37,032 nucleotides of DNA from Bacteroidota bacterium (lineage in GTDB: Bacteria; Bacteroidota; Bacteroidia; Chitinophagales; Chitinophagaceae): assembly GCA_030706735.1 (NCBI GenBank), contig JAUZNZ010000038.1, positions 1 to 37,032 on the forward strand, in the 5' to 3' direction. The position numbers were made by a program, and so were the translations under genes. Shown here one piece after another: positions 1 through 37,032 of the stretch (position 1 is the first letter of the stretch; the number at the start of each line of letters is the position of its first letter). The notes below the pieces were generated by a model. That model was not told the origin of the DNA and made no database searches. It was given only the letters and a program-made list of their open reading frames with translations.

Positions 1-104
1 CGGCCAAGCTGGTCTCTCAGTTCGTAAGTGATAACAAGTTAAGTCTTAAAGAGTTGGAAGAGCTGCTCCAACAGATCAAATCATCCAAAAACAGCCCTCA
101 ATGA
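1..104 (+). CDS. BlaI/MecI-type transcriptional repressor, C-terminal fragment
   Basis: Only the last 33 codons are inside the window, read from base 3. They encode an amphipathic, Lys/Leu/Glu-rich helix ending in SSKNSPQ, which fits the C-terminal dimerisation helix of BlaI/MecI/CopY-family winged-helix repressors (LSLKELEELLQQIK). The stop overlaps the start of the next gene (ATGA), so the two are translationally coupled. In Bacteroidota, BlaI-like repressors are typically paired in this way with an M56 (BlaR1-like) membrane peptidase, and that is exactly what follows. The identification rests mainly on this context, because the DNA-binding domain is outside the window. Confidence 0.7.
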   Translation, partial: AKLVSQFVSDNKLSLKELEELLQQIKSSKNSPQ

Positions 105-2221
105 GCCTGATCCTCGCCTACCTGCTCCGGATGACGCTGGTCTCCGGCCTGATGTACGCCTACTATTGGTGCTGCCTGCGCAACCGGTCCTATCATGGGT
201 ACAACCGGTTCTTCCTGCTGGGGATCACGGTGGTCTCCCTGGTCCTACCCTTCGTTAGCATCCCGATCCTGGACGCGGTGGCGGCCGGAGCCAGCCCTTC
301 GGCCATTGCGGCGCTGCATAGGATCACTGCAGGGGCCTGGGATGAAGCGATCACGCCTGGACGCCACGGCGGATGGCTGGACGGCTTTTTAAACGGCAGG
401 ACGGCCAGCTATAGCGTCTATGCGCTGGGTATGGGGGTCTTCCTGGCGGCCACCCTGGCATCCCTCTTTACGATCTTACGAATTTGCAGGCGATACCCCG
501 CCCAACGGGTCGATGGCATACGCATCTTCTTCACCCGGGAGCCCGGAACGCCATTCTCCTTTCTACGGAGCATCTTCTGGGACGACCGGCTGGTAATGAA
601 CACCCGGCATGGCCGGCAGATCTTCCGGCACGAGCTATATCATGTCAGGCAACTCCATACCCTGGACATCCTGTGGCTGGAGACGCTGCGCATCCTGTTC
701 TGGTGCAATCCCTTTTTCCACCTGATCCGCAAAGAGATCAAGGCGATCCATGAATTCCTGGCCGACCGGTATGCCACATCGGCGCGGGGTGAACGGGCGG
801 CGGATGACGAGCCGGCTGGGTATGACGGTCACGCTTATGCGGAACTCCTGGTCTGGCAGGCGGCAGGCAATCCTTCTCCCGCCTTTGTGCACTCATTTTT
901 TAATACTCATCTTAAACGTCGTATCATTATGCTTACCCACTTAAGGAACACCCGTTCCGGATATTTCAGCCGGATCATGGTCCTGCCGCTCGTCTTCCTT
1001 TTATTCTGCGCCTTTGCGACCAGGCTCACCAAGCTCACAAGGGCCGCCGGATCGCACGTGCTGCATCCTCCGACCGCACTGACCGTTGTCATCGACGCCG
1101 GACACGGTGGCTTCGACGCGGGCACCGTCAGTCCCAGCGGAGATGCGGAAAAAAACATCGCGCTGGACATCGCCAAAAAGATCCGGCAGCTTAGCCCCGC
1201 TTATAGCGTGCAGGTGTTGATGACCCGCGACCGGGACGAAATGGCCGGCAACAAGACCACGATCCCGGATGGCCTTCACTATCGCACGGACTTTGCGAAC
1301 GAACACAAGGCCGACCTGTTCATTTCCATCCACGTCAATAACGGAGGCACCCCGGACGGGAAACCTGAAGGGATCCAGGTCTGGACGTCGACGCAAAATG
1401 CGGCGGCGCAAAAAAGCGTTGCGTTGGGATCGGCGTTGATCGATGAAATGAAAAAGACCTATCCGACGGACGACGAGATCAAACAAGGAGGCCAGGGCCT
1501 CTGGGTGCTGAAGGCCGCGTCGATGCCTGCGGTCCTGCTGGAGTGCGGGAACATCCTCAGCGCCAAAGACCGCGCATTTATCGTGAGTGGGCAGGGCCAG
1601 GAGATGGTTGCCCGGAGCATCTTGCAGGGCATTGTGCACTATGAAGAGAGCATGAATGCCGGCGACACGGGCGCCCCCGCCCCGATCGCGCCCGTACCTT
1701 CCGTACCTGCGCCCGCCGTGAAGGGTGCGCATCCGGCTGCACCGCATATCGCGCCTGCTGCGGCTTCGACCGTTGCTCCGGTTACGCCTCTCGCTCCGGC
1801 TTCGCCCAGGGTAGGCATCCCCGCACAGCCTTCCTCGGCGGCCTCGATCGATCTGGTTCCGGTGGCTGCTGGTCCAAGTGAGGTGGCTCCAGCCGCAGGG
1901 GATCAGACCACGGAGCAAGATGAACCGGAATATCCCGGCGGCCAGGCTGCCTGGATCAAATACCTCATCGCAAATGCCAGGTATCCGCAGGACGCGGTGG
2001 ACAAAAAGGTCGAAGGGAAGGTGATGCTGCGTTTCCGCGTCGACGCCGACGGCTCGGTCAGCGATATCCGTGAAATAGGAGAAGATCCGGGCCACGGATT
2101 GGGCGCCGAGGCGATACGCCTGGTAAAGGCCAGCGGCAAATGGCTTCCCGCCGTCAAAGGGGGAAAGCCGGTCGTTGCCTATAAAATACAGCCGATCCTA
2201 TTCCTCCTGAATAAAAATTGA
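101..2221 (+). CDS. M56 (BlaR1-like) membrane peptidase fused to Amidase_3 and a TonB-type C-terminal domain
   Basis: This 706-residue protein has three modules. Residues 1-310 are an M56/BlaR1-type sensor peptidase: hydrophobic segments near 4-22, 36-58, 105-127 and 292-306, the zinc motif HELYH at 177-181, and a downstream HEFLAD (217-222) that supplies the third ligand. Residues about 327-515 are an N-acetylmuramoyl-L-alanine amidase of the Amidase_3 family, with IDAGHGG (H335), E350, H411 in ISIHVNN and E481 in LLECGN; all four expected zinc/catalytic positions are present. A Pro/Ala-rich linker (about 522-605) leads to a TonB-like C-terminal domain (about 610-706, with YPGG and ARYPQDAV). 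M56 with TonB_C is common in Bacteroidota, but an amidase in between is not familiar to me. It overlaps the BlaI-like gene by four bases. It probably senses and cuts cell wall, but that role is inferred. Confidence 0.88.
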   Translation: MSLILAYLLRMTLVSGLMYAYYWCCLRNRSYHGYNRFFLLGITVVSLVLPFVSIPILDAVAAGASPSAIAALHRITAGAWDEAITPGRHGGWLDGFLNGRTASYSVYALGMGVFLAATLASLFTILRICRRYPAQRVDGIRIFFTREPGTPFSFLRSIFWDDRLVMNTRHGRQIFRHELYHVRQLHTLDILWLETLRILFWCNPFFHLIRKEIKAIHEFLADRYATSARGERAADDEPAGYDGHAYAELLVWQAAGNPSPAFVHSFFNTHLKRRIIMLTHLRNTRSGYFSRIMVLPLVFLLFCAFATRLTKLTRAAGSHVLHPPTALTVVIDAGHGGFDAGTVSPSGDAEKNIALDIAKKIRQLSPAYSVQVLMTRDRDEMAGNKTTIPDGLHYRTDFANEHKADLFISIHVNNGGTPDGKPEGIQVWTSTQNAAAQKSVALGSALIDEMKKTYPTDDEIKQGGQGLWVLKAASMPAVLLECGNILSAKDRAFIVSGQGQEMVARSILQGIVHYEESMNAGDTGAPAPIAPVPSVPAPAVKGAHPAAPHIAPAAASTVAPVTPLAPASPRVGIPAQPSSAASIDLVPVAAGPSEVAPAAGDQTTEQDEPEYPGGQAAWIKYLIANARYPQDAVDKKVEGKVMLRFRVDADGSVSDIREIGEDPGHGLGAEAIRLVKASGKWLPAVKGGKPVVAYKIQPILFLLNKN

Positions 2222-2246
2222 TTGCTGCGGCGGGCGGGAGCATGGC

Positions 2247-3407
2247 TCAATAAATGATCTCTTCGTCCCCCGCCTTGAGCAGGAGACTCTTGCTGTCGGC
2301 CGCTTCCACGCGGCCGATTATTTTTCCTTCGATACCGAACCGTTCGGCCGCGGCGATGACGCGGCCGGCAGATGACTCGTCGGTAAAGACTTCCAGGCGG
2401 TGGCCCATATTGAAGACCTGGTACATTTCGCGGTTGTCTGAACCTGACGCCTGCTGGATCAGCCGGAAGATAATGGGCGGTTCGAACAATCCATCTTTCA
2501 CGACGCGGAAATTGCCCGGCAGGTACTTCATGCACTTCGTCTGGCCGCCGCCGCTGCAATGGATGAGACCGTGGATGCGATCGAATTGCTCTTCCAGCAG
2601 CGTCTTCAGCACGGGCGCGTAGGTACGGGTCGGGCTGAGGAGCAACTCCCCGATACTGCCCCCCCACTCTGCCTGGTCGGTCAGGCGGTACGGGCCGATA
2701 TAGGTGACCGATTCGTCGAGCGAGCCATCAAAGGACTCAGGATAACGAAGGCCGTACTCCTTGCTGAGCGTGTCGTGCCGGGCGCTGGTGAGGCCATTGC
2801 TGCCGATCCCGCTGTTATAGGCCGCCTCGTACACTGCCTGCCCGGAACTAGCCAGTCCGACGATCACGTCGCCGGGTCCGATCCGATCATTGGTGATCAG
2901 CTTTTTCTTCGGCCAGCGGGCCGCCATGGTGCCGTTGACGGAAATCGTGCGGAGCAGGTCGCCGGTATCGGCCGTCTCTCCGCCCAGGTATCGGATACGA
3001 ACGCCGAAGCCGGACAGTTCGTCGAAGAATTCCTGCGTGCCGTCGATGATGGCGCCCAATACGTCACCGGGGATATTTCTTTTGTTGCGATCGATGGTGG
3101 ACGAGAAGAGAAAATTATCGTAGATGCCGACGCAAAGCAGGTCGTCGAGGTTCATCGCAATGGAGTCGCGCGCGATGCCTTTCCAAACGGAGATGTCGCC
3201 CGTTTCCTTCCAATATAGATAGGCCAGGATGCTCTTCGTCCCCGCGCCGTCGGCATGCATCAGGTTCACCCAACCCTCGTCGCCTCCCAGGAAATCGGGA
3301 TATATTCTACAAAATGCATTCGGGTAAAGTCCCTTATCCAGCTTCTCCGTCGCCTTATGAACTTCTTCCTTCTGCGCGGAGACCCCGCGTTGCGAGTAAA
3401 GTGACAT
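2247..3407 (-). CDS. purM: phosphoribosylformylglycinamidine cyclo-ligase (AIR synthetase)
   Basis: PurM converts FGAM plus ATP to aminoimidazole ribonucleotide, the fifth step of de novo purine synthesis, in the cytoplasm. The 386-residue protein has the PurM-superfamily layout. An N-terminal ATP-binding half contains HADGAGTKS near residue 51 and the acidic AMNLDDLLCVG stretch near residue 88. The C-terminal half contains the glycine-rich GDVIVGLASSG and HCSGGGQTKC segments. The length is somewhat greater than the roughly 345 residues of the E. coli enzyme, as in other Bacteroidota versions. The first ATG is used; the protein starts MSLYSQRGVS. It is divergent from ribF, with only 32 bases between the start codons. 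Confidence 0.93.
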   Translation of the reverse strand: MSLYSQRGVSAQKEEVHKATEKLDKGLYPNAFCRIYPDFLGGDEGWVNLMHADGAGTKSILAYLYWKETGDISVWKGIARDSIAMNLDDLLCVGIYDNFLFSSTIDRNKRNIPGDVLGAIIDGTQEFFDELSGFGVRIRYLGGETADTGDLLRTISVNGTMAARWPKKKLITNDRIGPGDVIVGLASSGQAVYEAAYNSGIGSNGLTSARHDTLSKEYGLRYPESFDGSLDESVTYIGPYRLTDQAEWGGSIGELLLSPTRTYAPVLKTLLEEQFDRIHGLIHCSGGGQTKCMKYLPGNFRVVKDGLFEPPIIFRLIQQASGSDNREMYQVFNMGHRLEVFTDESSAGRVIAAAERFGIEGKIIGRVEAADSKSLLLKAGDEEIIY

Positions 3408-3439
3408 AATGCGCGAAATTAATGATATTTGCCGTCATT

Positions 3440-4495
3440 ATGCACGTACACCGAAACATCGACCGCTTACCTTCTTTTCGCCGTGCCGTCATTACCATCG
3501 GGACTTTCGACGGCGTGCATACCGGGCACCAACTGCTGATCCGCCAGTTGAAAGAGGAGGCGGCGCGCATCGACGGCGAAACGGTGATCATCACCTTCCA
3601 TCCCCATCCGCGCAAGATCATCCGGGGCAATCCGGGCGCCTTGCAACTCATCAATACGCTCGATGAAAAGATCGGGTTGCTGGCGGAGCAGGGGGTGGAC
3701 CATTTGGTCGTGGTGGATTTCACGGAACCTTTCTCACAACTGTCGGCGGAGCAATACGTGAAAGATTTTTTGATCGGGCGATTCCATCCGCATACCATCA
3801 TCATCGGCTACGACCACCAATTCGGGAAGGGCCGCCAGGGCAATTATCTCTTGCTGGAAAAGATGGCCCTCTCCGAGGGGTTCGAGCTGCAGGAGATCCC
3901 TGCCCACCTCTCCCATTCCCTCTCCGTCAGCTCTACGCGGATCCGCGAAGCGATTCTGAACGGCGACATGGATCTGGCTAATGAGCTGCTGGGCTATCCC
4001 TGGTTTTTTTCCGGCAAGGTGATTGAGGGGGACAAGTTGGGCCGGACGCTGGGTTATCCGACGGCCAATCTGCAAATCGCAGACCCGGAAAAACTCACCC
4101 CTTGCGATGGAGTTTATGCGGTGGAGGCGGAAATCTGGGATGGAGACGCAGGGGGGTCAGGCGCGGAGTCGGCTGGTTCGGGAGACGTGGGAGCGGCCGG
4201 TTCGGGGGACGTGGCGGCGGCCGGTTCGGGGGGCGGCTCGGGGGACGCGGGGGCAAGGCTCAAGGGCATGATGAATATCGGGTTCCGGCCGACCGTTGGC
4301 GGCGTCAGGCGCCTGATCGAAGTGCATCTATTCGATTTCCATACGACGATCTACGGCAGGGAATTGCAGATCATTCCCCGGCAATACCTTCGGGGAGAGC
4401 AGAAGTTCGCGGGACTGGACGCCCTAAAGGAACAATTGGCCAGGGACGAGGCGCAGGCCAGGGCCTTGCTCGGAGCGGAGCCCCAGGCGCGCTAA
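3440..4495 (+). CDS. ribF: bifunctional riboflavin kinase/FMN adenylyltransferase
   Basis: RibF phosphorylates riboflavin to FMN and adenylylates FMN to FAD. I chose the ATG giving MHVHRNIDRL, which matches the usual N-terminus, over an in-frame ATG six codons upstream. The N-terminal adenylyltransferase domain shows GTFDGVHTGH (residues 21-30), HPHPRK and SSTRIRE. The C-terminal kinase domain shows GRTLGYPTANL (201-211) and, further on, NIGFRPTVGG. Between the kinase strand GVYAVEAEIWDG and the KGMMNIG segment lies an insertion of about 40 Gly/Ser/Ala/Asp residues encoded by near-repeats of ggttcgggggacg (about 4139-4258). It falls inside the flavokinase barrel, probably in a surface loop. 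The 3' end overlaps the holA 3' end by three bases (tail to tail). Confidence 0.93.
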   Translation: MHVHRNIDRLPSFRRAVITIGTFDGVHTGHQLLIRQLKEEAARIDGETVIITFHPHPRKIIRGNPGALQLINTLDEKIGLLAEQGVDHLVVVDFTEPFSQLSAEQYVKDFLIGRFHPHTIIIGYDHQFGKGRQGNYLLLEKMALSEGFELQEIPAHLSHSLSVSSTRIREAILNGDMDLANELLGYPWFFSGKVIEGDKLGRTLGYPTANLQIADPEKLTPCDGVYAVEAEIWDGDAGGSGAESAGSGDVGAAGSGDVAAAGSGGGSGDAGARLKGMMNIGFRPTVGGVRRLIEVHLFDFHTTIYGRELQIIPRQYLRGEQKFAGLDALKEQLARDEAQARALLGAEPQAR

Positions 4496-5490
4496 CCCAT
4501 AATTTTTACAGTCATTTCCTTCAACAGGGAGGCATCCTCCGCCGGAGCGCTATTCACCCCTACGCTACGGAGGTTATAGGCATGCAACAGGAGCAGCGTG
4601 CTCTCGACGCCGGGGTAGTCATAGTTCCGGGCAGCACTGAGGTAGTCCTTGACGAAGAACGAGTTTACCCCGATGGCTGCGGCGACCGTCTTTTCGTCCC
4701 GGGTGCCCTGGCTATGCACCAGGTAGACCTTGCTGAAGAAGTTGTAGAGCGAAGGCAGGATCAGCTGGATGGGGCCTGCCTTGGGGTTGCTTTCAAAATA
4801 CTGGATGATCCGGATCGCCTTGGCCTTATCCTTTTTGGCGAAGGCGTCCTGCAACTCGAACACATTATATTCCTTACTGATCCCGACGTATTTCTCGATA
4901 TCGTCCTCGGTGATGCGTTCGCGGCCGGAGAGGTTCACGAGGAGCTTGTCGATCTCGTTGTCGATGCGGTTGAGGTCGTTGCCGATATGGTCGACCAGGA
5001 GGAGAAGGGCTTTTTGGGTGATGTCATACCCCTTGGAACGGATGAGCTCACTGGTCCAGCCGGGCAGTTCATTGTCGTATTTCTTCTTGCTGGTGAAGAG
5101 CTCGGCCTTCTCTTTCAGCAATTTCGCCAGGCGGCTGCGCCCGTCCACTTTTTTCTCTTTGTAAGAGACGACGAGCACGGTTGAAGTAAGCGGCTTTTCA
5201 ATGTAGGGCTCGAGCTTGTCGATATCGCGCATTTGCTGCGCCTCTTTGAGCAGGACGACCTGTCGCTCGGCGAACATCGGGTAGCGCCGGCAGGCATTGA
5301 TGACGGCGGCCCAATCCGCATCCTTTCCATAAAAAACCGTTAAATTGAACCCCGCCTCCGCCTCGGTCAGGATCTCGTGTTCGGCGTATTGGACGAGCTT
5401 GTCTATATAATAGTCCTCCTCTCCTTCCAGCCAGTAGACGGGCTTAAATCGTTTATTTCTCCAATCTCCGAGGATTTTTTCTACAGACAC
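4492..5490 (-). CDS. holA: DNA polymerase III, delta subunit
   Basis: HolA is the clamp-loader subunit that opens the sliding clamp. The 332-residue protein has the Bacteroidota HolA pattern: FKPVYWLEGEEDYYIDK at the start, a degenerate AAA+ core (VVLLKEAQQM, VLVVSYKEKKVDGRSRL), the lid segment DLNRIDNEIDKL, and a C-terminal helical collar. I place the start at a GTG giving MSVEKILGDW, because this is where family similarity begins. The frame stays open another 49 codons upstream to an ATG, but that extension is atypical for the family and probably untranslated. It is convergent with ribF. Confidence 0.88.
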   Translation of the reverse strand: MSVEKILGDWRNKRFKPVYWLEGEEDYYIDKLVQYAEHEILTEAEAGFNLTVFYGKDADWAAVINACRRYPMFAERQVVLLKEAQQMRDIDKLEPYIEKPLTSTVLVVSYKEKKVDGRSRLAKLLKEKAELFTSKKKYDNELPGWTSELIRSKGYDITQKALLLLVDHIGNDLNRIDNEIDKLLVNLSGRERITEDDIEKYVGISKEYNVFELQDAFAKKDKAKAIRIIQYFESNPKAGPIQLILPSLYNFFSKVYLVHSQGTRDEKTVAAAIGVNSFFVKDYLSAARNYDYPGVESTLLLLHAYNLRSVGVNSAPAEDASLLKEMTVKIMG

Positions 5491-5643
5491 CAGGCTTTTT
5501 GCCGCAATATTACATAAATCTGTGCCAATCAAGCCCCCAACACAATAAAATGAATTTGGCACGGTTTTAGACAAATGGGAGGATAGGGCTAAAAACCAGC
5601 TCCCAGAGGTTAAAATTTTAAAACTTTTGAAAAACAATAAGCT

Positions 5644-6624
5644 ATGAGCACGACAACCAACTACCCATCAGCAACCCCCCAAAGCCAGCCACCCAGAAGA
5701 GATTATAAGAATCTCGTCATCGGATTGCTGGCAGCAGGCTTCTTAGGCACCTGGGGTTATTTGCTCTGGAACAACAACAAACAAGAGCAAGTTCAGACCC
5801 AACAACAAGCGCAGATCACTAAGGTAAGCGACGAAAAAGGCCAGTTGCAGAAGAATTTCGACGATGCACTGGTAAGACTGGATTCACTGACCGGCACGAA
5901 CAACAAGCTGCAAGGCCAGTTGTCCGAAGGACAGACCCAGATCGCGAAATTGAAATCGAATATCCGCGGCATCCTGAGCAAACAGCATATCACGGAAGCT
6001 GAAAAGAAGAAAGCCGAAGAACTGATCAAGGATTTGAATGACAAGATCAGCAATCTGGAGCAGCAAGTCGCACAGCTTACCCAGGAAAACCAGCAGTTGA
6101 ACGCCGATAAGACGCAGCTGACTGCCGACAAGGAAAAGCTGACCACGGACCTGTCTACGACCACTTCTGCCAAGCAGGACCTGGAAAAGAAGGTTGACGT
6201 TGCTTCGACGCTCAATGCTTCGAACATCTCCATCACCCCCATGCACGAAAAAAGCGATGGCAAGGACAAGGAAACGACCACTGCCCGTAAAGTAAATAAA
6301 CTGGTTATCGGTTTCGATGTGGCCAACCGTATCGCACAGACCGGCCAGACGGACGTATATGTCTGCATCACCGGCCCCGATGGCAAGCCGATCTCCGTTC
6401 CTGCCCTTGGTTCGGGTACATTCACCAGCCGCGAAGATGGCGACAAGGTATATACCGCCAAGGTTCCCGTTGATTTCGAACAAGGCAAGACCAAGTCAGT
6501 ACAGTTCGCCTGGAAGCAGAATAGCCAGTTCCAGAGAGGCGTTTACAAGATCGAGATCTATCACAATGGATTCAAGATCGGAGAAGGCAATGCAGAATTG
6601 AAGAAAGGCGGAATCTTCGGTTAG
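5644..6624 (+). CDS. membrane-anchored coiled-coil protein of unknown function
   Basis: This 326-residue protein is not assigned a function. It has a short Pro/Ser-rich cytoplasmic N-terminus and one transmembrane segment at about residues 23-42 (LVIGLLAAGFLGTWGYLLW). A long heptad-rich coiled coil spans about 50-190, rich in Gln/Lys/Leu/Asp, with repeated TADK/ADKTQL units near 150-165. A C-terminal globular beta-rich domain spans about 210-326 (KVNKLVIGFDVANR, DVYVCITGPDGKPI, GVYKIEIYHNGF). The arrangement suggests an inner-membrane anchor holding a periplasmic ligand-binding or structural domain. A strong terminator follows, so it is probably monocistronic. A 55-base stretch from its C-terminal domain is duplicated about 650 bases downstream. 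Confidence 0.8.
   Translation: MSTTTNYPSATPQSQPPRRDYKNLVIGLLAAGFLGTWGYLLWNNNKQEQVQTQQQAQITKVSDEKGQLQKNFDDALVRLDSLTGTNNKLQGQLSEGQTQIAKLKSNIRGILSKQHITEAEKKKAEELIKDLNDKISNLEQQVAQLTQENQQLNADKTQLTADKEKLTTDLSTTTSAKQDLEKKVDVASTLNASNISITPMHEKSDGKDKETTTARKVNKLVIGFDVANRIAQTGQTDVYVCITGPDGKPISVPALGSGTFTSREDGDKVYTAKVPVDFEQGKTKSVQFAWKQNSQFQRGVYKIEIYHNGFKIGEGNAELKKGGIFG
6520..6574 (+). repeat. 55-bp direct repeat, copy A (inside the coiled-coil protein gene)
   Basis: These bases encode NSQFQRGVYKIEIYHNGF in the intact gene. They recur at 7176-7230 with four mismatches, of which three are synonymous and one changes Ile to Val. Confidence 0.85.
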
Positions 6625-6668
6625 TCGAAGAACCCATCAGAAATAAATAATACACTTGAAAGACACCC

Positions 6669-6703
6669 GAAGGGCCTCAGCGATGAGGCCCTTCTTCGTT
6701 GGG
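6669..6703 (+). terminator. intrinsic terminator-like hairpin
   Basis: An 11-bp perfect GC-rich stem (GAAGGGCCTCA / TGAGGCCCTTC) closes a GCGA tetraloop. It is followed by TTCGTT, a weak U-tract. It sits 45 bases after the stop of the coiled-coil gene and probably ends that transcript. Confidence 0.7.
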
Positions 6704-6748
6704 AATTCAGCTACTTTGTCAACGGTGAATGCCGCTCAAATTGAAGAT

Positions 6749-7170
6749 TTGAATATCGCAGATAAGATAATTGCCAGTTTTTCTATCGCAGTCCTATTTG
6801 CCTGCAGGACTGCGAAGCCAGCAGACAATGCATGCATTCAATATAAAGAAGGGAAATTTGTTCACTATCTGTATAACAATTCAGGTCTCGGACACTGGCA
6901 CAGCGCGATTATTTATATTGACAGGCAGATTCAGTTGAGACAGAAATGACTAACTCCCCTATTGTAGATACATTTCGATATAGTTTACGTTGGACAAGCC
7001 CTTGCGATTTTCAGCTAACATTTATCTCTGCAAGCGTCACCTCTGTTAATACAATGGTCAAACAAATGGGAAATAAACAGCCTAAATTTAGCATCGTCGG
7101 CGGTACCGAAGAATACTATCTACAGTACGCCAATAAGTTAAAGACCGTAGACACGATATGGGTGAGGTGA
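6749..7170 (+). pseudogene. small lipoprotein gene broken by a one-base frameshift
   Basis: Two overlapping frames join into one small protein. The first runs from a TTG (MNIADKIIASFS...) through a lipoprotein signal peptide with an LFAC lipobox, then GKFVHYLYNN and IIYIDRQIQ. It then slips into a second frame reading VETEMTNSPIV, YSLRWTSPCDFQLTF and ends at TIWVR. Restoring one G after base 6934 would give an uninterrupted protein of about 140 residues containing R-x-Q-x-Q-x-E and W-x-x-x-C-x-x-x-L. I associate that pattern with small uncharacterised Bacteroidota lipoproteins, but from memory only. No ATG lies near the signal peptide, another sign of decay. The region is more AT-rich than its surroundings. 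A sequencing error is the main alternative. Confidence 0.5.
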
Positions 7171-7175
7171 TTACA

Positions 7176-7238
7176 AACAGCCAATTCCAGAGAGGCGTTT
7201 ACAAGGTCGAGATCTATCACAATGGATTTATACCTTGA
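7176..7238 (+). pseudogene. fragment duplicated from the coiled-coil protein gene (repeat copy B)
   Basis: The frame encodes NSQFQRGVYKVEIYHNGF followed by Ile-Pro and a stop. It matches the C-terminal domain of the gene at 5644-6624, with 51 of 55 bases identical to 6520-6574. Nothing upstream in this frame resembles the rest of that gene, so this is a scrap rather than a paralogue. The mostly synonymous differences suggest it came from a paralogue that was once under selection, or that the duplication is not very recent. Confidence 0.7.
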
Positions 7239-7250
7239 CCCGCCCCAACT

Positions 7251-7273
7251 TGAGGTCACAAATTGTGACCTCA
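7251..7273. repeat. 23-bp near-perfect palindrome overlapping a stop codon
   Basis: TGAGGTCACAA and TTGTGACCTCA flank a single central base. The palindrome ends on the stop codon of the 1292-residue protein gene on the minus strand. No T-run follows on either strand, so it is not a standard intrinsic terminator. It could be an mRNA 3'-end stabilising hairpin or a dimeric protein-binding site. Confidence 0.6.
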
Positions 7274-10200
7274 TAACAGCGCCCTGAGCGAAGCCCGCCC
7301 CGTGTGGATGACTCTGGTCGTGCCGGCCTTGCGGCCTTCATACTGCAGGTTCAGTTCCAGGTTGCTGCCCAGCCGCTTGGTGAAATCGAGGCTCCAGAGA
7401 TAGTTCTTGCCGGGCAACAGCCCTTCCAGCATCGTGTAGGCGACGGACGAGGTCGTCACCGCATTGGCATCCTTGACCATATAGGAAATGCTGCTGACCG
7501 TGAATTTCGCCTGAACAGAGGTGCTCTGCACGATATTGTATTTGAAGTCCGAATTAAAGGCGCCGGAGGTATAGTGCTGATCGCCCAGTTCCGGCGCATT
7601 CATCTTATAGCTTAGTTTATAGCCCAGGCCGATCCGGAAGTTGGCGCCGCGGGTATAGGACAATGCCGGCTCCAACGAGAATTGGCGCAGGTTATAGTTG
7701 CTACTATCGAAATTGGAGCTGGATTCGAACAATTGATTGGAGCCCTGCCTGAAGGTCGCATTCAGGGCAATCGCGCGGGACATGTTCACCCGCGTGCGCA
7801 GCATCCATTCGTTCAGCTGCTTGCTTTCATACCCATAGGTCAGCAGGGTCTTCGCCCCATTCCGGGTATTGCTGACGTCAAAGCCCCAGTGCGGGTCCGA
7901 CCGGTTGAACGATACGGTGTTCACCACGATCAGGTTCCGCGTGATCAGGGAGGTATCATCCAGCGGCGCCTTGAAGGGGTTCAGCTCCAGGAATCCACTG
8001 GCCTGCTGCTTTTGGGTGAGCTGCATGGAAGCCTGGAGGGTGACCCGGGCCAGGAACCTGCCGAAGGATCCGGCCTTCATCGGGTTGATCAGCGCCTTGG
8101 GCGTCACCGTAAAGCCATAGTTGAAGGTATTGTAGTTCGCCTTTACATACTCATTGGTCGGCGTGAACACCTTGATGTACTGCGCCTGGTCGGAGAATTG
8201 CGCCAGCACGAATTCACTAAGCTGCTGGATGCCGTCATGGTTCACGTCGATCCAGGCATATTGCCCTGTACCGGCCGGCACCTGCAGATAGGTATAATTC
8301 TTTTTCTGCTCCTGGCCCGCGCCCACTTCATAGAGCATGTTCCCTTTCAAAAAGCCTTTCCATTCGTTGACGATATATTCGGCGCGCCCCAATACGCTGT
8401 TGTCGGCCGTCTGCGTGGTCAGGTCCGAACGCAATATCTGCAGGTTGCGATAGGTCGCCGTGATGTGGAACTGGTCATGCGGGTTCTTAGTCAGGTCGGC
8501 GAAGAAATTGAAGGTCTTGCTCCGATCCCCCTGGATGAGCGAATGCCCGTAGGCGTAAGAGTTCGCGCGGGTCGAGAACGTGATCCCCCAGCGATTGGGA
8601 TCCTTGTCGGGCGATCTCAGATAGGCCTGGACGTTTTGAAAGGCATAGCTGCCGGGAGACAGCGTGTCGGTGGCCTTGTCGCGTTTCTCATTATCCTCGA
8701 GCGAATAGCCGGCCCCGATCGTATAATTCTTCAGGAACGGGAGCCGTTTGGAGATGTCGATCGACGGGCGGAGGAAGGAGCCCTTGTAGCTCGAGCTGTC
8801 GCTGGTGGTGAGGCTGACCTGGTCGGCGATATGGAAGGTGCCGATCGTATGGGTATGGCTGAGGATATTGCGGATCCCCACGAAGCTGTTGCCCCGGTCA
8901 TACCTGTCGATCTCATACTTGACGGAATTTTGCTTTTTATCGCTCAGCAAGAAGGCGGCCGTGTAGATGCGTTCGTCGGCTGGTTGCACAGAGAGGCCCA
9001 GCCCCCAATCCCTGGTGAACTCCACGGGTCGCAAAGGCTCCAGGGGGATGAAACTGGCCTGCACATATTCGTAGCCGAGGTTGGAGGTCAGGTTCAGGCC
9101 TCTCGCCGCTGCGCCGAGCGGATGGGTATGGGTGAACTGGAACTTGGCTGCATAGCCCTTGTCATTGCCCTTGTCGATCGAAGACAGCGTGTTGACGTCG
9201 TACCGGCTCTTGGCCAGTTCGGCGCTGAACGCCGTGTTCTTATCGATCTTATAGTCGGCGCCGACGGTCATGACGGTTTGTGTCTTGGGAGTGACCAGGA
9301 ACTGAGCGGCCTCATAAGAACCCTGCATGACCCCATTGACCGGCGCCACCCAGACAAATACGTTTCCGTTGACGCCGTTCAGGTCGGGCACATAGTTGCC
9401 ATAGCCGGCGCCCACATTGGCGAAGGCCAGGTTATAGAGCCTGGCCGACGGATCGGCGGAAAAAATATAGATCGAATCGTGCACGAGGACGCCCGACGCA
9501 TTCTTATAGGTCGTATCGGCCCGCCGGTACAGGATCTTGCCGGTCGACGGAGTATCCAGCGTGGCGACGGGAAAGTAGGCATGCGCGATGCTGTCCCCCA
9601 GCCTGCTCAGGAACTTTTGCTGGTCCGGGTCGAGCGTCTGGTTGATGGGTGAATTGCGGGAGTCGCTATTGCTGAACAGGCCGACGCGCAGCTTAAGCCG
9701 GTTGTCGATGGTGGCCTCATTGGCGAAGTAGAGGTTCACGTTGAGATAGTTCCGGTCCGCATACTCGAATTCGACCTGTATCCTGGCGTCCTGGGTGATC
9801 ATGCGGTTGGCCGTGAACGTGACTTCCCCGGTGTTGTAGTTGATGACATAGTCCTGATCCTCCCCGCGCTGCATTAGTCTGCCATCGATATAGACCTTTT
9901 CGGTGCCGGCCAGCACGATGAAATACAGTTCATTGCTGGCGCCCTGGAGTTTGTAGGGCCCCTGGTTGCCCTCCTGGCCCTGGAAGATATTGCGCGTGAA
10001 CTTGCCCTTGGCGATCGCGGCGCTGGCCAGGCTGTGGTTACTGACATGAGGCCCGATGGAATTCGTCGTTTCGAAGCTGGCGCCCTGCAGCCGTTTATAG
10101 AAATTCAGGAAATAATTTTGGTTCTGGCGCAGGTCGATATCGCCCATCGAGAGCGCCCAGGTCCGTTTGGAGAATTGAAGGAAGATCTTGTCGAATTCAT

Positions 10201-11149
10201 TCAGGTTGGCGGTGGTGCCATCCGGCTGGATCGGAATATTGTTGTCCGTGATGGCCGCCGAGATCCGGATGCTATCGGCGAGGTATCCGCTGATCTGCAG
10301 GTTGAGGTTCGATGTGACCACGGCGTCCTGGCTGTTGCCGAATGAGATGGATCGCCCGAAACTGCCGTTGTAGGTGATATTGCCGAAATTGAAGAAGTTG
10401 TCCTCGCCCTGCCGCGATCCGTTATTGAATACATAGGGCTGCACCAGGAAATAGTTGGCGATACTGTCATGGTTGAAGCGCCTCGAGGTCGAGTTCAGCC
10501 GGTAAGGAAAGGTTCGGTACTGCACCAGCACGCTGTCCAGGTTGGGAGAACGTTTCCAGGCCAGGGTGCCGTTCACCCAATCCAGGGTATACGCACTGTC
10601 GGGAATGCCTGAAATGGAAAACGCGCCGGGGATGAGACTGGTCGAGTCGATCCGAAAGAGGCCGGCCCTGACAGGAATGTACCTGCGATGGAGATTTGAC
10701 AACGGTGCCGTCGGGCCCGTGCGCCTGGCCGTCGTCGGGGGATGCGGCGGCGCTTTGGAGGTGGGGAAGCCGGCGGGACGGGCGGTATCGCTGAGGTGTC
10801 CGGCGTCACCCGGCCGCGTGGAGGGCGCAAGCAACCCATCGCGGGATCGCCTGAGGGAGTCGGCCCGCAACGCGTCACGGGATCCGGGAAGGCTCCCCAG
10901 GGTAATGGGTGTGAATGGAACGCCGCCGGGACTGTTATACAGCGAATCATAGTTGGCTTCGGGCTTCGTCGAATCGGGCCGTGCGCGAGAGGAATCAAGG
11001 CGTGGGTGCGCGCTGTCCTTGCGTGCAGAATCGGGTCGGGCATGAGCGGTGTCAGGCGGAGGGGGCGGAATAGGGTTCTGTTGAGCCACTGCCATGCAGC
11101 AGGTACCGCAGCATACCAGGATAAGTATAAGCAGTTTCAGGATCAACAA
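7271..11149 (-). CDS. large outer-membrane beta-barrel-type protein, function unknown
   Basis: This is a 1292-residue exported protein. It has a signal peptide (about 1-22, ending MAVAQQ), then a low-complexity Pro/Asp/Ser/Arg region to about 150 with repeated DSxR-type units. A beta-sandwich-like segment follows (RYIPVRAGLFRID, SAYTLDWVNGTL, VLVQYRTFPYRL). After it come about 1000 residues of alternating hydrophobic and aromatic strands typical of a large outer-membrane barrel. One segment (GTEKVYIDGRLMQRG, then DYVINYNTGEVTF) resembles a pattern I know from SprA, the type 9 secretion translocon, but the protein is about half SprA's length. I cannot name it. It is divergent from the lipoprotein gene at 11310. 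Confidence 0.75.
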   Translation of the reverse strand: MLILKLLILILVCCGTCCMAVAQQNPIPPPPPDTAHARPDSARKDSAHPRLDSSRARPDSTKPEANYDSLYNSPGGVPFTPITLGSLPGSRDALRADSLRRSRDGLLAPSTRPGDAGHLSDTARPAGFPTSKAPPHPPTTARRTGPTAPLSNLHRRYIPVRAGLFRIDSTSLIPGAFSISGIPDSAYTLDWVNGTLAWKRSPNLDSVLVQYRTFPYRLNSTSRRFNHDSIANYFLVQPYVFNNGSRQGEDNFFNFGNITYNGSFGRSISFGNSQDAVVTSNLNLQISGYLADSIRISAAITDNNIPIQPDGTTANLNEFDKIFLQFSKRTWALSMGDIDLRQNQNYFLNFYKRLQGASFETTNSIGPHVSNHSLASAAIAKGKFTRNIFQGQEGNQGPYKLQGASNELYFIVLAGTEKVYIDGRLMQRGEDQDYVINYNTGEVTFTANRMITQDARIQVEFEYADRNYLNVNLYFANEATIDNRLKLRVGLFSNSDSRNSPINQTLDPDQQKFLSRLGDSIAHAYFPVATLDTPSTGKILYRRADTTYKNASGVLVHDSIYIFSADPSARLYNLAFANVGAGYGNYVPDLNGVNGNVFVWVAPVNGVMQGSYEAAQFLVTPKTQTVMTVGADYKIDKNTAFSAELAKSRYDVNTLSSIDKGNDKGYAAKFQFTHTHPLGAAARGLNLTSNLGYEYVQASFIPLEPLRPVEFTRDWGLGLSVQPADERIYTAAFLLSDKKQNSVKYEIDRYDRGNSFVGIRNILSHTHTIGTFHIADQVSLTTSDSSSYKGSFLRPSIDISKRLPFLKNYTIGAGYSLEDNEKRDKATDTLSPGSYAFQNVQAYLRSPDKDPNRWGITFSTRANSYAYGHSLIQGDRSKTFNFFADLTKNPHDQFHITATYRNLQILRSDLTTQTADNSVLGRAEYIVNEWKGFLKGNMLYEVGAGQEQKKNYTYLQVPAGTGQYAWIDVNHDGIQQLSEFVLAQFSDQAQYIKVFTPTNEYVKANYNTFNYGFTVTPKALINPMKAGSFGRFLARVTLQASMQLTQKQQASGFLELNPFKAPLDDTSLITRNLIVVNTVSFNRSDPHWGFDVSNTRNGAKTLLTYGYESKQLNEWMLRTRVNMSRAIALNATFRQGSNQLFESSSNFDSSNYNLRQFSLEPALSYTRGANFRIGLGYKLSYKMNAPELGDQHYTSGAFNSDFKYNIVQSTSVQAKFTVSSISYMVKDANAVTTSSVAYTMLEGLLPGKNYLWSLDFTKRLGSNLELNLQYEGRKAGTTRVIHTGRASLRALL

Positions 11150-11246
11150 CCATCAGTTTTTATTAAAATGCCGAAAACGGGTATTTATTGTATCAAATAA
11201 GACAAAATCAGGAAGTTATGGCTGCGTCCGCACAATAACAAAAATT

Positions 11247-11276
11247 TTGGCTTGCAAGGCTGCAACGCTATCTTTC
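11247..11276 (+). promoter_or_regulatory. Bacteroidota-type promoter for the lipoprotein gene
   Basis: TTG at 11247-11249 is followed after exactly 19 bases by TATCTTTC, a seven-of-eight match to the -7 element TAnnTTTG. The gene starts 33 bases downstream, so the leader would be short. Confidence 0.55.
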
Positions 11277-11309
11277 GGGTACCTGTCATGAATTGATCTA
11301 AACACGCCT

Positions 11310-12158
11310 ATGAACAGAGTTACCCTGCATCGCCTCATCGTCCCCACCCTGCCTTTTTTCCTTGTCGCCGCCTGCACCACCCCGCAGGCTTTCTATAGCA
11401 GCCCCTTCAACGGCAATAACGGGGATTACCAGACCATTCCCCTGGTGTCAGACAGCGTCAGGTCCGCCACCTACGCGTCAATCGCTCTCTGGTCCGGGAA
11501 CGCCAACACGCACGGTCACGACTACTATAATGCCTTTCATATGGGTATCTCGAGGAGCCATAACCTCGGCGTCATCCAGGCCTGGTATGGAGCGACCGTG
11601 ACCTGGGGCGGCTTTACGCTCGGCCATTGGGATACCACCGGCGCATCTAACAATAGCTCCGGCATCAACTTCGGACCCCACCCGGTCAAAGCGGTCAACT
11701 ACCTCAATTCCCTTGTCGGCACCTATTATTTCGGCGGGGAAGGATTCAACGGCGGAATGAATGCGGTCATGCCCTTTGATGGCGGCGAGTGGCGATTTAT
11801 CGGTTTCGAGACCTCTCTCAACCACGAGATCGGCAACTACCTGACGGTGCGACAGAATATGCCCGACACGGTGGCGACGCTGGATGTGCGGAGTGACTTC
11901 TTCGGCACGCTCGGGCTGACGACGGAACTGGTAAGAAAGACTAACACGGGACAGTTTGGTTGGAGGTGGGGGGTTGGTTGGGCCATGGGCCGGAATTACA
12001 ATTTCCTGAATATCGCAGACAACGGCACGCATGTCGGAGGGTACGGCTATATTGACTTCGCCTTTCACTGGACACTGCACCGGTATACCGGCTTTTTCCT
12101 GATCAATACGGCGACGAAGGCCAACGCATTTCATCTGGGTTTTAATATCCGGCTTTAG
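11310..12158 (+). CDS. putative outer-membrane lipoprotein, function unknown
   Basis: This 282-residue protein has a lipoprotein signal peptide with lipobox LVAAC (Cys near residue 22). The rest is rich in Gly, Asn, Phe, Trp and Tyr, with alternating strands such as SIALWSGNAN, GVIQAWYGATVTWGGF, GTYYFGGEGFNGG and GFFLINTATKANAFHLGF. This resembles a small outer-membrane barrel of roughly 8-12 strands, although a lipid-anchored barrel is unusual. The LVAAC site might be a fortuitous match within an ordinary signal peptide. I do not recognise the family. It is convergent with the ABC-F gene and has its own promoter. Confidence 0.7.
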   Translation: MNRVTLHRLIVPTLPFFLVAACTTPQAFYSSPFNGNNGDYQTIPLVSDSVRSATYASIALWSGNANTHGHDYYNAFHMGISRSHNLGVIQAWYGATVTWGGFTLGHWDTTGASNNSSGINFGPHPVKAVNYLNSLVGTYYFGGEGFNGGMNAVMPFDGGEWRFIGFETSLNHEIGNYLTVRQNMPDTVATLDVRSDFFGTLGLTTELVRKTNTGQFGWRWGVGWAMGRNYNFLNIADNGTHVGGYGYIDFAFHWTLHRYTGFFLINTATKANAFHLGFNIRL

Positions 12159-12176
12159 GCCGCGGAAGGATGCGGC

Positions 12177-13838
<1,662 letters not shown>

Positions 13839-13850
13839 TTATTGAAGGCG

Positions 13851-13879
13851 CAAAGGTACGCTTTTTTGGGCGTAATCAG
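13851..13879 (-). promoter_or_regulatory. Bacteroidota-type promoter for the ABC-F gene
   Basis: Read on the minus strand, CTG, 18 bases, then a perfect TACCTTTG -7 element (13851-13858). The ABC-F start codon is 21 bases further on, giving a very short leader. Confidence 0.55.
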
Positions 13880-13884
13880 GATGC

Positions 13885-14040
13885 GTTTTAAGGGCATTGA
13901 GGGGCGGGCGCAGAGGGGGGGCGGTGGACAGGCGGGGCGGAGCGGCGGCGAAAAGGGGGCGCGGGCGCGATGAGGGCGCGGCATGGAGGCAGTGAGGGGG
14001 CGGTAGCAGGCGGCAGGGCGTTGAGGAGCCCGCACGGGGC
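13885..14040 (+). other. G-rich, strand-asymmetric intergenic stretch
   Basis: About 150 bases between sdhB and the ABC-F gene are strongly purine- and G-rich on the plus strand, with many runs of three or more G (a run of seven near 13914). The minus-strand RNA would be C-rich. No credible coding frame is present. The plus strand could fold into G-quadruplexes. Confidence 0.6.
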
Positions 14041-14062
14041 ACTTACTTACTAGTAAGTAAGT
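14041..14062. promoter_or_regulatory. 22-bp perfect palindrome, possible operator
   Basis: ACTTACTTACT followed immediately by AGTAAGTAAGT is a perfect dyad with no spacer. It resembles the TTACT...AGTAA palindromes bound by some TetR-family repressors. It lies 22 bases past the sdhB stop and about 210 bases upstream of the ABC-F start. A weak AT-rich hairpin at the 3' end of the sdh transcript is the alternative. No regulator gene is visible nearby. Confidence 0.45.
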
Positions 14063-14084
14063 ATAAAATTACCTTTATTTTTCC

Positions 14085-14849
14085 CTATTTGTCCGCCGTA
14101 AGCCCGGAAATCGCATACTCGGCATTCAGCCGGGCGATATTGGTAATGGAGATCTCTTTAGGGCAGACGGCCTCGCAGGCGCCGGTGGCGGTGCAGCTGC
14201 CAAAGCCCTCCTTATCCATCTGGGCGACCATATCCCGGACACGGGACTTGCGCTCAGGGCCGCCCTGCGGCAGCAGGGCCAGGTGACTTACCTTGGCTGA
14301 GACGAAGAGAAGGGCCGAGCTGTTCTTGCAGGCGGCCACGCAGGCGCCGCAGCCGATACAGGTGGCGGCCGCAAATGAGGTATCTGCCTTATCTTTTTCG
14401 ATGGGAATGGCATTCGCATCGACGGGGTTGCCGGTATTGACGGAAATATACCCCCCTGCCTGGATGATGCGGTCGAAGGCACTCCGGTCGACGACCAGGT
14501 CCCGGATCACCGGGAAGGCATTGGCCCGCCAGGGCTCGACCACGATCGTGTCGCCGTTCTTGAAGGCCCGCATATGCAGCTGACAGGTCGTCGTCCCCTG
14601 CCAGGGTCCATGGGGGCGGCCATTGATATACATGGAGCACATGCCGCAGATCCCCTCCCGACAGTCATGGTCGAAGGCGATCGGTTCCTTGCCCTCATGC
14701 ACCAGGCGCTCGTTGAGCACGTCGAACATCTCCAGAAAGGACATTTCCGAGGAGATATCATTGACGGTGTAGGTCTCGAAAGCGCCCCTGTCGTCCTTGT
14801 TCTTCTGCCTCCAGACTTTCAGGGTGAGGTTCATCGTATAGTGTTCCAT
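14085..14849 (-). CDS. sdhB: succinate dehydrogenase iron-sulfur subunit
   Basis: SdhB carries electrons from the flavin subunit to the membrane cytochrome. All cluster ligands are visible in 254 residues. The [2Fe-2S] set is C63, C68, C71 and C89 (CREGICGMC ... TTCQ). The [4Fe-4S]/[3Fe-4S] sets are [11 protein letters not shown] (C164, C167, C170, C174) plus C219, C225 and C229 before Pro. The start is either the first ATG (MEHYT) or the ATG five codons later (MNLTLKVW), where family similarity begins. Only six bases (TATATA) separate the upstream nuclease-like gene's stop from the first ATG. In related genomes sdhB normally follows sdhA directly; here a cassette of about 2 kb intervenes. 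Confidence 0.95.
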
Positions 14850-14855
14850 TATATA

Positions 14856-15299
14856 TTATATATTTTCTATATATATTTTATTCGTAGCCCTAATTAATGA
14901 GCCATTGGTCGCATGAACTATCCTACCCAATCTTACATATTCAGGAAGATTTGAAATCCTTGGAACGTCTCCGCTTCCGACAATTCTTGCATCCAGTTGA
15001 AAGTCTTGAAATTCTTTCCTTAAATAGTCGATTGTGCCTTGAATTTGCCTAACCGCATCAATTAGTCTCGTCCCCTTAAGTTCTATAAATATCGCTCTTT
15101 GAATACCCTTATCATCTACCTTCATCAGATAATCACAACGCCTTTCATTGTCCTTCTGAGGTAAACATTTATCAACTTTAATTTTCGCGATATTAACCTT
15201 TGAGGTATTGACAAGTCTGTAGCATTTGCCATTTTCTTCTGCAACACAAACCTGTCTCTTATCAAAATACTCAAGACAATCTGGTAGTACTAAAGTCAT
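14856..15299 (-). CDS. small PD-(D/E)xK nuclease-like protein, partner of the AAA ATPase
   Basis: This 147-residue protein has what looks like a minimal PD-(D/E)xK nuclease core: CDYLMK with D56, then after a hairpin FIELKG with E73 and K75. A helix carrying IDAVRQIQGTIDYL follows, with glutamines in the position often found in restriction-like and Holliday-resolvase folds. No other domain and no signal peptide is present. It overlaps the ATPase gene by four bases (ATGA) and should be translated with it. The gene is visibly AT-rich (roughly 35-40% GC by eye) against GC-rich neighbours, suggesting horizontal acquisition. I infer a DNA- or RNA-cutting effector controlled by the ATPase; the family is not one I can name. 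Confidence 0.65.
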   Translation of the reverse strand: MTLVLPDCLEYFDKRQVCVAEENGKCYRLVNTSKVNIAKIKVDKCLPQKDNERRCDYLMKVDDKGIQRAIFIELKGTRLIDAVRQIQGTIDYLRKEFQDFQLDARIVGSGDVPRISNLPEYVRLGRIVHATNGSLIRATNKIYIENI

Positions 15300-16474
15300 T
15301 TTTGAGAATATTCTATATTCAAAAGGGTATTAAATCTTTCATTTATTATCCCGGAAATCTCATCAATTCTGTCAGCCTTGATTAGATTTTCGCTGGTATC
15401 GAAAATGTCTTCGCAATATCCGTTTGGCTTGAGAATATAAGCAGAAACTTCTTGAGGATCAAGCCAATACTTTTTATCAACTACATTCTCTACTTTAATA
15501 CTATTTGTTTGGCCCACTTTGTATGCGAACAATGAGTTATTGATAGAGGTCAGAACATAGGGACTGTGAGTTGTCAGCAAAATCGAATGCTTAAAATTAG
15601 CAACATTATCTACCAAGAATTCAATAAGCTTGTTTTGCGCGTCGGGAAACAAATTCTCTTCCGGCTCTTCAATTATAAAGGTTTTCCTCTTCTTTCTGAT
15701 TTCGGTATAGTACTTTAGCGTCAGGATTATCGGTATAGTCGACTGATATCCAGTTGCCGCATTATACATGCTATAAAAAGAACTTTCGTCATTCTTTCTA
15801 ACCAATCCTTTTCCCCTTTCATTTCGGTAAGTAACATCAAGAGGCCCAATATCAGTATCCTTATTGAAAGTTTTCAATATTTGATCGAGGGAACCTAATT
15901 GAACAAAAAGTGAATCAGATATATTTTGAATGCCCCCCTTCCCTATTGAAAAAATAGACTGCAAACCTCTTTCAGCTGGCAGATAAAATGGATTATCCAT
16001 GACTCTACCAACCTCATTTTGATAGAAAGTAGCAGGTATTAATCGAGATCCATAATCGGTAGCAGAGGTCGGGTCCGATGGTAATCTCAGTTTGCTCGCT
16101 TCCGCCAAAAGAATCTTAAAGTCTTCTGATTTAGGTTCCAAGTACAAGTTAATCGGCAAATAATCTAGCTCTCGACTAATTTCTTCAGGAACAACAGCAC
16201 AGGTAGCCTGTATAAGGTAATTCGGACAATCATAAGATATGTACGTTTCTCTATTGACAAACTCGAGTAACCCCCAAGACATCAAACCCCTCATGAAAGA
16301 CTGCTCATACTGATGTTCTTGGACTATGTATGAAAAATAACGACATATTGAAAGGATTTTCGCAACAGTACTTTTACCAGTAGCATTCTTACCAATTAGA
16401 ATATTAAATCTGCCAAATTCAAGTTTAATGCTTTTTATCGGCCCAAAATTCTTTATGACTAATATTTCCTTCAA
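15296..16474 (-). CDS. AAA family ATPase (AAA_21/OLD-like, SMC/ABC-type head)
   Basis: This 392-residue protein has the ABC/SMC-type ATPase fold used by many anti-phage modules. Visible motifs are a starting strand with IKNFGPIKSIKLEF, Walker A GKNATGKST (28-36), FYLPAERGL (about 163-171, a motif recurrent in this group) and a loose signature-like NAATGYQS (238-245). Walker B is TFIIEEPEENLFP (about 265-277) and the switch histidine is in LLTTHSPYVL. The C-terminus (about 310-392) is helical, with no TOPRIM or HNH motif, so this is not a full-length OLD nuclease. Nuclease activity would have to come from the overlapping downstream gene. The AT-rich composition and its position inside sdhCAB suggest a transferred two-gene defence cassette. 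Confidence 0.8.
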   Translation of the reverse strand: MKEILVIKNFGPIKSIKLEFGRFNILIGKNATGKSTVAKILSICRYFSYIVQEHQYEQSFMRGLMSWGLLEFVNRETYISYDCPNYLIQATCAVVPEEISRELDYLPINLYLEPKSEDFKILLAEASKLRLPSDPTSATDYGSRLIPATFYQNEVGRVMDNPFYLPAERGLQSIFSIGKGGIQNISDSLFVQLGSLDQILKTFNKDTDIGPLDVTYRNERGKGLVRKNDESSFYSMYNAATGYQSTIPIILTLKYYTEIRKKRKTFIIEEPEENLFPDAQNKLIEFLVDNVANFKHSILLTTHSPYVLTSINNSLFAYKVGQTNSIKVENVVDKKYWLDPQEVSAYILKPNGYCEDIFDTSENLIKADRIDEISGIINERFNTLLNIEYSQK

Positions 16475-16634
16475 TGAATGCTTTTAAATTATCTAAATTG
16501 AATCTTACCGTCTCTTCAGCCACAACGTACAGGCTATAGTCATCGCTTTTTCTAATTATTTTATTCTTAATGGAACCAATATACCAAGTATATCTACATG
16601 TCCATATTTTCCTCTTGGTTGAGACACACTTTGC
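16425..16634 (-). pseudogene. open reading frame without a start, upstream of and overlapping the ATPase gene
   Basis: A 69-codon frame runs between two stops and overlaps the first 50 bases of the ATPase gene in a different frame. It has no ATG or plausible alternative start, but the translation is protein-like (RYTWYIGSIKNK, DDYSLYVVAEETVRFNLD). It could be the 3' part of a third cassette gene whose 5' part lies one frame away at 16594-16791, or a truncated remnant of the gene that preceded the ATPase in the donor. The function is unknown. Confidence 0.35.
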
Positions 16635-16791
16635 TCATTTTTCTATTCAACGCTGATTCCCCCGGAATCAGCGTTGAATACACTTCATATTCGTCAAGGA
16701 CTCCAAATACAATAACGGTATCGAGAACTTCATCGACATCTCCCAAAATTTCGTTCGGCGCAGAAAGCGCCGGGATATTTGCCCGAATCAT
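16594..16791 (-). CDS. short hypothetical frame between sdhA and the ATPase gene
   Basis: This is a 65-codon ATG frame of acidic and hydrophobic composition (EILGDVDEVLDTVIVFGVLDEYEVY). It is preceded by a purine-rich stretch (GGGGGTGATGT). It runs in the same direction as sdhA and the ATPase gene, and its 3' end overlaps the out-of-frame open stretch at 16425-16634. It contains two inverted repeats, one of them long. Either it is the 5' half of a frameshifted gene, or it is chance coding across a structured intergenic region. I do not recognise it. Confidence 0.25.
   Translation of the reverse strand: MIRANIPALSAPNEILGDVDEVLDTVIVFGVLDEYEVYSTLIPGESALNRKMSKVCLNQEENMDM
16644..16680. repeat. 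long perfect hairpin (17-base arms, 3-base loop)
   Basis: TATTCAACGCTGATTCC and its exact reverse complement flank CCC. No T-run follows on either strand. A second, smaller inverted repeat (CGGCGC, five bases, GCGCCG) lies at about 16756-16772. Together they put strong secondary structure in the transcript between sdhA and the ATPase gene. This could attenuate or process the operon mRNA, or mark a mobile palindromic element. Confidence 0.8.
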
Positions 16792-16922
16792 ACATCACCC
16801 CCATTTCAGGCCCTCTACTAATATACCGCAATCCACTTTCAATCCCGTCTTTCCCCGGCAATTGATACCTCCTCACCAATGTCCGATATTACAACCAAGC
16901 ATTATATTAAATTCATTTACAA

Positions 16923-18950
16923 TCACTTATAACTCCGCTGACTCGGGTGGGCGACCTCGAATTCGAGGTTCTCCTTGTGCAGTTCCCATCCGCCGCCGGG
17001 CGCGCTGCCGGCACTCCCCCCGGGGGCGCCACCACTGCTGCTGCCGCCGTCATTCTTGAATTCCCAGGCCGATACGAAGCAGAAATTGTCGTCGTCCCGC
17101 CGGGCCTCTCCATCCTCGGTCTGCATCTCCTCGCGGAAATGGCCGCCGCAGCTTTCCCGGCGGTTCAGGGCGTCGATGCACATCAGTTCGCCGAGCTCGA
17201 TGAAGTCGGCCACCCGGCCGGCCTTGTCCAGTTCCGTATTCATTTCATGGACGCCGCCGGGAATGCGCACATCCCGCCAGAATTCGGCCTTGAGGGCGCG
17301 GATCTCGGCAATGGCCTCCTTGAGGCCCGCCTCGTTGCGGGCCATCCCGCATTTATCCCACATGATCTTGCCAAGGCGTTTGTGGAAGCTCTCTACCGAC
17401 TGGGTGCCGTTAATATGTTTCAGTTGCACGATCCGGTCGGACACCTCTTTTTCGGCCGCTTCGAAGGCAGGGTGGCTGGTGGGTATCGGAGCGACGCGGA
17501 TCTCGCCGGACAGGTAGTTGCCAAGGGTGTAAGGGATCACGAAGTAGCCGTCGGCCAGGCCCTGCATCAGCGCCGAAGCGCCGAGGCGGTTAGCCCCGTG
17601 GTCGCTGAAATTCGCCTCACCCAGCGCATAGAGGCCGGGCACCGTCGTCATCAGCTCATAGTCCACCCAGAGCCCGCCCATCGTATAGTGGACGGCGGGA
17701 TAGATGCGCATGGGCTGGGTATAGGGATCCTCTCCGGTGATCTTATTGTACATGTCGAAGAGGTTGCCGTATTTCTCTTTGACCACTTCGACGCCATGCC
17801 GGCGGATGTCTTCCGCGCCGGGGTTGTCGATGCCGTGCTTGCGGCATTCCGTCTTACCATAGCGCTCGATCGCGGAGGCATAGTCGAGATACACGGCCTG
17901 CTTCGAGGAACCCACGCCATAGCCTGCGTCGCAGCGTTCCTTGGCGGCCCGGGAGGCCACGTCGCGGGGTACCAGGTTCCCGAAGGCGGGATATCTTCTC
18001 TCCAGGTAGTAGTCGCGCTCGTCCTCGGGAATATCGGAAGGCTTGCGGGTATCGTTTTGTTTCCTGGGGACCCAGATGCGGCCGTCATTGCGTAACGATT
18101 CCGACATCAGGGTAAGCTTGGATTGGTGGTCGCCAGTGACCGGAATACAGGTCGGATGGATCTGGGTGAAGCAGGGGTTGCCGAACCAGGCCCCCTTCTT
18201 ATGCGCCTTCCAGGCAGCGGTCACGTTGCTGCCCATGGCATTGGTGGACAAATAGAACACATTCCCGTATCCGCCGGAACAGATCAGTACCGCATGGCCG
18301 AAGTGGCGTTCCAGTTCCCCGGTGATCAGGTTGCGGGCGATGATCCCGCGCGCCTTGCCATCGATGACGACGACGTCCAACATTTCGTGCCGGGTGTACA
18401 TGTCTACATTCCCAAGGGCCACCTGCCGCTCGAGGGCCTGGTAGGCGCCGATCAGCAATTGCTGGCCGGTCTGGCCGGCGGCATAGAAAGTCCGCTGCAC
18501 CTGAACGCCCCCGAAAGAACGGTTGCTGAGCATGCCGCCGTATTCGCGCGCGAAGGGCACGCCCTGCGCCACGCATTGGTCGATGATATTGGCGCTCACT
18601 TCCGCCAGCCGGTGTACGTTGGCCTCGCGGGACCGATAGTCGCCGCCCTTGATGGTGTCATAGAACAGGCGAAATACGCTGTCCCCGTCATTCTGGTAAT
18701 TCTTTGCCGCATTGATGCCTCCCTGCGCGGCAATGCTATGGGCGCGGCGCGGAGAATCCTGAAAACAGAAAGCCTTTACCTTATAGCCGAGCTCGCCCAA
18801 CGATGCCGCCGCCGAAGCGCCGGCCAGTCCCGTGCCGATGATGATCACCTCCAGGCTGCGCTTGTTGGCGGGGTTTACCAGCTTGACATGTCCCTTGTAT
18901 TCGTTCCATTTCTGTGCGAGCGGGCCTTCAGGAATGTTTGACTTGAGCAT
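16923..18950 (-). CDS. sdhA: succinate dehydrogenase/fumarate reductase flavoprotein subunit
   Basis: SdhA oxidises succinate at a covalently bound FAD. The 675-residue protein shows the dinucleotide fold [15 protein letters not shown] (about 36-50). It has the flavinylation motif [10 protein letters not shown] (H71), the HPTCIPV active-site segment and the capping-domain motif [13 protein letters not shown]. The length fits the long form found in Bacteroidota and epsilonproteobacteria with diheme cytochrome subunits. Near the C-terminus an unusual low-complexity run (about 633-650: [22 protein letters not shown]) separates the body from the conserved-looking tail [16 protein letters not shown]. 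It follows sdhC by 13 bases; sdhB is displaced about 2 kb downstream by an inserted cassette. Confidence 0.96.
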
Positions 18951-18963
18951 ATGATCGGTTCGT

Positions 18964-19647
18964 TTATTGCACCCATTTGAAATACATCGAGACCGGCATC
19001 ATGGCAAATGCGAGCGGCACGATGATCGAGAAGCCGACCCCGATGGCATTCAGCATGTGCAGGTATCGGTTATTGTGTACGCCCAGGGAGCGGAAGGCGC
19101 TTTGAAATCCATGGAGCAGGTGGTAGGCCAGGGAAAGGCAGGCAAGCACGTAGAGGGCCACCACCCAGGGTTCGGTGAATGTCGCCTTCATGAGACTGAA
19201 AAGGTCATGCATCGCCACCCCGTTGATCGTGACCTCGTCCACGTCCCCGAACCGGGAAGGGATCCAGAAATGTTTCCAGTGAATGAGCAGGAAGATCAGG
19301 ATGATGGTGCCCAGCAAACCCATCGAACGGGAGTACCATTTGCTGCCCGAGTTGCCCATCGGGACCTGATAGCCGATCTTTCGTTTTTTCTGGTTCTGAA
19401 AGGTCAATACCAGCCCCTGAATGATGTGGAGAAAAAAGCCGACAAAGAGGCCGACCTCGATGATCCGGATGACGACCGTCGATCCCATGAAATGCGCGGC
19501 CTTGTTGAACATTTCACCGCCATCCATCGCCCAGATACAGGAATTTATGCCGACATGCACGATTAGGAAGCTGATGAGGAACACCCCCGTCAGGCCCATC
19601 ACGAATTTCTTGCCTACGGAGGAAGTGAAGAGTTCAGACCATTTCAT
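18964..19647 (-). CDS. sdhC: succinate dehydrogenase cytochrome b subunit
   Basis: This single 227-residue membrane anchor has five predicted transmembrane segments (about 15-35, 57-83, 107-127, 157-180 and 200-222). Histidines at helix positions ([34 protein letters not shown]) fit ligands for two b hemes. This is the type B diheme form that reduces menaquinone, consistent with the long SdhA and the absence of an sdhD gene. It is the first gene of the operon and has its own upstream promoter. Confidence 0.93.
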
Positions 19648-19673
19648 AATTTATAATTTTTCCATCCCGCGCG

Positions 19674-19704
19674 CAAAGTTAGCACAGGATGGCGAGCCGC
19701 CCAA
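19674..19704 (-). promoter_or_regulatory. Bacteroidota-type promoter of the sdh operon
   Basis: On the minus strand, TTG (19702-19704), a 20-base spacer, then a perfect TAACTTTG -7 element (19674-19681). The sdhC start codon follows 26 bases later. This is the clearest promoter for sdhC-sdhA and, by readthrough, possibly for the inserted cassette and sdhB. Confidence 0.65.
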
Positions 19705-19763
19705 AAAACATGGCAAATCCCCGTTGTTTAGTATATTAGCCCCCAGAAACAACAACTATCCGC

Positions 19764-20675
19764 ATGAAGCAAGAAGATGATTTTGAAGCGAACCTGGCGG
19801 GAGATGACGGAGCCGGCGACGAAAGCAAGGCGAGCTGGTTCAAACGCATCAAGAAAGGGATCCTGACAAGTACGGCCGAAAAGAAAGAGACACCGGAAGG
19901 GCTTTGGATGAAATGCCCGAACTGCAATTATATATGTACGGTCACCGAACTGAGGGAAAGCCTCTTCGTTTGTCCCAAATGCAATCATCATCACCGCATC
20001 GGCAGCGCCGAATACTTCGAGATCCTTTTCAATGACAACCGGTACGAGATCCTGTTCGAGAATATCCGCTCCAAGGACTTTTTGCATTTCACGGACCTGA
20101 AGTCCTACGAAAAAAGGCTGGAAGAGACCTGGGCCAAGACCGACATCACCGATTCGATCCGGATCGGCGTCGGGGGGATCAAGGAGCACCAACTGGTAGT
20201 CGGCTGCATGGACTTCGAGTTCATCGGCGGCTCGCTGGGGAGCGTGATGGGAGAACGGATCACCAGGGCCGTCGACCATTGCCTCGAGCACCGGATCCCG
20301 CTGCTGATCATCTGCAAATCGGGGGGCGCCCGGATGATGGAAAGCGCCTTTTCCCTGATGCAGCTGGCGAAGGTATCCGGCAAGCTTTCCCAGCTGACGG
20401 ATGCCCGCATACCCTATATCTCGCTATTGACCGATCCCTCCTTCGGAGGGATCTCCGCCAGCTTCGGCATGCTGGGCGATCTGAATATCGCCGAACCGGG
20501 AGCCCTGATCGGCTTTGCCGGCCCGCGCGTCATCAAAGAGACCATCAAGAAGGACCTGCCGCCGGGCTTTCAACGCAGCGAATTTCTTCTCGAGCATGGC
20601 TTCCTGGATTTCATCGTCAATCGAAAGGATCTGAAAGAGAAAATGGCCACCCTGCTCACGCTGTTCAAAAATTGA
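19764..20675 (+). CDS. accD: acetyl-CoA carboxylase carboxyltransferase beta subunit
   Basis: AccD, with AccA, transfers carboxyl from carboxybiotin to acetyl-CoA, giving malonyl-CoA for fatty-acid synthesis. The 303-residue protein has the N-terminal four-cysteine zinc finger (C51, C54, C70, C73: CPNCNYIC ... CPKC). The crotonase-fold core follows, including MDFEFIGGSLGSVMGE, CKSGGARMMES and GGISASFGMLGD. A charged 45-residue N-terminus (MKQEDDFEAN) precedes the finger. The next gene, smpB, starts 11 bases after the stop. Confidence 0.95.
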   Translation: MKQEDDFEANLAGDDGAGDESKASWFKRIKKGILTSTAEKKETPEGLWMKCPNCNYICTVTELRESLFVCPKCNHHHRIGSAEYFEILFNDNRYEILFENIRSKDFLHFTDLKSYEKRLEETWAKTDITDSIRIGVGGIKEHQLVVGCMDFEFIGGSLGSVMGERITRAVDHCLEHRIPLLIICKSGGARMMESAFSLMQLAKVSGKLSQLTDARIPYISLLTDPSFGGISASFGMLGDLNIAEPGALIGFAGPRVIKETIKKDLPPGFQRSEFLLEHGFLDFIVNRKDLKEKMATLLTLFKN

Positions 20676-20686
20676 CGTCCTCCCAA

Positions 20687-21133
20687 ATGAGCGAAATAAA
20701 GAACAGATCGGCCTATCACGACTATTTCATCGAGGACAAATACGAGGCGGGCATGGTATTAGCTGGTACCGAGGTGAAATCGATCCGGGAAGGCAAGGTG
20801 AACTTCGTCGACAGTTTCTGCGCCTTCGAGGGAGGAGAGCTTTGGGTCAAGAATATGCACATCGCCGAATACCGGATGGGGACCACGAATAACCACCTGG
20901 TGGTGCATGACCGGAAGCTGCTGCTGACCAAAAGGGAACTGCGCAAGCTGGAAGGCAAGCTCCGCGACAAGGGGTACACGATCGTTCCCCTGCGCATCTT
21001 CTTCTCCGAAAAAGGCTTCGCCAAGCTCGAGATCGGGCTGGGCCGGGGGAAGAAGACCTACGACAAGCGGGAAACGATCAAGCAGCGGGATACCGAAAAA
21101 GAAATAAAAAGACATCTGAATCGTTCGAGGTAA
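20687..21133 (+). CDS. smpB: SsrA-binding protein
   Basis: SmpB binds tmRNA and brings it to stalled ribosomes for trans-translation. The 148-residue protein begins at the ATG giving MSEIKNRSAYHDYFIEDKY. It has the family core EAGMVLAGTEVKSIREGKVN, HIAEYRMG and LLLTKRELRKL, and the basic tail GRGKKTYDKRETIKQRD, which becomes helical in the mRNA channel. The frame is open further upstream inside accD, but family similarity starts here. No ssrA gene was seen in the window. Confidence 0.95.
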   Translation: MSEIKNRSAYHDYFIEDKYEAGMVLAGTEVKSIREGKVNFVDSFCAFEGGELWVKNMHIAEYRMGTTNNHLVVHDRKLLLTKRELRKLEGKLRDKGYTIVPLRIFFSEKGFAKLEIGLGRGKKTYDKRETIKQRDTEKEIKRHLNRSR

Positions 21134-21140
21134 ATATAAT

Positions 21141-22337
21141 ATGTTAAGACCCTTTTCGATCGTACTGTTGATGGCCCTGGCCGGAGCCTCTCGTCTGCAC
21201 GCCCAGGCGCCAGGCGGGAAGGTTGGCGGAGCCGGCTCCCAGGCGCCCGCCGCAACGGCGACGGGAACGGCCACGGGGTCCTGGTACGGAAAGGCCGAAG
21301 CGGATGTGTCCGGCATCCATGATAATTACCTGACCGAATTGGTCATCAAGCAGCGGGGCAACCGGGTGGATGGCGTATTCGGGTACTACTTCCGGGACAA
21401 ATACCAAAGCTTCTTCGTTCACGGTCGCTATAACCCCCAAACCCGGGAGGTTACGATCCTGAATATCCCCGTGATCTACTTCGGTTCGAATTCCACGGTG
21501 AACAGCATCGACTGCAATATGAACTTCCGGGCGATCCTGATCAATTCGAAATTCAAGAGCACCCTCAAGGGCTATTTTTACCACGATGCCCGATATGCGC
21601 ATATGTGCCCGGATCTGAAGGTCGCCTATACGCTCGACCGCAATGAAAAACAGGACAGCGTGCTCAAGGCCTCGAATGCCGTCGCGCGGATCTGGAAACC
21701 GCAGGTGGACGATAATGTCTTCGACGCGGCAAAGGAGGATGCCAAGAAGAACGATTCAGCCATGAAGAAGCTGGACAGCATGGTGGCCGCCACGATCCAG
21801 GCTGGGGATACCTCCGCAAAGATCGCCGATACCACACTGTCCGATACCGCGCAACATATGGCGGACGTCTCTCAGCGCGTTGCGGCCGTGCTGCCGGGGC
21901 ATGATTCCGTGGCCACCGTCGCCGCCCCTCCGCCCGATCCGGAAAAGCTGGACAAAGAAGACAGCAGGAAGATCGCCGAGTCCTTCGTCAAGCGCGCGCC
22001 CGTCAATAATAAGGTGCTGGAGGTCGAGTCCGATTCGGTCCGCGTCAGCTTCTACGATAATGGGGAAATAGACGGGGACAGCATTTCCGTCTTCGTGAAC
22101 CAGCAATTGGTGCTGAAACACCAGATGCTGGAGTCCAGGGCGCTGGTTCTCTTCCTGCGCCTCGACAGCGCGCTGGAGACCAATGAGATCAGCATGTTCG
22201 CAGAAAACCTCGGCAAATATCCGCCCAATACGGCCCTCATGGTCGTCACCGACGGCAAACACCGCTACGAGGTGTTCATGAGCAGCAACTATTCCTCCAA
22301 TGCGACGATCCGGCTGAGGCGGAAGAAGAAGGTCTGA
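21141..22337 (+). CDS. secreted protein of unknown function with a conserved C-terminal module
   Basis: This is a 398-residue exported protein. The signal peptide ends near ASRLHAQ (about residue 22), followed by a Gly/Ala/Thr-rich spacer. An N-terminal beta domain (about 46-175) contains GSWYGKAEADVSG, GVFGYYFRDKY and GYFYHDARYAHMC; it looks like a lipocalin- or YceI-sized barrel, but this is only a visual impression. A helical, Asp/Ala/Lys-rich middle (about 185-280) precedes a C-terminal module (about 283-398) with VRVSFYDNGEIDGDSISVFVN and GKYPPNTALMVV. I associate this module with many Bacteroidota secreted proteins of unknown role. It starts seven bases after smpB, so it is probably co-transcribed with accD-smpB. 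Confidence 0.78.
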   Translation: MLRPFSIVLLMALAGASRLHAQAPGGKVGGAGSQAPAATATGTATGSWYGKAEADVSGIHDNYLTELVIKQRGNRVDGVFGYYFRDKYQSFFVHGRYNPQTREVTILNIPVIYFGSNSTVNSIDCNMNFRAILINSKFKSTLKGYFYHDARYAHMCPDLKVAYTLDRNEKQDSVLKASNAVARIWKPQVDDNVFDAAKEDAKKNDSAMKKLDSMVAATIQAGDTSAKIADTTLSDTAQHMADVSQRVAAVLPGHDSVATVAAPPPDPEKLDKEDSRKIAESFVKRAPVNNKVLEVESDSVRVSFYDNGEIDGDSISVFVNQQLVLKHQMLESRALVLFLRLDSALETNEISMFAENLGKYPPNTALMVVTDGKHRYEVFMSSNYSSNATIRLRRKKKV

Positions 22338-22349
22338 GACGCCGCGCCC

Positions 22350-24866
22350 CTACTGAAATAATTCCCCCTGCTCCGGCTTCTCCTCTTTTTGGCCCCAGCT
22401 GATCTCGACCGTCTTTCCATAATCGAAAAGCTTGCTACCGACGGCTTTCCAGCCCATGACCTCGACCAGCGCGGCGATCTTGACCTTTTGGGTCTTGGCG
22501 GCGGACCCGCGGCCGGATTTGATCACCGCGACGGGTTCCGGGTGCGTGGTGACGGCCTCCAGGCGATTGCCCTCTCCCTCCTTGATGAACAGGAATTTAT
22601 TGCGAAGCGTGGTGGTCTCGATCTTGAAGCGTTTGACGTTGAACTGCTGCTTTTCATTGTCCAGGTAGATGGCGGTAATGATCCGCTCGGGATCGAATTT
22701 CCGGATCTCGATGATCTTCTCCGCATCGAAGCGTTGCGTCAATTCCGTGTCGACGATCTCATAGTTGCCGTCCCCATAGATGACGAGGAGGCGATCGTCG
22801 CCTGCGAAGCTGCCCAGGAATTGTCCCTTTTCCTCCGTATTGAGGCGACCGAACTGGTCGTCAAACCAAAGTTTGCGGCCGCTCAGGGTGGGCTTGCCGG
22901 CCTCTTTCAGCTTGACGGCGCGGATCGCATGCTTGGTCACCTGGTTGCCCATGCTGGCCCGGCCCTTGATCTCCTGGGTCTCGAAAGCGAAGTCGAATTC
23001 CTTGATGCGGGCCGAGCTGCCCGGACTGAGGATGATCTTGACGACTTCGGCCTCGCCGTTCGGATTGGCCGAGAAATAATGCACCCGGCTGCGCTCTTCG
23101 CCCTTCGTCAGGTCATATTCCTTTTCGCGGGTCACGCCGGTGACGTTGAAGCGCTTCGCATAGCTGACGCCTGTCTTGCCGTCGGCATAGATCATATTAT
23201 AGGTCGTGCGTTCGTCATTCTTGCGGAATACAGCGACATAGATGATGTCCTTGCCGATAAAGGCCTTTTCGGCCACCTTGACCACCTTCATTTTGCCGCT
23301 CTTGGTGAAGGCGATGATGTCGTCGAGGTCGGAACAATCGACGATGAACTCATCCTTTTTCAGGCCCGTGCCGATGAAGCCCTCCTCGCGATTGGCGTAT
23401 AGCTTGACATTGGCGATGGCCACCTGCTGGGCCTGGATCGCCTCGAAGAGCTTGATCTCGGTCTTGCGCTCGCGGCCCTTGCCATATTTTTTGAGCAGAT
23501 TTTCGTAATAGGCGACGGCATAGTCCACCAGGTTGTTCAGGTCGTGTTTGACCTGCTTGATCTCAGCCTCGAGGGCCTTGATCTGATCGTTGAGCTCGTC
23601 GATGTCGAGACGATAGATACGGCGAACGGGCTTTTCCGTCAGCTTGATGATGTCTTCCCGGCTTATGGCGCGTTTCAATTGTTTCCGATAGGGTTCGAAG
23701 GCGATGGCGATGGCTTCGAGCACCTTGTCCCAATTGGCGTGCTTCTTTTCCAATTCCTTGTAGATCTTCTTCTCGAAGAAGATCTTTTCCAGTGAGGTGA
23801 AGTGCCATTTTTCCTGCAGGTCCGCGAGCTTGATCTCCAGCTCGCTTTTGAGGAGGTTCTTCGTATGGTCGACGGAGAGCGTAAGCAGTTCGCGCGCGCC
23901 AAGGAACTGTGGCTTTTGTTCGGTGATGACGCAGGCATTCGGCGAAATGCTCACTTCGCAGTCCGTAAAAGCGTAAAGGGCGTCGATCGTGATGTCGGGG
24001 GAAATGCCCGGCGCCAGGTCCACCTGGATCTCGACTTCCGCGGCGGTATTGTCGGTGACCTTCCTGATCTTGATCTTGCCCTGGTCATTGGCCTTGATGA
24101 TGGAATCGATGAGGGCGGTGGTGGTGACGCCGTAGGGAACGTTGCGGATAAGGAGGGTCTTTTTATCAGCCTCTTCAATACGGGAACGTACCCTGACCTT
24201 TCCTCCGCGCTTGCCGTCGTTGTAATTCGTCGTGTCGATCATGCCCCCGGTCAGGAAGTCGGGGTATAGTTCGAATTTCTTGCCGCGCAGGTATTTCATG
24301 GCCGCTTCGCAGAGTTCGCAGAAGTTATGCGGCAATATTTTCGTGGCCAGGCCGACCGCGATGCCTTCGGCGCCCTGGGCGAGCAGGAGCGGGAATTTCA
24401 TCGGCAGGGTAACGGGTTCATTGCGGCGCCCGTCATAGCTCAGCTGCCATTCGGTGGTCTTCGGATTAAAGGCGACTTCCAGGGCGAACTTGCTCGGGCG
24501 GGCTTCGATATAGCGCGCCGCGGCCGCTTCATCCCCGGTGCGCGTATCGCCCCAGTTACCCTGGGTCTCGACGAGCAGCTCTTTTTGTCCCATGTTGACC
24601 AGGGCCTCGCCGATGCTGGCGTCGCCATGGGGATGATACTGCATGCTCTGGCCGATGATATTGGCCACCTTATTGAACCGGCCGTCGTCCATTTCCTTCA
24701 TGGCATGGAGGATGCGACGCTGTACGGGCTTCAGCCCGTCCTCTACGGCGGGCACGGCCCTTTCCAGGATCACATAGGAGGCATAGTCCAGGAACCAGGT
24801 CTTGTACTGTCCGGTCAATCCCGATTCGTTGCCTAAAAAATCCTCTGATGTCTTGCTTTTGGCCAT
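22350..24866 (-). CDS. parC: DNA topoisomerase IV, subunit A
   Basis: ParC is the DNA-cutting subunit of topoisomerase IV, which unlinks daughter chromosomes. The 838-residue protein has the breakage-reunion domain with VEDGLKPVQRRIL and YHPHGDASIGEAL. The catalytic tyrosine is Y119 in AAARYIEAR, followed by a coiled-coil segment (about 400-455) and a C-terminal DNA-wrapping domain. The quinolone-sensitivity position that is Ser in E. coli GyrA/ParC is Ala83 here. I call it ParC rather than GyrA because of the Bacteroidota topo IV sequence style (GQKELLVETQGNWG) and its shared operon with parE. It is preceded by three small genes downstream of parE. Confidence 0.9.
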   Translation of the reverse strand: MAKSKTSEDFLGNESGLTGQYKTWFLDYASYVILERAVPAVEDGLKPVQRRILHAMKEMDDGRFNKVANIIGQSMQYHPHGDASIGEALVNMGQKELLVETQGNWGDTRTGDEAAAARYIEARPSKFALEVAFNPKTTEWQLSYDGRRNEPVTLPMKFPLLLAQGAEGIAVGLATKILPHNFCELCEAAMKYLRGKKFELYPDFLTGGMIDTTNYNDGKRGGKVRVRSRIEEADKKTLLIRNVPYGVTTTALIDSIIKANDQGKIKIRKVTDNTAAEVEIQVDLAPGISPDITIDALYAFTDCEVSISPNACVITEQKPQFLGARELLTLSVDHTKNLLKSELEIKLADLQEKWHFTSLEKIFFEKKIYKELEKKHANWDKVLEAIAIAFEPYRKQLKRAISREDIIKLTEKPVRRIYRLDIDELNDQIKALEAEIKQVKHDLNNLVDYAVAYYENLLKKYGKGRERKTEIKLFEAIQAQQVAIANVKLYANREEGFIGTGLKKDEFIVDCSDLDDIIAFTKSGKMKVVKVAEKAFIGKDIIYVAVFRKNDERTTYNMIYADGKTGVSYAKRFNVTGVTREKEYDLTKGEERSRVHYFSANPNGEAEVVKIILSPGSSARIKEFDFAFETQEIKGRASMGNQVTKHAIRAVKLKEAGKPTLSGRKLWFDDQFGRLNTEEKGQFLGSFAGDDRLLVIYGDGNYEIVDTELTQRFDAEKIIEIRKFDPERIITAIYLDNEKQQFNVKRFKIETTTLRNKFLFIKEGEGNRLEAVTTHPEPVAVIKSGRGSAAKTQKVKIAALVEVMGWKAVGSKLFDYGKTVEISWGQKEEKPEQGELFQ

Positions 24867-24912
24867 TGCCTTTTGTTTATGCTGCTGCTTGTTTTTCGAT
24901 TCGTTCGCGCCC

Positions 24913-25302
24913 CTACCCGATCTCGTACAGCTCCAGGGGCTGCCCGTTCGGATCGTTGAAGAAGGCGAATTTGCTGCCCGTCAGTTCATCGGTCCGGATC
25001 TCCTGTACCGTCACGCCCTTTTGCCGCAGTTCCCGCACGGCGACCTCGAGGTCCGGCACGGCGAAGGCCAGGTGGCGAAGTCCCTTGGCTTCCGGGTAGC
25101 TGCCCCTTTCCCGGTATTCAGGGAAGGAAAAGAGCTCTACCTGATAACGACCCGCGATGGCCAGGTCCAGTTTGTACGAGTCGCGTTCCTTCCTGTACGT
25201 CTCGCGGATCACCTCGAATCCCAGTACTTCGGTGTAGAAACGCTTGCTGGCCGGGTAATCGTCTGTCAGGATCGCAATATGGTGTATGCCCCGGATGTTC
25301 AT
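24913..25302 (-). CDS. VOC-family (glyoxalase-like) protein
   Basis: This 129-residue single vicinal-oxygen-chelate protein has two beta-alpha-beta-beta-beta repeats. Likely metal ligands are H8 in IHHIAILT, the Glu in YQVELFSFP, H77 in LRHLAFAV and the Glu in PLELYEIG. The pattern is that of the SMU1112c/YaeR-like subgroup. The substrate is unknown; detoxification of a 2-oxoaldehyde adduct or a small-molecule isomerase role are both possible. It overlaps the upstream DUF4260 gene by four bases and lies 46 bases before parC. Confidence 0.85.
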   Translation of the reverse strand: MNIRGIHHIAILTDDYPASKRFYTEVLGFEVIRETYRKERDSYKLDLAIAGRYQVELFSFPEYRERGSYPEAKGLRHLAFAVPDLEVAVRELRQKGVTVQEIRTDELTGSKFAFFNDPNGQPLELYEIG

Positions 25303-25670
25303 GCCGCCCCCTCCTTTGCCGCCTTCCCGATCTTGCCCAGGTGAGTGTCCCCAAATCCGCTAAAGTATTTTAAGCCATAGCCCATTCCGCGATCCATACA
25401 GGAATGACCAAACAGGATCAAACCGGCATATTGCAGGTACAGGTTCGGGCTGTATACGCCAATCAGATAGATCGCGATGGCCACCCCTTTATGATGCACC
25501 AGGTTGTAACAGATCGCCCCCGTTTTGTTGCCGCCGAGATAGCCCAGCGCGCTCAGGTCGGGAGCAAGTATCCAGACCAGCCACCACCACCAGGCAAAAG
25601 GCAGATAGCCGATGAGGTAGATGCTCAGCACAAACATGGCCGCCTCTTCTATCCGGATCAGCTTTTTCAT
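25299..25670 (-). CDS. DUF4260-type small membrane protein
   Basis: This 123-residue protein has about four hydrophobic segments (9-29, with WWWWLVWIL next to it, 55-75 and 78-90). Its motifs are typical of the DUF4260 family: PDLSALGYLGG, YNLVHHKGVA and FGHSCMDRGMGYGLKY. The function is unknown. It overlaps both neighbours by four bases (ATGA), so it is translationally coupled in the parE-parC operon. Confidence 0.8.
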   Translation of the reverse strand: MKKLIRIEEAAMFVLSIYLIGYLPFAWWWWLVWILAPDLSALGYLGGNKTGAICYNLVHHKGVAIAIYLIGVYSPNLYLQYAGLILFGHSCMDRGMGYGLKYFSGFGDTHLGKIGKAAKEGAA

Positions 25671-26518
25671 GCTTGCAACTCGGAGATTTTGGCCTTGATC
25701 TCAAAATCCTTCATCCCCCGGAGCTCGCCCTGGGCATCGATCTCCCCGGCCGCGACCAGGGTCTTGATGCGCCAGAGCAGGTAGGCGTCGCCGGTAATCT
25801 GTTTCGCCTTTGACAGACAGGCGTGGATCAGCTTGCTCGCCTTCACCCAGTCGCCGGTCAGGAACTTCTTCAATTCGGCGTCGTAGTAATCGTAGTCGTG
25901 TTGGCTAAGCTTCTTCCCGCCCTCGAGTTGACGTACCCCTTTGTTCTCCTGGCATAGCTTGTTCCATTCATCCGGGTCCACTTCGAATTCGGCGGCCGTG
26001 ATCGGACGGGCCAGCTTGCGTGCCTTCAGGAATTCACGCGGCGGGATATTGAAGAGGTTGACCGGATAGAATAGCTGCCCCTTCTCATTGATGAAGGGAA
26101 GATTATTTAAGTACAGGATGAAGATCCTGCCCTGGAATTCCCTGAGCTGGCTCATGAGCCAATAATATCCGCAGACGTCGTGCTGGTTCTGGGCGGCCCA
26201 GATCCAAACCTTCTCGTCCGGATCCTCGCGCAGCCTTTCCGTCAGCGCCGCCACCGTGGCGTTATCGTCCGCCGGAGCGCCAGGGTCCCTGCCAGCGGTC
26301 CTACCCTTGTCGACGAGCCCGTCGTAATCGCCGCCGGCCAGGATCCCACGCCACCACTGCCTGCGCGCCTCGATGCCTTCCGGGCTGTAGATGCCGGCGA
26401 GGGGGCCCACCGCATAGTCATCCTCGATCTGGATCAACTCCCCTTTGAAAGAGGGGTCGAGCGCAAAGGCAGATCGCAATGCCTCTATGTCACTTTGTTG
26501 AAAAACGATGTGGATCAT
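25667..26518 (-). CDS. DUF1835 domain-containing protein
   Basis: This 283-residue soluble protein begins MIHIVFQQSDIEALRSAF, with the GPLAGIYSPEGIEARRQWW stretch, as in DUF1835 proteins. Its second half (about 150-230: PREFLKARKLARPITAAEF and DPDEWNKLCQENKGVR) fits the companion DUF3658 region. The biochemical role is unknown. It starts 44 bases after the parE stop and overlaps the DUF4260 gene by four bases. Confidence 0.8.
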   Translation of the reverse strand: MIHIVFQQSDIEALRSAFALDPSFKGELIQIEDDYAVGPLAGIYSPEGIEARRQWWRGILAGGDYDGLVDKGRTAGRDPGAPADDNATVAALTERLREDPDEKVWIWAAQNQHDVCGYYWLMSQLREFQGRIFILYLNNLPFINEKGQLFYPVNLFNIPPREFLKARKLARPITAAEFEVDPDEWNKLCQENKGVRQLEGGKKLSQHDYDYYDAELKKFLTGDWVKASKLIHACLSKAKQITGDAYLLWRIKTLVAAGEIDAQGELRGMKDFEIKAKISELQA

Positions 26519-26546
26519 TCGTCACGGTTTAGTTTGGTTGTTCGTT

Positions 26547-26591
26547 ATGCGTTCGATGCGTTCTACGCGTTCGATGCGTTCGTTGCGTTCT
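26547..26591. repeat. five-copy 9-bp tandem repeat across the parE stop codon
   Basis: Five nine-base units close to ATGCGTTCG lie end to end. On the minus strand they read AACGCATCG-type codon triplets, giving the ParE C-terminal NATNASNA. The third unit reads AACGCGTAG and supplies the stop. Two further units continue past it. Confidence 0.8.
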
Positions 26592-28467
26592 CTACCAGGT
26601 CCAGTTCCACTTTCAGGTTCCTGATGATAAAGTCCTGCCGGTCGGGGGTATTCTTCCCCATATAGTATTCCAATATTTTCTGGATATGCGTTTCGGGCTT
26701 GATCAGCACCGGCTGCACGCGTATGTCCGGGCCGATGAAACGGGCGAACTCGTCCGGTGATATTTCCCCGAGCCCTTTGAAACGGGTGATCTCCGGCTTG
26801 CTGCCCAATTTTTTGGAAGCCGCGTGCTTTTCCGATTCGTCGTAACAGTAGATCGTCTCTTGTTTGTTCCGCACCCGGAATAAGGGCGTGTCGAGAATAT
26901 ACACGTGGCCATTCTTGACGAGGTCGGGAAAGAACTGGAGGAAGAAGGTCATGAGCAGCAGGCGGATATGCATCCCGTCGACGTCGGCGTCGGTGGCAAA
27001 GATGACCTTATTGTAACGCAGGCCTTCGATGCCGTCCTCGATATTCAGCGCATGCTGCAGAAGATTGAATTCCTCGTTCTCATAGACGATCTTCTTGGTC
27101 AGCCCGAAGCAGTTCAGGGGCTTGCCGCGGAGACTGAAGACCGCCTGGGTCTCCACGTCGCGGGCCTTGGTGATGCTGCCGCTCGCCGAATCGCCCTCCG
27201 TAATGAAGATGGTGGTCTCCTTTTGCTTTTCCATGTAGGCGTCCTTGTCCTTTCCGCTCGGCTCTTCATTCAGGTGATAGCGGCAATCGCGGAGTTTCTT
27301 GTTGTGCAGGTTCGCCTTTTTCGCGCGTTCGTTTGCCAGCTTTCTGATGCCGGAGAGCTCCTTACGTTCCTTTTCGCTCTGCTCGATGCGGCGCTTGAGC
27401 GCCTCGGCGGTGCCGGGCGTCTTGTGGAGATAATTGTCGAGCTCTTTGGCGAGGAAGTCATACACGAAATTCTTCATCGTGGGGCCGCCCTCGGACATGT
27501 ACTGGCTGCCGAGCTTGGTCTTGGTCTGTGACTCGAAGACCGGCTCGACCACGCGGACCGATACGGCCGCCGCAATGCTTTGGCGGACGTCGGCGGCATC
27601 ATAATCCTTCTTGTAGAAGTCGCGCACCACCCGTACAAAGGCTTCCCTGAAAGCAGCCTGGTGCGTGCCTCCCTGGGTCGTATATTGTCCGTTGACGAAA
27701 CTGAAGATCTCTTCGCCGTAGTCGCTGTTATGGGTAATGGCCACCTCGATATCGTCGCCTTTGAGGTGAATGATCGGGTAATTCAACTCGTCTTCGTTAG
27801 TGCGGCGCTGGAGCAGGTCGAGCAGGCCATTCTTGGAGACGTATTTCTTTCCGTTGAAATTAATAATGAGACCTGCGTTCAGGTAGCAGTAATTCCAGAA
27901 CTGGTTGTCCAGGTATTCCTGTATGAAGTGGAAATTCTTAAACACGCTTTCGTCGGGTACGAACACAACGAGGGTGCCGTTGGGTTCCGTGGTCTTCGTC
28001 TCCTTATATTCTTTGGTGAGGATGCCCCTGGCAAATTCCGCGGTCTTCTCTTTCCCTTCTCGGAAAGCCGATACCTTGAAGGATTGGCTGAGCGCGTTGA
28101 CGGCCTTGGTGCCCACCCCATTGAGGCCGACGGATTTCTGGAACGCCTTGCTATCGTACTTCGCGCCGGTATTGATCTTGCTGACGACGTCGACCACCTT
28201 GCCCAGCGGAATGCCGCGCCCATAGTCGCGGATCGTAACCGTGCGCTGGTTGATGGTGACGTCCACCTGTTTCCCATAACCCATGGTGTGTTCGTCGATG
28301 CAATTGTCCAGAACCTCCTTGATCAGGACGTAGATCCCGTCGTCGGGACTGCTGCCGTCGCCGAGCTTGCCGATATACATACCGGGTCGCATGCGGATAT
28401 GCTCGCGCCAGTCGAGGCTCTTTATGCTCTCTTCATTATACTCGAACAAATTCTGTTTTTCTGCCAT
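26563..28467 (-). CDS. parE: DNA topoisomerase IV, subunit B
   Basis: ParE is the ATPase subunit of topoisomerase IV. The 634-residue protein has the GHKL ATPase domain, with [10 protein letters not shown] (E51 and N55), [10 protein letters not shown] (D81) and [13 protein letters not shown]. The transducer domain follows, then the TOPRIM domain with [10 protein letters not shown] and [14 protein letters not shown]. The C-terminal motif is RFKGLGEI. Cys at the position usually Ser in GyrB (DNCIDE) and SASGS rather than SAGGS fit Bacteroidota ParE rather than GyrB. The last eight residues (NATNASNA) come from a tandem repeat and are not part of the family fold. It is the first gene of the apparent parE-DUF1835-DUF4260-VOC-parC operon. 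Confidence 0.92.
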
Positions 28468-28737
28468 AGGATGCTTTGTTCCGGGGGTCGCCGGATGCCG
28501 CTTTTGGTGTAACTATAAACGCAAATAACGCCGTTTTTGCATCTTTATGCAAAAATCATTGAAAATCAATTATTTGTTATACGAGGGCTGTGGGAAAAGC
28601 TCCAAAACCGACCGTAAGACCTTATAGATCAAGATTCAAATATACCAAACGCGGTCAGCAGCCCGCCCGTTGACTTATACACAGAGGTGAATAAAGAAGC
28701 TGGGGCGGCAGATTGCCGCCGTCCTTACATTCGCAGG

Positions 28738-30363
28738 ATGGCAGGCGACACCCCCAGGATGGAACGAACCGGGATCCGAAAGACGGAGGGCCCCCTGGTC
28801 GTCTTTGAAAAGGTGACGGTCGGGTCCGGGAATGAAAAATGGCTGGATGCCGTCGACCTGACCATTCAGCCTGGCCAACAATGGGCGATCGTCGGCCCAT
28901 CAGGCAGCGGCAAGACGGTGCTGGCCCATACCCTGCTTGGCAGGCATGCGCATCAGGGTCGGATCGCGACCGGCGGCCCTGGGATCGGGAGCGGCGACCT
29001 TGGCATCGCTATCGTGGAGCAGCAGCACCGGTTCAGGAATTTGTACGGCACGAGCGATCTGTATTACCAGCAACGCTTCAACTCCTATGACGCCGAGCAG
29101 ACGATCACGGTGCGCGAGGAATTTCGGGATTGTGGGATCGTGGACGGGCGCGGCGAAGTCGATGCGGGCGAGGGTGCGGGCGGCAGCCGGTGGATCGACG
29201 AGTTGCAGATCCGGCATTTGCTGGACAAGCCATTGATCCAACTGTCTAACGGCGAGAACCGGCGCGTACAGCTAGCCATCGCGCTTTCCGGCGAGCCTGC
29301 CCTGCTGATCCTTGACAATCCATTCCTCGGCCTCGACGCGGAGGGCAGGCAAACCCTGCACAGGATCATCGACGGGCTGACGGAGAAAGGCGTGACCATT
29401 TTGTTGATCACCTCCTCCCGGGAGGTCTCCGGGACGATCACCCATGTTGCCGAAATGGACAGGGGCCGGGTGGTTTGGCAGGGGACGAGGGAGGCCTTCC
29501 TATTGCGGGATACCGCGCGTGAACCTTCTGTCGGGACGCCGATGGCAGCCGGCGCGGGGATGGCAGGTGCGGGCGAAAGCGGGATGGACGGTGCGCGAAG
29601 GGCCGGCGCGAGCGGGATGGGTGCGGGCGGGTCGGGTGCGGAATTTGATTTCGCCGTGAGGATGGCCGGGGTCACGGTGCGTTATGGCGAGACGACCATC
29701 CTGGACGGTATCGACTGGGAAGTGCGAAAGGGAGAACAATGGGGATTGTCCGGGCCCAATGGAGCGGGCAAGTCCACGATCCTCAGCCTGATCACGGCCG
29801 ACAATCCGCAGGCCTATGCCAACGAGGTGTGGCTGTTTGACCGCAAACGCGGAACGGGCGAGAGCATCTGGGATATCAAACGCCGGATCGGCTTCATTTC
29901 ACCGGAGCTGCATCTTTATTTTGAATATGGCGCCACCTGTGAGGAGGTGGTCGCTTCCGGTCTCTTCGATACGATCGGTCTGTTCCGGGTACTGGACGCG
30001 GATCAACGGGATCGCGTGGATCGGTGGATGGACTGGCTGTCGTTGAATGCATGGCGTACTAAACGGTTGAACCAATTGTCCGCGGGCCAGCAACGCATGG
30101 TCCTGCTTGGCCGTGCGCTGGTCAAGGACCCTTCCCTATTGATCCTCGACGAGCCCTGCCAGGGTTTGGATGAGGCGCAGGCCGCCCGGTTCAAAGACCT
30201 GATCGATCAGCTTTGCGCCGCGCCGACGAAGGACGGATGCACGATGAAGGACCGGCGAACGCTGAAGGACCGGCGAACGCTCATTTATGTAAGCCACTAC
30301 CCCGATGAGTTCCCTTCCTGCGTGGATCGGTGGCTGCGCGTGGAGAAAGGAAGGGTCGTCTGA
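28738..30363 (+). CDS. soluble double ABC ATPase, ModF-like
   Basis: Two ATPase domains sit in one chain with no membrane segments, as in E. coli ModF. I use the ATG giving MAGDTPRM; a GTG 17 codons upstream and an ATG seven codons downstream are alternatives. From that ATG, NBD1 has Walker A GPSGSGKT (53-60) and signature LSNGENRRV, but Walker B reads LLILDNPFLGLD, with Asn at the usual catalytic Glu. NBD2 has GPNGAGKST (about 339-347), LSAGQQRMV and LLILDEP, all canonical. A Gly/Ala/Met-rich linker (about 267-302) joins them. Near the C-terminus KDRRTL is duplicated by an exact-type 18-bp repeat (30247-30282). The substrate and partner are unknown. Confidence 0.83.
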   Translation: MAGDTPRMERTGIRKTEGPLVVFEKVTVGSGNEKWLDAVDLTIQPGQQWAIVGPSGSGKTVLAHTLLGRHAHQGRIATGGPGIGSGDLGIAIVEQQHRFRNLYGTSDLYYQQRFNSYDAEQTITVREEFRDCGIVDGRGEVDAGEGAGGSRWIDELQIRHLLDKPLIQLSNGENRRVQLAIALSGEPALLILDNPFLGLDAEGRQTLHRIIDGLTEKGVTILLITSSREVSGTITHVAEMDRGRVVWQGTREAFLLRDTAREPSVGTPMAAGAGMAGAGESGMDGARRAGASGMGAGGSGAEFDFAVRMAGVTVRYGETTILDGIDWEVRKGEQWGLSGPNGAGKSTILSLITADNPQAYANEVWLFDRKRGTGESIWDIKRRIGFISPELHLYFEYGATCEEVVASGLFDTIGLFRVLDADQRDRVDRWMDWLSLNAWRTKRLNQLSAGQQRMVLLGRALVKDPSLLILDEPCQGLDEAQAARFKDLIDQLCAAPTKDGCTMKDRRTLKDRRTLIYVSHYPDEFPSCVDRWLRVEKGRVV

Positions 30364-30442
30364 TTTTCAAATTTCTTTAACACCTGCGCCTATGCGCGCA
30401 AAAAATGCTTGGCACAGTCCTTGTCATACAGCCCCTGAAACT

Positions 30443-30479
30443 GAATGCCCCCCCCGAAACCGGATGCCCCCCCGAAAAA
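30443..30479 (+). repeat. direct repeat with long C runs
   Basis: Two imperfect 18-base copies of gRatgCCCCCCC(C)gaaa are separated by one base, with runs of eight and seven C. Related agttgcccc units follow at about 30484-30507. Such homopolymers are prone to slippage. They lie upstream of the small secreted protein gene and might affect its expression. Confidence 0.6.
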
Positions 30480-30553
30480 AATAGAGTTGCCCCGGAGTTG
30501 CCCCCGACAAGTAGATGCGGTCAGCGTATTCGTTAATTTTAAAATAGCAGGTT

Positions 30554-30871
30554 ATGAACATCACCAAAATCAAGTTGGCGGCGATTGGTATTGCCGCAAC
30601 AGGACTGTTTTCTTTCCACTCGTTTTTTTCCGGCACGATCAGAGGTACGGTGTCGCCGGCAGACGGTGCAACACGGGCCTGGGCCGAATCCTCGACGGAT
30701 ACGGTAAAGGCTCTCGTCATAAATGGATCCTATGAGATCACCGACGTAAAGCCCGGCACGTACAAAGTGATCATCGAGGCGAAGCCGCCGTACAAGAACG
30801 CGGCCAAGGATGGAGTCAGCGTAGCTGATGGTCAATCGGCCGACGCCGGCGAGATCAGGCTGGAAAAGTAG
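30554..30871 (+). CDS. small secreted carboxypeptidase-regulatory-like domain protein
   Basis: This 105-residue exported protein has a signal peptide (about 1-25, MNITKIKLAAIGIAATGLFSF). One beta-sandwich domain follows, with GTIRGTVSPADGA, SYEITDVKPGTYKVIIEA and GVSVADGQSADAGEIRL. This is the carboxypeptidase regulatory-like fold often found on TonB-dependent receptors, here standing alone. It is probably periplasmic or surface-exposed; the ligand is unknown. A strong terminator follows closely, so it is likely a single-gene transcript. Confidence 0.8.
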   Translation: MNITKIKLAAIGIAATGLFSFHSFFSGTIRGTVSPADGATRAWAESSTDTVKALVINGSYEITDVKPGTYKVIIEAKPPYKNAAKDGVSVADGQSADAGEIRLEK

Positions 30872-30891
30872 GGTAGATTGGGTAGATTGGG

Positions 30892-30926
30892 GAAAGGGAG
30901 GTTCATAGGACCTCCCTTTCATTTTT
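30892..30926 (+). terminator. intrinsic terminator
   Basis: An 11-bp perfect stem (GAAAGGGAGGT / ACCTCCCTTTC) with a seven-base loop is followed by ATTTTT. It lies 20 bases after the small secreted protein gene. A duplicated GGGTAGATTG decamer precedes it. Confidence 0.85.
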
Positions 30927-31012
30927 AATGGGATTTAAATGCCTCCGGGTGCGTTGCGAGCGGATTGGTCGCCAAAAATGTTCAACTTTGGATGACCAAT
31001 CAATGCCTTCCT

Positions 31013-32071
31013 ATGCGCGCCGGAAAATTTTTTTCTTTGGTGTTCTGCCTTGCCAGCAACCTTGCATGGACACCTGGTGACGCCCAGACCCCCGATTCGA
31101 CCGCTTCCCGCCATGCGCATGCCTACGCGACGGTGACGCTCCTCAGTGGCGCGGGGTTCATGCTCTTCCGAACGAACAATACGATGCAGGTGAGCTTTCC
31201 CTATTCCATTACAGACAAAGCGGGCAATACGTCGGATACCGTTTTTCAATCGGTAACGATACGCCCCTATCACTATCCCAAATGGTTCTTGTTCCCGATA
31301 GCCCTGGAGATGGGCGACCCGGAGCAATACCTGAAGGCCGGTTTTGCCTTTGAAACGATCGGGAATTGGACAGATGGTTATCGTCTCTCCCTCGGCTATG
31401 GCCGGAACCTGTTTGTGAATGGACCGGGAGATCACCGCAGCGCAGCCAATGAAAGGGCTTTGCTGATCAGGCCGGGCTTCCAGGTCTCCTACACCCATGA
31501 CAAAGGCGACAATGATCCGGCAAGGCTTGGGAATATCGACAATACCGACAAGACCATCCGGGTGTTTGGCCATATTGCCGCACCCACCTATTCCTATTCG
31601 GATGGACTAGAATACACTACCAACACGACCTATCCGGCCAGGTTCCTTGAAATAGACTATCAGCAGGGTGAATGGGCCCTGATGCCTGAGATCTCGGTCA
31701 TGAGTAATCCTTACCTCCATCATGTGGGCTGGGAATTGTCTCTCGGCTACAACATCCCTTTTTATGAAGAGGCCGGTATCCTCCTGGTGCAGGACGACGG
31801 CGGCGGTAAACATAACATGCCACTCGGCAACACGATCGGTCTGAACCAGCCGGGCCTCTCGGCCCAATTCAATGGCCGGCCTGTCAGCCATGCGCCGTAC
31901 CGATTTTCCGGATTCACTCTGCACGCCAGTTTAATTTTGTTTTCCAAAAAGGCACTTGACGATGAGGGAAAGGGAAAAAGGGGGAAGACGCTTTGCGATG
32001 CCGGAGACCAGGAGGATGACCAGGGACGGTCGCCGGGAAGGGTAGGTCAACATTATTTTAATTTTAATTAA
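31013..32071 (+). CDS. putative outer-membrane protein of unknown function
   Basis: I start at the ATG giving MRAGKFFSLVFCLASNLAW, a good signal peptide cleaved after about GDAQ; upstream in-frame ATG and TTG codons are less likely. The mature part (about 325 residues) alternates hydrophobic and aromatic strands (WFLFPIALEMG, YLKAGFAFETIG, YRLSLGYGRNLFV, GWELSLGYNIPFYEE, GFTLHASLILF) and looks like a medium outer-membrane barrel. After the last strand there is a charged tail of about 40 residues (KKALDDEGKGKRGK...) that does not look like barrel. I do not recognise the family. Confidence 0.65.
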   Translation: MRAGKFFSLVFCLASNLAWTPGDAQTPDSTASRHAHAYATVTLLSGAGFMLFRTNNTMQVSFPYSITDKAGNTSDTVFQSVTIRPYHYPKWFLFPIALEMGDPEQYLKAGFAFETIGNWTDGYRLSLGYGRNLFVNGPGDHRSAANERALLIRPGFQVSYTHDKGDNDPARLGNIDNTDKTIRVFGHIAAPTYSYSDGLEYTTNTTYPARFLEIDYQQGEWALMPEISVMSNPYLHHVGWELSLGYNIPFYEEAGILLVQDDGGGKHNMPLGNTIGLNQPGLSAQFNGRPVSHAPYRFSGFTLHASLILFSKKALDDEGKGKRGKTLCDAGDQEDDQGRSPGRVGQHYFNFN

Positions 32072-32147
32072 TACTTTTCAATTAATTGAACGCCAGTGTT
32101 TTAAATCAATGCACGCGGCAATTCATGAAAATACAGGAATGGCAACC

Positions 32148-32176
32148 TTGCAAAAGGTCAAAATCACGTAAATTTG
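32148..32176 (+). promoter_or_regulatory. Bacteroidota-type promoter with a long leader
   Basis: TTG (32148-32150), an 18-base spacer, then a perfect TAAATTTG -7 element (32169-32176). The next gene begins about 145 bases downstream, so the transcript would have an unusually long 5' leader for this window. I see no known riboswitch or leader peptide in it. Confidence 0.55.
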
Positions 32177-32321
32177 TCCTGTCGCTTATCGAACGGAACA
32201 ATCCAATGAGCGTATCCAGCCAAGCCACTCCGGATCGGGCGACCCAATAACTACGACCCCATTATATTTCTTTTACTGCCTTTAGATTCTGTATTATTTA
32301 TCTTTTTAAAAAAAGTGTCGT

Positions 32322-32582
32322 ATGTATTCGTATGCGTTGTTGGAAAAAGGATGTTACTACCTGATACAGGAGAAAGAGGAAGGGCCGATCGGACTGATCA
32401 AGGTCAACATGGAGACCGACCAGTGCATGTATGTATCGAGGTATGCGGATGAGACCCTGGTGGAATGGAAGAAGAAGTCGGATCCGATCTTCGACATCCT
32501 TGAGTTGCTTGGGGACGACAAAGTGAAGGCCTGGGAGTCGATCTACAATGATAACGTCAATTATGAAGAGGACGAAGAATAG
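32322..32582 (+). CDS. small acidic conserved hypothetical protein
   Basis: This 86-residue soluble protein is not assigned. It starts MYSYALLEKGCYYLIQEKE, has a strand-rich first half and a helical acidic second half (DPIFDILELLGDDKVKAWESIY), and ends in EEDEE. It has no signal peptide. Its last 22 bases overlap, tail to tail, the 3' end of the opposite membrane-protein gene. Confidence 0.7.
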   Translation: MYSYALLEKGCYYLIQEKEEGPIGLIKVNMETDQCMYVSRYADETLVEWKKKSDPIFDILELLGDDKVKAWESIYNDNVNYEEDEE

Positions 32583-33253
32583 CGTCTTCTGAAGCCATAG
32601 CTCCAAAGCCCCATGCAGGTGATCGCCGCAGCCAGCAGGAGGCTGATATAATACAGCAGGAAGCTGTCCCTGATATTGATCAGGTTGCCCGAATGGGTAT
32701 GCATGAAAATATAAATGATGGTAAAGCTGCCATACGCGAACAGCAGGGCGGCATAGACGAATACCATCGAATTCTCGAAGGCCGTATGTTCCATCTGCCG
32801 CATGTATTCCATCAGGCCCGTGACCGTGCAGACCAGGGTCAGGCAAAGCCCTGCCCCGATGATCATGGTGCTGGTGGAAAAGGTATATCCTTTCCAGGAG
32901 ACGAGCACGATCTCGAGCGCGGTAAATACGACGAGGCTGAGCAGGATCCGGTTCTTCCTCCGTTTCGAAGGCGTGGCGTGAAAGAAGAGCAGGAGCACCA
33001 GCGGCGTATCCAGCATGTTATAAATGAGATTCAATTTTTCCTGGACCGGGCTGTTGCCGGACCCGCCGAAAAGGCCGGTATTGAGATTGGGTAGATTGAT
33101 GAGCCCATTGACGAGCCAGTAGATCCCTACCATCCAATAGGCTTTGTCCCTGCGCATCTTCTTCCAGGCGAGAAATAGGAAGGGGACAAAACACAGGAGG
33201 ATGGCCATGTTGGCCATCAGTGAGTACCAGACATAATAAGGACCCGTCTTCAC
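32561..33253 (-). CDS. multi-pass membrane protein, function unknown
   Basis: This 230-residue integral membrane protein has about seven hydrophobic helices (about 12-30, 40-55, 80-92, 103-120, 126-146, 163-183 and 198-216), separated by short basic cytoplasmic loops (WKKMRRDK, TPSKRRKNR). It ends in RRRYSSSSS; the Ser run is encoded by the complement of the Glu/Asp codons of the convergent gene. I do not recognise a family or active-site motif. Confidence 0.7.
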   Translation of the reverse strand: MKTGPYYVWYSLMANMAILLCFVPFLFLAWKKMRRDKAYWMVGIYWLVNGLINLPNLNTGLFGGSGNSPVQEKLNLIYNMLDTPLVLLLFFHATPSKRRKNRILLSLVVFTALEIVLVSWKGYTFSTSTMIIGAGLCLTLVCTVTGLMEYMRQMEHTAFENSMVFVYAALLFAYGSFTIIYIFMHTHSGNLINIRDSFLLYYISLLLAAAITCMGLWSYGFRRRYSSSSS

Positions 33254-33382
33254 AGGATGGATAGTTTCTTATAAAGCGTTGAAACAGGGTCTTTTATTAT
33301 TGGTAAAAGTACTCGGTTTTATACATAAATTACGTGAGGGAAAGTCCCGTTCTGGCCTGATAATCCTATTTTTACGTTAGCA

Positions 33383-35392
33383 ATGATCGCCCAGCAGACC
33401 ATACAGCAGATTCTCAGCAGGACCGACATCATCGAGGTCGTCGGCGGCTTTGTCAGGCTGAAGAAGCGGGGTGCCAATTACCTCGGCCTTTGTCCCTTCC
33501 ACAATGAAAAAACGCCCTCTTTTACCGTGTCGCCGGCCAAGGAGATCTATAAATGTTTCGGATGCGGCCGGAGCGGGAACACGATCAGCTTCCTCATGGA
33601 GCATGAGAAGTATTCCTATGCCGATGCCTTGCGGTGGCTCGCGGCGAAATACAATGTCGAGATCGAGGAAACGGAGGTCAGCCCGGAACTGCGGCAAAAG
33701 CAGCAGGTGGCGGACAGTCTCCATATCATCAACGGCTTTGCGCAAAAATATTTCAGCCACATTTTGTGGGAGCATGAGGAGGGGCAGGATATCGGCCTGA
33801 GCTATCTGCGGGAACGTGGGTTCGGGGACGAGATCATCCGGAAATTTCAGTTGGGATATGCGCTGGATTCCCGGGATGCCTTTTCAAAAGCGGCCCTGGC
33901 GGCCCAGTACAATCCCGAGTATTTACAAAGGTGCGGGCTGGCCGTCCTGCGCGAAGACCGGCTGGTGGACAATTACCGGGGACGCATCATCTTCCCGGTG
34001 CATAACCAATCGGGAAAGGTGATCGGGTTCGGGGCACGCATCATCAAGAGTAATGACCGCGCTCCGAAATACATCAACACGCCGGAGAATGAACTCTATG
34101 TCAAGAGCAGGATCCTGTACGGCTCCTGGCACGCGCGGCAGGCGATCGATAAGCAGGACGAGTGTCTGCTGGTCGAAGGGTATACCGACGTAGTCTCGCT
34201 GCACCAGGCGGGCATCGAGAATGTGGTGGCCAGCGGGGGCACGTCACTGACCATCGATCAGCTGCGGTTGATCCGCAAATACACCAACCGGCTCACGATC
34301 ATCTATGACGGCGATTCGGCGGGGATCAAGGCGGCATTGCGCGGCCTGGACATGGCGTTGGAAGAGAGCCTCGACGTAAAGCTGGTGCTGATACCGGACA
34401 AGGAGGATCCGGACAGCTACGTGCGCAAGCTGGGGGCAAGCGCCTTCCGTGATTTCATAGCGGCCAATAAGAAGGATTTCATCCTGTTCCAGCTTGAGGT
34501 CTCGCTGAGAGATGCCGGCGGCGATTCGAACAAAAAAGCGGCGGTTGTCAACCAGGTCGCCGAAACGATCTCCCGGATCAATAAGGCGCAGGATTTTACG
34601 CGTCAGCAGGATTATATACGGCAGTGTGCGGAATTGCTGCGGATCGACGAGGGGGGATTGCATGCGCTGGTCAATAAATTCATCCGGGAGGGTTTGGGCA
34701 GGCGGGAGAACCGCGAGGCGTCGGCGAGCGGCGGCCAATTTGCCACCGGCATGGGCGTATCCGAAGCCGGCGGTCTGGCATCCGACCACGCCAGCCGTGC
34801 ATCCGACAGCGCGGGCTTTGCCGCGGGCGCCCCGTCCGCCGAAGAGGAAGATTCGATCAGCCTGTTGTTCAGGCACGAGCAGAACGAGCGGGGCATGATC
34901 CGCAGCCTGCTCGAATTCGGACTGAAACCCTGGAACGAAGACAAGCTCGTGGCCGACTATATCCTGGAGCAGGCCCGCGACTATTATGAGATGATCGACA
35001 ACAAGCGTCTGCTGCGCATCCTGGAGACCTATAAAGAATGGTATGAGGAGGGTATTGAGCCCAGCACCAAGAGCTTCCTCTACCACGAGGATCAGGAATT
35101 AAGTACCTTGGCCGTCTCGATCATGGATTTCCGGCATCAGCTCAGCCTGAACTGGAAGGATCATTATGAGGGGAAGATCGCCACGGCGGAGGACCTGTAT
35201 AAGGAAGACGTCCTGTCCACGATGAGTTACCTGAAGCTGCGCAAGATCAAGCGGCTGATGGACGAGAATCAAAAGGACCTGGACCAGCCCCATAGCGATG
35301 CGGAGCAGCTCATGCTGATCCAGACGCATATGCACCTGAAGAATATGGAAATGGAACTCCTGCAGCATGTGGGGACGGTGATCGTGAAATGA
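33383..35392 (+). CDS. dnaG: DNA primase
   Basis: DnaG makes RNA primers at the replication fork. The 669-residue protein has the N-terminal CHC2 zinc finger (C37, H40, C58, C61), the RNA polymerase core and the TOPRIM domain with LLVEGYTDV (E265) and IIYDGDSAG (D309, D311). A C-terminal helicase-interaction domain follows. Between core and C-terminal domain is an Ala/Ser/Gly-rich linker (about 443-487) with no family similarity. It stands alone; the gene at its 3' end is convergent. Confidence 0.95.
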   Translation: MIAQQTIQQILSRTDIIEVVGGFVRLKKRGANYLGLCPFHNEKTPSFTVSPAKEIYKCFGCGRSGNTISFLMEHEKYSYADALRWLAAKYNVEIEETEVSPELRQKQQVADSLHIINGFAQKYFSHILWEHEEGQDIGLSYLRERGFGDEIIRKFQLGYALDSRDAFSKAALAAQYNPEYLQRCGLAVLREDRLVDNYRGRIIFPVHNQSGKVIGFGARIIKSNDRAPKYINTPENELYVKSRILYGSWHARQAIDKQDECLLVEGYTDVVSLHQAGIENVVASGGTSLTIDQLRLIRKYTNRLTIIYDGDSAGIKAALRGLDMALEESLDVKLVLIPDKEDPDSYVRKLGASAFRDFIAANKKDFILFQLEVSLRDAGGDSNKKAAVVNQVAETISRINKAQDFTRQQDYIRQCAELLRIDEGGLHALVNKFIREGLGRRENREASASGGQFATGMGVSEAGGLASDHASRASDSAGFAAGAPSAEEEDSISLLFRHEQNERGMIRSLLEFGLKPWNEDKLVADYILEQARDYYEMIDNKRLLRILETYKEWYEEGIEPSTKSFLYHEDQELSTLAVSIMDFRHQLSLNWKDHYEGKIATAEDLYKEDVLSTMSYLKLRKIKRLMDENQKDLDQPHSDAEQLMLIQTHMHLKNMEMELLQHVGTVIVK

Positions 35393-35432
35393 CGGCGCAG
35401 CGGGTTCGGTGCAAGGCGCCGCGCGCTCGGGG

Positions 35433-36011
35433 TCAGGTCGCCGCGGGTTCGGGGACGAACTGCATCATGCGGTGCGCTTGCAGCAGATGGCGTTCGCAGT
35501 GGGCGATCTGGAAGCGCAGATTATCTCCCAACCGAAGCGACACGATGCGGGTAAAGGTAAAGGGCACCCGTATCCCCCGAAGATCCTTGGTGGCCGAGTG
35601 ACGGAGAATATCGTCAATATTGTCGCACTGCTGCAGGAAGTGATGGATCACCTCCTTGCCGTCAAGGGTGCCTTCCGGCGGAACCGTGAACCCCCGGGTC
35701 CTGAGCCTGAATACCGTGCCGTCGGGCCGGGGCATGATCCTCGCATAAAACCAATCCCCCAGCCAGCCGGACGTATATTTCTCTCCCTTCACGTCCGGGG
35801 CGCTGCTGATCAGTGACAATATGGTTCGAATATAGAAGGCCAGGGACAGGTTGAGGTGCTCGAATACCTGGGCGATGCTCCATCGGTCGTCGCCGGGCTT
35901 AAAATTGAGCTGCTCATTGGTCAGGCGGAGAAAAGGTTGAGTGCTTGCTTTAATAAGCTCCGTCCTGTCCAATAATTCGGTTATAAGACCTTGCTTGTTA
36001 AAGACTGCCAT
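35433..36011 (-). CDS. DinB-family protein
   Basis: This 192-residue four-helix-bundle protein of the DinB/YfiT superfamily has a likely metal-binding triad: H52 in WSIAQVFEHLNLS, and H171 and H175 in IAHCERHLLQAHR. Many relatives are thiol-dependent transferases or are induced by stress, but the substrate here is unknown. It is convergent with dnaG. Confidence 0.82.
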   Translation of the reverse strand: MAVFNKQGLITELLDRTELIKASTQPFLRLTNEQLNFKPGDDRWSIAQVFEHLNLSLAFYIRTILSLISSAPDVKGEKYTSGWLGDWFYARIMPRPDGTVFRLRTRGFTVPPEGTLDGKEVIHHFLQQCDNIDDILRHSATKDLRGIRVPFTFTRIVSLRLGDNLRFQIAHCERHLLQAHRMMQFVPEPAAT

Positions 36012-36244
36012 CAGGGTTACTTAAAAGCATCGTGTAAGAAATAGGGGTGTTCTGTCTCCTCTCTAGTCTCATATGGCCTGTCGATGGGATTGATCTAACT
36101 GGTTGCGGAGGAGAGCATAAAGATACACGAAGGCCCGGATCGATTGAAGGTTTCCGGGTAAAAATACCCAGAACCATGAGCCGATTTTTCAGCCATTTTC
36201 TTTCACCCGATTGCAAACGATTGCACCAGCGAATCTCGCTGCAA

Positions 36245-36685
36245 TCATTTCGCAGCAACTGCCTTTTTACGGACGGGCACCCTCTTCAAGGGAGAGATAC
36301 GCTGGCCTTTCTGAAAGCGTTGGGCGGTCCATACATGGTCCAATTCCATCTCTCGCACCGAATCATACCCCGCGTCGACCATGCATTCCCAGGTACAATC
36401 CCGGTTCAGGGTGGTTGCAATTTTAGAGGCTGCTTTGGGATAGGCGACCCAGAATGTCGCCGACTCGCGCAAAGCCGGCACCACTTCGCTCACGATGCCC
36501 GTCAATTGTCGTTCGTTAACGGCAAACACGAGGGCGAAGTCGATCTTTTTTGCCTTTAGCAAGGGGGTCAGGCTCTTGGCAAAAGTCAGTTTGGCGAATT
36601 GCTTTTCTATGGAAGAGGGCAAGCCCTGGATCAACAGGTTCTTTTCCTCATTCAGCTGCAGTTTTTCCACTAATGTTTGGGACAT
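36245..36685 (-). CDS. DUF3052-like hypothetical protein
   Basis: This 146-residue soluble protein has an N-terminal strand-helix unit (LLIQGLPSSIEKQFAKL), a central KIDFALVFAVNERQL and FWVAYPKAASKI, then WECMVDAGYDSVREMELDHVWTAQRF. The order of LPSSIE, the YPK motif and a late DHVWTAQRF resembles DUF3052 proteins, whose function is unknown. The C-terminus is basic (RVPVRKKAVAAK). It lies downstream of plsY in the same direction, with a 56-base gap. The 230 bases after it (36012-36244), before the DinB gene, hold nothing I can recognise. Confidence 0.6.
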   Translation of the reverse strand: MSQTLVEKLQLNEEKNLLIQGLPSSIEKQFAKLTFAKSLTPLLKAKKIDFALVFAVNERQLTGIVSEVVPALRESATFWVAYPKAASKIATTLNRDCTWECMVDAGYDSVREMELDHVWTAQRFQKGQRISPLKRVPVRKKAVAAK

Positions 36686-36741
36686 TATCTGGATTTTTAT
36701 TTAGATGGTTAACTAAATGCCGTGTTGCAAAAGGTTCGAAC

Positions 36742-37032
36742 CTACTGGTTCACCTTGGGCTCATGGATCTCATGCTCATCATGTTTGCGCTGACGGCGCC
36801 GGTCACGATACTTGAGGATAGGCACTTTGTTCTCGCTGCCCCGCAGCAGACGGGTGATGTTCTTCTGGTGGGTCAGTACCACAAGCAGGGCAACGGCGAT
36901 GGCGAAGCCGCGATAAAGGGTTTGCTTTTCATCGAAGATGTACAGAATGAAGACCGCGAATGCCACGCTGGCCAGGATAGAGCTTAGGGATATGAATCGG
37001 GTAAGATATAAGACGAGCAAAAATACGCCCAC
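36742..37032 (-). CDS. plsY: glycerol-3-phosphate acyltransferase PlsY, C-terminal part
   Basis: Only the last 96 or so residues are in the window; the true start lies beyond its right edge. The visible part has two membrane helices and the PlsY segments TRFISLSSILASVAF and LTHQKNITRLLRGSENKV, which belong to the acyl-phosphate-dependent acyltransferase that starts phospholipid synthesis. The tail after SENKVP is unusually long and charged (LKYRDRRRQRKHDEHEIHEP) compared with family members, which usually end soon after the G-x-E motif. Confidence 0.85.
   Translation of the reverse strand: MGVFLLVLYLTRFISLSSILASVAFAVFILYIFDEKQTLYRGFAIAVALLVVLTHQKNITRLLRGSENKVPILKYRDRRRQRKHDEHEIHEPKVNQ

Follow-up and report, generated by a model that had tools for sequence, protein, structure and literature searches.

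A PDC-M29-like ATPase and predicted nuclease pair at a recurrent address in the succinate dehydrogenase operon of Bacteroidota

What is a markedly AT-rich pair of genes doing inside the operon for succinate dehydrogenase, and is its presence there an accident of one genome? The question is raised by a stretch of 37,032 nucleotides from a member of the Chitinophagaceae (contig JAUZNZ010000038.1), which is called the window throughout. On its minus strand, the order of genes is sdhC, sdhA, insert, and sdhB, with a gap of 2,073 bp between sdhA and sdhB. The original prediction had described an intact sdhC-sdhA-sdhB order with about 2 kb separating the last two genes, and an insert far richer in A+T than its flanks; the Pfam-assigned genes bear out the former and base composition the latter. 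The G+C content is 36.6% in the insert as against 61.0% in sdhA, 59.9% in sdhB, and 54.9% in the whole window, and none of 351 sliding 2-kb segments (step 100, some overlapping the insert) has a G+C content as low as that of the insert. An ATPase gene and the gene for a 147-aa protein, whose ORFs share a 4-bp overlap, occupy only 1.62 kb of the 2,073 bp. In a scan for promoters and terminators, both kinds of site were near chance, with 9 promoter-like sites (shuffle mean 6.7, sd 2.2) and 3 terminator-like sites (shuffle mean 5.7, sd 2.6). The arrangement of the insert is considered more than chance because the identical two-gene order recurs between sdhA and sdhB in many genomes. The features of the locus are the following.

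18964-19647, minus strand: sdhC, membrane subunit (Pfam Sdh_cyt 6.5e-4, under the curated cut-off; position)
16923-18950, minus strand: sdhA, flavoprotein of succinate dehydrogenase, bordering the slot on the left (Pfam FAD_binding_2 1.5e-51)
16549-16894, minus strand: decayed GGACT (gamma-glutamylcyclotransferase-like) gene in two successive frames, with stops (GGACT profile)
16644-16680: perfect 17-bp inverted repeat with a 3-nt loop, inside the GGACT remnant (sequence)
15296-16474, minus strand: 392-aa OLD/ABC-type ATPase with a TTG start (Pfam, PADLOC, Foldseek)
16367-16393, minus strand: Walker A motif GKNATGKST, residues 28-36 (G28, G33, K34, and S35 invariant in 27 aligned sequences)
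16001-16327, minus strand: hypervariable ATPase interior, residues ~50-158, putative sensor domain (low identity; block replacement between close kin)
15299-15499, minus strand: ATPase C-terminus, residues 326-392, varying in type together with the nuclease (Mantel test)
14856-15299, minus strand: 147-aa PD-(D/E)XK-like predicted nuclease (PADLOC, conserved D/E/K/Q, AlphaFold2, Foldseek)
15132-15134 (D56), 15081-15083 (E73), 15075-15077 (K75), and 15045-15047 (Q85), minus strand: catalytic-type residues of this protein (alignment)
14085-14849, minus strand: sdhB, iron-sulfur subunit of succinate dehydrogenase, bordering the slot on the right (Pfam Fer2_3 4.9e-27)

The ATPase passes the Pfam cut-offs of two families only, AAA_15 (5.5e-24) and AAA_21 (8.7e-14). 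Beside Walker A, it holds a Walker B motif (FIIEEPEE) and the sequence THSPY, and the key motif residues are kept across 27 homologues, except that the His is a Gln in two of them. Its top sequence matches are to an OLD-family enzyme and AriA, and the predicted structure (pLDDT 86.0) finds Rad50, PtuA, AriA, and GajA in Foldseek; a resemblance to retron effectors was also seen.

For the smaller protein, the only Pfam match is HSDR_N_2, which at 0.024 lies below the threshold, and its assignment draws on conserved residues and on fold. Members of the PD-(D/E)XK superfamily carry the catalytic residues D ... (D/E)xK on core strands and, in many cases, a Gln or Lys borne by a helix. Among 26 aligned small proteins, D56 and E73 are invariant, K75 and Q85 are present in at least 90%, and G76 is nearly invariant. 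The AlphaFold2 model (pLDDT 92.9, pTM 0.89) has strands at residues 57-63, 66-74, and 101-107 and a helix at 79-92; D56 lies just ahead of the first strand, E73 ends the second, K75 is just past it, and Q85 is in the helix. Thus, the superfamily pattern is found in both residues and layout. Foldseek matches in the PDB are weak, the best being BsmI (E 5.1e-3) and none reaching E <= 0.001. The first 50 rows, all of them at E > 0.001, comprise 30 nucleases or their complexes and 20 entries for CD38; BsmI, MUS81, FokI, PaqCI, EndoMS, Avs4, BamHI, and others among the nuclease rows are proteins that we take to be PD-(D/E)XK enzymes. Viral structure predictions gave no match at E <= 0.001. The small protein thus looks like a PD-(D/E)XK protein and is a predicted nuclease. 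For both proteins, the initial reading of the sequence holds up well: the AAA_21/OLD-like ATPase with Walker A, Walker B, and switch His is there in its motifs, and the 147-residue partner, overlapping by four bases and carrying D56, E73-x-K75, and a Gln-bearing helix, conserves these residues among 26 relatives, while the confident model does not lack a nuclease-like fold and the PD-(D/E)xK assignment is favored by conserved residues and fold resemblance, with weak Foldseek E-values.

Where the original prediction could put no name to this pairing, a candidate name is now available. In a search of PADLOC-DB 2.0.0, PDC-M29A is the top match of the ATPase (2.4e-29, first of 129 families at E <= 1) and PDC-M29B that of the small protein (2.7e-6, first of 3 families); PDC-M29B is also matched by 22/26 small proteins at E <= 0.01. 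This assignment is made at the level of profiles. The order and adjacency of the genes agree as well, with the second gene downstream, and the sdh address, the turnover of the slot, and the exchange of the interior, described below, are features found in the present analysis. PDC systems are described as unvalidated candidates found by guilt-by-embedding (PMC12988326). No mention of PDC-M29 by name was found in the open-licence literature searched, which did not include preprints.

Other known systems resemble the pair in part. With PARIS it shares an ABC-type ATPase scaffold, as in AriA. The AriB protein of PARIS is a DUF4435/Toprim protein, whereas the 147-aa protein of the insert is PD-(D/E)XK-like and, in Pfam and PADLOC, finds neither an AriB model nor a DUF4435 or Toprim family. 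Septu and PtuAB, the effector of retron Ec78/Eco7, likewise combine an ATPase with a small nuclease, and PtuA is among the top fold matches; PtuB, however, is an HNH nuclease, and the proteins of the insert have no HNH or PtuB match in Pfam or PADLOC. In the OLD family and in GajA of Gabija, which are similar in the ATPase domain, a Toprim nuclease is part of the same chain, while the 392-aa ATPase here shows no such domain by Pfam. PARIS, Septu, and Gabija are thus ruled out as the identity of the pair, given that their nuclease parts are absent from it. Finally, there is an analogy, with no sequence relation claimed, to hsdS of type I restriction systems, in which conserved ends flank a swappable recognition segment and the protein reassorts with its partners; conserved ends, an exchangeable segment, and reassortment are seen here too, but the insert has no methyltransferase. 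In general, the pair looks, by sequence and model, like ATPase-plus-nuclease defence systems.

Is the location peculiar to the window? Kin were located by protein search and not by genomic place. In the family of the window, the nuclease was found in 10 of 244 genomes, lying between sdhA and sdhB in seven and after aconitase in three, where the upstream gene is part of the aconitase cluster described below. A scan with an ATPase alignment, using one genome per species, kept 78 loci, of which 28 adjoin sdhA and/or sdhB: the first 26 listed (L061-L086), L088, and L117. Of these, L078 and L088 come from separate contigs of a single assembly, and in L074 a stretch of 4.4 kb with two other genes precedes sdhB. 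The record titles of the sdh loci name Chitinophagales, Flavobacteriaceae, unclassified Bacteroidetes, and a few other phyla, although titles such as Limnohabitans, Beijerinckiaceae, and Phycisphaerales are probably errors of binning or naming. Farther afield, a nuclease profile matched 30 of 396 genomes in the window's order, four of them at sdh, and 22 of 395 in its phylum, where only the window's own match is at sdh; these matches were judged on flanks of ~1.5 kb, so that an sdh gene farther away would be missed. Spacing at the address is tight. The ATPase starts 0-67 bp past sdhA in 23 of the 26 loci measured. At the other end, 25 loci could be measured, and in 21 of them the nuclease gene either stops no more than ~25 bp from the estimated start of sdhB or overlaps it. 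No nuclease was recognised in L069, and those of L071 and L073 were recognised weakly (28-31 bits).

A tree of 103 ATPases, with identical rows merged and with L078, L088, L093, and L149 excluded from all trees because they are fragmentary or doubtful, places the 29 sdh-located rows together, joined by one non-sdh row on a long branch, L102. A strict sdh clade is compatible with the data (p-AU 0.489), and without L102 the sdh label needs one change, with a support of 93; both tests were run on the 29 sdh rows together with 29 of the 74 other rows, chosen by hand. The sdh clade is therefore rare yet true to its place. Random insertion was rejected, as the address is common to the kin, although the joining of L102 to the sdh group weakens this argument.

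The other kin keep addresses of their own. Aconitase lies upstream of five distinct sequences of one non-sdh clade, an HSP70 gene neighbors four Flavobacterium loci, MTHFR two Cytophagales loci, and a phosphoribosyltransferase gene three Sulfurimonas loci, and a further group of five has a common unnamed upstream ORF. Representatives of these neighbors were assigned by Pfam and the rest by clustering, and labels were given only to groups of at least two with a common neighbor. The six address groups (48 of the 103 rows) require five changes on the ATPase tree, the minimum possible. Close descent can explain the three small groups that sit within one genus or order, which leaves sdh and acn as the informative ones. 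Around the non-sdh kin (60 neighbors at 31 loci), the 25 families listed of 76 found by Pfam are mainly housekeeping, and no defence family was recognised among them. Among the observations that count against a defence reading are the lack of any sign of a classical defence island among these families, a PDC-M29B match of only 2.7e-6 for the protein of the window, the weak Foldseek matches of the nuclease with their 20 CD38 rows, and the missing or weakly recognised nucleases of L069, L071, and L073. As for mobile replicons, a search of 72,556 plasmid records found no match to the nuclease, and 50,697 phage records yielded a single weak one; 13 viral contigs hold only distant kin of the ATPase, none of them at sdh.

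The junction itself was surveyed in 60 genomes of the family, namely the window and 59 others picked by hand, one or a few per genus and not at random. The regions were drawn from ~150 listed of 385 matching genomes, with L174 dropped because its sdhA lies outside its region. The gap between sdhA and sdhB exceeds 400 bp in 21 of the 60 (20 of 59 without the window), while none of 58 gaps between sdhC and sdhA does so, the maximum there being 317 bp. Apart from the window's pair, the long gaps hold 23S_rRNA_IVP-like genes (13), DUF4760 with GGACT (2, of which one includes an additional gene), GGACT by itself (1), PDDEXK_3 (1), and unnamed genes (2), and one has no ORF of 70 aa; representatives were assigned by Pfam and the others by phmmer. 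Tenants of the junction include 23S_rRNA_IVP and PDDEXK_2/3 proteins. Compared with PADLOC, ten tenants gave one weak match (LmuB, 8e-4) and nine gave none; with so few matches, the slot itself is no argument for defence.

The window also records a change of tenant. In six congeners, DUF4760 and GGACT occupy the sdhA-sdhB junction (one assigned by Pfam, the rest by similarity or by eye). The 448-bp leader that adjoins sdhA in the window scores 25.4 and 24.0 bits against the GGACT profile, as compared with at most 7.2 in 2000 dinucleotide shuffles; it matches none of three other tenant families. A 65-aa ORF at 16594-16791 is part of this decayed gene, and the core of the inverted repeat is single copy in the genome. 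Since the leader matches the congeners' GGACT gene, an earlier tenant has decayed beside the present pair. On the SdhA tree of the genus, slot states require 7 changes among 22 scored rows. The sdhA-sdhB junction is, consequently, a slot with changing tenants. It differs among relatives, and the insert is patchy and exchanged. The idea of a one-off insertion thus gives way to a junction that is the usual address of the clade and a slot for other small genes. In the open-licence literature covered (no preprints), a search for earlier reports of defence genes in the sdh operon or in such hotspots yielded nothing beyond one possible lead, a genome comparison of Flavobacterium columnare.

A fixed address does not mean a fixed content. 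In L065 and L066, SdhA is 99% and the nuclease 96% identical, but the identity of the ATPase DNA drops to 42-64% over ~360 bp, with 91-99% on both sides. A dip in the same part of the ATPase is present in L067/L079, L071/L073, and L070/L072, and thus in all four of the close sdh pairs compared, which were chosen by hand. The least clean is L070/L072, where the dip is 42-70%, the flanks mostly 68-87%, and the spacer 58%. Among seven pairs of non-sdh kin, L113/L126 and L115/L137 have a shallow dip (56-71%) and four have no clear one; L087/L103 falls to 44%, although identity is low as well, at 43-76%, in the remainder of its ATPase and nuclease beyond the first 90 bp. Given these seven pairs, block exchange is claimed for the sdh-located pairs only and was dropped as a feature of the family at large. 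L081/L083 is the reverse case, with ~900 bp of ATPase at 86-94% DNA identity and, outside that block, 64-80% in sdhA, 53-56% in the nuclease, and 68-77% in sdhB. For this pair, vertical inheritance alone was rejected, as an ATPase block is shared between unlike sdhA, nuclease, and sdhB.

The two genes also reassort. Among 13 pairs of loci with SdhA identities of 88-91%, nuclease identity is 68-81% in six, 55% in one (the window and G023, with SdhA at 90%), and 17-31% in six. This spread of 17-81% indicates that, at equal relatedness, two hosts may share a nuclease type or have quite different ones. It fits vertical inheritance alone poorly, although the pairs are not independent and old parallel allele lineages could mimic the pattern. 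Within the ATPase, mean pairwise identity is 22% in the interior as against 66% for residues 1-49, and, in 26 sequences, the nuclease correlates with residues 326-392 (r 0.61, Mantel p 0.001) but not with the interior (r -0.01). On sequence comparison, the interior acts like a sensor-like segment that is open to exchange. That the C-terminus contacts the nuclease is a guess, given that physical linkage alone could give an r of 0.61.

Taken together, these observations are best explained by a PDC-M29-like anti-phage module that is transcribed with sdh, consists of a nuclease controlled by an ATPase, and is exchanged by recombination at a fixed address, a reading to which we give a probability of about 0.55. 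The original interpretation is upheld in part: it stands in its OLD/ABC-type ATPase, its PD-(D/E)XK-like partner, and its patchy, exchanged insert, and falls in its nameless pairing and one-off location. According to the proposed mechanism, the ATPase would be an ATP-controlled scaffold and sensor, whose hypervariable interior (~residues 50-158) would meet a phage-derived trigger. Its C-terminus would restrain the small PD-(D/E)XK nuclease and free it on triggering, whereupon nucleic acid would be cut. The pair is probably transcribed with the sdhCAB mRNA and partly coupled to it in translation; read-through expression is proposed because most loci leave little room for a promoter of their own, and the tie to sdh is thus suggested by spacing and orientation. 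Homologous recombination, using conserved flanks and the conserved motifs of the pair itself, would be the main means by which the pair moves and the reason why it remains at sdhA-sdhB, and the same recombination would swap interior and nuclease between strains. Related ATPase-nuclease systems respond to ATP, and the sdh and acn addresses invite, by analogy, the idea that the energy state matters to the pair. A more specific version is possible though doubtful: a fixed-address immune locus, riding permanently as a passenger behind sdhA or aconitase, co-expressed with them, gated by the energy state to which these genes contribute, and diversifying its recognition through swaps of interior and nuclease between strains at this address, in the manner of alleles of one locus and not of jumping islands.

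The pair may instead be selfish or toxin-antitoxin-like, with a toxin nuclease restrained by the ATPase and kept because its loss from a respiratory operon is costly, so that defence would be a side effect at most. The 4-bp overlap between a small nuclease gene and an ATPase gene would suit this explanation, as would the PDB label of the related AriA, 'antitoxin', and the 23S_rRNA_IVP and PDDEXK_2/3 genes hosted by the same junction. It is nonetheless unlikely, since an interior swapped as a block is more typical of a recognition part and since patchy presence shows that loss is evidently easy. Distinctly unlikely is a neutral or weakly useful passenger, that is, an old resident with many losses at a junction that tolerates insertions. 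Other small genes, and in one case no ORF, do fill 20 of the 59 other junctions to more than 400 bp, and the address labels follow the ATPase tree; however, catalytic residues are kept in distant kin, the pair undergoes block exchange and reassortment, it is intact beside a decayed tenant, and the sdhC-sdhA junction does not tolerate like insertions.

An accessory of complex II that senses or adjusts succinate dehydrogenase, for instance through sdhB expression or in response to ATP or iron-sulfur damage, and not to phage, would explain why TCA-cycle genes, namely sdh and acn, are the address of two clades, and why spacing to sdhB is tight. Nevertheless, other relatives follow HSP70, MTHFR, or phosphoribosyltransferase genes, the pair is missing from the majority of the family's genomes, and fast exchange is unlike a metabolic regulator, making such a role very improbable. 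Least likely of all, and extremely so, is a mobile element that integrates preferentially at the sdhA-sdhB site. One site in many hosts and patchy presence would be expected of it, but the two intact genes of the insert are not an integrase or a transposase, plasmids gave no match and phages a single weak one for the nuclease, viral kin of the ATPase are distant and away from sdh, and the exchange tracts end within the ATPase instead of at the ends of the insert.

With the pairing itself already a PADLOC candidate, the interesting part is the sdh address and the reassortment. Islands and mobile elements are the usual hunting grounds for defence systems, whereas this candidate family keeps one address in a core respiratory operon across several taxa, where it alternates with other small genes. 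If the defence reading is true, searches confined to islands would miss the family, and new alleles could be found by reading a single junction, that between sdhA and sdhB. Trigger recognition would, moreover, be directly testable with the natural alleles of L065 and L066, which differ mainly in the swapped segment.

In the surveyed slots between sdhA and sdhB, the most frequent tenants are genes for 23S_rRNA_IVP (four-helix) proteins, which are known passengers within 23S rRNA. These genes are found in regions L184, L219 and 11 others, and fall into two sequence types. Other genes also occupy the junction, as follows.

L049:2940-3830, Glyco_tranf_2_4-like gene immediately preceding sdhB
L077:7646-8548, Glyco_tranf_2_4-like gene immediately preceding sdhB
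L083:3290-4171, Glyco_tranf_2_4-like gene immediately preceding sdhB
L074:7719-12031, two Por_Secre_tail-domain proteins encoded between the nuclease and sdhB
L051:3037-4008, PDDEXK_2 gene filling the sdhA-sdhB junction

The Glyco_tranf_2_4-like gene stands either alone or behind the ATPase-nuclease pair, and in two of its three loci the match lies under Pfam's cut-off. The PDDEXK_2 tenant comes from a different family of the same order. In two genomes of the window's genus, sdhCA and sdhB are on separate contigs (L009/L046 in G020 and L013/L048 in G010), and the operon looks split in both.

In the window itself, the decayed GGACT (gamma-glutamylcyclotransferase-like) remnant next to sdhA contains the following feature, the core of which occurs only once in the genome.

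16644-16680, perfect inverted repeat with 17-bp arms and a 3-nt loop

The neighboring SdhA (16923-18950) has 675 aa, of which alignment to many relatives spans 657; the surplus appears to be a segment rich in Gly and Ser close to the C-terminal end.

Finally, in five loci with kin of the ATPase (L092, L097, L104, L110 and L119), from Thiotrichaceae and one Cytophagales record, a conserved ORF of ~130 aa lies upstream of the ATPase gene and abuts or overlaps its start. Neither of the two copies that were run gave a Pfam match. Perhaps this ORF encodes a third component.
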